Shown here piece by piece: positions 1-64,000 of a stretch of 64,000 nt of DNA (the first letter of the stretch is position 1; every line of letters begins with the position of its first letter). This stretch comes from Acidobacteriota bacterium (GTDB taxonomy: Bacteria; Acidobacteriota; Terriglobia; UBA7540). Made by a program: the position numbers and the translations under genes. Where the stretch lies: positions 1 to 64,000 of the forward strand of contig JAJYLL010000011.1 of NCBI GenBank assembly GCA_021787735.1, written 5' to 3'. The notes beneath the pieces were generated by a model. The model was not told the DNA's origin, did no database searches, and saw only the letters and a list, made by a program, of their open reading frames with translations.

Positions 1-2
1 GC

Positions 3-182
3 GATACGGTGGTTCTGCGGAATGAGCACGGCAGCTTCCGCGGGCGGGTCAAAATTGACCGCATCAAACCGGGAAGCCTGCAGGTCCACTGGCCGGAAGG
101 CAATGTGCTGATTGCTTCCGAGCGGCTTGATGAGAGCGGTGTACCGGATTACAATGCGGTCGTGGAAGTGTCGCGAAAGTAA
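3..182 (+). CDS. C-terminal fragment of a molybdopterin-dependent oxidoreductase (dinucleotide-binding domain), truncated by window edge
   Basis: Frame 3 reads DTVVLRNEHGSFRGRVKIDRIKPGSLQVHWPEGNVLIASERLDESGVPDYNAVVEVSRK*, typical of the C-terminal molybdopterin dinucleotide-binding domain; next to a MobB-like gene. Confidence 0.6.
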   Translation, partial: DTVVLRNEHGSFRGRVKIDRIKPGSLQVHWPEGNVLIASERLDESGVPDYNAVVEVSRK

Positions 183-218
183 AGCGTGGCTATCTATGGA
201 GCCTAGCCATCCGCTCGG

Positions 219-851
219 TTATTTTGCGGCCGGATGCGCGGCACTGCCCAAACCCAGCTTCTGCCTTACAAAATCAATCAGCTCATCACTCAATTCATCG
301 GGGCGAGAGAGAGGAAACGTGGGCTTGCTGGTAAGAATGGCGGGATCTATGCCGGGCCAGGCATCCCCGCTGCCACCCGACCCCAGCGTGACCAGCGCAT
401 CGGCCCGCTCCAGATATTTCCGCGCGGAGGCCTTAAAATCAGACTGCGAAGCATCAAGCACAAAAAGGTAGAGCGCGGGATCCAGGTGGCCCAGAACGCT
501 GTTGCTCTCGATCATGACCCACGGTTCGCCGCGCAATGCGCGCAGCAGCGCAGGAAAGGCGCGGGGGAGCTGCCCCAGGCGGACCCGCAGCCAAAAAGAG
601 CGGCGGGCGCCCGACTGGAGAAAGCGTCGAGTGTCGCCGCGCCCAATGCGCTCATGTTCTTCGGTCAGCACAAAGCCGTGCTCACCGGGGTCACAGGAGC
701 ATGACTCACCGTCAAGAGAACAGATGCCGTGCCCGTATTGTGTGATCTTCACCGCAGTCCAATCCGGCGGATGTACGCGGCGAATCAGCTGTGCCATCAC
801 GGATGTCTTGCCGATATTGCGGGAATGGCCGCCTACAACTAGCGTCATCAT
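219..851 (-). CDS. MobB-like P-loop NTPase (molybdopterin-guanine dinucleotide biosynthesis B-like)
   Basis: N-terminal VVGGHSRNIGKTSVMAQLIRR P-loop and overall size; adjacent molybdoenzyme C-terminus. Confidence 0.6.
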   Translation of the reverse strand: MMTLVVGGHSRNIGKTSVMAQLIRRVHPPDWTAVKITQYGHGICSLDGESCSCDPGEHGFVLTEEHERIGRGDTRRFLQSGARRSFWLRVRLGQLPRAFPALLRALRGEPWVMIESNSVLGHLDPALYLFVLDASQSDFKASARKYLERADALVTLGSGGSGDAWPGIDPAILTSKPTFPLSRPDELSDELIDFVRQKLGLGSAAHPAAK

Positions 852-1052
852 AGCTATGATTGCCGGAGAGTGCCGACTCGCCTACGGCACATAGAATCGG
901 ATTCGGGCGCGGCTTCGGGCCCGGTCAAGGCAATGAGGAGGCGGTAAAGCTTGGCGAGACCTCACGGGCGCTTGAGAGCGGCAGGGCACTGCCGCACAAA
1001 CCGGCACTGCCGCGAGGCGCTTCACTTCTCAACGAGGCGAAATCCAAACGCT

Positions 1053-1481
1053 TCAGGACTTGTGTTTCGCTTCTTCCGTTTCCTCAGACCTGTTCATGGG
1101 CCCGGGACCGGGCATGTGGCATTGACCGTCGAAATACCCGCCGGGCTCGATATAGAGAGAAGCTGTATAGATGTCGCCCAGCACGACCCCATTCGCCTTG
1201 ATCTCAATCTTTTCGGAGGCGCGAATCGTACCTTTGATTTTGCCGGCCACGCTAATGAAGCCTGTTCGGATTTCTCCCTCTACTTCGCCCTGTTCGGCAA
1301 GAATCACGGCGCCCGCGCAGTCCACTTCGCCTTTCAGGTGCGTGTTGATGCGAACCATGCCGGAAGCGACGGTCATCTTACCTTCGAATTCAATTCCGGG
1401 CTCCAGCAGACCAACGAGTTCCTGGTCAGCCAGAGGGTTCGATCCCCGTCTCCGGAAGAGTTCACTGAGCTTCGCCGCCAT
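1053..1481 (-). CDS. Bactofilin (polymer-forming cytoskeletal protein)
   Basis: Beta-helical repeats GEVDCAGAVILAEQGEVEGEIRTGFISVAGKIKGTIRASEKIEIKANGVVLGDIYTASLYIEPGGYFDG. Confidence 0.85.
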   Translation of the reverse strand: MAAKLSELFRRRGSNPLADQELVGLLEPGIEFEGKMTVASGMVRINTHLKGEVDCAGAVILAEQGEVEGEIRTGFISVAGKIKGTIRASEKIEIKANGVVLGDIYTASLYIEPGGYFDGQCHMPGPGPMNRSEETEEAKHKS

Positions 1482-1560
1482 TACATCCTCCCTTTTAGAT
1501 TGTAAATTATTGAATAGGTCATACGTAACAATGCTATATTAACTAATAGTATATTGCAGG

Positions 1561-2421
1561 TTAAGGGCGAATTATCCAGTCATAAATACGACTCAGATCC
1601 TCCGAGGAGAAGTAGCTGATTTCAATCCTTCCCCGGCGTTCGCTTCCAACCACCTTCACCCGCGTTCCGAGAGCGCGCTCCAGCTCAAGCACAGCCGCTC
1701 GAAGGTTCGGATCCATCTTGGGAACTGATTTCGGATCGGATTTCCCCTGCCCGTTTGTTCGCGGAGCAACGAGATTCTCCAGGTTTCTGACGGAAAGGCC
1801 TTTTTTGATGACAGCCGCAGCCAGTTTTGTCTGGGCCTCCGGAGAATTTACTGCAAGCAGCGCGCGCGCGTGGCCGGCCGAAATCTTGTCTTCCAGCAGA
1901 AGCTTCTGGACGTTTGGAGGCAAACCCAGAAGGCGAAGGGTGTTGGTTACTGTCGTTCGGTTGACTCCAAGCCGCTCTGCGATCTGTTCGTGTGTCAAAT
2001 GGAATTCCTGTTGGAGCCGCTCATAAGCTCGAGCAATCTCCAAAGGATTGAGAGCCTCCCGGAGAAGGTTTTCGGCAAGCGCGAGTTCAAGAGCTTCGGT
2101 GTCATCGATATCGCGGATTACGGCCGGCACTTTGTCAAGCCCGGCTTTGCCTGCGGCTCGCCAGCGGCGCTCCCCGGCCACGAGCTGATAGCGCTCCCCA
2201 TTCGGACGAACAAGGATGGGTTGAATCAACCCGCTCGCCCGGATGGAGGAGGCAAGCTCCTCCAAGCCATCCAGAGGCAATTGCGTCCGTGGCTGGAACG
2301 GATTCGGGTCAATGAGGTTCAGCGGTAGCTGGTCAAGGCCTGCAGCAGTTGCAGGTGCCGGCGCAGCCTCAGTTTCCCGCAACAGGGCGTTCAAGCCGCG
2401 CCCCAGCGCCTTTCTGGTCAT
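1561..2421 (-). CDS. parB: Chromosome partitioning protein ParB
   Basis: RKALGRGLNALL start, NPFQPR, GERRWRAA, ALAENLLREALNPLEIARAYERL and HTH. Confidence 0.95.
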   Translation of the reverse strand: MTRKALGRGLNALLRETEAAPAPATAAGLDQLPLNLIDPNPFQPRTQLPLDGLEELASSIRASGLIQPILVRPNGERYQLVAGERRWRAAGKAGLDKVPAVIRDIDDTEALELALAENLLREALNPLEIARAYERLQQEFHLTHEQIAERLGVNRTTVTNTLRLLGLPPNVQKLLLEDKISAGHARALLAVNSPEAQTKLAAAVIKKGLSVRNLENLVAPRTNGQGKSDPKSVPKMDPNLRAAVLELERALGTRVKVVGSERRGRIEISYFSSEDLSRIYDWIIRP

Positions 2422-3175
2422 GGCTTATAACCTCTTTAGCAAGTTTAACATAGCTTTCGGAACCTCGGCATTCCGGATCATAAAGAAGCACAGGCTTACC
2501 ATAGCTTGGTGCCTCCGCCAGGCGGACGTTACGCGGGATCATCGTCTCGAAGACCTGGTCACCGAAAAAGTCCTTCAGATCGTCCCGGACCTGATGCGAG
2601 AGGTTCGTTCTGTCGTCGAACATTGTCAGAAGGATGCCTTCGATAGCCAGTTTTGGGTTGTGGGTCCTCCGAATGCGAATAAGCGTGTCGAGAAGCTCAG
2701 ACACGCCTTCGAGCGCAAAGTATTCGCATTGAATAGGGACGAGGACTGAATCTGCGGCTACCAGCGCATTGAGCGTCAACAGGTCGAGCGCCGGTGGGCA
2801 ATCGAGCAGCGTGTAGTTGAAGCGATCTCTGATGGGGGCCAGTCTTTCACGGAGGACCTGCTCACGGCCGGGCTTGGCAACAAGTTCGACGTTGGCTCCG
2901 ACGAGATTCTTGTCAGAAGGAACCAGCTGTATGCCTTCGGCCGGACCCTGAAGGATGAGATCAGCTAACGGAGCATCCAGGATCAAGGAATGGTAGAGCG
3001 ATCGACGGGACGGATCTTTCGGAAAGCCGAAGCCGCTTGTAGTGTTCCCTTGCGGGTCGCAGTCGATGACCAGCGTCCACATGTCCTGAGCAGCGAGGGA
3101 TGCGGCAAGGTTGATGGCCGTCGTAGTCTTGCCAACGCCACCCTTCTGATTGGCAATTGCTATAACACGTCCCAT
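2369..3175 (-). CDS. parA: Chromosome partitioning ATPase ParA/Soj
   Basis: MGRVIAIANQKGGVGKTTTAINLAASLA deviant Walker A; upstream of and overlapping parB; start assigned to the MGRV Met. Confidence 0.95.
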   Translation of the reverse strand: MGRVIAIANQKGGVGKTTTAINLAASLAAQDMWTLVIDCDPQGNTTSGFGFPKDPSRRSLYHSLILDAPLADLILQGPAEGIQLVPSDKNLVGANVELVAKPGREQVLRERLAPIRDRFNYTLLDCPPALDLLTLNALVAADSVLVPIQCEYFALEGVSELLDTLIRIRRTHNPKLAIEGILLTMFDDRTNLSHQVRDDLKDFFGDQVFETMIPRNVRLAEAPSYGKPVLLYDPECRGSESYVKLAKEVISHDQKGAGARLERPVAGN

Positions 3176-3247
3176 AGTACTTCCAATCAAGAGCAATGAG
3201 GATGAGAAGCTATCAGAGCAAATGCCTCAAAGCAAGCATAAACGTGA

Positions 3248-3263
3248 TGTTTCACGTGAAGCA
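3248..3263. promoter_or_regulatory. parS-like site TGTTTCACGTGAAGCA
   Basis: 15/16 match to consensus TGTTTCACGTGAAACA, directly upstream of parA. Confidence 0.85.
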
Positions 3264-3313
3264 TGGATCCGGTCAGATAAATTACCTAGTCTTTGGTGCC
3301 AGAATTCGACAAC

Positions 3314-4045
3314 TTACACATTACCTGAGCGATGTATTTTCCCGGCCAGGATTTGCCTATCATGGCTTGCAGGGATCGTGACGAGATTGAACCGTTCAAC
3401 CGTTCTCGCCATTTCCTTGATCTGCCCGATCTGCTGGTTCCCGACCCAAAGACAGATTATCCCGCCTGGCTTGAGCAGCGCCTCGGCTGCGGGGACCAGT
3501 GATTCAAGTCCACCTACCGCCCGAGCTGTAATGATATCAAATCCGCCCGCACTCTCGCTTCGGCAAAACTCTTCAACCCGGGTGCCAACCACACGCACCG
3601 GTCCCAGATCACAGGCCCTTGCGGCTTCCTTCAGGAACGCCCGCTTCTTGGCCACTGGTTCGAGCAGGGTCACCTCCAACTCCGGGGCAATCAGCTTAAC
3701 AGCCAACCCGGGGAAACCAGCACCACTCCCGATATCGAGCAGCCGGCCTTGCAGCGGGGCAACTTTGGACAGGAGGAAGCTCTCACCGAAGTGCCTTGTG
3801 ATGCACTCCTCCTCGGTGCGGACCGAAGTTAAATTGATCTTCCGGTTCCATCGCATCAGAAGATCGAGATAGACAAGGAGCTTGTCAATCTCACTGCCGG
3901 AAAGGGAAACCCCAAATGGGGCGAGCAGTTCTAGCGCAGCATTCCTGGAAACCATCAAAAGGCATTGTAGAATACGGCGCGGAGTCTGGCAACCGGACGG
4001 ATGAGAGCGGGCCAACCCGAAATCTCCGTGGACGGCATGCACCAT
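3314..4045 (-). CDS. rsmG: 16S rRNA (guanine(527)-N(7))-methyltransferase RsmG (start uncertain, possibly the internal MVSRNAAL Met)
   Basis: LLMRWNRKINLTSVRTEEECITRHFGESFLL and LLDIGSGAGFPGLAVKLIAPELEVTLLEPVAKKRAFL. Confidence 0.93.
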   Translation of the reverse strand: MVHAVHGDFGLARSHPSGCQTPRRILQCLLMVSRNAALELLAPFGVSLSGSEIDKLLVYLDLLMRWNRKINLTSVRTEEECITRHFGESFLLSKVAPLQGRLLDIGSGAGFPGLAVKLIAPELEVTLLEPVAKKRAFLKEAARACDLGPVRVVGTRVEEFCRSESAGGFDIITARAVGGLESLVPAAEALLKPGGIICLWVGNQQIGQIKEMARTVERFNLVTIPASHDRQILAGKIHRSGNV

Positions 4046-4058
4046 AGACCCTCAAGGC

Positions 4059-4433
4059 ATGGAATCATGCCATACAATGTTTCACGTGAAACCATCGCCA
4101 TTACAGGCATGGAACAACACTCTCTGGAATTGCCCTAGTCGAGCCTATCGCGCTAGCCTCGTGCGAGCACCGCAGGCCGTGGCCGGCGAGCTGGCAGAAC
4201 ACGCAATCTGCATCGCCACAAACCCACGCGACTCCTTCTTATTCCTCGCCACCGCTGCCTACAGTTGCCACCTGCTGAGCGGCATCCTTGCTCTCTTCTA
4301 CCTGGTCTTCCGCACCCTCTCGAACATCAACACTCGCCGCAACCGCATTGCTGTTGACATCACGGCCATTTACTGGCATTTTATGGACGGCCGCTGGATT
4401 CACCTTCTCCTTCTGCGGGCACTGAACCTGTAA
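4059..4433 (+). pseudogene. 5'-truncated, degenerate cytochrome c oxidase subunit III relic
   Basis: C-terminus IATNPRDSFLFLATAAYSCHLLSGILALFYLVFR...VDITAIYWHFMDGRWIHLLLLRAL resembles the last two TM helices of COX III; N-terminal helices absent. Confidence 0.7.
4078..4093. promoter_or_regulatory. parS-like site TGTTTCACGTGAAACC
   Basis: 15/16 match to consensus parS. Confidence 0.9.
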
Positions 4434-4820
4434 TGCCGATCTCTCCCTGCCAACCTGCCCTTTCAAGATCAATGTCACAAACGGACAGACTAGTGATAAA
4501 ATCTCTACGTTCGACCTTAGGGGCAGTGTGTGATTTCAAAGTTCGGAGGGGCTCCGAACATAAAGTTCCGAAATTGAAGACATCGGAAGCTTAGCCAGGG
4601 CTTTTCGTTCTCGGCTTGCATTGATGGCTCTTACGGGTTCCGTTTGGTTGTGAACCAACCGCAGCCCGGCTTCTTCGCCACAATATCACCGACGAGCCCT
4701 CTAGCTAGTCGAATGCTCGTCCCCGATGCAGGCGCGCTTTTGCCCTTCACGCGCCCGGTGGGATTTGCAGCCTCTCCTACCAATAAGAGGCTTGACGTAA
4801 GGGCCAGACAGAGTTGCAAA

Positions 4821-5744
4821 ATGAGTATGGCAGTGGGCAAAAGAAACCAGAGCATCGCCCCCAGAAATCTAACTGGAATCCTTCTCGGCAGGCTCAGAGA
4901 CTATTGGGTGCTGACGAAGCCCGAAGTCAATTTCCTTGTCGTGATGAGCACACTGGCGGGTTACTATGTCGCCCTGCGCGGCCCATTGGATATTTCCCTG
5001 CTCCTGAACACGCTCCTGGGAACGCTGCTGGTCGCCAGCGGCACCGGCACACTGAATCAATATATGGAACGCAAGTCCGACGCTTTCATGCGCCGGACTG
5101 TGCGCCGCCCCTTGCCGGCGGGCCGCATCAACCCGCTGGAGGCGCTTATCTTCGGCATCTTGCTGGCCATCGGCGGCGGGCTGCTGCTCTCGATTGAGGT
5201 CAATCCAGTGGCCAGTACTCTGGCTCTCCTCACACTGATTAATTATCTGTTGATTTATACCCCGCTAAAGAAGAAAACTGCGCTGTGCACCCTGATCGGC
5301 GCTTTTCCGGGGGCCATGCCTCCGCTGATCGGATGGGCGGCGGCGCGCGGCAGTTTGGACGCCGAATCCCTGATTCTCTACTCGATTCTTTTCCTCTGGC
5401 AGTTTCCCCACTTTCTGGCGATTGCCTGGATGTATCGCGAAGACTATTCGCGAGCGGGTCTGCGCATGCTGCCGCCGGATGATTTGGACGGCCGGCTGAC
5501 CAGCCGCCAGATCATCGCTTTTCTAGTGGCCCTTATTGTGGTGAGCCTGGTCCCACCCTTGATCGGACAGGTCGGAAAGCTTTACCTGTTCGGCGCAGTA
5601 GTGCTGGGTTCCTATTTCCTGCTCCACGGCGCGCGCCTGGCGCGCAACCGGACCAATGCGCTGGCAAGGCGACTGGTGCTGGCCTCCGTTCTTTACCTTC
5701 CGCTGGTGTTTGGTCTCATGATGTTTGACAAGGTTCGGTCCTGA
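4821..5744 (+). CDS. ctaB: Protoheme IX farnesyltransferase (heme O synthase); ORF extends 5' to 4644
   Basis: DYWVLTKPEVNFLVVMSTLAGYY, GTGTLNQYMERKSDAFMRRTVRRPLPAGRI, YREDYSRAGLRMLP. Confidence 0.93.
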   Translation: MSMAVGKRNQSIAPRNLTGILLGRLRDYWVLTKPEVNFLVVMSTLAGYYVALRGPLDISLLLNTLLGTLLVASGTGTLNQYMERKSDAFMRRTVRRPLPAGRINPLEALIFGILLAIGGGLLLSIEVNPVASTLALLTLINYLLIYTPLKKKTALCTLIGAFPGAMPPLIGWAAARGSLDAESLILYSILFLWQFPHFLAIAWMYREDYSRAGLRMLPPDDLDGRLTSRQIIAFLVALIVVSLVPPLIGQVGKLYLFGAVVLGSYFLLHGARLARNRTNALARRLVLASVLYLPLVFGLMMFDKVRS

Positions 5745-5749
5745 CCGTC

Positions 5750-6172
5750 ATGGTTTCTCACATTCCCGCCATCGAAGCCTGTCTCAACACTCTCAGTGCC
5801 CTGTTGCTGGCCACGGGCTATGTTTTCATTCGAAGAAAACAGATTCAGGCCCACAAGATTTGCATGTTGTCGGCATTCGCCGCCTCAGCCCTGTTCCTGA
5901 TCTTCTATCTGGCCGACCATTATCTGCGCGGGATCGTCTATTTCCACGGACACGGAGCGATCCGCACTTTTTATCTCGCCCTGTTGGCAACGCACTCAGC
6001 CCTAGCGGCCGCCATTGTCCCCCTGGCCCTGATCACGCTCTACCGCGCCTGGCGCCAACGCTTTGCCCTTCACAAGCGGATTGCAAGATGGACGCTCCCC
6101 ATCTGGCTCTACGTCTCTGTCACCGGAGTGGTTGTTTACTGGATGCTTTATCACCTCTACCGGCCCACCTGA
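5750..6172 (+). CDS. DUF420 membrane protein
   Basis: MVSHIPAIEACLNTLSALLLATGYVFIRRKQIQAHKICMLSAF...HKRIARWTLPIWLYVSVTGVVVYWMLYHLY; next to ctaB. Confidence 0.85.
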   Translation: MVSHIPAIEACLNTLSALLLATGYVFIRRKQIQAHKICMLSAFAASALFLIFYLADHYLRGIVYFHGHGAIRTFYLALLATHSALAAAIVPLALITLYRAWRQRFALHKRIARWTLPIWLYVSVTGVVVYWMLYHLYRPT

Positions 6173-6360
6173 GTGGCCCTGCGCGGACGGTCTGCCGGGC
6201 CATCTTCGCTGGCCCAATCCGAGACAGCGTATCCCCACGATTCCCCGTAGAAGTTATCCTTATCTCTTAGGCTTCATTTACGCCTTGCGGCGGTAGCGAA
6301 AATCGGTGAGAATTGCCCGGCTGCAAAATGCGATGCGTCAACGGAATGAGGACCCCCGAC

Positions 6361-8844
6361 ATGAAAACTCACCTCAAGGTAAATGGATGGACTTACGCAG
6401 GCCTCTTTATGGTCACTCTAGCCACTCTGATGAACGAGATTTTGCTGACGCGCATCTTCAGCGTGACAATGTGGTACAACTTTGCCTTTGTAGCTATTTC
6501 CGTTGCGCTGTTTGGGATGACCTTGGGAGCTCTCCGCGTCTATCTCTCACCCGATTATTTTGCCGAAGAATTGACTAATACCCACATGGCTTACAGTTCG
6601 CTGCTCCTTGCCGTATCTATTGTGCTCAGTTTTTTGGTAGTAGCGAACATCCCATTTTTCTATGCCATGTCCTTCTGGAGTGCTGTATCCATTGCCTTGA
6701 TTTACTCTGTTTGTACGCTTTCTTTTTTCTTTAGCGGGGTCTGCGTCTGCCTGGCCCTTACGCGATTTCCGCGATCCATCAGCCGTTTGTACTCGGCCGA
6801 CCTCATTGGGGCAGCGACGGGCTGTGTATTACTCATTTATGTTCTCCGCGTTACAGACGGTCCCACGGCTGTTTTCATTGTGGCGGGTGCCGCAGCCCTC
6901 GGATCGTTTTTCTTCTCCATGCAGAAAGACGTTCCAAGATTCAAGCTCATCGCTCTCGTTGCCTGTCTTGGATTCACGGGCTTTGCCCTTGCAAACACCT
7001 TACCGGTGTTGCACCAGAAGGGACTCATTCATTTGAAATGGGCCAAAGGCCGGAGGCAAGGTCCAGCTCTGTACGTAAGGTGGAACTCCTTTTCGCGGGT
7101 GAGGATCACTGGGGATCCCACAAAACCGCTGCCTCCGATGGGATGGGGCCTCAGCTCAGTTTGCCCTTGTCAGTCACCGGTCCCCCAGCTCGCGATAAGA
7201 ATCGACGCTAACGCCTTCACCCTGATGACGCACTTCAACGGAGATTTTAGCAATTTAGGCTTCCTGCGATATGACGTCACTAACGTCGTCCATTACATCC
7301 GCCCCAACTCACGAGTGTTAATTGTTGGCGTGGGTGGGGGGCGCGATGTTCTTTCCGCGTTGGATTTTCAGCAACCCGAGATCGTCGGCGTTGAAATGAA
7401 CGGCGCGATTCTAGACGCCGTGAACAAAAGGTTTGGCGACTTTGCCGGACATCTGGACCGGTTGCCTCAGGTCAAATTCGTCCACGACGAAGCACGCAGC
7501 TACATAACGCGCCAAAAGCAGCACTTTGACATTATCCAGATTTCGCTTGTCGATACATGGGCGGCCACAGCGGCGGGAGCCCTGGTGCTTTCCGAAGACT
7601 CGCTTTACACGGTCAATGCCTGGCAGGTGTTTCTCCGCCATCTTACTTCTCGCGGCGTGCTCAGTGTTTCCCGATGGTATGGGCCAGCGTTTCCTTACAG
7701 CATGTATCGACTTGTTTCAATGTCTAATGCCGCGCTTCGAAAGATGGGGGTTCGAGAACCCAGAAACCACATCATCGCCGTCTGGAACATGCCGAAAGTC
7801 GTCTCTGGAAATACAGCCCCCACCATTGGCACGTTGTTGGTAAGTCGTGATCCCTTCTCAAACAAGGATCTGGACAGGGTCAACGCTGTTGCGCGAAAAC
7901 TGAACTTTCAGATCCTCCTCAGTCCGCGTTACGCACTAAATCCCACCTTCGCAAGCCTGGCATCCTCAAGCAGTCTGCCCTCGTCGCTAGCCGCTCTTCC
8001 CATCAATCTTGCTCCGCCCACAGACAACCAGCCGTTTTTTTTCTACTGGGTCCGCCTTCGCGACGTGTTCAATTCACAGATGTGGCACAGCCCTGGGACA
8101 GGAAGTAACTGGAACACGGTTTTCATATTGGCCAGCCTCCTGCTAATTGTCACTGTGCTGACTATCCTCTGTATCGTTGTTCCCTTAATCCTCAGGAAGC
8201 CCATGAATAAGGGAACTCGTTCTTGGCCTACCTTGGCATTCTTTGCGGCGATCGGGATGGGTTTCATGCTGATCGAAATCTCGCAGATGCAGCGGCTCAT
8301 GATCTTTCTTGGGAATCCGGTCTACAGCCTTTCAGTCGTTCTATTTGCACTCTTGCTATCGACTGGTTTGGGAAGCTATTTCACCAGGAATATCCACGAA
8401 AATGGCCTTCGGGTAAAGGGCCTTAGAAGGTTGAGTGCCTTACTGGGCGTACTCTTCCTGTTCGGATTAGTGACACCTGCTGTAATGGGCCATTATGCGG
8501 CTTCTACGACTCCGGTCAGGATAATCATTGCCGTGTGCGTTCTTTTCCCTCTCGGGTTTCTGATGGGTATGCCATTTCCTTTGGGCTTCAAACAAGCCTC
8601 ATTGAATTCCCCGTCCTTGACTCCTTGGTTGTGGGGAATTAATGGCGCAACTTCCGTCTATGCGTCTGTATTGGCTATTGTGATCGCTCTAACTAGTGGG
8701 ATTTCTGCATCTTTCTGGTCGGGCTTTGTGTGCTACGCACTGGCACTGGTGTGCTTTCTCTGGGCTTCCCATAGAAATGCTCTCACGAGCATGGTTGGAC
8801 CCGAGGAGCCTTCCCACGAAGAGACCTCCCTGAGCGCAACTTGA
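6361..8844 (+). CDS. Large membrane protein with spermidine synthase-like (SAM-binding) domain; ORF extends 5' to 6313
   Basis: Multiple TM helices flank VLIVGVGGGRDVLSALDFQQPEIVGVEMN and FDIIQISLVDTWAATAAGALVLSEDSLYT. Confidence 0.75.
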   Translation: MKTHLKVNGWTYAGLFMVTLATLMNEILLTRIFSVTMWYNFAFVAISVALFGMTLGALRVYLSPDYFAEELTNTHMAYSSLLLAVSIVLSFLVVANIPFFYAMSFWSAVSIALIYSVCTLSFFFSGVCVCLALTRFPRSISRLYSADLIGAATGCVLLIYVLRVTDGPTAVFIVAGAAALGSFFFSMQKDVPRFKLIALVACLGFTGFALANTLPVLHQKGLIHLKWAKGRRQGPALYVRWNSFSRVRITGDPTKPLPPMGWGLSSVCPCQSPVPQLAIRIDANAFTLMTHFNGDFSNLGFLRYDVTNVVHYIRPNSRVLIVGVGGGRDVLSALDFQQPEIVGVEMNGAILDAVNKRFGDFAGHLDRLPQVKFVHDEARSYITRQKQHFDIIQISLVDTWAATAAGALVLSEDSLYTVNAWQVFLRHLTSRGVLSVSRWYGPAFPYSMYRLVSMSNAALRKMGVREPRNHIIAVWNMPKVVSGNTAPTIGTLLVSRDPFSNKDLDRVNAVARKLNFQILLSPRYALNPTFASLASSSSLPSSLAALPINLAPPTDNQPFFFYWVRLRDVFNSQMWHSPGTGSNWNTVFILASLLLIVTVLTILCIVVPLILRKPMNKGTRSWPTLAFFAAIGMGFMLIEISQMQRLMIFLGNPVYSLSVVLFALLLSTGLGSYFTRNIHENGLRVKGLRRLSALLGVLFLFGLVTPAVMGHYAASTTPVRIIIAVCVLFPLGFLMGMPFPLGFKQASLNSPSLTPWLWGINGATSVYASVLAIVIALTSGISASFWSGFVCYALALVCFLWASHRNALTSMVGPEEPSHEETSLSAT

Positions 8845-9103
8845 CATTAACCTGGAATTGCGGTGGAGGCATAAGGTGCTTCCTTGACGCGTACCATGGC
8901 GAACACAACTGTCCTTTCAGCACAGACCTATCATAAGTTGAGGAGCTGGAGTCGGATTCTCAAGGATCCGCACACTTACTAAGGTGAGGACAGTCGGTTT
9001 TGTGTTTCAATAGTGGGTTGCGGCGCTCGCGGGGCGAGCGGAAAAGCTATACACCGCTCGAACTTATTTTCAGCTTCAAAATCATCTTCAGAGGCGAAGG
9101 ACC

Positions 9104-9538
9104 ATGAACACTTTATTGGCGTGGACGCTGGTGTTTCACATCCTGGGCATTGTCTTCTGGCTGGGGAGCCTTCTTGCGGTCACTCACATTCTGGCTACTG
9201 ACGCCGACGCGGAGTCGGAAGAAGTCCACGATGCCCTGAACCGTCTGGAGGGAAAGTTGTTCAAAGGCATTGCCCATCCGGGAGCCATCATCACTGTGAT
9301 CTCCGGCGGCGTCCTGATCTCGACGAACCCTCAGTATTACGCGCACGCGGCGTGGTTCCACGTCAAACTGTTTCTGGTGGTCATACTGATCGCGCTGGAC
9401 GTCATCACCTACATACGCGCCAGGGCTTTTCATGCCGGCAAGATCACGCTGCGGCGCAAAGAATGCATGATGCTTCACGGCGGCATCGCCCTGATGTTCA
9501 TCGGAATTCTGGTTATGGTCCTGATCAGACCATTCTAG
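9104..9538 (+). CDS. HemJ/CopD-like small integral membrane protein
   Basis: LVFHILGIVFWLGSLLAVTHIL...GAIITVISGGVLI...WFHVKLFLVVILIALDV. Confidence 0.6.
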   Translation: MNTLLAWTLVFHILGIVFWLGSLLAVTHILATDADAESEEVHDALNRLEGKLFKGIAHPGAIITVISGGVLISTNPQYYAHAAWFHVKLFLVVILIALDVITYIRARAFHAGKITLRRKECMMLHGGIALMFIGILVMVLIRPF

Positions 9539-9600
9539 CAAGTACCTTTGTTTTCAAATTGTTGTGATACTTTTCAAAGTTCTCAATCTCGGAGGTACCC

Positions 9601-9840
9601 TTGGCAGCAACAAAAATTACCATTCGCAGCAACGGCTCAATTCGCGTCGAGGGAGATTTTGAAATTGTCGATTCCGAAGGCGGGGTGTTCGACCTTGCCG
9701 GCCGCACGACCATCGGCCTTTGCCGCTGCGGCCATTCGGAAAACAAGCCCTTTTGCGACGGGTCCCACAGGAAGGCGGGATTTCAGTCCGAAATCAAGGC
9801 CCGCGCCTTGCCGCCTCCCGTTCCTAAGCCAACCACGTAG
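9601..9840 (+). CDS. CDGSH iron-sulfur domain protein (TTG start)
   Basis: GLCRCGHSENKPFCDGSHRKAGF. Confidence 0.9.
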   Translation: MAATKITIRSNGSIRVEGDFEIVDSEGGVFDLAGRTTIGLCRCGHSENKPFCDGSHRKAGFQSEIKARALPPPVPKPTT

Positions 9841-9911
9841 CAGGCAGGGCAGAACCGCGAGACACAGCACGTTTTTTTGACCGCCGCCGTCGGCGCAGGA
9901 GAGTACGAGGG

Positions 9912-11933
9912 CTATTTTTGCGGCGGTGTGTGCATCGCCGTCTTTTCCCACGCTTCCAGGATTCCGCCCACGGTCCAGGCCTGGGCAATGCATCCGCGAG
10001 GCGTAAACGGCGGGTCGGCGTCATAAATTTCGCCCACCGTTCCCAGTCCTTGGGCCTGCAGATGGTGAAACACCGGAGCAAGGAACGAGGCTGCGGCCGC
10101 AGGATCGTTGTGGACCCGCAGGTGCGCCTTCACAAAAGGCCCCAGCAGCCATCCCCAGACGGTCCCTTCATGGTAAGCTCCGTCGCGCTCCGCCTGGTTT
10201 CCCGTATAGGTTCCCTTGTATTGAGGATCGTCGGGCGCAAGCGTTCGCAGCCCCGGCGTGGCCTGCAAATGACGGCCTACGACGTCAACAATGGCCCGCT
10301 GCCTTTGCTCGTCGAAAGGGCTTTGCGGCAGGGACACGGCAAAAATCTGGTTGGGCCTTTGCGACGCGTCGTTGCCCTCCGGGCCGTCCAGCACGTCAAA
10401 GCAGAATCCTGCCGGTGCGTTCCAGAACCGCTCAAATCCCTTGATGGCTTCCTGCGCCGAATGCTGAAAGTCATCACCTGGGCTCTCGAGTCCGTCCGCG
10501 AATTCTTTCATTGCCACCAGCGCATTCAGCCACAACGCGTTGATCTCCACCGGCTTGCCGATTCGCGGCGTCATCACCTGGTCGCCGACTTTGGCATCCA
10601 TCCAGGTCAGTTGCAACCCTTCCTGCCCCGCGTAAAGCAGCCCGTCGGCACGGTCAAGGTGAATGTCGTATCGCGTGCCGCGCATGTAGGCGGCGATCAT
10701 CTCGCAGAGCACCGGAAAGACCTGTTTCAGAAAATCCCGGTCGTGGGTGTGGTTCCAGTAAGCGCGCACGGCCTGGAAATACCAGAGGGTGGCGTCGACG
10801 GTGTTGAATTCGGGCTTCTCTCCCGATTCCAGAAAGCGGTTCGGAAGCATGCCACCGTCGGCTAATCCGGCCCACGCGAGCAGGATGCTGCGAGCCACTT
10901 GCGGCCGGCCGGTTGCCAGCGCCAGACCCGGCAGCGCAACCATGGTGTCACGCCCCCAGTCGCTGAACCAGTGGTAACCGGCAATCACCGTAAAGCCGTC
11001 CGTGTCTTTAACCTTCCGCTTCACCACAAACTGGTCCGCGGCTAGCGCGAGCTGGTCAATCCAGTTTGGAACCCGAACGCTGCGGTGCACCTCGTGAAAT
11101 TGCTCCAGCAACGTTTTCGCCCGCTGATCGTAGCGGTCAAGCGCTGCTTGCTCGTCCAGGCCGGGCTGGGCGTCGGTACTGGCGACCATCAGGACCGAAT
11201 CGCCGGGCTTCAGTTCCGCCACGAAGGTTCCCGCGTGCAGATGGTCTTCCTGGTGGGTCATACCGCGCTGCGCTTCCATCGTAAGCTCAAACGCGCGATA
11301 CCACTGGTGGCACGGATCAAACCGGGCTGCCGAGCTCAGCACATAGAAGGGCGCGGCTCCCGCGAACGCATTCACGCACAAACCGTGCTCCACGCAGGTA
11401 ATCCCCATCCGCCAGTTACCGGCGCGGGTCAGGCTGTGAAAGTCGCGATAGTTTACCAGCGCCTTGATGCTCAGCTTCACGTTGGCACTGGCGCGTTCCA
11501 GGCGATAGCGGATGTAGGTGGTGTTCGCGCCGTGCTCCATCCAGATCTTCTTGCTCACCAGCGCGTCGGCGCAGGCATAGGTCCACACAGGACTCATACC
11601 CTCGAGCCGAAACTCCTCGATTCTGCGGTAGCCTTGGGGTTCAATCACTCCACTGCGCCAGCGGTTGGTGGCCAGCGGATAAGGCCGGCCGTCGTATTCA
11701 ACGACCTCATCAAATTTCGGCACCAGCAGGGTACGTCCCACCGGGGGCTGCAAGGCCGCAATCAGCAGACCGTGATAGCGGCGCGTGAGTTGCCCGCCCA
11801 CCGTGCCGGAGGCAAAACCGCCCTGCCCATTGGTCAAAAGCCACTCGCGCGACTCCGAAGCTTCAATGTCGCCGCAAATTTCGCGGCCAAAGCTGATCAG
11901 GGGTGTACACGTCGTCGTATTGGCATCATCCAT
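9912..11933 (-). CDS. Amylo-alpha-1,6-glucosidase / glycogen debranching enzyme family
   Basis: EWLLTNGQGGFASGTVGGQLTRRYHGLLIAALQPP; AGYHWFSDWGRDTMVALPGL; GTVWGWLLGPF; start assigned to MDDANTT. Confidence 0.9.
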   Translation of the reverse strand: MDDANTTTCTPLISFGREICGDIEASESREWLLTNGQGGFASGTVGGQLTRRYHGLLIAALQPPVGRTLLVPKFDEVVEYDGRPYPLATNRWRSGVIEPQGYRRIEEFRLEGMSPVWTYACADALVSKKIWMEHGANTTYIRYRLERASANVKLSIKALVNYRDFHSLTRAGNWRMGITCVEHGLCVNAFAGAAPFYVLSSAARFDPCHQWYRAFELTMEAQRGMTHQEDHLHAGTFVAELKPGDSVLMVASTDAQPGLDEQAALDRYDQRAKTLLEQFHEVHRSVRVPNWIDQLALAADQFVVKRKVKDTDGFTVIAGYHWFSDWGRDTMVALPGLALATGRPQVARSILLAWAGLADGGMLPNRFLESGEKPEFNTVDATLWYFQAVRAYWNHTHDRDFLKQVFPVLCEMIAAYMRGTRYDIHLDRADGLLYAGQEGLQLTWMDAKVGDQVMTPRIGKPVEINALWLNALVAMKEFADGLESPGDDFQHSAQEAIKGFERFWNAPAGFCFDVLDGPEGNDASQRPNQIFAVSLPQSPFDEQRQRAIVDVVGRHLQATPGLRTLAPDDPQYKGTYTGNQAERDGAYHEGTVWGWLLGPFVKAHLRVHNDPAAAASFLAPVFHHLQAQGLGTVGEIYDADPPFTPRGCIAQAWTVGGILEAWEKTAMHTPPQK

Positions 11934-12189
11934 AGAGCACCTGACGAAATCCCACTGCAAAGTTTGAGGTCCAGCGCCACGACCGTCCCCACAACGGTCA
12001 AACATACCCCCGCACGGGCTTGCGGTCAATCGTTGGAATGATTTAGCTGAGGTTGGACGCCGGTGTGAGAGGGGGCCTTGCGGCCGGGGACGGCTTTGCC
12101 ACAAGGTTCAATGTTTAACGCAGCGGGCCCTGCATTGAATCATTCGCAAAGGCCGCTAGGGCGCAAAACGGGTCTGCTCTACAAAACCT

Positions 12190-14835
12190 TCAGCATCCCA
12201 CGCCGCATTGCTGCAGCAGCTTGGCCACCAGGCCCGTCCAGCCGGTCTGGTGGCTGGCACCGATGCCGGCGCCGTTATCGCCGTGGAAGTATTCGTTGAA
12301 CAGGATCAGGTCGCGCCAGTAGGGATCGGTCTGGAACATTTCCGTTTCGCCGTAAACCGGACGCCGCCCGTCCGCGCCACGCAGGAAGATCCGGCACAGA
12401 CGCAGGGAGATCATGCGTGCCACCTCCCACAGCGTCAGCATGTTGCCGGAGCCCGTCGGGCATTCCACTTTGAAATCGTCGCCGTAATAGTAGTGGTATT
12501 TCTGCAGCGATTCGATGATCAGGAAATTGACGGGAAACCACACCGGCCCCCGCCAGTTACTGTTGCCGCCAAAAAGCCCCGTTGTTGACTCGGCCGGCTC
12601 GTAGTCCACCGAGTGCGAATGCCCGTCCAGTCGCAGCGAGTACGGATGCGCCTCGTGATACTTCGAAAGCGCGCGGATTCCGTAGGGCGAGAGGAACTCG
12701 TTTTCGTCCAGCATGTATTTCAGCACGCGCAGCAGCCGCTCGCGCGTGGAGATTGAGAGCAGCCGACGCACGCCCTGCTCGGACATCCTGCTGGTATCCA
12801 TGAGGTTGACCGTGTTGGGATGGAAATCCAGGAACCACTGCATTCTGGCCTTAAAACCGGGAAAGCGGTTCACGATTTCCGGCTCCAGCGTCTGCACCGC
12901 AAACAGCGGAATCAGCCCCACCATGGAGCGAACTTTCATAAAAACGTGGCGCGAATCGGACAAGCTGAGCACGTCGTAGTAGAAGCCGTCCTCTTCGTCC
13001 CACAGCTCGATGTCCTTGCCGCCGCGGTTGTTCATGGCGTCCACAATGTAAACAAAGTGCTCGAAGAACTTGCTCGCCACGTCTTCATAAGCGGGGTCTT
13101 CCTTGGCCAGCTCAAAAGCGATCACCAGCATGGTCAGGCTGTACATGGCCATCCAACTGGTCCCGTCCGACTGCTCAATTGATTCACCCATGGGCAGCGG
13201 CTTCGAGCGGTCAAAAATCCCGATATTATCGAGCCCCAGGAATCCACCCTCGAACACATTGTTGCCCTGCGGGTCTTTCCGGTTCACCCACCAGGTGAAA
13301 TAGAGCATCAGCTTGTGAAACACGCGCTCCAGAAAATTCCGATCACCCTTGCCGCGGCGCTTCTTTTCGATCTTGTAAACGCGCCACGCCGCCCAGGCAT
13401 GCACGGGCGGATTCACGTCGCCAAAGGCCCACTCGTACGCCGGGAGCTGGCCGTTCGGGTGCATGTACCATTCACGCAGCAGCAGAATCAGCTGCCGCTT
13501 GGCGAAATCCGGATCCACCAGCGCCAGCGTTATGCAATGGAAGCCCAGGTCCCACGCCGCATACCACGGGTACTCCCACTTGTCCGGAATGGAGATCACA
13601 TCGTTGTTGTAAAGATTCACCCACTCGTGGTTGCGTCCTTCCCAGCGCTCGGGCGGCGGTGCGGGGCACGCGGGATCGCCTTCCAGCCAGGTCCGCACGT
13701 CGTAGTGGTAATACTGCTTGCTCCACAGCATGCCCGCCAATGCCTGGCGCATCACACTTTTGGAATCATCGGCCAGCCCCTCCGGCACAATCGTCCGGTA
13801 ATATTCTTCAGCTTCCGCGATGCGCTGCTCAAACGGGCCGGTGAAAGAATCGGCCAGCATGCCGGCGGCGGGCTGGGTATTTGTGAAGCGCAAACGAATT
13901 TCTGCGCTTTTGCCCGGCTCAATCTTCAGGTGGTAGTGCGCCGCGCCTTTGGAACCGTCGCTCGAATTCGCTGCCAACTGGTCGCCGTGAACCACCACGT
14001 TGTTGATACCGTCTTTCACATAAGGCGTCCGGTTCTCTACGCCGAACAGCCGCTTAAAGTTGGTCTCGTTTTCTGTGAACAGCAGATTGGGAGCGCCCCC
14101 GGCCACAAGCCATCGCGTGCCGTAATATTCGTGCTCCACTTTCATCACGCTGGCGCCGTCAACGGGCTGGTCTTTTGAAACTCTGGGACGATGATCGCCG
14201 CGCCCCCACGACCACCGGTTACGGAACCAGACCGTCGGCAGCAGATCGAGTTCGACCGCTTCCGGCCCGCGGTTCCACGCCGTCACCTTAATGAGAATGT
14301 CCTCTTCAGTGGCCTTGGCGTATTCCACAAACACATCAAAGTATCGGCTTTCATTGAAAACGCCGGTATCCAGCAGTTCGAATTCCGGGTCCCCGCGCCC
14401 ACGCCTGCGGTTTTCTTCAACCAGTTGCGTGTAGGGAAACTCCGCCTGGGGATATTTGTAGAGAAACTTCATGTAAGAGTGCGTGGGAGTGGAGTCGAGA
14501 TAAAAGTAGTACTCTTTGACGTCCTCTCCGTGGTTGCCTTCGTTTCCCGTCAGGCCGAAAAGTCGTTCTTTCAGGATGGGATCGCGGCCGTTCCAGAAGG
14601 CGAACGCCAGGCAGATGTATTGATGCCGGTCGCAGATGCCGCCAATGCCGTCTTCACCCCAGCGGTAGGCGCGGCTGCGCGCATGATCGTGCGGCAGGTA
14701 TTCCCAAGCCGTTCCGTTAGCACTGTAATCCTCCCGCACTGTGCCCCATTCGCGCTCTGAGAGATACGGCCCCCAGCGGTTCCAATGGCGGTCGTGTTGC
14801 CGCGATTCTTCAATTCGCTGTTCTTCTGCAGTCAT
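12190..14835 (-). CDS. GH63/MGH1-type glycoside hydrolase
   Basis: [92 protein letters not shown]. Confidence 0.9.
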
Positions 14836-15047
14836 AGGGGGGATTGTATCCTATGTCGGAGGCTCCGCGCTTTAACGTTGCGAACCTCACAATTGACGCT
14901 GGCCTTGGACGGTGCTACAAGCAATAGATAGGACAAAAACGAAGCAGGGCAGCGGAAAGACCTTCGGCAGGCACGGGCCTCAAAGCTTTCCTGTCGGGCG
15001 CAGAGGGTCATCACGCCGTTCCGCTAAGCTGCCTGAAGGAGCTGACG

Positions 15048-16025
15048 ATGAAACGACGAGATTTCCTGAAAGAAGGCACCGCCGCCGCGGCAGGTCTGGC
15101 AGCCTCGCAAAGTCTGTTGCAGCCGCTTGCGGCTGCTGATAAGGGTGCGCGCCCGGGAAGGACGATTCCCCGCCGCCCGCTGGGAAAGACCGGCGAGCAT
15201 CTTTCCATCATCGCCATGGGCGGCATTGTGGTGATGGATGTTACCCAATCTTTTGCCAATAAGATTGTGGCTGAGGCCGTCGATCGCGGCGTCAATTATG
15301 TCGACATCGCTCCCTCCTACGGCAACGCGCAGGAGAGGATGGGCCCGGCGCTCAAGCCTTACCGCGACCGCGTCTTCCTGGCCTGCAAGGAGATTGCCCG
15401 CGACAAGGCCGGCGCCCAGAAGGAACTTGAAGGATCTCTCCGCCGGCTCCAGACAGACCACGTCGATCTCTACCAGCTTCACGCTCTTGCCAAGATGGAA
15501 GACGTGCACAAGGCGCTCGGCCCGGGCGGCGCCATTGAGGCTTTTGTCGAAGCCCGAAAGTCCGGCAAGGTGCGCTTCCTTGGATTTTCGGCGCACTCTG
15601 TTGAAGCCGCGCTGGTGGCCATGGACCAGTTCGATTTTGACACCGTGCTTTTCCCTATCAATTTCGTCATGTACTCGCAGGCCAATTTCGGTCCGCAGAT
15701 CATCCAGCGCGCCCGCGAAAAACAGATGGGCATGATGGCCATCAAGGCCATGGCCAAAACGGTGTGGCCGGCGTCCGAAAAAAAGAACCATCCTTACGGC
15801 AAGTGCTGGTACGAGCCGACGCAGCTTCCCAAGCAAGCGGAACTGGCGTTGCGCTGGACACTCTCGCAGGCCGTCACGGCCGCCATTCCGCCCGGCGAAA
15901 TCGATTACTTCCGCCTGGCAATGGATGTGGCCGAGCGCTTCACTCCGGTGAATGATGACGAAACCAAAACGCTGATGGCCCAGGCTAAAGGCCTCCAGCC
16001 GTTGTTCCATCTCGGCTCAGCTTAG
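15048..16025 (+). CDS. Tat-signal aldo/keto reductase
   Basis: MKRRDFLKEG signal; RRPLGKTGEHLSIIAMGG; DIAPSYGNAQERMGPALK; DLYQLHAL. Confidence 0.9.
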   Translation: MKRRDFLKEGTAAAAGLAASQSLLQPLAAADKGARPGRTIPRRPLGKTGEHLSIIAMGGIVVMDVTQSFANKIVAEAVDRGVNYVDIAPSYGNAQERMGPALKPYRDRVFLACKEIARDKAGAQKELEGSLRRLQTDHVDLYQLHALAKMEDVHKALGPGGAIEAFVEARKSGKVRFLGFSAHSVEAALVAMDQFDFDTVLFPINFVMYSQANFGPQIIQRAREKQMGMMAIKAMAKTVWPASEKKNHPYGKCWYEPTQLPKQAELALRWTLSQAVTAAIPPGEIDYFRLAMDVAERFTPVNDDETKTLMAQAKGLQPLFHLGSA

Positions 16026-16233
16026 GCATGGCCCTGGCACGGCAGAGTTCGCTTTCTAGCGTCGCAGGGATTGCCTCGTATCTACGCAAAATCCGCAGGG
16101 CCGCGACACCGGCCCTGCACTACACCCTCGATCGCCACAACGAGGCTCTGCGCCGGGCCCTATCTTGTGTTATCCTTCCCATTTTGCTCTGTGCAACTCT
16201 GCCCATCAGGCGAAATTAACTTCGAGGAAGTTT

Positions 16234-17589
16234 ATGACCCAATATCGTTACACCTTGCCCGAACGAGAAATCCCCAAAACCTGGTACAACGTAATTCCCG
16301 ACCTGCCCGCTCCCTTGCCGCCGCCCCTGCATCCCGGCACCGGCGCCCCGGCCGGGCCGGAGGACCTGGCGCCCATTTTTCCCATGGCGCTGATCGAGCA
16401 GGAAGTTTCCTCCGCGCGCAACATCGCCATTCCGGAACCCGTACTTGATGTGCTTCGGATGTGGCGGCCCACGCCGCTCTACCGGGCACTCCGCCTGGAG
16501 CAGGCACTCGGCACGCCCGCCAAAATTTTCTATAAGTATGAAGGCGTTTCACCCGCCGGCAGCCACAAGCCGAACACCGCCGTCGCACAGGCGTATTACA
16601 ACAAGGCAGCGGGCATCAAGCGGCTTTGCACGGAAACCGGCGCCGGACAGTGGGGCAGCGCGCTCTCCTATGCGTGCAACGTTTTCGGTATCGAGTGCAT
16701 GGTTTACATGGTGAAGTGCAGTTACTACCAGAAGCCGCACCGCCGCACCATCATGCAGTGCTGGGGCGCCAACTGCATCCCGTCGCCCAGCGACAAGACG
16801 GCCGCCGGGCGCGAGATGCTGGCCGCTGATCCCGAATGTCCCGGCAGCCTGGGCATTGCCATCAGCGAGGCCGTCGAGGACGCCGCCAGCCGGCAGGACA
16901 CCAATTATTCCCTCGGCAGCGTGCTCAACCACGTCCTGCTCCACCAGACCGTCATCGGCCAGGAAGCCATTGACCAGCTCAAGCTGGCCGGCGCCTCCCC
17001 GGACATCGTGATAGGGTGTTGCGGCGGCGGCAGCAACTTTGGCGGGCTGGCCTTTCCGTTTGTCCCGCTGAAGGCCGCGGGAAAGGATATCCGCCTGATC
17101 GCCGTTGAACCCGCCGCCTGCCCCACCATGACCAAGGGCCTCTATGCCTATGACTTCGGCGACAAGAGCGGCATGACGCCCCTGCTGAAAATGGAGACCC
17201 TCGGGCACGACTTTATTCCTCCCGGCATCCACGCTGGCGGGCTCCGCTATCACGGCATGTCGCCGCTGGTCAGCCTGCTCCACCAGGAAGGCGTTGTGAA
17301 AGCGGTCAGCTATCCGCAATTGCAATGCTTCGAGGCCGCCCTCACCTTCGCGCGCGCGGAAGGACTCGTGGTGGCGCCGGAAACTTCGCACGCCGTCTGC
17401 TCAGCCATCGATGAGGCGCTGAAAGCGAAAGAGGAAGGCAAAGAGAGGACCATCCTCTTCAACCTCAGCGGCCACGGCTTCTTCGATATGGCCGCGTACG
17501 AAAAGTATTTTGCCGGCGAACTCACCGACTACGAGTATCCGGAAGAAAAAGTCCACGAAGCCCTGGCACACCTGCCCCAAGTGCCGTAG
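16234..17589 (+). CDS. trpB2: TrpB2-type tryptophan synthase beta-like PLP enzyme
   Basis: [21 protein letters not shown] Lys site, [31 protein letters not shown]; internal Met start. Confidence 0.92.
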
Positions 17590-17842
17590 CGCGGGTATTG
17601 CTGTTAGCTCTCAGCTTTCAGGGTGCTTGTTCGCGGGGATTTCCGCTTTGCGGCAGGAGTAATTTCTGAATTGTTCCGGCTGAGCGCCGCGGGCTCAGGA
17701 AGCCGCCGCAAAGCCGCAAAAACAAAAAGCAGCCGAGCCTCCGTGGTGCGAGACCCTGCTGCCTTTTGCCTTACCCGAGGTACGGTGCGGCCCGACGGCT
17801 CGAAATCAGACCATCAAGGCTCGTACCGCTGCGCGTCCGCTC

Positions 17843-19027
17843 TTATCGTCGTCCTCCACGGCCGTTGCCGTGCCCGCCGCCGTGCACTTCCTGGCGCTGC
17901 GCATTGCCATGCCCCTCCTGTGCCGGGCGGCCTTGGTTGCTGCGCTGCATCTCCTGCGGGCGAGCCTGGAACTGGCCCCGCTGCTGGTACGTGTTGCGCG
18001 GGTTGCTCCTGTACATTGGCTGTTCATTCATGCGCTGCGGGGCCTGCCTATACATTGGCTGCTGGTTCATCCGCTGTGAGTTCTCCCTGTACATTGGCTG
18101 GTTCGTGCGCTGCACGGGAGCACGGTTTTCAAAGCGGGTGTTTGGCTGTTGTGAACGGTTGCCGGAAAACGACTGGAAGCCTCTCTGGTTGCCGCCCCGG
18201 GCTTGCTCGGGCCGCGCAAAAGTGCGGCCGCCCGTCCTTTCAACCGGTGCGCGGTTGTTACGCCCGAAGCTCCGGAACTCACCGGCCCTCGGCGTCGCCG
18301 CGAATTCCGGACGCCCATGGTTATACGACGCCCGTTGCACCGGGTTGGAGCGCGCAAACTGCTGCTGGCGGACCTGCTGATTGACTGGTCCGAAGCGCCG
18401 GCCTCTCTCCGCAGCCATCTGCCCACGTGTGGGGCGAATGTTCATTCCGCCCGGCCCGCCGTGGTAGCTGACGCGCTCGCCACGGAAGCGGTCGTTCACG
18501 TTGCGGTAGTAGACGTTTGTAATGTATGTGTTATGGACGTTGTTCATGGCGCGGTTGTAATAGAACCGGTCGTGGTCCCAGTACCCGCCGAAGTAACCGA
18601 AGCTGGTGTAGCCAAACCCGTAATTGATTCCTCCGTAGTAGCCAACCGAATATCCCCAGTAGCCCGGGCTCCAGCCGTAGCCGCCGTCCTCATAACCCCA
18701 GTAACCCGGCGTCCACATCGCTCCGATAAAGGGCGCAGGCACCCACGTGCCCGGCACCCAGTAGTAGCCGTAGGCAGGGTCCCAGGCCCAGTAGCCCGGC
18801 GTCCAGATGTAACCGGGGGCCGGGCAGGGCGGCTGTTCATAAACCGGCAATGCCGGCGGCCCGAAATTGACAAAGACGCCAACACTCACTCCGGCGTGCG
18901 ACCGCGTTGGCGCCGCAATCATCGCCAGTCCCAGCAATAACGTTCCAACCAGGCAGCCGACCATCGTCCGCCGGCCGATTCGCCATCTTTTTTCAGGTTG
19001 AGTCATCTTGAATTCGTTTTCTCTCAT
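17843..19027 (-). CDS. YXWGXW-type repeat exported protein with low-complexity Q/R/N-rich tail
   Basis: Signal peptide; PGYIWTPGYWAWDPAYGYYWVPGTWVPAPFIGAMWTPGYWGYEDGGYGWSPGYWGY; QPMYR repeats; GGGAGGTGC RBS before ATG at 19027. Confidence 0.8.
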   Translation of the reverse strand: MRENEFKMTQPEKRWRIGRRTMVGCLVGTLLLGLAMIAAPTRSHAGVSVGVFVNFGPPALPVYEQPPCPAPGYIWTPGYWAWDPAYGYYWVPGTWVPAPFIGAMWTPGYWGYEDGGYGWSPGYWGYSVGYYGGINYGFGYTSFGYFGGYWDHDRFYYNRAMNNVHNTYITNVYYRNVNDRFRGERVSYHGGPGGMNIRPTRGQMAAERGRRFGPVNQQVRQQQFARSNPVQRASYNHGRPEFAATPRAGEFRSFGRNNRAPVERTGGRTFARPEQARGGNQRGFQSFSGNRSQQPNTRFENRAPVQRTNQPMYRENSQRMNQQPMYRQAPQRMNEQPMYRSNPRNTYQQRGQFQARPQEMQRSNQGRPAQEGHGNAQRQEVHGGGHGNGRGGRR

Positions 19028-19515
19028 TATTGCACCTCCCCTTTCAGGCCCTTGCACACGTACTTACCCAACTTTATCCAAAGCAACCGGCTCTCCATCT
19101 TTGAGCTGATTTTCGTAAGCTACTGATTTGACAATTAATAAATTTCTCACTAGTGCCGAAGGCGGACCCTGGAACCCGGCAAATTCATCTGGTGCGGGTA
19201 AAACTTACCAGCCTGCAAGGCTATCAAAAACAATGGTTTGTTACGGAGTTATTGACCGCGCGGATAAATTCCGGGGCGGGTAACTCACTATGAAGCCGTT
19301 CCGGGAGTTCGTCACCGTAAACCCGCGGTCGGCGTGCACCGAAAGCGCAAGCTAATTTCCCCTGTCCGGCGCACCTTCATGCGGTCCAGTGCACTTGTCA
19401 CCGTCTCCTCCGCCTCACGCGTGGGTTAATTATCAGATCGCCCCAGCGGCACGCGATGGCTTTCCCCCGAACGCGTCGCCCGCAGTATAAACCGCCGCAC
19501 ACCAGGTTACAAGCC

Positions 19516-19551
19516 GCTTCCGATGAGCTTCCGATGAGCTTCCGATGAGCT
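19516..19551. repeat. Tandem 11-bp repeat (GCTTCCGATGA x3)
   Basis: Three exact consecutive copies, then GCT. Confidence 0.9.
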
Positions 19552-19663
19552 GGCGCGTTCGCAAGGCCGACCGGGCGGAGAGTACGCTCGAATCGCAGTG
19601 TCTTCGAACTCGGGAAGCAATGAGTTGATGGCTTGGATAGGGTCCTGAGCGCCCCCGGCCCTT

Positions 19664-20137
19664 TCAGTAGAGGATCTTGTCCGTTTTTCCCTGCCACGCC
19701 TTGAACGGCAGCAGAGCGTCGCCGTGCGGAAGCCGCTCGATAGGAATTCGTTGTCTTTCGTAAGGCAGCGTCATCTGTTCTCTGATGGATTTGTCATTGA
19801 AGCCCGCCTGGGCCACATCTTCTGTGAGCGCCGCGAAATAGACATGGCTCGGCCGCGCCCAGTGGATAGCTCCCAGGCACATCGGACACGGTTCGCTGGT
19901 GGAGTAAATTTCGCATCCGCTCAGCTCAAAGCGTCCCAGTTTCGAGCAGGCATTCCTGATCGCAATGATTTCGGCATGGGCCGTCGGATCGTTGCCCGAA
20001 GTGACGGCGTTCGTTCCTGCGGCGATAACCTCACCGTCGCGCACCACAAGAGCGGCAAACGGTCCGCCCCTGCCGCTTCCAACGTTTTTCACTGCCAGTT
20101 GGATGGCTCTTTGCATCAGCTGATTTTTGTCCATCAA
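19664..20137 (-). CDS. Nucleoside/guanine deaminase (cytidine deaminase-like fold)
   Basis: TAHAEIIAIRNAC and EPCPMCLGAIHWARPSHVYFA zinc-binding motifs. Confidence 0.88.
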   Translation of the reverse strand: MMDKNQLMQRAIQLAVKNVGSGRGGPFAALVVRDGEVIAAGTNAVTSGNDPTAHAEIIAIRNACSKLGRFELSGCEIYSTSEPCPMCLGAIHWARPSHVYFAALTEDVAQAGFNDKSIREQMTLPYERQRIPIERLPHGDALLPFKAWQGKTDKILY

Positions 20138-20321
20138 TCCACCAGACGTTGCGAGGATTCGGCTTCTCCGAAAGCTCGATCAACTGCACCAGCAAGCCAA
20201 TATAACCCCAGCGTTAACGGATGAATCAACCGTTTAGTGCGCCGAATTACTTTTCCGCGAGTCGCGGTCCGTCCCGTGGGGTTTCACGTAGCGCGGTCCT
20301 TACGTCCCACGGCTCTCATTC

Positions 20322-20411
20322 TTGTAGCGTGGACATCCGGTCTTGTAATTCCGCGGCTCCTCCTTTAGGAAATCAACCTAACAACCGCAGGCCACAAGGG
20401 CCTGTGCTACG
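20322..20411. repeat. Dispersed palindromic repeat, copy 1
   Basis: Shares TTGTAGCG..., CGGCTC, and the identical 18-mer AACCGCAGGCCACAAGGG with 24600-24682. Confidence 0.6.
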
Positions 20412-20414
20412 ACA

Positions 20415-20948
20415 TCAAAACGGCTGCCAGTTGGCGCTTGATATGTACACGTTGGCCCCGCGGCCGGTGCTGCGGTTTTTGAGCGACAGGCAATAGAGCT
20501 GGCCGTGGCTGAAGCTCGCTTCGAGGGTGTGCTGTGTGCCGATCCAGGTCAAATGCAAGCCGCCGGCAAAATCGGTGGTGCTGGTATCAGGCGCCCCGAG
20601 CGCGTGCTGCACCTCATCAACCGACGGCGTGCCGCGCAGGCTTTGCGGATGCGTCTCACCCACGCCTGGCGCCTCCACGGTGCGGCTGGAATCTTCCGCC
20701 ACCATCTCGTCAAAGAAATCCTTGATGCGGCTTTCACGGCTGGCGATTTGCGCTGCCGCCCGCGCCTTCTCCATGCGCGGCAAGTAAACTTTGACGTAGG
20801 CAAACAGCCCCGCAGCCACAATCAGAATGACCACCTGAATCACAATCACGCGTGTCGAGATTTTGCCGGAATCGGAATGTTCCACCGAGTTGCCTCTCCT
20901 CCTATTCGCACGGGGGTTTTGTAAAGACGTTCCGATGGAGCGTCCCAT
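20415..20948 (-). CDS. Hypothetical single-TM protein
   Basis: VIVIQVVILIVAAGLFAYVKVYL TM then soluble domain; start uncertain. Confidence 0.5.
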   Translation of the reverse strand: MGRSIGTSLQNPRANRRRGNSVEHSDSGKISTRVIVIQVVILIVAAGLFAYVKVYLPRMEKARAAAQIASRESRIKDFFDEMVAEDSSRTVEAPGVGETHPQSLRGTPSVDEVQHALGAPDTSTTDFAGGLHLTWIGTQHTLEASFSHGQLYCLSLKNRSTGRGANVYISSANWQPF

Positions 20949-21064
20949 GTTTGCCGAATCAGTTACAACAAGAGGATTCCCCTCCAGGCCCGGAGGTCCG
21001 ATAGATTTTAGCCCACGACGTGAGCCGTGGGACGGCAGCGCACGTCAGAATCTCCAGCGCCTCT

Positions 21065-21140
21065 GAGGGGCGAAAGGAATAAGCCATGAATTTCGTACGC
21101 CCTCGGCGCAGCCCCACTGAACGAGTTTCTTTCGCCCCTC
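21065..21140. repeat. 12-bp perfect inverted repeat GAGGGGCGAAAG/CTTTCGCCCCTC
   Basis: Arms at 21065-21076 and 21129-21140. Confidence 0.7.
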
Positions 21141-21266
21141 CGGGAAATCGTTAAGCTATGCTTGCAACTGAATCCCATGGCACAGGCCATAGGCTAAGTT
21201 CTTCCGCCCCCCTTCGGGGGCTGACCATCGCCTTCCATAAGGCTGCGGGGCTTACCCGCAGGCGCG

Positions 21267-21836
21267 CTACGCGAACCTCGTCAGCCCCAGGCCCTTGCCG
21301 ACGCTCAGGGTGACGGACTCGACGCCGGGGCGTTTTCTTACGTGCGCGACGTAGTCCTTCAAATCGTGCGACAGGATGTTGTCTGCAACCACAATCCCGC
21401 CGCGCGCCACCTTGAGCATATCAAAGAAGCGGATGTAGTCTTCCTTCTCGCAGTCAATCAGCGCGAAATCCATTTCGCCCAGGTCCGGCAGCAGCAACGC
21501 GGCGTCTCCACATCGGTAATCAACGAAGGGCTCGAGGCCCAGACCGCCCAGCGTCTGGCGCGATTCACTTTGCCGCGCGGGATCGATCTCCATCGAAATC
21601 AGCCTGCCGCTGGTTTCTCGCGCCGCGGCCGCCAGCGCAATGGTCGAAATTCCGGTTGACCCGCCAATCTCAACCATCCTTTTTGCCCCCACGCCCTCCA
21701 CCAGCGCGCAGATGAATTCCGCGCTTGCCGGCTCCAGGTTGCGGTGCCGCTCCGACTGCGGCAGCCCCTTCGCATCCTGCTCCAGCTTTCGCTGCCACAG
21801 CATCTCAATCACCGCCCGCTCAGCCTCTCGTAACAT
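21267..21836 (-). CDS. O-methyltransferase (class I SAM)
   Basis: RMVEIGGSTGISTIALAAAARETSGRLISMEIDPAR; DFALIDCEKEDYIRFFDML; GGIVVADNILSH. Confidence 0.85.
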   Translation of the reverse strand: MLREAERAVIEMLWQRKLEQDAKGLPQSERHRNLEPASAEFICALVEGVGAKRMVEIGGSTGISTIALAAAARETSGRLISMEIDPARQSESRQTLGGLGLEPFVDYRCGDAALLLPDLGEMDFALIDCEKEDYIRFFDMLKVARGGIVVADNILSHDLKDYVAHVRKRPGVESVTLSVGKGLGLTRFA

Positions 21837-21939
21837 CTACCCTCCGGAAAGATTCATTGTTTTGTGGGGGTGGCCCGAGCAAATAGTTCGAGCCCCGGCG
21901 AGACCGACGCCCAAGGCGATCGTAGCCATCTATGCGTTC

Positions 21940-22380
21940 TCAGTCAGAAGTTCGCTGCCTGTAACGGTGGAGGTCGTCCTCAGTCACATCTTCGGGCGGA
22001 ACCAGCTTGTAGTGCCTCTCAGAAGCGATGCCGACGCTTTCGTCTGCCCTCTCGAACTCGAACAGAGCTATGACGTCATCGCTCATGAATTGAGCACCGA
22101 TCGGGCGAGTTATCAGAGATGGGAACTTTTCCGTACACATGGCAATATCCTGTTCGACCTGGACAACGTTCAGGTTGTCCTTTCCGCCTTTCGCCTGTAC
22201 AGGAAACACATACTGCACCCCCCTCTTGTCGACGCCGACGTAGATTTCATCGGTTTCGACTTGTCCCATGCCGGACACGGTTCTGCTAGGCAGTGCACAG
22301 GATTCCGAGTTAGAAATCGGAAGGGTTAACGAGGTGCTCGGGAGCCTCGAACTTTTCACCACGGAGCAGACCTGTAACAC
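21940..22380 (-). pseudogene. C-terminal fragment of a restriction-associated endonuclease-like protein
   Basis: GMGQVETDEIYVGVDKRGVQYVFPVQAKGGKDNLNVVQVEQDIAMCTEKFP...HYKLVPPEDVTEDDLHRYR; N-terminal part missing and the ORF overlaps the upstream gene. Confidence 0.5.
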
Positions 22381-23326
22381 GAGTTCCCTCTCCTAACTCA
22401 AGTTTTTCCAAGTGGCCTAGCCTCTCCTCGATGTCCTCAAATGCAATGTACCGGCACCTTCTCATGAGGGGCTGGAATGTGAGCCGCAGAAGCTGAGAGT
22501 GAACCCTGTGCCGCCTGGCCTTGGCAGAAGCTAGGTACAGTTCTATTTGGTTGTTCGGTTGTGCCAAAACCAAGTCATTTAGTCTGAGCAAACCGCTGTA
22601 TATCGAAGTTGTGGATTCGATCTCGAAGGCTTTCAAGATCACATTCTTTGTGAGCCACAGAACATCTATGTTATGGACAATTCTGCGCGTAGTTTCCTCG
22701 AAACCAAAATTGGGAAGCCTAGCGACGGTTCGAGCTGAAAAAGGCTCTCCCCTATACGACAAATTTCGGTCGTTTACCGGAACCCAGACAGCGCAGCCTT
22801 CTGCCCTGCCGAGCGTTATTAGAGCGGATTGAACCCGTAGGTGGACACGGTCCGACCGCGTCGTTTCTTCCTTGTCTGAGGCACTTTCGTCCCGCACTAC
22901 TTTCGCGACAGGGAAAGCGTTCAAGTACTTGGTGACATCGAGCTTCGGGTGTTTAGTCGTTTGCATTAGGTACATGTCGTTCTCGTAGAAAACGTCCACT
23001 CTTCGGCTAGCGACTCCAGCAAGCATCTCTACAACCAGAGGCCTTGGAAGTACTAATACACTGCCTGCGGAGCCACAGATTAGGAGCACATATTCGCCGA
23101 GCTTTGCTGGCCCGAATCTGGCATGTGGGTCCAATACGGAAGCCGGGAGTCCAAAGAAGTACTTGTGCCCGCCTAGCAGCTTCGAGTAGTTCAGCGAGCA
23201 AGTGACATTGGATCCGAATGTTACTATCCGCGCTCTCTGCTCACGATGGGGCTTCCCAAAGCGCCTAGCGAGGTTTGCGGCTACGTCTTCGAGGATCAGG
23301 TCTGCGTTTGTCGAGGGTGCCATCAA
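22310..23326 (-). CDS. Restriction-modification-associated protein with nuclease-like C-terminal domain
   Basis: DVLWLTKNVILKAFEIESTTSIYSGLLRLNDLVLAQPNNQIELYLASAKARR suggests a PD-(D/E)XK-like core; located in an RM island. Confidence 0.6.
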   Translation of the reverse strand: MMAPSTNADLILEDVAANLARRFGKPHREQRARIVTFGSNVTCSLNYSKLLGGHKYFFGLPASVLDPHARFGPAKLGEYVLLICGSAGSVLVLPRPLVVEMLAGVASRRVDVFYENDMYLMQTTKHPKLDVTKYLNAFPVAKVVRDESASDKEETTRSDRVHLRVQSALITLGRAEGCAVWVPVNDRNLSYRGEPFSARTVARLPNFGFEETTRRIVHNIDVLWLTKNVILKAFEIESTTSIYSGLLRLNDLVLAQPNNQIELYLASAKARRHRVHSQLLRLTFQPLMRRCRYIAFEDIEERLGHLEKLELGEGTRVTGLLRGEKFEAPEHLVNPSDF

Positions 23327-23559
23327 TTCTCCACGTCCATGTCAGTTTCACTTATGTTTTCAGGAGTTATGTAGACGTTCACATATATGAACGAACCGCC
23401 GCGAGCGTGCAGCGCTACCTCCCCGCACGATCCGACAAGGTTTCCCAGCGCGTGCCTCACGCTGAGCAAGGCTTCGCGCTTTGTTCGGGCTCGGACGCTG
23501 CCAGCCAAGCCCACCGCTCCATGAGTGGAGTCACCACAGCTAAAGTGATATGTTTTCAC
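23323..23559 (-). CDS. Small RM-associated protein of unknown function (GTG start)
   Basis: VKTYHFSCGDSTHGAVGLAGSVRARTKREALLSVRHALGNLVGSCGEVALHARGGSFIYVNVYITPENISETDMDVEN (78 aa), overlaps the start of the nuclease-like gene by 4 nt. Confidence 0.5.
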   Translation of the reverse strand: MKTYHFSCGDSTHGAVGLAGSVRARTKREALLSVRHALGNLVGSCGEVALHARGGSFIYVNVYITPENISETDMDVEN

Positions 23560-24226
23560 GACGGTTTCTGCTCCTTTTGTTGCCTTTGGACCCTGCTTTG
23601 GGACCGAATTCAATGTTGCTGATTCCCGACAGCACTGCCCTCGCCAAGGCAAGCTTTTCATGTCTGGGGGACTGCTCGTCTTCCTGCCCAATTACCACGT
23701 CGAGAAGTGTACAAGTCTTGTGAAAAGGGAGCGGGCTCATCGAATTTGGAAGTATCGGGTCCGAAATTTCCTCTGGTATGGTTCGAGATTGGGGACACTT
23801 CATGCGGCAGTTTTGAAACAGCGGAGGGACAGGTTCATCGTCAAGCCCCTCATCTCGCAGCCTCGATAGAGCTCCCTCGGCAATATTGCGTGCATGCGCA
23901 AGAAGGGCCGGCCCGTCACCGGACCAGTCCGCTTTCACTCGGCTGGCGAAATGGGCCATCGGGTTCGGTTCGATCCCGACACTTTCAATGCCGAGCTTTT
24001 TGCACTCGACCAAAGTGGTACCTGTGCCGCAGAAGGGATCCAACACGACCTGCCCCGGTTCGATTCCGAACCGATCGATGTAATCACGTACCAGATGTGG
24101 CGGAAAAGAGAGGACAAAGCGGTACCAGTCATGTGCAGAACGATCTTCCGGCCGGAGCTTGTTGTCCTCCTTGGTGACCTTGTGCTGCGGGGAGCAGTTA
24201 CGGATTGGGCTTGCAATTGATGGCAT
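23540..24226 (-). pseudogene. Truncated DNA methyltransferase (N-terminal half)
   Basis: HDWYRFVLSFPPHLVRDYIDRFGIEPGQVVLDPFCGTGTTLVECKKLGIESVGIEPNP present; no (D/N/S)PPY catalytic motif in 228 aa. Confidence 0.65.
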
Positions 24227-24342
24227 TGGTGATTGTTATCATAAGCTAGAGAAGAGGGCAATAGGTGGCATTTCTGCGCGCGTTCTACACCCTCCTCTGC
24301 CTGCCACTCCCCGCAGGCCGCAAGGGCTGGCGCAAGACGCTG

Positions 24343-24573
24343 CTAGCGAGCTTTTTCCGATGTCCGGCCGGCGATCCAATTCAGGATGCCGAGCGCTGGG
24401 ACCCAATAAGGGAAGATTCCGTATAGAGTGTCGCTCACGGAATGGGAATGGCGATCAATTGCCAGGAAAGTATTCGCGCAGAAAAGGAGCGTCAGAACAA
24501 CGGCCAGCCATCCGGCCGCCGAAACCGGCGCGTAAATCCATCTCCAGGGCTTGAACCAGATACGATTCTTCAT
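24343..24573 (-). CDS. Small membrane protein, hypothetical
   Basis: MKNRIWFKPWRWIYAPVSAAGWLAVVLTLLFCANTFLAIDRHSHSVSDTLYGIFPYWVPALGILNWIAGRTSEKAR. Confidence 0.55.
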   Translation of the reverse strand: MKNRIWFKPWRWIYAPVSAAGWLAVVLTLLFCANTFLAIDRHSHSVSDTLYGIFPYWVPALGILNWIAGRTSEKAR

Positions 24574-24599
24574 GGTCGCATCCTCCGCGTGTTCCGGTT

Positions 24600-24682
24600 T
24601 TGTAGCGCGCGCCTTTACAGCCTGCGGCTCTTCCCTTGGAACAACGGTTAAAAACCGCAGGCCACAAGGGACCGGCGTTACA
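24600..24682. repeat. Dispersed palindromic repeat, copy 2
   Basis: TTGTAGCG...GCGTTACA ends, internal GCCTGCGG/CCGCAGGC inverted repeat, shared 18-mer with copy 1. Confidence 0.6.
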
Positions 24683-24689
24683 CGCACCG

Positions 24690-24789
24690 CCTCTGTGTTC
24701 TCTGTGCCTCACAAGCTTTCACACACAGTGCACAGAGAGTCTGCGTGTCCTCCGCCTTCCATCTTTTCGGGCCACAGAGAGCACGGAGG
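24690..24789. repeat. Imperfect 17-bp inverted repeat
   Basis: CCTCTGTGTTCTCTGTG (24690-24706) versus CACAGAGAGCACGGAGG (24773-24789), 15/17 complementary. Confidence 0.6.
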
Positions 24790-24970
24790 GAAATTTGTTA
24801 GAGCAACAGACCGGCAGTGGGGCCACCGCGAATTGGCTGCGCTGAGGCCCGGTCCGCCTCAGACGCCACCCTCACCCGGGGCCGCGCGCGCGTCCACCCT
24901 CTCCCCGTGGTAGACGGTTAGATTTTCCTGGCGGCAAGGGCTGGTCCGGCATGGCTGGAGCCACGCCATC

Positions 24971-25696
24971 CTAAACTGCGGTGGCGAGGGCGCCGTAACG
25001 GCGGTCGCGCAAGTGGAATTCTTTAAGCGCCTCGCTGAGATCTTCGCCGGTGAAGTCGGGCCACAAGCGAGGCGTGAAATAGAGCTCCGCGTAGGCCGAT
25101 TCCCACAGCATAAAATCGCTCAACCGCTGTTCGCCGCCGGTGCGGATCAGCAGATCGACTTCCGGAACGGCTTCGCCCTCGGCCTGGCCGAGCAGGTGTG
25201 CGAAAAGCTCCTGTTCGGCTTCGGAATCTGCAGTGTCTGCCGCGTTCATCCGGCGCGCCGCGTCGAGAATAGCGTGGCGCGCGGAATAATCGATGGCCAG
25301 GCGCAGGTGGAAATTCCGGCAGCCGCCGGTGGCGCTCTCAGCGTACTCGATGGTTTGCAGCAGGGAGGCGGGCAGGCGGTCGCGCCGCCCGATTACGGAG
25401 AGCCGGATGCCGCGCCCGATCCAGAGCGTGGGCTCAGCGAAAAGGAAATCTTCAAAAATCCCGAACAGCCGCTCAACTTCCTGCGGAGGCCGCTGCCAGT
25501 TGCCGGAGCTGAACGAATGGAGCGTGAGCGTGCTGACGCCCAGGTCTGGCGCCGCCGCAATTACCCGCCGCACGGTTTCGACGCCCGCGCGGTGGCCCTC
25601 CGTGCGCTCCAGGCCACGCATCCGCGCCCAGCGTCCGCTGCCATCCATAATGATGGCCACATGAAGACCGTTCAGATCAGAGTGCGAAAGATTCAT
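24971..25696 (-). CDS. uppS: Polyprenyl diphosphate synthase, UppS family (divergent motifs)
   Basis: [80 protein letters not shown]. Confidence 0.88.
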
Positions 25697-25858
25697 GACG
25701 AAAGTACCTCCGTATGATGACGATGTTCATGCGGGCCGCGCGCCTGCCCGCAGTCACCAGCCGCGCGGGCCTCAGCCGCGTTGAAATAGTCCAATGCAAA
25801 AGTGAGAAGTTCGGCGCTTTGTGCCATAAAGTCGCAACGCAAAAAAATTTTGCCCCCG

Positions 25859-26251
25859 TCATTGCTGACGCGTGGCCCGGATCAACGCTTCCATGTGGTC
25901 TAGATAGTTTTCGAGCGCCTGGCGACCGGCAGGCGTCAGCCGATAGATGGTCCGCGGCAGGCGCCCATCGAACGATTTGATGCACTCGATGTACGCCGCG
26001 TCTTCCAGCTTGCGCGCGTGGACGCTTAGGTTGCCGTCGGTGGTCTTGAGAAGCTGCTTCAGCTCGTTGTGGCTCAGGGCGCTGTTCACCGCCAGGGCGC
26101 TGACAATGCCCAGACGAATGCGCTCGTGGATCAGGCGGTCGAGACGCGAAGCGCGGCTGACCTTTTCACCGCGAAGTACGCGATTTTCCGGGTCGTAGCC
26201 GGCGGCTTCCGCCCGCCGGTCGCGTACCCATACGTTGGCCTTAGCCACCAT
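25859..26251 (-). CDS. Winged-helix DNA-binding regulator
   Basis: RLGIVSALAVNSALSHNELKQLLKTTDGNLSVHARKLEDAAYIECIKSFDGRLPRTIYRLTPAGRQAL. Confidence 0.85.
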   Translation of the reverse strand: MVAKANVWVRDRRAEAAGYDPENRVLRGEKVSRASRLDRLIHERIRLGIVSALAVNSALSHNELKQLLKTTDGNLSVHARKLEDAAYIECIKSFDGRLPRTIYRLTPAGRQALENYLDHMEALIRATRQQ

Positions 26252-26855
26252 ACCTCCAGGCGATGATCGATCCGAAAATCAGATGCAGGCCGCCAAAACC
26301 TATGGCCATGTAAATATCGCCCCAGGCGGCGGGCGAAAATAATGCCGCGGCTCCCAGAACCATGAAGGCTACGCCCATCGCCGGCACCACGCGGACGGAA
26401 AAGGCGCCGCCCGTCACCACTCCAGCGCCGTAAAGCAACAGCCAGAGGGCCGGCAGAACCGTTACGGAACCGGCGCGGAACAGGAATAGGGACAGCAGCG
26501 CTCCGGCAACAAGCGGCGGAGACAGGCTCAGCGCAAAACGGCGGCCCGGCTGCGAGAGTAGAGGCGTGTCCGCCTTGCGGGCCTTTTGAAGCATCGCGAC
26601 GGCGCCAATCAGGCAGGAAACCGCCGCCTCGACAATCCAGACGCCCAGCCACAGGGTCGGAGTGGGCTGAATTGCCGCGATAAAAGCCGCTACCAGCGCC
26701 GTGATGCCCATTAACATACCGCCCCAGCCCGGCACCGCCGTGAACGACGACGCTCCTTCCATCGTCTCGCGAATGTAACGGAGGTTGTCCATGGCCCGGG
26801 CTTCGAGCGCCAGAGGACTTTCGGAACGCGGCCGGATGGGGTGAATACTGGCCAT
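26241..26855 (-). CDS. Multi-TM membrane protein, probably co-regulated with the winged-helix regulator
   Basis: [11 protein letters not shown]...[40 protein letters not shown]; overlaps the downstream regulator start by 11 nt. Confidence 0.65.
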
Positions 26856-27064
26856 GAAGGCATTGATACACCCGCTTCTAAGTCCTGTCAAGTACTTTAT
26901 ATTATAAAGCATCTGCGCCGGGAACTGAAAATATGTGCCAATTTTGCACATTTTTGCTTTTTCATTGCTGGGCAGTTTCGCAGGTGTATCATAAGCTTCA
27001 GCTTAGGGGTGCAGGCACGCATTCAGAATCGCGCCAAATCTCTTGCGCACGGGGCTGCATCGAG

Positions 27065-27407
27065 ATGACAGTCAAGCAATGGGAAAAGAGGCTGCACGAG
27101 GAAGACTTTGACAGAACTTACGTGTGGCAGGATGGCCCGGGGGCCTTCTATCCCAACCACACCGCACTCCATGACTGCCGCCCACGTAATTCTCGACGGC
27201 GAAATGACGTTGACTTCTGAAGGCGAGACGCGCATCTATAGAGAGGGCGACCGCTGCGACGTGCCTGCCAATGCGGTTCACTCCGCGCGCATGGGGCCGC
27301 AAGGTTGCCGTTATCTAATTGGAGAGTGCCAGGGGTGCGAGCAGCAAGCACAATGCGGGAATCTTCAGTTCGATTCGGGTAGCGTGATATTCGCGTTTCG
27401 AAAGTAG
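27065..27407 (+). pseudogene. Cupin-domain protein interrupted by a one-base insertion
   Basis: Frame 1 WEKRLHEEDFDRTYVWQDGPGAFYPNHT then +1 frame HSMTAAHVILDGEMTLTSEGETRIYREGDRCDVPANAVHSARMGPQGCRYLIGE; extra G near 27164. Confidence 0.8.
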
Positions 27408-28117
27408 CCTTCGACCTTGCGCAGATCGTCTTCGGTGTCAACCCCCACCGTGTCTTCTGCGGTTTCCAGTACAACAATCGGGATGCCGTTCTCGAGAAAT
27501 CGAAGCTGCTCCAGAGCCTCTGCAGACTCCAGCCCTGATGGCGCCAGCTTGCTGAAGGTTGTGAGCGCCTCGCGCGTGTAGGCATAAAGTCCCAGGTGCT
27601 TGTAATACTGTACGGAGCCCGCGCCTGCGCGGTCATAAGGAATAGGCGAGCGTGAAAAGTAGAGCGCATGCCCGTCGCCACTCGTAACCACTTTGACGTC
27701 GTTGGGATTCGATGCTTCTTCGGGAGTGATCGCCACTTTCAACGTTGAAACTGCCGTACTGGCCTGCTCACGAAGCGGCGCCACCAGCAGCTCGATGTGC
27801 CGCGCGGTCACCATCGGTTCATCGCCCTGGATGTTGACGTAAAGGTCCGCCGGCTCACGGCCCATCACTTCAATAACGCGGTCCGAACCCGAGCGGTGTG
27901 CCGAGGAAGTCATCGTCGCCGGAATTCTGAGTCGGCTGCAAAGCGCCATCACTTCTTCCGAATCGGTGGCCACCAGCAGCCGAGAGAAGCCGGGCCACTC
28001 CTGTGCGCGCCGGTACACCCATTCGATCATCGGGTGCCCGCAAATCAGCCTCAGCGCCTTGCGAGGGAGGCGCGTGGATTCCAGACGCACCGGGATAACA
28101 CCGATCACTTTGTTCAT
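27365..28117 (-). CDS. kdsB: 3-deoxy-manno-octulosonate cytidylyltransferase
   Basis: VIGVIPVRLESTRLPRKALRLICGHPMIEWVYRRA; YVNIQGDEPMV; KHLGLYAYTREAL; EQLRFLENG. Confidence 0.95.
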   Translation of the reverse strand: MNKVIGVIPVRLESTRLPRKALRLICGHPMIEWVYRRAQEWPGFSRLLVATDSEEVMALCSRLRIPATMTSSAHRSGSDRVIEVMGREPADLYVNIQGDEPMVTARHIELLVAPLREQASTAVSTLKVAITPEEASNPNDVKVVTSGDGHALYFSRSPIPYDRAGAGSVQYYKHLGLYAYTREALTTFSKLAPSGLESAEALEQLRFLENGIPIVVLETAEDTVGVDTEDDLRKVEGYFRNANITLPESN

Positions 28118-28239
28118 AGTCGCCAAGAATGCGAGGTTAACCTTTTTGTGCGTGTCCTGGCAAGCTTCTGCGGAGGCATATGCGGAGGCATACAGTCGTA
28201 TTTGTTCTGCCGGCACAATGCGCGTTACACTCGGCAGCG

Positions 28240-29271
28240 ATGCCGCAATCAAGAAAGCTTCCAGCGGGGAAACTTCCTCCGCGCCTGCTCGAAAAGCTGC
28301 TGAAATCCTGCACGGCCTGTGCATCTTCCGGAGTGGTTCTCGGGCCACGCTACGGCGAAGACGCAGCGGTCATCGAGACGCGGGGTAAGTATCTCGTTGC
28401 CAAGACCGATCCCATCACGTTCACGACCGACCGCATCGGCTGGTACGCGGTCAACATCAACGCCAACGATCTGGCAACGATGGGCGCGCGACCGCGCTGG
28501 TTCCTCGCCACGTTCATGTTTCCGGAAGGCCGCACGTCGGATGCGCTGGTTGAGAAGATCTTTAGTGAAACACTGAGCGCCTGCCGTTCGCTCGGCGTCA
28601 CACTTTGCGGCGGCCACACCGAGATTACCGTCGGGCTTGACCGCCCGATTGTGGTGGGCCAGATGCTGGGTGAAGTTGATCCGGACGATCTGGTCCGCAA
28701 AGAACGCCAGCGGCCGGGCGACCTGATCATCCTGACCAAAGGCGTCGCTATTGAAGGTACCACCATCCTGGCGCGCGAAAGAGCCAGCGAGTTGCGGGGG
28801 AGAATTTCAGCAGAAAAATTGCGGTCGGCGCGACGATTGCTCTTAAGGCCCGGCATCAGCGTCGTGCGCGACGCGCAAGTTGCGCTCGCGAACGGCGAAG
28901 TCCATGCCATGCACGATCCCACCGAAGGCGGCGTAATCACCGGGCTCGTGGAACTCGCGCGAGCCGGCCGTGTGGGCCTGAAAGTCTGGAAGGAAAAGAT
29001 TCGCGTGCTTCCTGAAACGCGGCTGCTGGCGCGTGTGCTCGATTTCGATCCGCTCGGCCTGCTCGCTTCCGGAGCCTTGTTGATTGTCGCCGAGCGCAAC
29101 AGCGCGACGCGCATCGTCAACGCGCTTCGCCGCAAGCGGATTGCAGCGCGCGTCATCGGCGAGGTTTGCAGGCCGAAGGACGGCATCGCAATCGTCGAAG
29201 GTGGCCGCGCCCATCCCATGGGGATCCCCCAGCGCGACGAGATCGCCCGCCTACTAAGCGAGCCAGATTGA
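28240..29271 (+). CDS. AIR synthase-related / HypE-like protein
   Basis: GEDAAVIETRGKYLVAKTDPITF; VNINANDLATMGARPRWFLATFMFPEG; CGGHTEITVG; MHDPTEGGVITGL. Confidence 0.85.
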   Translation: MPQSRKLPAGKLPPRLLEKLLKSCTACASSGVVLGPRYGEDAAVIETRGKYLVAKTDPITFTTDRIGWYAVNINANDLATMGARPRWFLATFMFPEGRTSDALVEKIFSETLSACRSLGVTLCGGHTEITVGLDRPIVVGQMLGEVDPDDLVRKERQRPGDLIILTKGVAIEGTTILARERASELRGRISAEKLRSARRLLLRPGISVVRDAQVALANGEVHAMHDPTEGGVITGLVELARAGRVGLKVWKEKIRVLPETRLLARVLDFDPLGLLASGALLIVAERNSATRIVNALRRKRIAARVIGEVCRPKDGIAIVEGGRAHPMGIPQRDEIARLLSEPD

Positions 29272-29931
29272 CCTTCGCGCTTCCGGAGCAACGCAGGCGC
29301 AATCCTTGCCGTTGGGAAACGAGTCTGTCCAAATGCGAGACAAGTGAGGCGTGGAAGATTGTGAAGAACGAGCAGCGGCTGGACGCGAGTGCCCCGCCTG
29401 CTTGCCCGCAGTGGCTTGGTTAGAGCTGAGCTTCTTTACGTCATCCACAAGTTCCTGCATCGCGCGTTCGAAGTTCTCCTCGAAGTGAACTTTCATATTG
29501 GCTGGTTTTGGATGTTCTGTGATTCCCCAGAGCAGGACGTGCGTCTTGACGTCACGCATTATCAGATCCAGTTGGGTATCATAGTAATGCGGCCCCGCTG
29601 GTGGGCATGTGTAACTCAGCTTGAAATTCAGATCAGCGTCCGCGGGCGAAGGCACCAGTTTGTACCGGCCCCACTTCTCCATCGCGGCGTAAAACTCCTT
29701 GTAAGCCCGCGCGGGTCCCCCGCTGTAGAGGGACCTTCCAAAGGGTTCACAGCCGCCACCAGCGTGCGAGATGAAAATCGTTCTTGCAAGAACAATTTGC
29801 TGGGGTACGGGTGCCGCAGTCGATTCCTCTCCTGGCGATTGCGTGCTCCATGCCTGAAGCAGCCCAAGACCAATCAGCAACACCACGCATGCAAACCTTT
29901 CCACCCGGTTCACGGCCTCCTCCGAACCCAT
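29254..29931 (-). CDS. Hypothetical exported protein
   Basis: N-terminal hydrophobic segment VVLLIGLGLLQAWST; coherent 225-aa ORF. Confidence 0.55.
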   Translation of the reverse strand: MGSEEAVNRVERFACVVLLIGLGLLQAWSTQSPGEESTAAPVPQQIVLARTIFISHAGGGCEPFGRSLYSGGPARAYKEFYAAMEKWGRYKLVPSPADADLNFKLSYTCPPAGPHYYDTQLDLIMRDVKTHVLLWGITEHPKPANMKVHFEENFERAMQELVDDVKKLSSNQATAGKQAGHSRPAAARSSQSSTPHLSRIWTDSFPNGKDCACVAPEARRSIWLA

Positions 29932-30396
29932 GTTACTTCTGAGAGGGCAGGCTGGAAACGTTTTTTCGACTTCCAGTCGCGGCTCTCGCTGGGCATAGGG
30001 AGGCAGGAGCGCAGGAAAAGGACCGTGATGCAGAGGCTAGGAAAGGAGGCTCTATAATGCCAGCGTGCGGGTTTTCCACAACCCTTGCGGGCGGCCCGTA
30101 GATGGGGCGGATTGAGCCTTCCGGAAAGCCCTTGTAAGTTGAACATTCCAAAAAGGAAAGAGTCTGTGGAATTAGGTGTATATCTGTGCTAAACTAATCC
30201 ATTGAAAGTTGCCGTTTTCGGCATTGCTGTGAAGCCCGCTTCAAGATACTCTAACGCTTACAGAGCAAGGAAAGAATCCGGGGAAAATGGCCGCAGAACA
30301 GGGACCCTCGGAGCACGCAAGGTAGTAATATGAGGGGCCTGTTTGCGCTGGTGCAACGGGACCGGCTTGCGGGCTTTTGTTTCAACCAACACCGCT

Positions 30397-31719
30397 ATGA
30401 ATGCCTGGCAGGAAGTTCTGAATTACCTCAAAACGAAGGTTAATCCCCAAAGCTACCAGACGTGGCTCAAGCCGACCCGCTATAGTGGTGCGGAAGGTGA
30501 AACGCTGGTGGTTCGGGTTCCCAACCAGGAATTCCTGGAGTGGATCCAGGAGCATTACAATGCCGGAATTCAGGAAGCTCTGGAAAAACTCCGATTGGGG
30601 TTTAGTGGAATCCGGTATGAGATGGAAATGGCGCCGGAGAAGAAATCGCCTGGAAATGGTGAAGCAAAGCCACAGCAAGGCAAGCTCGATTTTGAGTCTG
30701 TTGATCACCAGTTGAACACCCGCTATACGTTTGACACCTTTGTGGTGGGTTCGTGCAACCAGTTTGCGCACGCTGCGGCGCGCGCTGTGGCGGAAACGCC
30801 TGCCAAGGCCTATAACCCTCTCTTTCTTTACGGCGGAGTGGGGCTGGGCAAGACCCACCTGATGCAGGCCGTGGGGCACCTGATGAAGCAGCGCCAGCGT
30901 GAACTGCGCCTTGCTTACGTTTCTTCCGAGGCTTTCACGAACGACGTTATCAACTCGCTGCGGTATGACCGCATGGTCTCGTTTCGCGACAAGTACCGGA
31001 ACGTGGATGTGCTGCTGATGGACGACATCCAATTCATTGCCGGCAAGGAGCGAACCCAGGAAGAGTTCTTCCACACGTTCAACACTCTCTACGAGGCCCA
31101 GAAGCAGGTGGTCATCTCGAGCGACCAACCGCCGAAGGATATTCCCGGCCTTGAAGAGCGACTACGCTCGCGCTTTGCGTGGGGACTAACAGCAGACCTT
31201 CAGCCTCCGGACACGGAGACTAAGCGCGCGATTCTTGCCAAGAAAAGCGAAGACCAGGGAGTCGAGCTGCCGGAGACGGTGGGAGAGTTTATTGCAACCC
31301 GAATCAAGACAAGCATCCGCGACCTGGAAGGGGCTTTGACCCGCCTGATTGCGTATTCGTCGCTGACGGGGGCCGAAATCTCTCTGCCGATGGCGCAGCA
31401 GGTCCTGAAAAGTATTCTCGACCTCGAGCAGCGGCGAGTTTCCATCGAGCATATCCAGCGCCTGGTCTGCCAGGAATACGGATTGTCCCTGACGCAGTTA
31501 AAGGCCAAAGACAATAGTCACGCGATCGCTTTTCCCCGGCAGGTCGCCATGTACATTTCAAAGGAGTTAACGCCGGCTTCGCTGCCGCAGATCGGCAGGG
31601 AATTCGGCGGCAAACACCATACAACGGTCCTCCATTCAATACAGAAGATTGACCAGTTGAGGAAAACTGACAGAGATTTAAACAGGCTTCTCAACAAGCT
31701 TAAGGACTCATTGAGCTAG
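30397..31719 (+). CDS. dnaA: Chromosomal replication initiator DnaA
   Basis: YTFDTFVVGSCNQFAHAAARAVAE; PLFLYGGVGLGKTHLMQAVGH; LLMDDIQFIAGKERTQEEFFHTFNTLY; GGKHHTTVLHSIQKI. Confidence 0.98.
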   Translation: MNAWQEVLNYLKTKVNPQSYQTWLKPTRYSGAEGETLVVRVPNQEFLEWIQEHYNAGIQEALEKLRLGFSGIRYEMEMAPEKKSPGNGEAKPQQGKLDFESVDHQLNTRYTFDTFVVGSCNQFAHAAARAVAETPAKAYNPLFLYGGVGLGKTHLMQAVGHLMKQRQRELRLAYVSSEAFTNDVINSLRYDRMVSFRDKYRNVDVLLMDDIQFIAGKERTQEEFFHTFNTLYEAQKQVVISSDQPPKDIPGLEERLRSRFAWGLTADLQPPDTETKRAILAKKSEDQGVELPETVGEFIATRIKTSIRDLEGALTRLIAYSSLTGAEISLPMAQQVLKSILDLEQRRVSIEHIQRLVCQEYGLSLTQLKAKDNSHAIAFPRQVAMYISKELTPASLPQIGREFGGKHHTTVLHSIQKIDQLRKTDRDLNRLLNKLKDSLS

Positions 31720-31814
31720 AGTTATGGGATTTTTCAACAGCCTCGCTGAGAAAAGGGTTTGTGAATCGCCGAGCGGGGCGGAAACATGCACAGCGGACCA
31801 CAGAAAGAGGCGAG

Positions 31815-31884
31815 GTATCCACAGTTGAGCAGCAACGCCTGTAGGCGTCAGTAGAGGGGTGTCGACGTTTTCCACATGTCCACA
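31815..31884. promoter_or_regulatory. Cluster of DnaA-box-like 9-mers in the dnaA-dnaN intergenic region (candidate oriC)
   Basis: GTATCCACA (31815-31823), TTTTCCACA (31868-31876), ATGTCCACA (31876-31884). Confidence 0.6.
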
Positions 31885-31925
31885 ACCCCTACTACTAAGA
31901 CTTCATATAGAAGGAAATTGAGATA

Positions 31926-33041
31926 ATGGAACTCTCAGTAGAAAAGAGCCTCCTCCTGAAAGAATTGAACCTCACTCAAGGTGTTGTTGAAAAGAAGACC
32001 ACGATTCCAATTCTCTCTAACCTTCTCCTGGAAGCAGGAGATTCCTCTCTCCGCATCAGCGCTACGGACCTGGAGCTTGGCATTTGCTGCGGATGTTCCG
32101 CCAAGATCAAAAAAGAAGGGTCGGGTACCATTCCCGCAAAACGCTTTATTGAGATTGTGCGGTCGTTGCCTGAAAAAGAAATCAAGCTCAAACTACTGGA
32201 AAACCACTGGGTGCAAGTCACCTGCGAACGCGCATCATTCAAACTGGTAGGAATGGCAAAGGATAACTATCCGACTCTGCCGGCACTTCCGGACGCCATC
32301 GTTTCGTTGCCGGCGGATGTGCTTTCTACCATGATCAAAAGGACAATCTTCTCGATTTCCAGTGAAGAATCTCGCTACACGCTGAATGGCGCCTTGCTGA
32401 TCCTGAAGCCTGATAACGTGGCCATGGTGGCCACCGACGGCCATCGCCTGGCACTGATTGAGCGTGACCTGGAAGTGGCCGGGCTCAAGAACGAGTTAAG
32501 AATCTTGATTCCGAAAAAGGCAATGGCGGAATTACAGAGGCTTCTGGCTGAAGCTGAAGAGGACGCCAAAGTCGGGCTGTCAAAAGATGAAAGCCATCTC
32601 TATTTTTCAATGGGCCACCGCATTCTGATTTCGAGGATGCTGACGGGACAGTTTCCGAACTATGAGGCCGTGTTGCCACGGGAAAATAAACTTGTTATTG
32701 ACGTTGATAAAAGCGAGTTCATAACGGCGATCCGGCGCGTGGCTCTGCTGGCCGACCAGCGATCGAGGGCTATCCGTGTGAAACTGAGCGAAGGTCAGAT
32801 GGAAATCTCCTCATCGAGCGGTGAGTTTGGAGAGGCTCAGGAAGTGCTGGAAATCCAGTACAGTGGCGATCCTATGCAGGTGGGATTTAACTACGAGTAC
32901 CTGCTGGACTTCCTGAATGTCGTTGATGACGGGGGTAGGATCCGTCTCGAATTAAAAGATGAACAGAGCGCGGGGCAGATGCGCTCGGGTGACGAAGAGG
33001 CGTTCCGCTACCGTTACGTTGTGATGCCCATGAGGGTGTAG
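31926..33041 (+). CDS. dnaN: DNA polymerase III beta subunit
   Basis: TTIPILSNLLLEA; VATDGHRLALIE; YRYVVMPMRV terminus; follows dnaA. Confidence 0.97.
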   Translation: MELSVEKSLLLKELNLTQGVVEKKTTIPILSNLLLEAGDSSLRISATDLELGICCGCSAKIKKEGSGTIPAKRFIEIVRSLPEKEIKLKLLENHWVQVTCERASFKLVGMAKDNYPTLPALPDAIVSLPADVLSTMIKRTIFSISSEESRYTLNGALLILKPDNVAMVATDGHRLALIERDLEVAGLKNELRILIPKKAMAELQRLLAEAEEDAKVGLSKDESHLYFSMGHRILISRMLTGQFPNYEAVLPRENKLVIDVDKSEFITAIRRVALLADQRSRAIRVKLSEGQMEISSSSGEFGEAQEVLEIQYSGDPMQVGFNYEYLLDFLNVVDDGGRIRLELKDEQSAGQMRSGDEEAFRYRYVVMPMRV

Positions 33042-33227
33042 TGGTATTCAATTTGTTTACTCCCGCTTTTCACAAGTCCGATCGCCAGCCTTCATCGCGG
33101 AAATCTGCAGGTATCTCTCTGAATTCTGATTTCGGCACCAAAGGGGGAAGCTCGGGAGCAAACAGGCAGTCTTTAGTTGTACGGGGCTGATTGAAAAGAT
33201 CGTCTTACCGCGGACCTTGCGACGTGA

Positions 33228-35672
<2,445 letters not shown>

Positions 35673-35712
35673 CCCGCCGGGTAAGCCGACGGAAGCAAAG
35701 GAAAGTTGATTT

Positions 35713-38226
35713 ATGGGTGACCAGGAACTGATCAGGCCGACGAATGAAGTGCCTGTGAACATTGAAGACGAGATGCGGAAATCGTATCTCGATTACGCCA
35801 TGAGCGTGATCATCGGGCGCGCGCTGCCTGACGTACGCGACGGGCTGAAGCCTGTCCACAGGCGCATCCTGTACGCCATGCACAAGGAGGGGATGACCTC
35901 CGACAAGCGCTACACCAAGTGCGCCGGCGTGGTGGGCGAAGTCATCAAGAAGTACCACCCGCATGGAGACTCCGCGGTTTATGACGCGCTGGTCCGCATG
36001 GCGCAGGACTTCAACCTTCGCTACCCGCTGATTGACGGTCAGGGAAACTTTGGATCGATTGACGGCGACCCCGCCGCCGCCTACCGGTACACCGAATGCC
36101 GCCTGGAACGGTTGGCGGAAGAGTTGCTGTCGGACATTGCAAAGGACACGGTGGACTTTATTCCTAATTTTGATGAGTCCACGGAAGAACCCCTCGTTCT
36201 GCCCACACGGGTGCCCAATCTACTGATCAACGGTTCGGACGGCATTGCCGTCGGCATGGCAACCAAAATTCCGCCCCACAACCTGACCGAGGTCATCAAC
36301 GCTACTATCCTGCTGATTGAGAAACCCACCGCAACGCTCGACGAGGTGCTGAAGCTTGTTCCCGGACCCGACTTCCCGACGGGCGCCTACATCTACGGGC
36401 GAAGCGGAATCAAGTCGGCGTACGAAACCGGACGCGGGCAGTTCACCATGCGTGCCAAGGCGGCGATCGAGCGCCCGACCAAGGAAAAAGAGCAGATTGT
36501 CATCACGGAAATTCCCTATCAGGTGAATAAGGCGCGGGTGATTGAGCGCATTGCGAGCCTGGTGCAGGACAAGAAGATCGAAGGAATCTCAGACATCCGC
36601 GACGAATCCGACCGCGAAGGCATGCGAATCGTGGTTGAGATCAAGCGCGGCGAGCAGCCCGAGATCGTTCTGAACAACCTCTACAAGCATACGCAACTGC
36701 AGGAGAACTTCGGGATGATCATGCTGGCCATTGTGAACGGCCAGCCGCGCGAACTGCCGCTGATGGAAGCCATCCAGCATTTCATCGACCACCGCGTGAA
36801 CGTGGTCCGGCGGCGAACCACCTACGATCTGCGCAAGGCCCAGGAACGCGCCCACATTCTGGAAGGGTTCCTCAAGGCGCTGTCGCATCTGGACGCCATC
36901 ATCAAGCTGATTCGGGGTTCAAAGACACCGGCCGATGCGCGCACGGGATTGATGACGCAGTTTGACTTCTCGCAGCGCCAGGCCCAGGCCATCCTGGAAA
37001 TGCAGTTGCAACGCCTGACGGCCCTCGAGCGCGACAAGATTCAGGAGGAGTACGGCGAACTCCAGAAGAAGATTGCCGAATACGAAGAGATTCTGCGTAA
37101 CGAGAAAGTTCTGCGCAAGGTGATTGTAAGCGAACTGAAGGAAGTGCAGAAACAGTATGGCGATGAGCGCAAGACGGCCATCATCGACGAGCAGGCGGAG
37201 ATAGGCCTGGAAGACCTGATCGCCGTTGAGGATGTGGTGATCACACTCTCGCACTCGCAGTATCTCAAGCGTACTCCGCTCTCCACTTACCGCCAGCAGG
37301 CCCGCGGAGGCAAGGGACGCCTGGGAATGAAGACGCGTGAGGCGGACTTTGTCGAGGGGCTTTTTATCGCCTCCACCCACAGTTACATACTGGTCTTTAC
37401 GAACACGGGCAGGGTGCACTGGCTGAAAGTCTATGAGATACCCGACGTCGCCGCTGCCGGCCGCGGAAAGCACATTCTGAACCTGGTGAACTTGAACCCG
37501 CGCGAAAAGGTGGCCTCACTGGTGACCCTGAAGGAACTACCGGAAGAGCGCAAAGACATTGAAGTGAACGGCGAAACCTACGCGGCAGAAGGCTACGTGA
37601 CGCTTGTTACACGCAACGGTGTCATCAAGAAGACTCGCCTTGCGAATTTCTCCAACCCCATGTCGCGCGGCATTATTGCCATGAACGTCGATGACGACGA
37701 TGAATTGATCGGGGCCAAGCAGACGACGGGCCAGGACACCATCTTCCTTGCCACGCACGAGGGAATGGCCATCCGGTTCCCGGAAAGGGACGTTCGCGAC
37801 ATGGGTCGCCAGGCTCGCGGCGTACGCGCCATGACGCTTGGCGAGGGCGACTACATTGTCGGCGTAGAAGTAGTGGGAGAAAAGGAATTGATCCTTTCCG
37901 CCACGGAGAAGGGCTACGGCAAGCGCACGCCCATCACGGAATACCGCCTGCAATCGCGCGGGGGCAAGGGCGTGATTAACGTGAAAACTACCGCGCGCAA
38001 CGGAAAGGTGGTCAGTTCGCTGAGCGTGACGGAAGATTCGGAAGTCATACTGATCACTCAGCAGGGCAAGATTGCACGTCTGGATTCCGCCAAGATCCGC
38101 GAATCCGGGCGCTCTTCTCAGGGGGTCCGTTTGATCAATCTTGGGGAAGAAGACCAGTTGGCCGCCGCCTGCCTCATCCGGGCTGAAGATACCGAGGAAG
38201 ACGCGCAGGGCGTTTTGATCCAATAG
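35713..38226 (+). CDS. gyrA: DNA gyrase subunit A
   Basis: [61 protein letters not shown] GyrA-box. Confidence 0.98.
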
Positions 38227-38319
38227 TACCCACGATGGAACGCTGCTGCGGCAACGCGCTTTGGGTCTGCCCCTGGCGCGTTTCCGCGAGCATCGGCAGT
38301 GCAAAACTGGTCTCTCCTC

Positions 38320-38364
38320 CCAAGAGGGACCCCGGCCGGAAACTGCGGCCGCTTGGTTTTTTTT
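38320..38364 (+). terminator. Rho-independent terminator downstream of gyrA
   Basis: CCAAG...CGGCCG-GAAACTG-CGGCCG-CTTGG followed by an 8-T run (38357-38364). Confidence 0.85.
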
Positions 38365-38456
38365 AGGTCCTGAATTACGATTAGATATCGTGCAAGCGAC
38401 GGTTCGCCGCGCCGTGTACATGTACTTACCATCAAGCGCAAGGGGGATCACGTTTC

Positions 38457-39062
38457 ATGTCAGAAACAGTCAAGCTCGGGCAGAAAGTTCCCGAAATTGA
38501 ACTTACTACTTACGAACCAACCACCAACAAATTTGGCAGTTTCAAGCTTTCCGACCAGGTTGACCAGAAGCGGTGGACGGTCCTGTTCTTTTATCCCGCA
38601 GATTTTACTTTCGTTTGAGCGACTGAATTCGCTGCTCTGGCAGAGCAGCATGAGCGCTTTGTGAAAATGGGCTGCGACATAATCACAGTCAGTACAGATA
38701 CGGAATTCGTCCACCTGGCGTGGCGCAAGAGTGAGAAAGAGCTGGCAAAGGTCCATTACCCAATGGCGGCCGATCCCACCGGAAATGTTTCAAGACTGTT
38801 TGGCGTTTACGATGAGAATACCGGACTCGCGCTCCGCGGGACATTTATCATCAACCCCGAAGGCGTGCTGGTGAACTCTGAAGTGAATTTCTACAACCTC
38901 GGACGCAACATTGACGAGTCGATGCGGAAGTTCAAGGCCAACGTTTATATGTCCCGGAAAACTTCCGAGGTTTGTCCCTCCAAGTGGAAAGACGAAGGCG
39001 ACAAGACCCTTACACCATCCGAGGCGTTGGTGGGCGCTGTCCACGAAGCCCTGCAAAATTAA
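38457..39062 (+). CDS. AhpC-type peroxiredoxin, probable selenoprotein (Sec54 encoded by TGA at 38616-38618)
   Basis: MSETVKLGQKVPEIELTTYEP...RWTVLFFYPADFTFV(TGA)ATEFAALAEQHERFVKMGCDIITVSTDTEFVHLAW...YPMAADPTGNVSRLFGVYDENTGLALRGTFIINPEG...SEVCPSKW; same frame before and after TGA; TGA aligns with Cys of FTFVCxTE. Confidence 0.85.
38631..38649 (+). promoter_or_regulatory. Candidate bacterial SECIS hairpin
   Basis: GCTGCTCT-GGC-AGAGCAGC, perfect 8-bp stem with a G-starting loop beginning about 20 nt after the TGA. Confidence 0.65.
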
Positions 39063-39142
39063 CCCGGCCGAATGATCTCCCCGGAGGTTGGATTAAACTC
39101 CTCCGGACACTCGCGCCTGGAGACTTGCGGCCCTGCCTCTAA

Positions 39143-39825
39143 TTAATACAGGAAGGGAAGAAAACTGCGGGTACGGCGGGCGTAGGCCTCGAATTCCGCG
39201 CCGTAGTGCGCCCGCAGGTGCCGGTCGAGTTCCGGTATGTTAAAGAACAGGAAACCGGCGAACATCAGCAGTGGGACAAGCATCGCCCAGGCCCGGCTGG
39301 TGATTAGCGCATAGCCGGTAAAAAGCAACTCATCCCCAAAATAGTTGATGTGCACAGCATAATGGAAAAGGCCGCCCGTGAACAGGCGGCCTGCGTTTTC
39401 CGGACGCTCTTTCCAGCATTTTCTCTGGAGTTCCGAGCCCGTGTTCAGCAAGGACCCCACGGCATAAAGAAGCACGCCGACCACGGTGACAGGGCCGATG
39501 GCCTGTGGATTGACTCCTCCGAGCGTCGCGAAGAGCACGTGAATGATGGCGACCCAAGCGGCGATCAGCACGATTTTGCCCCAGCCCATCTTGCGCTTCA
39601 GCAAATAGAAGGCCGTGAAACACACCCGCAAAAGTAAATGACAGCCGCGCCGAACAGCAACCACCTGCGGCCTGGCGATGCCAGGATCCAGTGGGTTCCA
39701 AAGTCGGTCCGCAGAGCCTCCAGACCGCCACCCAACAGCAGCCAGCCGCTCGCAGCCACCGATATTGCATGAGCGACCGTCAGGAAAACTCGGGGCGCCG
39801 CGGCATGATTATATTCGCCGTGCAT
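39143..39825 (-). pseudogene. DUF1295/isoprenylcysteine methyltransferase-like membrane protein with one-base frameshift
   Basis: MHGEYNHAAAPRVFLTVAHAISVAASGWLLL...GAAVIYF then a shifted frame RVCFTAFYLLKRKMGWGKIVLIAAW...HYAVHINYFGDELLFTG; restored by adding one T to the T4 run near 39630. Confidence 0.7.
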
Positions 39826-40036
39826 GAACGACTACTCCGGATGGAGGAGTAAGCCCGGGGCGAACCCGTGCCAGACTTGAGAATTCAATGGCCCTGAAAG
39901 TTCAGGGTAGCTCGCAGGAACCCTGATCTCAACCTGCCATCCTCCCTATACACGAGTAGAGAATCGGGGCCGGAAATCTTAGAACGGCTTTTTTTCAATC
40001 CGGTTTGATTAATGTAAGATGCTTCGGGGGGTTTCA

Positions 40037-40522
40037 ATGCTTTGTATTCGTCCGGCTGTGGCCGATGACATTCCTTTAATCGTTCAGCTTATTCGCGAGC
40101 TTGCCGATTACGAAAAGGCTCTGGAGCAGGCCGTGGTTTCAGAAGAAGACATCCGGCGCGACGGTTTCAGTCGGAATCCGAAGTTTCGCGTCGTTATTGC
40201 CGAATGGGGCGGCGAGGCTGCGGGCTTTGCACTCTTCTTCTATAACTACTCCACGTGGCTCGGCCGCGCCGGCCTGTATCTGGAGGACCTATTCGTTCGT
40301 CCCGCGTTCCGCCGCAAAGGAATCGGGAAGGCATTGCTGACGTTTCTGGCAAGGGCCGCGGTTGAAGAGGGCTGCGGTCGTTTTGAATGGCAGGTGCTCG
40401 ACTGGAACACTCCGGCCGTTGAATTTTACAAATCACTCGGCGCGTGTGTGATGAGCGAGTGGACTACAATGCGCGTCGCAGGCGAACCTTTGGAAATTCT
40501 GGCGTCGTTAAGCGAATCCTGA
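40037..40522 (+). CDS. GNAT family N-acetyltransferase
   Basis: IRPAVADDIPLIVQLIRELADYEKA; LYLEDLFVRPAFRRKGIGKALLTFLA; EWQVLDWNTPAVEFYKSLGA. Confidence 0.93.
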   Translation: MLCIRPAVADDIPLIVQLIRELADYEKALEQAVVSEEDIRRDGFSRNPKFRVVIAEWGGEAAGFALFFYNYSTWLGRAGLYLEDLFVRPAFRRKGIGKALLTFLARAAVEEGCGRFEWQVLDWNTPAVEFYKSLGACVMSEWTTMRVAGEPLEILASLSES

Positions 40523-40689
40523 AGTGACCTCCTCAGATTCGCTCCGGATCTTGCATGGTCCAGCACGCTGAGCCGGAATCAGATGAACAAAAGTCTTTCC
40601 CTTGGCGTCTGTTTCTGTCAAACTTGGCCGTTACTCAAAATGTATCAACGATATCGCATCATCTTCTTTGTAAGGAGGCTTGTGGGTTT

Positions 40690-42057
40690 ATGGCTAGAGA
40701 CTCAATGACGCGTCGCGATTTTATGCGAGTAGGAGCGGGTGCCGCGGCAATCGGTTCTGCGGCCAAGGTAACAATCCTGGACTCGGCACGGACGATGGCA
40801 TCGCCCCGGCCCGTACCGCCTTCAGACAGACTTCGCTTTGCTTCGATTGGCACAGGAGTACGTGGTTGCGAGGACCTGGCAACGGCCCTCCGCGCGCCCG
40901 GCGTTGAAATGGTGGCGGTTTCAGACCTCTACGACGGAAGATTGATCGCCGCGCAGGAACACGCCGGCAAGAAACTCGACACAACCAAAGACTATCGCAG
41001 GATTCTTGACCGTAAAGACATCGATTTCGTCATTGTGGGCACTATGGATCACTGGCACGCAAAAATCGTGGAAGACGCATGCGCTGCCGGTAAGGACGTC
41101 TATTGCGAAAAGCCCATGACGCATAAGGTCCCGGAAGGATTCAGCATCATCGAAGCGGCGGAAAAGTACGGGCGTATGATACAGGTGGGTAGCCAGCGGC
41201 GCAGCGGTGTGGTGTTTGCCAAAGCCCGGGAGATTTATGAGAGCGGCGCACTGGGGCAGGTAACCGCTATCGAGGCCTGGATGGACCGCAATGACCCCAG
41301 CGGCGCGTGGGTCTATCCGATTCCGCCCGACGCAAACGAGAAGACGATCGATTGGGAGCGCTTCCTGGGTGACGCGCCCAAGATCTCCTTCAACGCCAAA
41401 CGCTTCTTCCGATGGCGGGGTTACTCGGACTACGGCGAAGGTCTGCCTGGAGACTTGTACGTTCACTTGCTCACGGGGATTTACACGATTACGGGTTTTC
41501 AGGCGCCACCACAGAAAGCGGTCGCCGGCGGAGGGCTTTACCGGTGGAAGGATGGTCGTGACGAACCGGATATAATCTGGACCCTCTACACGTTCCCGGG
41601 TATGACAGTCTCCGTGCGCTGCAACCTGAACAATGCTTCCCAGGGTGGTGGAACGCGGGTGTACGGGACTAAAGGGACTCTCGACATTCGAAACGAAGAC
41701 TCTGTTACATTCATTCCGGAGGACACTCGTCCGCAACCAGAGCGTTATTCTGTTGATGGCTGGCCCAAGCAACTGCGCGAGGAATACTGGGCAAAGTGGA
41801 ACCAGGAACACCCTGCCCCGCCGCTCAGCTCTTTGACTGCTATCGAGGAATCTCAAACCTTCCGTGCGCCGGATAACTACGATGAGGACCTTGCGCACAT
41901 GGAGAACTTCCTTAACGCCGTTCGGACCCGCAAGCCCTGCGACGAAGGTCCGGTGTTCGGCAACTGGACAGCGATTGCGTGCCATATGGCCAACTACTCT
42001 TATTTCAACAAGGCCGAGGCTGTCTGGGACGAGAAGGCCAGGAGCATTCGCACGTAG
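40690..42057 (+). CDS. Tat-exported Gfo/Idh/MocA oxidoreductase, copy 1
   Basis: MTRRDFMRVGAGAAAIGSA; RFASIGTGVRGCEDL; GKDVYCEKPMTHKVPEG. Confidence 0.92.
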   Translation: MARDSMTRRDFMRVGAGAAAIGSAAKVTILDSARTMASPRPVPPSDRLRFASIGTGVRGCEDLATALRAPGVEMVAVSDLYDGRLIAAQEHAGKKLDTTKDYRRILDRKDIDFVIVGTMDHWHAKIVEDACAAGKDVYCEKPMTHKVPEGFSIIEAAEKYGRMIQVGSQRRSGVVFAKAREIYESGALGQVTAIEAWMDRNDPSGAWVYPIPPDANEKTIDWERFLGDAPKISFNAKRFFRWRGYSDYGEGLPGDLYVHLLTGIYTITGFQAPPQKAVAGGGLYRWKDGRDEPDIIWTLYTFPGMTVSVRCNLNNASQGGGTRVYGTKGTLDIRNEDSVTFIPEDTRPQPERYSVDGWPKQLREEYWAKWNQEHPAPPLSSLTAIEESQTFRAPDNYDEDLAHMENFLNAVRTRKPCDEGPVFGNWTAIACHMANYSYFNKAEAVWDEKARSIRT

Positions 42058-42140
42058 GAACTGCGGTTTCAATTCCAATTGAGATTGGGTAATTGTCCGC
42101 AACAACGCGGAAGCTATGTCGAAAGGGGAGGCTTATTAAC

Positions 42141-43511
42141 ATGGGAAACGACGGGATATCAAGGCGCGATTTTATGCGCAAAACGTCCACGGCGGCGGGC
42201 GCTGCGCTGATTGGCAAATCTGTCCTGCTTGAAACGGGGAACCTGGCGGCGTCGCCCCGGCCTGTGCCGCCCAGTGACACCGTGCGCTTCGGGATGGTCG
42301 GCATCGGGATGCAAGGTTCGGGTTTGCTGGGTACTTCGATCCGTCTTCCGGGTGTTGAGTGCGTGGCTGCTTGTGATCTGTATGACGGCCGGCATACGCT
42401 CGCCAATGCCATCATCCAGCGCGCAACCGGTAAGACGGTCCCTACAACCCGGCAGTACCACGAATTGCTGGAAAACAAGGATATCGACTGCATCGTTGCC
42501 GCCGTCCCTGACCATTGGCACGAGCGCATCATCGTTGACGCCTGTAATGCCGGCAAGGATATCTACTGCGAAAAGCCCATGACGCATGAAGTCAAGGAAG
42601 GGTTTTTGATCATCGAGGCGGCAAACAAGAACAAGCGGATCGTGCAGATCGGCAGCCAGCGCCGAAGTTCCATTATCTATGCTAAGGCCAAGGAGTTGAT
42701 TGATTCCGGGGCCATCGGCGATGTCCGGCTGATTGAGGACACGAGCGGAAGGAACACCCCTTGCGGCGCGTGGGTGTATCCTCCACCGCCCGACCTTTCC
42801 ACCAAGAATCTGGACTGGGAAACCTGGCAGGGATCTGCGCCGAAGCATTCTTTTTCTCCCATCCGCTTTGCCCGTTGGCGCGGATTTCGCGATTACGGGG
42901 AAGGCATTCCGGGCGACCTGTATGTCCACCTGCTCACTGGAATTCATTACATCATGGGTGTCACCGCGCCTCCTGAGCGCGCCTTTTCGGTTGGCGGCCT
43001 TTTCCAGTGGAAGGATGATGGGCGGGATTACCCAGACCAGATGACGACGGTTTACGATTATCCCAGCTTCCGCTGCATGCTTCGGGTCACGCTGGACAAT
43101 GAAGAGGGTGAAGTGGTTCGTATTCTGGGAACCAGGGGAACCATTGAAATCCGCGGTGAGGGACTTAGCGTTTCACCGCAGGATGGAAAGGACCATTCGC
43201 CCTGTTACTACGCCGCGAGCTATCCTCCCAAACTGTACGCCGAATATGTGAAGGAGTGGGAGGCGGAGCACAGGCTCATGCCGGGAACTGCAAAACCTAT
43301 CGAGGCCACCAGCTTCCATGCGCCTCCCGGCTACAACGAAGACGCGGAGCACCTTTGGAATTTCTTCCAGTCGGTCAGGACGCGGCGGCCGTCGGTGGAG
43401 GACCCTGTTTTCGGGAACAACACCGCTCTCGGGTGCCACCTGGCGAATTACTCCTATTTCAACAATAGTCTGGCTATCTGGGACGCAGCGGCCAGAGCCA
43501 TCAAAGCGTAG
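42141..43511 (+). CDS. Tat-exported Gfo/Idh/MocA oxidoreductase, copy 2
   Basis: SRRDFMRKTSTAAGAALIGKS; RFGMVGIGMQGSGLL; GKDIYCEKPMTHEVKEG; paralogous to copy 1. Confidence 0.92.
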   Translation: MGNDGISRRDFMRKTSTAAGAALIGKSVLLETGNLAASPRPVPPSDTVRFGMVGIGMQGSGLLGTSIRLPGVECVAACDLYDGRHTLANAIIQRATGKTVPTTRQYHELLENKDIDCIVAAVPDHWHERIIVDACNAGKDIYCEKPMTHEVKEGFLIIEAANKNKRIVQIGSQRRSSIIYAKAKELIDSGAIGDVRLIEDTSGRNTPCGAWVYPPPPDLSTKNLDWETWQGSAPKHSFSPIRFARWRGFRDYGEGIPGDLYVHLLTGIHYIMGVTAPPERAFSVGGLFQWKDDGRDYPDQMTTVYDYPSFRCMLRVTLDNEEGEVVRILGTRGTIEIRGEGLSVSPQDGKDHSPCYYAASYPPKLYAEYVKEWEAEHRLMPGTAKPIEATSFHAPPGYNEDAEHLWNFFQSVRTRRPSVEDPVFGNNTALGCHLANYSYFNNSLAIWDAAARAIKA

Positions 43512-43688
43512 TGAAAGGGGCAGAAACCCTGTGCCCCGCTGCGGATGGGTGTGCGTTCCTAGCACCAGAACGTTACCGATTCTCTGACGATCAATGAGAG
43601 AAAGCCGGCTTGGACGGCCTATCCTGATTAGGGCCTGAACAACTCAGCCTCATAATCCGGGCCACTGCTGGCTTCGCGAGTTAGGATC

Positions 43689-44270
43689 ATGCCTCACGAA
43701 CCTACAGCCGAGCAACTGCTGGCGGGCATCGCGCAGCATGACGGGCAGGCGCTGGCTAATCTCTACGACCTTACCGCGACCAACCTTTACGGGCTGATCT
43801 GTGAAATTGTTTCTGATCACAACGCAGCTCAAAACATCCTCAAGGAGCTCTTCCTTCGCCTCTGGAGGGATGCAAAGCGGATTGAAGCCGGGGGCGGTAG
43901 CGTCATTGTATGGTTAACTCTTGATGCCAGGGCGAAAGCCGTTGACTGGCAGCGCGGCCAGAATGGACTTCGGACATCGGCGCATTCCCGGCTCCAGGCG
44001 CTTTCGAAGCTGATGTCTTGGATGCCGGGGCGTGCAGATATGGCGGATATCGACAAAAGGCGTCATCTGCTGGAAAAACTGGTCCATCGCTTGCCCAAGC
44101 CCCAGACTCATTTGCTGGAACTGGCGGTTCTGAAGGGTTTCACTGAAACGGAAATTGCTCACCAGACTGAGCAGCCTCCGGGCCGTATTGAACACGAATT
44201 ACGCGCAGGGCTACGCTTTTTGCGACACCGCCTGCGCGCTGTGATGGGAACATGGAGTGCCAATATCTAG
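43689..44270 (+). CDS. ECF-type sigma factor, divergent
   Basis: DGQALANLYDLTATNLYGLICEIVSDHNAAQNILKELFLRLWRDA; C-terminal region-4-like LAVLKGFTETEIAHQTEQPPGRIEHELRAGLRFLR. Confidence 0.75.
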   Translation: MPHEPTAEQLLAGIAQHDGQALANLYDLTATNLYGLICEIVSDHNAAQNILKELFLRLWRDAKRIEAGGGSVIVWLTLDARAKAVDWQRGQNGLRTSAHSRLQALSKLMSWMPGRADMADIDKRRHLLEKLVHRLPKPQTHLLELAVLKGFTETEIAHQTEQPPGRIEHELRAGLRFLRHRLRAVMGTWSANI

Positions 44271-44479
44271 ATGACGTTTATGAGTTGTTCCTGCTCGGCC
44301 TGCTCAAGCCGAAGGAGGCCACAGAGGTGAAGGAGCATCTCGAACGGGGCTGCCCCTACTGCAAGGACCATCTCCGTGAGGCTGCACAGTCCGTTTATTT
44401 CCTTCTCTCCGTCGCGAAAGGTCGCAAGCCTCCAAACAGCCTGAAGGCTGAAATTCTGCGCAGTCTGCACCGGACATGA
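44252..44479 (+). CDS. Small soluble anti-sigma-factor-like zinc-finger protein
   Basis: LLKPKEATEVKEHLERGCPYCKDHLREA; overlaps the sigma gene by 19 nt. Confidence 0.65.
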   Translation: MECQYLDDVYELFLLGLLKPKEATEVKEHLERGCPYCKDHLREAAQSVYFLLSVAKGRKPPNSLKAEILRSLHRT

Positions 44480-44518
44480 AATCGGCGTCATGGGGCGACG
44501 AGGTCTGCTGATTGAATC

Positions 44519-45895
44519 ATGGATGGAACCGGACACAAAGTGGGGTTGCGGCGTGACCTGGGCTTTATCCATGCCACTTCGCTGGCCATCACGGACATGG
44601 TCGGAATCGGTCCATTCATCACCATCCCGCTTTTTCTGGCGACGATGGGCGGCCCGCAGGCGATGCTGGGATGGCTGGTCGGCGCCGGCCTCGCGTTCTG
44701 CGACGGCCTGGTGTGGGCCGAACTCGGCTCTGCGATGCCTAGGGCCGGCGGAAGTTACCACTACCTTCGTGAAGCCTTCGGACCTGCCGGCGTGGGACGC
44801 TGGCTTTCGTTTCTGATCGTCTGGCAAATCATGTTTTCCGCACCGCTGTCGGTTGCAAGTGGCAGCATCGGATTTGCCAATTATTTTCACTACCTCGTTC
44901 CTGGAATGACTCCATGGCAAGTGCGCCTGTTTGCATCGACCATTCCCTTGTTTCTCATCATTCTGCTGTACCGGCGGATTCGGGTGGTCGGCAATCTGTC
45001 TGTTGTAATGCTGGGTGGCGTGTTGATCGGGTGCTTCTGGATTATCGTTTCCGGGTTGCCGCACCTGAGCGCGTCACGCATCTTTGATTTTCCGCCCCAC
45101 GCTTTCCATCTGAACGTGATTTTCTGGGCGGGCCTCGGTCATGCCACGCTTTACGCGCTTTACGACTACTTTGGCTACTACAACGTCTGTTATCTGGCTG
45201 AAGAGATCCGCGAGCCGGGGCGCATTATTCCGATGGCCATTCTCTTTTCCATTGCGGCGGTCGCCGTCATTTACATTTTGATGAACACGTCGATCCTCAG
45301 CGTGATTCCTTGGCGCGAAGCGCAGCACAGCCACTTTATCGCTTCCGAATATATCCAGAAGCTCCAGGGGCGTTTTGCAGGCCAGATGATGACCCTGCTG
45401 ATGCTCTGGATCGCCTTTGCTTCTGCCTTCTCACTGTTGCTGGGCTACTCGCGCATTCCTTACGCCGCCGCTGCAGACGGAAATTTCTTCAAAGTCTTTG
45501 CCAAGTTGCACCCGAAGCACGAGATTCCGCATATTTCGCTGGTTACCTTGGGAGTGGTTGCAGCGGGCTTCAGCCTGCTGCGCCTGCCGGACGTCATCGT
45601 CAGCCTGGTGGCCACGCGCGTGCTGTTGCAATACCTGCCGCAAGCCATCGGCTTTTTTGTCCTCCGCTTCAAGCGGCCGGACATGGAGCGGCCGTTCAAG
45701 ATGTGGCTTTATCCAATTCCCGGCCTGATTTCAATGATGGGATGGATTTACATCCTGTCAACTTCAGCCCGCGGAGCGCTTTTGTTTGCTCTCGTGATTT
45801 TTGCTCTCGGTACCGCCGCATATCTTTTCCGCGCACGGGCCAGAGGCGAATGGCCGTTTCTTAAGGCAGGAAAGACCGAGGCGACGCAAGGGTAA
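44519..45895 (+). CDS. APC-family amino acid permease
   Basis: ATSLAITDMVGIGPFITIPLFL; GLVWAELGSAMPRAGGSYHYLREAFGP; about 12 TM segments. Confidence 0.88.
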   Translation: MDGTGHKVGLRRDLGFIHATSLAITDMVGIGPFITIPLFLATMGGPQAMLGWLVGAGLAFCDGLVWAELGSAMPRAGGSYHYLREAFGPAGVGRWLSFLIVWQIMFSAPLSVASGSIGFANYFHYLVPGMTPWQVRLFASTIPLFLIILLYRRIRVVGNLSVVMLGGVLIGCFWIIVSGLPHLSASRIFDFPPHAFHLNVIFWAGLGHATLYALYDYFGYYNVCYLAEEIREPGRIIPMAILFSIAAVAVIYILMNTSILSVIPWREAQHSHFIASEYIQKLQGRFAGQMMTLLMLWIAFASAFSLLLGYSRIPYAAAADGNFFKVFAKLHPKHEIPHISLVTLGVVAAGFSLLRLPDVIVSLVATRVLLQYLPQAIGFFVLRFKRPDMERPFKMWLYPIPGLISMMGWIYILSTSARGALLFALVIFALGTAAYLFRARARGEWPFLKAGKTEATQG

Positions 45896-45901
45896 TTCGC
45901 T

Positions 45902-46432
45902 CTACGAGGAGATAATGGCCTCATCCGGCACGTCCGGCTCTGTCCAGAGGATGATGGCTTGCGGAACCGTGAGAAGTATCGTCAATAAAGGCATAGCCAT
46001 CAGAAGCACCACTAAGACCACACTTGGTTCACTCAGATGCCAGTATAAAGGGATGGACGCCCAAAAAATGAATCCGTAAACCATCGCGGCACGAAAAGCC
46101 TGGTAATGCGCTGCGTTTCGCAACACCAAGTCCCGTTCGTCCGGCTCGTCCTGATCGCGGCGCCTCGGCGTCAGGCCGAGGCTTGTTACCCCGACCCTGG
46201 GCGGTGGGAAAACCGCACGCTTAGTCAATTGGCCGAAAACGGCGTAACTCACGACAAGATCGGCAATGGGAACGAACAGTAGCCAGGCGGTCTGTGCCCT
46301 TCTCTTCGAAGGTGAGACGATAAGCACAGCTATTACGCACGCCACTAGGGTCGCGTAGGTGATTACTACGAGCAGGCGCCGGTTCTTCTGCGGCGCCATT
46401 GAGATTCCCAAAATCGCAGGAGTGTTCAACAT
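45902..46432 (-). CDS. Membrane protein, tandem paralog B
   Basis: ILGISMAPQKNRRLLVV...SLGLTPRRRDQDEPDERDLVLRNAAHYQAFR...VPQAIILWTEPD. Confidence 0.65.
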   Translation of the reverse strand: MLNTPAILGISMAPQKNRRLLVVITYATLVACVIAVLIVSPSKRRAQTAWLLFVPIADLVVSYAVFGQLTKRAVFPPPRVGVTSLGLTPRRRDQDEPDERDLVLRNAAHYQAFRAAMVYGFIFWASIPLYWHLSEPSVVLVVLLMAMPLLTILLTVPQAIILWTEPDVPDEAIISS

Positions 46433-46447
46433 AATTTCCCTCCCAAC

Positions 46448-46498
46448 TTACTTTGATTTGCCGGCAGGAGGCGTGTTCCGATTCCCGTAAACCTCTTC
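46448..46498 (-). pseudogene. C-terminal relic of the XRE-type HTH gene
   Basis: EEVYGNRNTPPAGKSK* matches the terminus EQIYGNSNSPPVGDSK* of the intact HTH gene at 47073; surrounding DNA aligns. Confidence 0.65.
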
Positions 46499-46511
46499 AC
46501 TGGGCGTTGCT

Positions 46512-47057
46512 TTAGGCCTTTTCTTCTTCCGCCATATCGGGTTCCGTCCAGACGATGATGGCCTGTGGGAGCGTCCACATGATCACAAACAGTATCAATA
46601 CCAGGCCATTGGCCAGTCGCCACGCATTGGAGCTATTCAGGTGATCGCGCAGTTGGTCTAGAGCGACCACAGGGACGATGGAAAAATACACGACGACACG
46701 ATAGGCCTTGTGAAACGCGGCGTTTCGTATCGCAACCTCCCGTTCATCAGGGCCGTACGAATCGCGCGGCCCTGGCGTCAGGCCGAGACGAGTGATCTCA
46801 ACCGAAACCAGGCGACGTCCAAGCGGCGTAACGTTAGTCAAGTTAAGGAACCAGTACCAGGAAAGGGCAAGAACGAACCCTACACCAGCAATGCCAAAAA
46901 ACTGGCGACCAACGGGGCCTAATTCGTGGACCCACGAAGGCATAATCACGAGCACCGCGATATATGCCCCAACGATTGCATAGGCGACTGCGACGAACAA
47001 ACGGCGGTTTTTCTGCGGTGCCATCGAGATACCCAGAATCGTAGGTGTGTTTGACAT
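46512..47057 (-). CDS. Membrane protein, tandem paralog A
   Basis: ILGISMAPQKNRRLFVAVAYA...RLGLTPGPRDSYGPDEREVAIRNAAFHKAYR...LPQAIIVWTEPD. Confidence 0.65.
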   Translation of the reverse strand: MSNTPTILGISMAPQKNRRLFVAVAYAIVGAYIAVLVIMPSWVHELGPVGRQFFGIAGVGFVLALSWYWFLNLTNVTPLGRRLVSVEITRLGLTPGPRDSYGPDEREVAIRNAAFHKAYRVVVYFSIVPVVALDQLRDHLNSSNAWRLANGLVLILFVIMWTLPQAIIVWTEPDMAEEEKA

Positions 47058-47072
47058 GGTTTCCCTCTCAAC

Positions 47073-47372
47073 TTACTTCGAGTCGCCGACAGGGGGCGAA
47101 TTGCTATTTCCGTAAATCTGTTCACTGAGCGGTTGAAAAGGTTTGCGGGAAAAGATGGCTTCAATCGGAAGGCCGAAGTACTCGCTGATGCGAAAGGCCA
47201 GTTCCAGACTGGGCTTGAAGTCGCCGCGCTCGATGTAGCCGATGGTCTGGTAGTTGACTTGGAGTGCGTTTGCGAGGGCGCTGCGGCTCAGACCACGTTC
47301 GGCACGCAGAACGGCAATCCGGTTGTAGAGGGCCTGTCCGCTACGCGCATCCGAATTCGAGCCTAATTCCAT
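47073..47372 (-). CDS. XRE-family HTH transcriptional regulator
   Basis: NRIAVLRAERGLSRSALANALQVNYQTIGYIERGDFKPSLELAFRISEYFGLPIEAIFS. Confidence 0.92.
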   Translation of the reverse strand: MELGSNSDARSGQALYNRIAVLRAERGLSRSALANALQVNYQTIGYIERGDFKPSLELAFRISEYFGLPIEAIFSRKPFQPLSEQIYGNSNSPPVGDSK

Positions 47373-47531
47373 AGACAGATTGTTGTACTAATACAACATA
47401 ATGTCAAGTTAATTTTTGTATATCATCGAAAGTGCTCACACACCTCCCGTTTTTCACCGGGCGCATCTGGAAGATTTCCCTGGCTTGTTGTGGAGTGGAA
47501 TTGCGAAGAGAAGCGTGGAACCCGCCGACGG

Positions 47532-48320
47532 TTACGGCTCGGCACGCCGGGCCAGCAGGAACATCCCTTCGTTGTGGACAATCTGGATGTCGTCACCATC
47601 AACCTGGGCTGAAAAGCCCGCTCGGTCTCCCTTGATGGAGCCTTCAAGAAGCTTGCGGGCCTCCTGGTACCGCTTGTCCTTTGGCGTAAGCCCTGCGCGC
47701 AGCATCCATTGGTTGAAGGAGCGGCGCCGCCGCCTGAAAGACTGGGAAAGGATTTCAAGGTTAAGCTCATCAAACATTCTCAAAAACGTCGTAAACCGCA
47801 GCGACCGTGTGTGAGAAGGATCGCGAATGATTTCGATTCGGCCGTGGAGTTCGAACTTCTCGTCGCTTTCCGGTCCCAATGTATCGTCGATAAATATGCG
47901 CCCATCCGGCTTGGTTACTCGCAGCATCTCCTGAAGCACGAGTTCCGGCTTGGGGATGTGGTGGAAGGCGTATTGACTGCTCACCAGATCGAAAGCGCCG
48001 TCTGCATAAGGAATGCTTTCTCCCTCGCCGCAGACCCAGGCCGCGTTGGCGATCTGTTTCTCCCCCTGGAATTCACGTGCCTGCCGCAGCATCTCGGGCG
48101 TCAAATCTATTCCGAATGCGTAACGGATCCTGGGCGCCATGGCCAGCACCAGCGCACCGGGTCCGCAGGCGACGTCAAGGAGCAAGGTTTCCGGCTGCGG
48201 CTTCAGGAAGTCAACTTTTTCAATCACTACATCCGGAGTGTCGCGCGTGGCGAACTTTGAGAATGCTTCCGCAGTTTTGGTGAACTGTTTCTGAACCGTT
48301 GCCTGATGTTTTTTTGACAT
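47532..48320 (-). CDS. Class I SAM-dependent methyltransferase
   Basis: LLLDVACGPGALVLAMAPRIRYAFGIDLTPEML; GEGESIPYADGAFDLVSSQYAFHHIPKPELVLQEMLRVTKPDGRI. Confidence 0.92.
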   Translation of the reverse strand: MSKKHQATVQKQFTKTAEAFSKFATRDTPDVVIEKVDFLKPQPETLLLDVACGPGALVLAMAPRIRYAFGIDLTPEMLRQAREFQGEKQIANAAWVCGEGESIPYADGAFDLVSSQYAFHHIPKPELVLQEMLRVTKPDGRIFIDDTLGPESDEKFELHGRIEIIRDPSHTRSLRFTTFLRMFDELNLEILSQSFRRRRRSFNQWMLRAGLTPKDKRYQEARKLLEGSIKGDRAGFSAQVDGDDIQIVHNEGMFLLARRAEP

Positions 48321-48481
48321 AAGTGTTCGTAAAGGCCCGGATGCTTCGCCTTTCACACATGAATGTAATAGAATGCCATTTTTTTGGGAAGTACAAATTG
48401 CTTGACGACTCCGGCCCGGTTCTAAGCACCGCATACTGGGTTTCATTGCGGACCTTCTATCCGGATGAAAGGGTATAACTC

Positions 48482-50554
48482 GTGAAACTAAGATCCTTTG
48501 GCTTACTCCTGTTCTGTCTTCTGGCGCCCGCCATTGCCGTGAGAGGTGCTGTGGGGACAGCCGCTTTCCGGCCACCTGCCGTTCCCCTGGTGACGGTCGA
48601 TCCTTATTTCAGTATCTGGTCATTTGCCAACCATCTTACCTATGACTCGACCCGGCACTGGACAGGGACGCGCATGACGATGCAGAGCATGGTCCGCGTG
48701 GATGGCAAGGCCTATCGCATTATGGGAGACCGACCCAGGATTGTGCCACCGGCCCGCCAACTCAGCCTGCGGGTACTTCCCACGCGGACGATTTACGATT
48801 TTCAGGCCGGTAACGTGGATGTCCGGCTCACCTTCCTCACTCCGGACCTTCCGCGGGAGATTAATATCCTGAGCCGTCCGGTCACATATCTCACCTGGCA
48901 GGTTCATTCGCTTGACGGCAAGCAGCATCAGGTTGAGATTTACTACGATAACACGGCGGAACTGGTGGTGAACACGCCGGACGAAGCCGTTGTCTGGAAA
49001 AGCGTAACCGTGCCAAATCTCAGCGTGCTGCGGATGGGAACAGCCGCTCAGCCGATTCTGCAGCAGGCTGGCGACTATATTCGCATTAACTGGGGCTACC
49101 TTTATGCAGCCGCGCCGCAGAGTGAATCAACGCAGGATACGGTTCTGCCCCAAGAGGCTGCCACCCGTGAGTTCGTCTCCAAAGGCCAACCGGACCCGCA
49201 GATGGATACTCACATGCCACGCGCTGCGGATGACCACTGGCCGGTGATGGCGTTTGTCTTCAACCTGGGTGCTGTGGGAGGTGAGCCCGTTTCGCGTCAC
49301 CTCATCCTTGCTTACGACGAAATCTATCCTATCGAGTACATGCACCAGCGGCTTCGGTCGTATTGGCAGCATGGCGGAGTGACTACCGAAGAGATGTTGC
49401 AGAGCGCCGAGAAGGATTATCCTTCGCTCAATGCACGTAGCCGAAGGTTCGATCAGGAGCTCACCCGCGACCTTGCAGAGGTAGGAGGCGATCGTTACGC
49501 CGAAGTCGCTGACCTTGCCTATCGCCAGTCCTTTGCAGCCAACAAACTCGCCATCGGGCCTGAAGGTAATCCGATGATGTTCCTGAAGGAAATATCAAGC
49601 GGTGGTTGTGCTCAGACCGCGGACGTGATTTATCCCGAATCCCCCATACTCTTGTTGCTCAATCCCAGACTGCTGGAATACTCTCTGGTCCCGTTGCTGG
49701 ATTATGCCCGGGAGAGTGGGTGGCCGTATCCCTATGCCCCGCACGATCTTGGAACCTATCCGCTCGACAACGGCCGCGATCCCGCAAAAATGGAGAGCAT
49801 GCCTGTGGAAGAATCCGGCAACATGCTGCTGATGATTGCCGGGATTGCCAAAGCCGAGGGCAACGCGAATTTTGCGAAGCGCTACTGGCCGCTGCTCACA
49901 GAGTGGGCGAATTACCTGAAGGCCAAGGGTCTTGACCCGGGTGATCAGCTCTGCACGGACGATTTTACAGGCTTGCTGGCCCACAACGCGAACCTCTCCC
50001 TGAAGGCTATCGTGGCACTGGGCGGCTACGCGATGATGGCAAAGATGCTGGGCAAGACAGCCGAAAGTGAAAGTTTCGAAAAGACCGCAAAAGAATACGC
50101 CCGCAAGTGGATGCAAATGGCGGGCGACCAGGGCCACACCCGCTTGGCCTTTGACCGGCCGGGCACTTGGAGCCAGAAGTACAATCTGGTGTGGGACCGC
50201 GTCCTGGGACTTGACCTGTTTCCGGCAAGCCTGGCCAAACAAGAGTTGGAATATTACAAAAGCCAGTCTACGGACTTCGGTTTCCCGCTGGACAGCCGCT
50301 CCCTCTTTACTAAGCTGGATTGGGAATCCTGGTCAGCAGCGCTTACAACGTCCAAAGAGGCGTTTCGCTCATTGTTCTCGGGTGTCTACAACTTTGCAGA
50401 CCGAACGCCTACTCGCGTTCCGCTGAGCGACTGGTACTGGACAGTCGATGGAACACAGACCGGTTTCCAAGCTCGACCGGTGGTAGGCGGCGTGTTTATG
50501 GAGATGCTGACCAATCCGGCGATGTGGAAGAAATGGGCGACCGGCGCAGAGTGA
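48482..50554 (+). CDS. DUF4965 / glutaminase-A-like exported protein
   Basis: Signal peptide; PPAVPLVTVDPYFSIWSFANHLT; RHWTG; YPAPHDLGTYP-like segment YPYAPHDLGTYPLDNG; SRSLFTKLDWESW; TGFQARPVVGGVFM. Confidence 0.88.
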   Translation: MKLRSFGLLLFCLLAPAIAVRGAVGTAAFRPPAVPLVTVDPYFSIWSFANHLTYDSTRHWTGTRMTMQSMVRVDGKAYRIMGDRPRIVPPARQLSLRVLPTRTIYDFQAGNVDVRLTFLTPDLPREINILSRPVTYLTWQVHSLDGKQHQVEIYYDNTAELVVNTPDEAVVWKSVTVPNLSVLRMGTAAQPILQQAGDYIRINWGYLYAAAPQSESTQDTVLPQEAATREFVSKGQPDPQMDTHMPRAADDHWPVMAFVFNLGAVGGEPVSRHLILAYDEIYPIEYMHQRLRSYWQHGGVTTEEMLQSAEKDYPSLNARSRRFDQELTRDLAEVGGDRYAEVADLAYRQSFAANKLAIGPEGNPMMFLKEISSGGCAQTADVIYPESPILLLLNPRLLEYSLVPLLDYARESGWPYPYAPHDLGTYPLDNGRDPAKMESMPVEESGNMLLMIAGIAKAEGNANFAKRYWPLLTEWANYLKAKGLDPGDQLCTDDFTGLLAHNANLSLKAIVALGGYAMMAKMLGKTAESESFEKTAKEYARKWMQMAGDQGHTRLAFDRPGTWSQKYNLVWDRVLGLDLFPASLAKQELEYYKSQSTDFGFPLDSRSLFTKLDWESWSAALTTSKEAFRSLFSGVYNFADRTPTRVPLSDWYWTVDGTQTGFQARPVVGGVFMEMLTNPAMWKKWATGAE

Positions 50555-50709
50555 TTTTCAGTCGGCTTCGCCACGCTGGCGAGGGGTTTTGTGCATTATT
50601 GAACGCCACGCATAACCAGGAAATCGACCTTATCGTGTCTTGGGGTTCTCTTTTGCCCCTGAAAGTGCGATCTTAGGTTTTGTGTGAACCGTTTTTTTGG
50701 AGGCTTTAG

Positions 50710-51648
50710 ATGGCGCTTGGAACACACGAGTTGAAATCAGCGTTACAGGGAATTATCGGGTTTGGCGTGACGCCGTTTCGCGACGACCTGAGCGTTGATG
50801 TGGATGCAGTGCGTCAGAACGCGGCCTATCTTGCTGAACACTGCGAAGTGGTGGTTCCGCTGGCGGGCAACGGCGAACTCTATGCGCTCTCTCCGGATGA
50901 GCACAAGGCGATCGGGCGAGCCGTGGTGGAAGAGGTCCGGGGCCGCAAGCCGGTGCTCGTGGGCGTGGGATTGACAATGCCCATCGCGCAAGACCTGGCC
51001 AAAGCGGCCGAGGCTTACGGCGCCGATGGGATTCTGGTGCTTCCTCCTTACTTTACGCACGCCAATGACGACGGCCTGTTTGAATACTATCGCTCCATTG
51101 CACAGGCTACAAAGCTCGGAGTGATTCTGTTTCAGACTCATGCCGTCAACTTCAGCCCTTCGCTGCTGCGCCGCCTCGCGGAAGTTCCGAACATCGTCGG
51201 GATGAAAGACGAACATGGAGACATGGACCAGTTTGTCCGCCAGTGGGGTGCCGTGGGGGACCGCATGGCGCTGCTTTGCGGGGTGGGGGAGATTCTCGCT
51301 CCCAGTTATTTCGCTCTGGGTGTCAAGGCATTCACAAGCGGTTTGGTCAACTTTATGCCGGGAACCTGCCGGAAGATTCTGGCGCATCTTCAGGCGGGAG
51401 AACTGCAAGCCGCTGCGCGCGTGGTCGATCAGGAGACGATCGCGGTCTACAATCTTCGCGTCAAACGGCCCGGTTACCGGACATTGGTGATCAAGGAGGC
51501 TATGAACCTTTGTGGGTTGAATGCCGGGCGCGTGCGGCCGCCGCTGGCGCCGCTTCCTGAAGAAGACCGCAAAGCGTTGCGCTCTCTGCTCGCGGCCCTT
51601 GGGTTACTCAAAGGCGATGCCGAGAGCAAGGGAAGGGCGCGCTGTTAA
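50710..51648 (+). CDS. DHDPS/NAL-family aldolase or dehydratase
   Basis: GFGVTPFRDDLSVDVDAVRQNAAYL; PLAGNGELYALSPDEHKAI; NIVGMKDEHGDMDQF Schiff-base Lys. Confidence 0.88.
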   Translation: MALGTHELKSALQGIIGFGVTPFRDDLSVDVDAVRQNAAYLAEHCEVVVPLAGNGELYALSPDEHKAIGRAVVEEVRGRKPVLVGVGLTMPIAQDLAKAAEAYGADGILVLPPYFTHANDDGLFEYYRSIAQATKLGVILFQTHAVNFSPSLLRRLAEVPNIVGMKDEHGDMDQFVRQWGAVGDRMALLCGVGEILAPSYFALGVKAFTSGLVNFMPGTCRKILAHLQAGELQAAARVVDQETIAVYNLRVKRPGYRTLVIKEAMNLCGLNAGRVRPPLAPLPEEDRKALRSLLAALGLLKGDAESKGRARC

Positions 51649-51697
51649 GACTCTCTTTCCCAGGTGGGCGAATTGTCTTTCCGACCCTGATGAGTGA

Positions 51698-52480
51698 ATG
51701 GCGGGTTTTCCCACAAAGAGAAATGTCACCTCCAGAATTCCTCGTCAACGGAGCACCATCCCAATGGCCATGAACAAAATCGTTGAGCCTTGTTGTGTCC
51801 TGATCCCGGCTGGCTCCTTTGCAATGGGCTGCGCCACTGGGCGGGATGACGAGCAGCCCGTCCATCGTGTCTGGACCGATGCATTTGAAATGGCGGTTTT
51901 CCAGGTGCGAAACAGCGATTGGGCTGCATTCATGGAAGCGACCGCTCATCCCGCGCCACCTGAATGGGGGAATCCCGACTTTAGCCATCCTGATCAGCCG
52001 GTGGTGGCGGTAAACTGGACAGAGGCAGACCAATACTGTCGCTGGTTGAGCCAGGGGTGCGGCAGGAGGTATCGCTTGCCGACGGAAGCGGAGTGGGAAA
52101 AAGCCGCGAAAGGCGGACGCGAGAATGCGCTCTACGCCTGGGGAGATGAACCGCCAAAGGCTCACGACGAATACATACGCCGCTGGACCGGCAACGTTTC
52201 TGGTCCGCTGCCGGTGGGCCAGGGTACACCCAATCCGTTTGGTCTTTATGACATTTGCGAAAACGTTCACGAGTGGTGTTCAGACTGGTATTCCCGGGAC
52301 TACTATGGTGACTCACCGGAGAGCAATCCCACGGGCCCGGCGTCCGGTGAACGGCGCGCGTCGCGCGGCGGTGCCTGGCGACATCACATGAAGGTGAGCC
52401 GATGTGCCGCGCGCTCCAGCATTCCGCAGGCATTCCAGTACGCAGATTATGGTTTTCGAGTGGTCCGTGACGTCTTGTAA
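51698..52480 (+). CDS. SUMF1/EgtB/PvdO-family protein (non-canonical)
   Basis: VLIPAGSFAMGCATGRDDEQPVHRVWTDAFEM; RLPTEAEWEKAAKGG; NPFGLYDICENVHEWCSDWY; RRASRGGAWRHH. Confidence 0.88.
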   Translation: MAGFPTKRNVTSRIPRQRSTIPMAMNKIVEPCCVLIPAGSFAMGCATGRDDEQPVHRVWTDAFEMAVFQVRNSDWAAFMEATAHPAPPEWGNPDFSHPDQPVVAVNWTEADQYCRWLSQGCGRRYRLPTEAEWEKAAKGGRENALYAWGDEPPKAHDEYIRRWTGNVSGPLPVGQGTPNPFGLYDICENVHEWCSDWYSRDYYGDSPESNPTGPASGERRASRGGAWRHHMKVSRCAARSSIPQAFQYADYGFRVVRDVL

Positions 52481-52506
52481 GCCAGGCTCAGGAAAGGAGG
52501 TTTCCA

Positions 52507-53505
52507 ATGCCTGAATTACGCCACAATGTCCTGACCCGCGAGTGGGTTATTATCGCCACCGAGCGCGCCAAGCGCCCGCAAGAATTCGCCACGAAGGATG
52601 ACGGAAAGAGAGTAAATCCGCCCTACGTTCCAACATGTCCTTTCTGTCCGGGCAACGAGGCAATGACTCCTCCTGCAACACTGGTAATTCCCGACGATGG
52701 ATTCTGGCGGGTCCGCGTGACGCCCAACAAGTTTGCCGCTCTTTCCTACGAGGGTGAGCGCCTTCGCTCGTTTGAAGGTATTCGCCGCACCATCACTGGC
52801 GTGGGCGTTCATGAAGTGATTATCGAGTCTCCCGACCACAGCAAATCGACCGGGTTACTTGAAGATTCTCAGGTTGAGACACTTATTGACGCCTACCTGA
52901 ACCGCTTCAATTTTGCTTCGCAGGACCCTCGGGTCGAGCAGGTAACGATTTTCAAAAACCACGGCTTGGCGGCCGGCACTTCGTTGGACCATCCCCATTC
53001 CCAGATCATCGGGTCTCCTGTGATCACCTCGCAGATTCGAGATCGGATGATCAATGCTCTTCGGCATTTTGACGAATACGGCGAGTGTATTTTTTGCCGT
53101 GTCCTGGAAGTGGAACTTCGGGAAAAGGCGCGGATCGTTATGGAAACCGAGCACTTTGTGGCGTTCGTTCAGTTTGCCGCCTTCACTCCCTTTTCGATGT
53201 TAATCATGCCTCGCCGGCATATGGCCTGCTTTTCAGAGGTCAGCGATGCAGAGGCGGCGGATCTGGCCAGGATCCTGCGGAGCACACTGGCCAAACTTTA
53301 TTACGGGCTGATGGACCCGGACTTCAATTACACCATCCGCACCGCTTCCAGGGAAGCGTGCGGCGTGAAATACTTCCACTGGTACCTCAGCATTATTCCG
53401 CGGCTTACAAAAGTGGCGGGATTCGAGCTCGGGTCCGGAATGTTCATCAACACCTCGCTGCCTGAGGAGAACGCATCCTTCTTGCGGGAAGTGTCCGCCG
53501 GATAG
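52507..53505 (+). CDS. galT: Galactose-1-phosphate uridylyltransferase
   Basis: ELRHNVLTREWVIIATERAKRP; CPFCPGNE; GTSLDHPHSQIIGSP; FHWYLSIIPRLTKVAGFELGSGMFIN. Confidence 0.93.
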   Translation: MPELRHNVLTREWVIIATERAKRPQEFATKDDGKRVNPPYVPTCPFCPGNEAMTPPATLVIPDDGFWRVRVTPNKFAALSYEGERLRSFEGIRRTITGVGVHEVIIESPDHSKSTGLLEDSQVETLIDAYLNRFNFASQDPRVEQVTIFKNHGLAAGTSLDHPHSQIIGSPVITSQIRDRMINALRHFDEYGECIFCRVLEVELREKARIVMETEHFVAFVQFAAFTPFSMLIMPRRHMACFSEVSDAEAADLARILRSTLAKLYYGLMDPDFNYTIRTASREACGVKYFHWYLSIIPRLTKVAGFELGSGMFINTSLPEENASFLREVSAG

Positions 53506-53628
53506 CGGAGCGTGCCGGTGGAGAAACGTTTGTTGCAGAAGTGCTCAAGAGAAGAATCCGCACCGGGTGCAGGCAAATCGAAAGGGCGGTCAACCAGTCG
53601 AGTTGGCTTGCCAGAGCAGGAGGGGGCC

Positions 53629-54588
53629 ATGAAGAGAAGGGAATTTCTGAGTTACCTGGCGGGAGGTGTGGCTGCTGCAACATTCACCCGGAAAGCGGGC
53701 TGGTTGCTCGGTCGGTCGCGCTCCCCCCAGAGTTCTCGCCGGCTGTCGCATTCGGCGTATCTTTTGAGTCGTCGCATCGGGGTCTCTTCGTGGAGCTTCC
53801 ACAACTACTTTCCACGGACTCGCGAAAGCGACTACAACGGGCCGCAGGCAACGTTCGCGCTGCTTGATTTTCCGGCCATGATCGCCGACCGTTACCAGGT
53901 GCACCACCTTGAGTTTGTTGCTCCGCACTTTGCCTCCACCGAACCAGCCTATGTGGAAGAACTGCGAAGCCAATTGATTCGAGCACATTCCTTCCTGGTG
54001 AACATTCCCGTTGATATCAAAGAGATGTGGACGGAGGGTGGACTGTCCGATCCCAAAGACTCAGTGCGCTCCGCCGCCGTGGAAGCTGCCAAGAAATGGA
54101 TTGATATTGCTTGGCGACTCCGCGGCCGTTCGGTCAGATGCGATCCCGGAAAGATGGATCCGCAGAACCTTGCACCCACTGTCGATTCGTACAGGAAGCT
54201 CGTTGCGTACGCCAGCCGGAAAGGCATCCGCGTGATTATTGAGAACCATGGCGGTGTCGGCTCGGAGCATCCCGAACAGCTTGTCAAACTCTTCAAGAGC
54301 GTGAACAGCCGTTACCTTGGCGCACTGCCTGATTTCGCAAATTTCCCTGATGCAGAGACTCGCGCGCGTGGGCTTGCGCTGCTTTTCCCCTATGCCCCGA
54401 CGGTCTGTCATGCCAAGGGTCTGGAATTTGACGCTCAGGGGAATGAGACGAAATACAACTTCCCGAACTGCATTGAAATTGCGAAGCATGAGCGATTCTC
54501 CGGTGTTTACTCCGTAGAATTCGAAGGCGAGGGAGACCCTCACCAGGGCGTTCAAAACATTATCAACGAACTCCTTCGGGATTTGTAA
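53629..54588 (+). CDS. Tat-exported sugar phosphate isomerase/epimerase (TIM barrel)
   Basis: MKRREFLSYLAGGVAAATF; GIRVIIENHGGVGSEHPEQLVKL; LGALPDFANFPD. Confidence 0.85.
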   Translation: MKRREFLSYLAGGVAAATFTRKAGWLLGRSRSPQSSRRLSHSAYLLSRRIGVSSWSFHNYFPRTRESDYNGPQATFALLDFPAMIADRYQVHHLEFVAPHFASTEPAYVEELRSQLIRAHSFLVNIPVDIKEMWTEGGLSDPKDSVRSAAVEAAKKWIDIAWRLRGRSVRCDPGKMDPQNLAPTVDSYRKLVAYASRKGIRVIIENHGGVGSEHPEQLVKLFKSVNSRYLGALPDFANFPDAETRARGLALLFPYAPTVCHAKGLEFDAQGNETKYNFPNCIEIAKHERFSGVYSVEFEGEGDPHQGVQNIINELLRDL

Positions 54589-54615
54589 AGCCCAGAATAG
54601 TTGGCTTGTCCGCTC

Positions 54616-55869
54616 TTACTCGTAGCGGAGAGCTTCTACGGGATCGAGGCGTGAGGCGCGAATCGCGGGCAAAATCCCGCTCAATACTCCGACCAGCGTG
54701 AGGATCCCGGCAGAAAGGGCCAGCGTTGCGATTGAAATGTGCAATTGGATGTCACCCTGCCCGGAAGTGTCTTTGAAGAGGGGCCCCAGGAGTGGAATGG
54801 TTCCGATGGCCGCAGCGAGCAGGTAAGAGACTACCATTCCGACGAACCCGCCCATAAGGGTGATGGCAAGAGCCTCAGAGAGAAACTGCATCTGAATGTG
54901 GCGACGCCGCGCTCCCAATGCGCGCCGCAGCCCAATTTCCCGCGTACGCTCATCCACGGAAACCAGAATGATGTTCATGACCCCGACACCGCCGATTCCA
55001 AGTGTGAGAGCTCCAATAAAAGTCAGCAACACTTCCAGCCCGATTGTGAGTCCGTCGATGATGGGCCGGAGCTCTTCCGTCCCGAACATCATGAAAGCCT
55101 TCTTGTCGGTTGGAGAAAAGCCCTGTCTTTCGGCGATGATGGCCAGCACCTGCTGCCGGGCTTTGGCTTCGAATTGAGGGGCCACTGGTTCGAAGACCAT
55201 CACATCGGCATAGCGGGTGTCCCACATATCGCCCGCCGAGGTGTATGGAATCCAGGCCGATTCGTCGTCGCTGGTGAAGTAGTTTGAGAGCTGAATTTTC
55301 CGGCCCATGGTACCGATCACGGTAAAGCGGACATTGCCGATCCTGACAATTTTTCCCACAGCGGGCTGATTTGCAAACAGCTTCTGGCGCAACCGGGCTC
55401 CCAGAAAAACCACCCGCCGCCTCTCTACCATGTCCTCAGGACTAATCCATCGTCCACTGCTCGGGATTTCACTCCTCATTTCTCCGTACTCCGGACAGAC
55501 GCCTCGAATGGCCGTGTTAGCAAAGCGGTTGCCATAAGAGATCGGCAGCCAGCGGACACTTTCCCGGCAGGCATACTTCACCAAGGTTGCCCGCGCCCGC
55601 ACCCATTCCAGATCTTCCGCTTCAAGCAGGACTTTCTTGCCCGCACGCTGGCCGCCTACCTGTTCGCTGGTTTGCGCCGGCCAACAGATCACCACACTTT
55701 TTCCGAAGGCTTGGAAACCCTTGAGGAGAACGCCCCGGAAGCCCTTGCCGTATGCAATCAGAATTGTTACAGCCACAATTCCCCAGACCACTCCGAGCAT
55801 GGTCAGCCCACTTCGCAGGGGCAGGCGTCGCAAAGAATCCCATGCTTGGAGAAAGACTTCCCGAATCAT
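54616..55869 (-). CDS. MacB-type ABC transporter permease
   Basis: LRSGLTMLGVVWGIVAVTILIAYGKGF; GVGVMNIILVSVDERTREIGLRRALGARRRHIQMQFLSEA. Confidence 0.92.
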   Translation of the reverse strand: MIREVFLQAWDSLRRLPLRSGLTMLGVVWGIVAVTILIAYGKGFRGVLLKGFQAFGKSVVICWPAQTSEQVGGQRAGKKVLLEAEDLEWVRARATLVKYACRESVRWLPISYGNRFANTAIRGVCPEYGEMRSEIPSSGRWISPEDMVERRRVVFLGARLRQKLFANQPAVGKIVRIGNVRFTVIGTMGRKIQLSNYFTSDDESAWIPYTSAGDMWDTRYADVMVFEPVAPQFEAKARQQVLAIIAERQGFSPTDKKAFMMFGTEELRPIIDGLTIGLEVLLTFIGALTLGIGGVGVMNIILVSVDERTREIGLRRALGARRRHIQMQFLSEALAITLMGGFVGMVVSYLLAAAIGTIPLLGPLFKDTSGQGDIQLHISIATLALSAGILTLVGVLSGILPAIRASRLDPVEALRYE

Positions 55870-55931
55870 GTTCCCGCTCCTATCGGTCCCGTTTGAAAGT
55901 GCCTCATTACACTCAGTCTGCCTGTCCCCTG

Positions 55932-57191
55932 CTATCCTCCGGCTTCAAACCTGAGTGACTCGATGGGGTCTACCGATGCCGCCCGGCGCGCGGGATAAAG
56001 CGCTGCAAGCAGGGCCACTGATCCCAGCAGGCCGGTCGACAATATTCCGGACTGCCACGTAGGCAGCAGTCCGGCAAAAAACTGCGGCTGAGGCAGCAGG
56101 TCCACCAACCAGCAAAGCCCGTACGCCACGCCCATTCCGAAACCGCCGCTTAGGAAGACAACCATCATCGTTTCAACGAAGAATTGCCACAGAATCGCGC
56201 CGGACGTCGCTCCCACAGCCTTGCGGATCCCGATTTCGCGCGTGCGTTCGCGCACCGCCACCAGCATGATGTTCATCACTCCAATTCCGCCCAGCAGCAG
56301 ACTGACAATCCCCACTGCACCCAGGAAGTACTTCATCCCGTCGGTCATCGTCCGGAACTCTCTGGCATTTTCCACTGTGTCCCAGATGGAAGCCGCCTCT
56401 TTGTCGCGCGGATCAAAGTGATGGATCAAGCCAAGCGAACGGCGGACCTGTCCCTGACAGTCTTCGTCTTTGGCAAACGACCGCGGGGTTACAAGCAGGT
56501 TGTCAATGGTGTGCGGTTGGGCCGGAGGGAGATCCGGAAAATCCTGCTCCATGGTGCTGAACGGTATGTAAACTTTGGTTACATCCATGCCGTCGTAGCT
56601 GTTATTTTGTTCCTTGTGCTCCATCACCCCGATTACCGTGTAGGGAATGTCGTTCAGGTAGACGGTCCCGCCCAGAGATTCCTTTGAGGCGAAGAGCTGT
56701 TTCGCCACATCGCTACCCAGGAAGGCGACGCGATGGGCTTTGTTCTGGTCGTTCCAGTTGTAAAACCGACCTTCCGCGACGGAAATGCTGCGGATAATGG
56801 CAAAAGGAGGAAGCGAAGACGTTACCTCGAGCGTTGCACTGTTATACGGACTGCGAATGTTGATTTCCGAGCGTTGAAGTTCCGGCAAAACATACTCGCA
56901 GGATGGCGACTGGGCCTCGACGATCTGATAGTCCGTAGAATCCCAGTGAATGTCGCGGCCTGCCCGCATGCCGCCTGCCTGCATGCTTGTGCGTCCGGCA
57001 AAAACAATCATGATGTCTTTGCCAAACGTTTCCATTTGTCTCTCCTGCCCCACACGCAGGCCTTCTCCGGCGGCCACCATCAGAATGATGGAGATGATTC
57101 CCCATGCAATACCGAACATGGTGAGAAACGTCCGCAGCTTGTGCGCCCACAGAGTTTCGATTGTGTCCCGGAACAGGTCGCGAAAAGCCAT
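55932..57191 (-). CDS. MacB-type ABC transporter permease
   Basis: LRTFLTMFGIAWGIISIILMVAAGEGL; GIGVMNIMLVAVRERTREIGIRKAVGATSGAILWQFFVE. Confidence 0.92.
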   Translation of the reverse strand: MAFRDLFRDTIETLWAHKLRTFLTMFGIAWGIISIILMVAAGEGLRVGQERQMETFGKDIMIVFAGRTSMQAGGMRAGRDIHWDSTDYQIVEAQSPSCEYVLPELQRSEINIRSPYNSATLEVTSSLPPFAIIRSISVAEGRFYNWNDQNKAHRVAFLGSDVAKQLFASKESLGGTVYLNDIPYTVIGVMEHKEQNNSYDGMDVTKVYIPFSTMEQDFPDLPPAQPHTIDNLLVTPRSFAKDEDCQGQVRRSLGLIHHFDPRDKEAASIWDTVENAREFRTMTDGMKYFLGAVGIVSLLLGGIGVMNIMLVAVRERTREIGIRKAVGATSGAILWQFFVETMMVVFLSGGFGMGVAYGLCWLVDLLPQPQFFAGLLPTWQSGILSTGLLGSVALLAALYPARRAASVDPIESLRFEAGG

Positions 57192-57251
57192 GACAATTCA
57201 CCAGGAAGAACCAGCGGAGAATAGTGACAGAAAGGCCCACGGCGCAGGCGG

Positions 57252-58460
57252 CTATTGCAGAATCACCTGCTCGCCTTGTTTGAGACCGCCTGTAACCTCG
57301 GCGTTGATGCCATTTGAAATCCCAATCTGGATAGGCACCTGCTTCCAACCCAGCTTCGCCTCCTGGGCAGGAATGTGCGCGAATGTCTTGTGATCCTTGT
57401 CGTAGACGACAGCAGTTTCAGGGATGAGCAGGACGTTGTGCTTTTCCTGAATAATCAACTCAGCGTTCGCGCTCATGTTCGCCTTCAGTTCACCGGTGGG
57501 GTTCTGAATGGAGACTCGCACCTCAAAGGTGGTGACATTATCTTTTTCCACGCCCATGGGTGAGATCTTGGTCACTTTACCGTCGTAGATTTTCTTCGGA
57601 AACGATTCGACCCGAATCCTGGCTGCCTGACCCATATAGACCTTTCCGATGTCGGCCTGGTCAACCTTGCCGAGCACGTAAACCGTACTCATGTTTCCGA
57701 CGGTAAAAAGCTGGGTGGCTTGCGAACCCAATACCAGGATGGAACTTACTGCATCGCCGACTTCAACGTCACGGGAAAGAACAATGCCGTTGATCGGGCT
57801 GACGATAGTCGAATTCTGCAGGTCCTCTTTAGCCTGGTCCAACGACGCCTGGGCTTGTGACACCTGAGCACGGGAACGTGCAATGTCAGCCTTGCTGACG
57901 GAAACATTCCGCTTTGCAGACAACTGTTTGTTAAGGGCGATCTCATATGCCTTCTTGGCATCGTCGAGTACGGAATCCGGAATCAACCCTTCGCCTGCAA
58001 GTTTGCGGTCGCGGTCGAGCGTCGCCTTGAGAAAGGGTATGTCGGGACCTTGAGCGTCAATGATGTTTCTCTCGTAAACCGCCTGGGCTGACTGGACAGT
58101 GGCCTGGGCGGCCTGGAGGTTGGCCTCCGCTTCTTTTACCTGGGCCCGCAGTTGTTCCTTGTCCAGTTCAAGCATCACCTGGCCTTCCGTGACGTGGTCG
58201 CCGTAGTCCACAAAAATCTTCTTCACCAGGCCGCTCGCCTTCGACTTGATCTCAACCTTTGTGAGCGGTTCCACTTTGCCGGTCGCTACGACAGATTGGG
58301 CGATGTCCCCCTGCTTGACCGCGGCCAGTTTGCTGGGGTCAATGGTTGTGTCCGGGTGAAGCACATTGGCCACCGCAAATACAGATGCGCACAGCCCAAC
58401 TGCTGCTACCGCGATAAGTATCCACCGGCGGCGGCGCGATTTGTGATGATTGTTCGCCAT
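57252..58460 (-). CDS. MacA/HlyD-type periplasmic adaptor
   Basis: VVATGKVEPLTKVEIKSKASGLVKKIFVDYGDHVTEGQVMLELD; coiled-coil; VSPINGIVLSRDVEVGDAV. Confidence 0.92.
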   Translation of the reverse strand: MANNHHKSRRRRWILIAVAAVGLCASVFAVANVLHPDTTIDPSKLAAVKQGDIAQSVVATGKVEPLTKVEIKSKASGLVKKIFVDYGDHVTEGQVMLELDKEQLRAQVKEAEANLQAAQATVQSAQAVYERNIIDAQGPDIPFLKATLDRDRKLAGEGLIPDSVLDDAKKAYEIALNKQLSAKRNVSVSKADIARSRAQVSQAQASLDQAKEDLQNSTIVSPINGIVLSRDVEVGDAVSSILVLGSQATQLFTVGNMSTVYVLGKVDQADIGKVYMGQAARIRVESFPKKIYDGKVTKISPMGVEKDNVTTFEVRVSIQNPTGELKANMSANAELIIQEKHNVLLIPETAVVYDKDHKTFAHIPAQEAKLGWKQVPIQIGISNGINAEVTGGLKQGEQVILQ

Positions 58461-58794
58461 AGCTGCCTTCCACTCTTTTCAGAATCTCTTCATTCACTAT
58501 TACGCTGAGGGTTGCCGGAATGTTCCACAGAGTCGCTGGCAACCTTCAACCTTGCGGCACAGTCAGATGGAAGGGGTTGCAGACAGAGGCCAGGGGGCAC
58601 CGTGAGGTTCCAGGGGATTGCAAAAGGTGTGGGTTCGTGCAGCATTGCCCTACCAGTTCAGGATGTACTATATTTCACTCTGCCCTTCGGCAGAGCCTCA
58701 CTATCGGGTTGTGCCGCGCCGGACTGAGGCATTGCGCTCGAAAATTCCGAAGGCCCAGCGGACACAGCTTGCAGGAAGCGGGAGACGAATTCAT

Positions 58795-61206
58795 ATGTCA
58801 CACAAACTTGATCGACGTTCATTCTTGAGCCGGACCACGGGGTCTTTGCTGGCGACCTCGATGTTTCCCGGAGCCAGCCTGGCCAGTGGCAATCCTTTCG
58901 CGGGCACGTCGCCCGAGACGCAACTCAGTATCGGCCATCTGATTCCTACTCCGGACCCGGTGGGGATCTTTCCACGGCCGCATGAGATGACCGAGTCGCC
59001 CGGGCATTTCTTTTTGAACGAGGAGACCACGATTATGCTTCCCCGGGCGGCTTCGGATAATGACCTGAGCCTCGCCCGTTTCCTGGTTGAGGAATTAAGC
59101 GACTGGTATGGAATTCAGCCTCGGCTCCGGCATGAAGACGCATTACCCGAAGGTGATCCATTCATCCTGATCGGGTCGATCAGCAACCCCCTGGTGCGCG
59201 AGTATTGCCGTCGGCACAGGCCGGATGTTTCGGCCGCGAATCCCGGGCCGGAGGGATATTTCCTTCAAGTAAGTGACCACGCAGTCGTCGTCGCGGGATC
59301 CGACGACCGCGGAGCTTTCTATGGATTACAGTCACTCCGGCAACTGGTTTACAGGCAAGACAGCAAGCTTCAGGTTCGGGGCATCCAGGTACGGGACTGG
59401 TCCGACAAACCGTTCCGCGGCGTTTATCTATACGTGCCCGGCCGCCACAACATTCCTATGTTCAAGCGCTTCGTTCGTGACTTTATGGCCCGATACAAGT
59501 TCAACACGCTCATCATGGAGATGAACGCCTGCATGCGCCTTGACGGCCACCCGGAATTGAACGAAGGCTGGGTGGAGTTTACTCGCGACACGGACTATAG
59601 CCGACGCAACTACCCGCCGGGTCCTCTTCACGGGCGGGAGCAGAATTCTTCCCACCAGGACTGCGGTGACGGAGCGTTTGTTGAGAAAGCTGAAGTCGCG
59701 GATATGGTGGAATGGTGCCAGCAGCACCGGATTGAAGTGATTCCTGCAATTCCCTCGCTGACGCACGCATTTTATCTGTTGACTAAACACAAGGATTTGT
59801 CGGAAGTCCCAGGCGACAAATGGCCCGACACCTACTGCCCCTCGAACCCGAAAACCTACAAGCTGCTTTTTGAGGTGATGGACGAGTTTCTCGAAGTGAT
59901 GAAGCCCAGGATGGTTCACGCGGGCCACGACGAGTGGTTCGCGCCTTTTGGCCTATGCCCCTGCTGCAAGTCGAAGAATCCCGGAGAAGTCTATGGCAAC
60001 GATCTCATCAAGGTTCATGAGTACCTGGCAAACAACAACATCAAGATGGCGATCTGGGGCGACTATTTGTTGGAGAGTGTGCGTGGCAAAGGACTGCAGA
60101 GGCACGTTACACACGACGGGTGGGTTTACTACTCACCGGGTGCTATGACGCCACAACAGGTGAAGGATATGGTTCCTAAGGACATCCTGATCTTCAACTG
60201 GTTTTGGTCATTAAGGTGGAAAGGCAAAAGCAATGAGGCACTGCTGGATGATTTCGGATTCCGGCAGATTTACGGCAACATGGAGCCCTATATTCAGGAA
60301 TACCCCGAGCGCATGAAGCGTTCGACGATTGTGGGCGGTGCTCCGTCAGCTTGGGAAGCGACAAACGAATTCAATTTCGGAAAAGACCTGATGTATAGCT
60401 TCCTTGGTTGCAGCAACCTTCTCTGGTCGACCGGCGTGTTGGAATCTGCAAAACTTTCCTCCATCGTTCAGGCCTCCATCCCCAGTCTGCGACGGAGCCT
60501 CAGTGGCGAAACGGCCCCCAGCGAGGTGGGCGATCCGGTCATTCCCATCGATATCTCTGGGTCATTCAACACGCCGCTTCAGCAATCCGACTTCTCGTTT
60601 GACCTTAGTGGCATGCAGACCGGAAGAGTAACGATGGGAAACAGAGTGTTTGACTTGGCGCCTCCCATCGCCACCAGCGGCAAAGGCATTGTGGTCGCAG
60701 GTACGGAAGGCAAAACTCCAAATCCATTGCCTCGCGAGGTGCGCGGTATTCGGATCGGCATAGACGCCACCAGTCTGATTTTCCTGCACGCCTGTGCCCT
60801 GCCTGCAACCAACAAGGAAGCCTATCGCCTGATTTGGGACATGCACGACTCGGCGGACCTGCTGGGATGGTATGAAGTCGTTTATGAGGATGGGTTGCCG
60901 GAGCTTGTCCCCATTCGCTACGGCGTGAATATTCTGGAATGGAATTGGCGCCGACATTCTCGCCGGGGGACTTACTGCTACGGAGCGGATGAAGTGGCTT
61001 GTGGGCAGAGCAGTGAAAGCCCTATAAGCTTTTTCGCACTGGAATGGACAAGCCCCAGGCTGGGCCAGGTGATTCGAGAGGTTAGCCTGAAGGGCTCAAA
61101 GGGATTCCGAGGGGCGGTCCCGGGCTTTGAAAACGCCTTTGGGAAAGTGATTTCTAATAATGCTGTGATGCTGAAAGCGATCAGTTTTGTTAAGAAACGA
61201 GGCTGA
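58795..61206 (+). CDS. Tat-exported GH20-like glycoside hydrolase
   Basis: DRRSFLSRTTGSLLATS; DDRGAFYGLQSLRQLV; DWSDKPFRGVYLYVPGRHNIPMFKRFV; catalytic MVHAGHDEWF. Confidence 0.85.
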   Translation: MSHKLDRRSFLSRTTGSLLATSMFPGASLASGNPFAGTSPETQLSIGHLIPTPDPVGIFPRPHEMTESPGHFFLNEETTIMLPRAASDNDLSLARFLVEELSDWYGIQPRLRHEDALPEGDPFILIGSISNPLVREYCRRHRPDVSAANPGPEGYFLQVSDHAVVVAGSDDRGAFYGLQSLRQLVYRQDSKLQVRGIQVRDWSDKPFRGVYLYVPGRHNIPMFKRFVRDFMARYKFNTLIMEMNACMRLDGHPELNEGWVEFTRDTDYSRRNYPPGPLHGREQNSSHQDCGDGAFVEKAEVADMVEWCQQHRIEVIPAIPSLTHAFYLLTKHKDLSEVPGDKWPDTYCPSNPKTYKLLFEVMDEFLEVMKPRMVHAGHDEWFAPFGLCPCCKSKNPGEVYGNDLIKVHEYLANNNIKMAIWGDYLLESVRGKGLQRHVTHDGWVYYSPGAMTPQQVKDMVPKDILIFNWFWSLRWKGKSNEALLDDFGFRQIYGNMEPYIQEYPERMKRSTIVGGAPSAWEATNEFNFGKDLMYSFLGCSNLLWSTGVLESAKLSSIVQASIPSLRRSLSGETAPSEVGDPVIPIDISGSFNTPLQQSDFSFDLSGMQTGRVTMGNRVFDLAPPIATSGKGIVVAGTEGKTPNPLPREVRGIRIGIDATSLIFLHACALPATNKEAYRLIWDMHDSADLLGWYEVVYEDGLPELVPIRYGVNILEWNWRRHSRRGTYCYGADEVACGQSSESPISFFALEWTSPRLGQVIREVSLKGSKGFRGAVPGFENAFGKVISNNAVMLKAISFVKKRG

Positions 61207-61355
61207 CACGCAGCGGCTTTTTGCAGATTCCGGCAGGAACCGCCCAGGCGTGACGGCCGCAATGGCAGGCTGTTGTGGAGGGACTTTGTCCCGCTCCCCG
61301 GATCTGACGAGGTAGTTTCCCAACTCAAAAAACTGACGGATGCTATAATCCATCC

Positions 61356-62060
61356 GTGCGCCAGCGGATTGTGATTATCGAAGACGAAAAAGACATTGTC
61401 GACCTTGTTCGGTACAACTTTCGCAAAGAAGGATTTGACGTCGAAAGTTTTTCGAGCGGCAAGAACGGATTGGAATACACCCGCAAGAATCCAGTTGATC
61501 TGGTCCTCTTGGACATCATGCTTCCCGACCTTGATGGTATTGAAATCTGCAAACGCGTGCGTGCGGACGAGCGTTTGAAGAATTTGCCGATTATTTTTCT
61601 GACTGCCAAGGGTGAAGAGATTGACCGCGTGGTCGGGTTGGAGCTGGGGGCCGACGACTATGTTGTAAAGCCTTTCAGCCCGCGCGAGTTGGTTGCCCGT
61701 GCCAAAGCCGTCCTACGCCGTCAGGAGGCTGCACATGGAAAGACTGAAGTGATAGAGGCTGCCGGGTTGCGTCTCGACTTGCAGACGCGCGAAGTGACTG
61801 TTCAGGGTCGTCCCATCCAGTTGAGTGCGCTCGAATTCAAGCTGCTTCACTTTCTGGCTTCACAGCCTCGCCGGGTCTTCAGCCGCGAGCAGTTGCTTGA
61901 CAATGTGTGGGGCAGAGACCGCTTTGTAACCCCGCGGACGGTGGATGTTCATATCCGGCGCCTTCGAGAGAAAATTGAGAAGCAGGAAGGTTCGCCCCAA
62001 TACATTCAGACCGTACGAGGATCCGGATACCGGTTCTCCCCAGGTGAAACTGACGTTTAA
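61356..62060 (+). CDS. PhoB-type response regulator
   Basis: IVIIEDEKDIVDLVRYNF; LVLLDIMLPDLDGIEIC; GADDYVVKPFSPRELVAR; winged-helix VDVHIRRLREKIE. Confidence 0.93.
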   Translation: MRQRIVIIEDEKDIVDLVRYNFRKEGFDVESFSSGKNGLEYTRKNPVDLVLLDIMLPDLDGIEICKRVRADERLKNLPIIFLTAKGEEIDRVVGLELGADDYVVKPFSPRELVARAKAVLRRQEAAHGKTEVIEAAGLRLDLQTREVTVQGRPIQLSALEFKLLHFLASQPRRVFSREQLLDNVWGRDRFVTPRTVDVHIRRLREKIEKQEGSPQYIQTVRGSGYRFSPGETDV

Positions 62061-62099
62061 GAGTTTTGAGTTTGTGCCTGCCCCCAGCTCCTGACACTC

Positions 62100-63884
62100 A
62101 TGACCCTGACCAGTCCGATATTTCGGAAGCTGATGATTGCCACTTTCCTGCTGATGGCGGGAATACTGCTGTGCCTGAACTTTTATCTCACCCGCTTTAC
62201 CGTCCAGATTCAGACTCAGGCGATCGAGCGTCGATCGAGGGCAGAAGCGCAACTCCTTGCCGAAGAAGTGGCAACAGTTCCGCCCTCGAAGCTGGAGCAG
62301 TGGACTCGACGAGCTCAAGCCCGCGCGCAGGCGCAGATTACTGTTATCGGCCCGCAGGGTGCGGTGCTTGCCGATTCGGCAGACCCGTCGGCCATATCCT
62401 CCAGACGCTCTGACCTCGCCGAAGTTCAGAAAGCACTACAAGGAACTGCCGGAACGTCTATTCGCCCTGACCCTGTACTTAACGAAGACCTTTATTACCT
62501 GGCGATACCGCTTCGCTACCAGGGGCAGCCGGGTTACGCCTTGCAACTTGCCACGCCCCTGACGGACGTCAAAACGGCCACAGAAACACTGCACAACGAA
62601 ATCTGGCTGGCATCGTTAGTTGCCCTGCTTTTAACCCTGGCAGTTGCTTATTTCCTTTCACGATCTTTTACGCGTCGCATCAGCAACCTCAAGGCATTCG
62701 CTGAGAACTTGGACAAGGCGCCGACGGCGGAACGGGTGTCGGTCTATGAAAGCGACGAGCTGGGTGACCTGGCACGCTCGCTCGACCGGACGGGCGCCCG
62801 CCTGCGTGAGCTTGTTGAGCGCCTGAGTCTGGAATCTGCGCGGCGTGAAAGCATCCTGGCCAGCATGGTGGAAGGAGTGCTGGCAGTGGACGGAGACCTC
62901 AGGATCACTTTCTGCAACGATTCATTCCGGCGAGTTGTCGTGACATCCGGCAGCAAACCCGAGGGCCGGCCGTTAGTGGAGGTTTTGCGCGACCCCGAAC
63001 TGCTCAGTATGTTTACGGGTGTCCTGGAATCTCGAAAGCCTCTGAAGCAGCGGGTGCGGCTGGCAGGTGCGGAAGGCCGATCGTTTGAAATTCAAGTCAC
63101 TCCTCTTACCGGATCGGTGCGAGGTGGCGCCATCTCAATTTTCTATGATATTACGGATCTGGAGCGTCTGGAGCGCATCCGAAGGGATTTTGTCGCCAAC
63201 GTCTCGCATGAACTGCGCACACCTCTTACGGCCATTAGTGGATATGCAGAGACGCTGCTTGAAGGTGCCCTCGAAGACCAGGAAAACAACCGCAAGTTTG
63301 TTGAAATCATCAAGACCCACGCCATAAGGCTTAACAACATCGCCTCAGACCTTCTGGCACTGTCGGAGCTCGAATCTGAAAGGCCCGTTGTTGAATCAAA
63401 CCCCTTTTCAGTACGAGCCGCGGCTGAAACGGCGATCAAGATTGTCGAGCCGACGGCTCAGCTTCGCGGGGTCGCCATTATTCGCGGGGAGCTGGCTGAA
63501 GCTGAGGTCTTGACAGAGCGCGGACGGCTGGAACAGGCGCTGGTGAACCTGCTGGACAACGCCGTCAAATTCAATCGACCCGGCGGCGAAGTTCGTCTGC
63601 AAGTAACACGTGAGGCTGGCGACAAAATTCGTATCACCGTGGCTGATACCGGCATCGGTATTCCCTCGACGGACCTGTCGAGGATCTTCGAGCGGTTCTA
63701 CCGGGTTGACAAAGCTCGTTCCCGGGATATGGGCGGCACTGGCCTCGGGCTCTCCATCGTCAAGCATGTTGTCGAGCGCATGAGTGGAACGGTCAGCGTG
63801 GAAAGCCAGGTAGGGAAGGGATCGACTTTCACAGTTCTTCTGCCTGCGTGCACGCCGGAACCGCTGAAAACCAAATCGTGCTGA
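62100..63884 (+). CDS. PhoR-type sensor histidine kinase (HAMP-PAS-HisKA-HATPase)
   Basis: [85 protein letters not shown]. Confidence 0.95.
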
Positions 63885-64000
63885 TCGGTAATAGCGGTCT
63901 CGACCTCATTTACCTCGTGGCAGCACTCACTTGCATTTCTTCTTGCATAGAGATAACTTCGCTTTCCTCAAGATTACGAGAGCGGCGAATGGCAGGTGTG

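Follow-up and report, generated by a model that had tools for sequence, protein, structure and literature searches.

A reading frame on the forward strand of a 64,000-nucleotide stretch of Acidobacteriota DNA (hereafter the window) almost certainly encodes a predicted selenocysteine (Sec)-containing typical 2-Cys peroxiredoxin of the AhpC/Prx1 group, in which an in-frame UGA would be read as Sec by means of a hairpin in the codons that follow it. Judged from its sequence, this gene, which we call Sec-AhpC, is a real selenoprotein gene and belongs to a subfamily that has no name yet but is of a kind already known. The features of the gene are summarized in Table 1.

Table 1. Features of the Sec-AhpC gene, numbered from the first nucleotide of the window.
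Feature	Position	Strand	Details
Sec-AhpC coding sequence	38457..39062	+	ATG start; TAA end at 39060-39062; 201 aa via one TGA
Shine-Dalgarno-like AAGGGGGA	38440..38447	+	9 nt 5' of ATG 38457; from sequence
Pro47...Thr51 of the PxxxTxxC/U active-site motif	38595..38609	+	P47 and T51 invariant
Predicted Sec 54 codon TGA, peroxidatic position (PADFTFV-U-ATE)	38616..38618	+	TGA in 47 distinct Sec orthologues
Predicted SECIS hairpin GCTGCTCTGGCAGAGCAGC	38631..38649	+	Fold; codons 59-64 without synonymous variation; blind 17-mer search
Resolving Cys 173 codon TGT (VCPSKW)	38973..38975	+	Invariant in 32-member alignment

Reading and translating the frame confirmed what the preliminary description had claimed, namely that the TGA at the position of the catalytic Cys is the sole in-frame stop before the terminal TAA and that the C-terminal resolving Cys (C173 in VCPSKW) is intact. 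The predicted readthrough product contains FFYPADFTFV-U-ATEFAALAEQ and, near its C-terminus, SEVCPSKWK. Automated annotation had been expected to miss the gene, and ORF calling indeed yields just a 133-aa fragment (38661-39062); the start codon of this fragment is GTG and not, as had been stated, an internal Met. When the window gene was compared with a relative from the same genus (L025), dN was 0.15 and dS 0.51 across codons 1-53, dN was 0.06 and dS 1.84 across codons 55-201, and the two genes differed at 20, 13 and 86 first, second and third codon positions, respectively. Together, these values indicate that purifying selection acts on the codons before as well as after the TGA.

The protein matches the Pfam domain AhpC-TSA (124.8 bits), and the closest solved structures by sequence are those of bacterial AhpC (best E 1.7e-47). 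An AlphaFold monomer model built from 32 family members (pLDDT 86, pTM 0.80) retrieved AhpC and 2-Cys Prx structures as its top PDB matches in Foldseek (E about 1e-21). In the alignment of the Sec-AhpC family, P47, T51, U54, R127 and C173 do not vary, as expected for typical 2-Cys peroxiredoxins with their PxxxTxxC/U active site and resolving Cys near the C-terminus. Sec-AhpC thus has the active site, conserved Arg, resolving Cys and thioredoxin fold that characterize the AhpC/Prx1 group.

We found all four genes of the Sec machinery for which a search had been proposed in the source genome, a draft of 4.87 Mb in 184 contigs that is 93% complete: selA (591 bits), selB (357 bits), selD (372 bits) and a tRNA-Sec gene (selC; 68 bits) with the anticodon TCA (UCA). 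The selD gene (L152, contig C172) carries an in-frame TGA of its own (VKAAG-U-AAKL), so SelD would itself be a selenoprotein, as is known elsewhere. Among the 34 other genomes with a member of the Sec-AhpC family, selA scored above its curated cut-off in 33 and was present as a fragment in the remaining one; the sole genome without any selA carries just a distant Cys relative (L097). A tRNA-Sec match over the cut-off can be found in each of the 23 genomes searched, with the matches in G002 and G061 being marginal (about 50 bits) and possibly representing other tRNAs. In G061, which is the genome of the Cys-reverted L081 and has a strong selA, the best tRNA-Sec match (50.9 bits) extends over an odd 128 nt stretch, and the tRNA-Sec of this genome is possibly unusual or missing.

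Orthologues were sought with peptide patterns that avoid the active site and the hairpin. The 48 loci found in this way carry MAG labels of Acidobacteria, Rokubacteria, Methylomirabilota, Nitrospirota, Planctomycetota, Krumholzibacteriota, Binatia and others; such labels are fallible, and two near-identical loci (L054 and L057) bear different phylum labels. All loci that cover residue 54 have TGA there, except L081 (TGT), L090 (TGC) and the distant L097 (TGC). Together with genus relatives and matches to a 17-mer described below, these loci gave 47 distinct Sec orthologues from several phyla with 59-85% identity, in which the TGA aligns to the redox Cys of Cys homologues. Within the phylum the gene is uncommon: a protein search recovered it, or a piece of it, from about 12 of 396 Acidobacteriota genomes. 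Viral contigs yielded no Sec form of AhpC (11 of them carry a Cys AhpC), and plasmids yielded no close relative, with all matches falling below 60%. One relative, L126:1501-2103, is interrupted by TAG at codon 22 and again, prematurely, near its end; it has also lost the resolving Cys and has an unusually long perfect hairpin that includes a compensatory pair. Since the genes adjoining L126 contain no in-frame TAG, this locus is probably decaying rather than reflecting a change of code.

The hairpin comprises 8 bp in the window gene, with a 7-bp core (38632-38638 paired with 38642-38648) and a GGC loop (38639-38641) located 20 nt from the TGA. It agrees in every respect with the published model of bacterial SECIS elements (bSECIS; PMC13188914), which calls for a loop of 3-9 nt, a stem of 4-16 bp, a spacing of 16-37 nt, an MFE of at most -7.5 and a G at loop position 1 or 2, after which G or U usually comes next. 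The codons that form it (59-64; GCT GCT CTG GCA GAG CAG, encoding AALAEQ) are the only ones with zero codon entropy among the 145 columns with synonymous freedom in the 47 Sec genes, the mean over these columns being 1.15 bits. Given each gene's own codon usage, the log10 probability of the observed codons is about -230, a value uncorrected for relatedness. The 17-mer itself had led to five of the 47 genes, so these are non-independent with respect to codon freezing; the other 42 are independent. A blind search of the 396 Acidobacteriota genomes with this 17-mer, CTGCTCTGGCAGAGCAG, returned ten matches in ten genomes, once each, and all ten lie in a Sec-AhpC gene directly 3' of the TGA, while the reversed 17-mer, used as a control, had no matches.

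The frozen sequence can be explained by the overlap of two constraints. Only 4 of the 1536 synonymous spellings of AALAEQ retain all seven Watson-Crick pairs, and these four differ only at a loop base, where every gene uses G. Each base pair connects a synonymous site with a base fixed by the amino acid, or two fixed bases, and the codons of AALAEQ also make the hairpin, which is why the RNA is frozen. The hairpin and the loop G suffice, and a sequence-specific site beyond them is unneeded. In three genes (L088, L091 and L093), the sole change in the hairpin is a G to U substitution at the second loop base (Ala to Ser), which the bSECIS model permits (PMC13188914). In L126, a U-A pair has become C-G together with a Gln to Arg replacement, as the pairing constraint predicts. 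Relative to the bSECIS consensus, this hairpin is distinguished by being sequence-frozen across phyla in one gene, because it overlaps with an invariant hexapeptide.

A Cys codon replaces the TGA in L081, L090 and L127. The first two are nested inside the Sec clade, and the hairpin is absent from both; L081 still encodes AALAEQ, although with the codons GCA GCA CTT GCA GAA CAG. Both of their genomes retain selA, which indicates that these Sec-to-Cys reversions were not forced by the loss of selA.

We weighed three other readings of the TGA and the hairpin against Sec insertion. If the TGA were a true stop, the locus would reflect a pseudogene or an assembly error, or else its gene would start at the internal GTG at 38661, as the outcome of mechanical ORF calling and the partly degraded relative L126 might suggest. 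We regard this as extremely improbable, since selection is purifying on either side of the TGA, synonymous sites 3' of it are frozen, a Shine-Dalgarno-like sequence precedes the ATG at 38457, and 47 distinct genes, drawn from several phyla, carry the same TGA but are otherwise undamaged. Its recurrence in dozens of independent assemblies indirectly excludes sequencing error or decay, and the scattered inactivating mutations in relatives that would have spoken for decay are not seen in them. The UGA might instead be read as another residue such as Trp, through a changed code or near-cognate readthrough, and readthrough of UGA as Trp is established for some lineages. This has practically no likelihood here: every other AhpC relative has a redox Cys at this position, where Trp would abolish catalysis, the genome encodes the Sec machinery, and it is precisely the forms with Cys in place of Sec that have lost the hairpin.

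It is also conceivable that the frozen 17-bp dyad serves chiefly as a regulatory site in DNA or RNA, such as an operator or a binding site, rather than as a SECIS element. It forms a near-perfect palindrome (CTGCTCTG-G-CAGAGCAG) in which no covariation occurs among 47 sequences, and most SECIS elements of bacteria vary from one gene to another. Coding and pairing alone, however, account for the missing covariation, and a compensatory pair does occur in L126. The position of the element fits the bSECIS rules (PMC13188914), Cys forms have lost it, and PrxU-type genes carry a different hairpin at the same place. A mainly regulatory role is consequently very unlikely, and a SECIS element that directs Sec insertion is the reading we prefer.

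The Sec-peroxiredoxin PrxU of Peptoclostridium (Eubacterium) acidaminophilum is already known (Soehling et al. 2001, as cited in PMC13188914), which raises the question of whether Sec-AhpC is simply its orthologue. Both are 2-Cys Prx proteins of the Prx1/AhpC group with a UGA-encoded Sec (predicted, in Sec-AhpC) at the peroxidatic position (TFVU) and a hairpin directly 3' of the UGA, and they share 41% identity. Their hairpins differ in sequence, however (TTTCAGC-AGTT-GCTGAAA in PrxU and CTGCTCT-GGC-AGAGCAG in Sec-AhpC), and other PrxU-type genes mostly have a GGTC loop. On the PrxU model NF040737, Sec-AhpC scores 181.5 bits against a cut-off of 270, while PrxU itself (plasmid record L102) scores 408. 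In a tree of 81 rows, PrxU-type genes form one clade (100/99), the Sec-AhpC family and the Cys relative L127 form another (99/95), and Cys AhpCs are placed between the two. A tree constrained to unite the two Sec groups is worse by 11 log-likelihood units, which favours two origins of Sec, although the joined tree is not rejected (AU p = 0.129). We therefore consider orthology with PrxU unlikely. The earlier proposal of a Sec-containing AhpC-type peroxiredoxin is supported by the machinery, the recurring TGA and the SECIS hairpin, with the refinement that the tests run favour a separate AhpC-like clade for this gene over orthology with PrxU.

The AhpC proteins of Salmonella and E. coli (TIGR03137; PDB 1n8j, 4ma9) resemble Sec-AhpC in their fold, PxxxTxxC motif and C-terminal VCPxxW resolving Cys, with about 40% identity in structure alignment, but have Cys (CPTE) where Sec-AhpC has predicted Sec (UATE). 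Sec-AhpC reaches 187.3 bits on the AhpC equivalog TIGR03137 (curated cut-off 272), and its Cys relative L081 reaches 212 bits. Since the cut-offs of both the AhpC and PrxU equivalogs are missed, relatedness to these families does not specify precisely which substrate or partner the protein would use. Other Sec-containing AhpC/Prx proteins include the bacterial Prx family with a TxxU motif (PMC1794560, PMC13188914), the algal AhpC_a with TGGUT (PMC7539508) and an AhpC of Blastococcus with UAG-encoded Sec (PMC5330540), all of which share the AhpC/TSA domain (PF00578) and Sec at a redox Cys. By its motif alone (TFVU = TxxU), Sec-AhpC would be filed under 'Prx' in published catalogues. AhpC_a differs from Sec-AhpC in its TGGUT motif and belongs to a different subfamily. 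The two reviews searched mention neither Acidobacteria nor the Sec-AhpC clade in connection with Prx, and the open-licence papers searched do not describe this clade.

Further peroxiredoxin-like genes with in-frame TGA codons can be found in the source genome. One (L022:1459-1920, contig C100) has the TGA in LDFTPV-U-QNELSAF, and similar genes with TGA occur in many genomes of the order. Two tandem Bcp/PrxQ-like genes (L023:919-2028, contig C9) each contain a TGA, in LAFTGG-U-TQEL and YANTPG-U-AQEL, respectively; the motif of the first resembles TGGUT of algal AhpC_a.

By homology to AhpC/Prx1 proteins and from the anatomy and conservation of the gene, the following sequence of events can be proposed. 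The UGA would be decoded as Sec by SelB and Sec-tRNA(UCA), guided by the hairpin. The selenolate of Sec-54 would attack H2O2 or an organic hydroperoxide to give a selenenic acid, which Cys-173 of the partner subunit would resolve to a selenenyl-sulfide, and a thioredoxin-type reductant would probably reduce the latter. A full-length AhpF over the cut-off was not found in the draft genome (93% complete), the best match scoring 172 against 502.9 bits.

The source genome also encodes a homologue of the AhpF N-terminal domain (PDO-like) with an in-frame TGA in TPT-U-PHCP (L158:1468-2133, contig C58). Relatives of it occur in most genomes of the same family, nearly all with TGA, and Sec forms of this protein family have already been catalogued (PMC13188914). 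An electron relay from TrxR via L158 (TPTUPHCP) to Sec-AhpC was considered but is unsupported by co-occurrence: nearly every genome of the same family has an L158 relative, whether or not it has Sec-AhpC, and most other genomes with Sec-AhpC have none. No conserved operon was seen in general around Sec-AhpC genes. In the window, genes resembling gyrB and gyrA are the upstream neighbours, and the next gene downstream is on the opposite strand. In some Nitrospirota and Rokubacteria, and beside L127, the adjoining genes code for desulfoferrodoxin, a flavodiiron-like protein or a regulator of the Fur family; such neighbours hint at an oxidative-stress context, although not a general one.

There is perhaps an even chance that the family represents a second, independent replacement of Cys by Sec in AhpC/Prx1, one that is spread over five or more phyla, has a SECIS type of its own frozen by its interlock with an invariant hexapeptide, and has reverted to Cys at least twice in genomes that kept selA. 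With the predicted protein, a central antioxidant enzyme gains a selenoprotein subfamily that lacks annotation, in phyla known mostly via metagenomes (Acidobacteriota, Rokubacteria/Methylomirabilota, Nitrospirota, Planctomycetota and Krumholzibacteriota). Its genes are truncated by mechanical gene calling and fall below the cut-offs of the curated AhpC and PrxU models, and the 17-base sequence provides a near-specific marker for locating them. The hairpin offers a clean case of a recoding signal that constrains codons and protein alike, and the natural Sec-to-Cys reversions within the family provide a ready comparison for the benefit of selenium in a peroxiredoxin.
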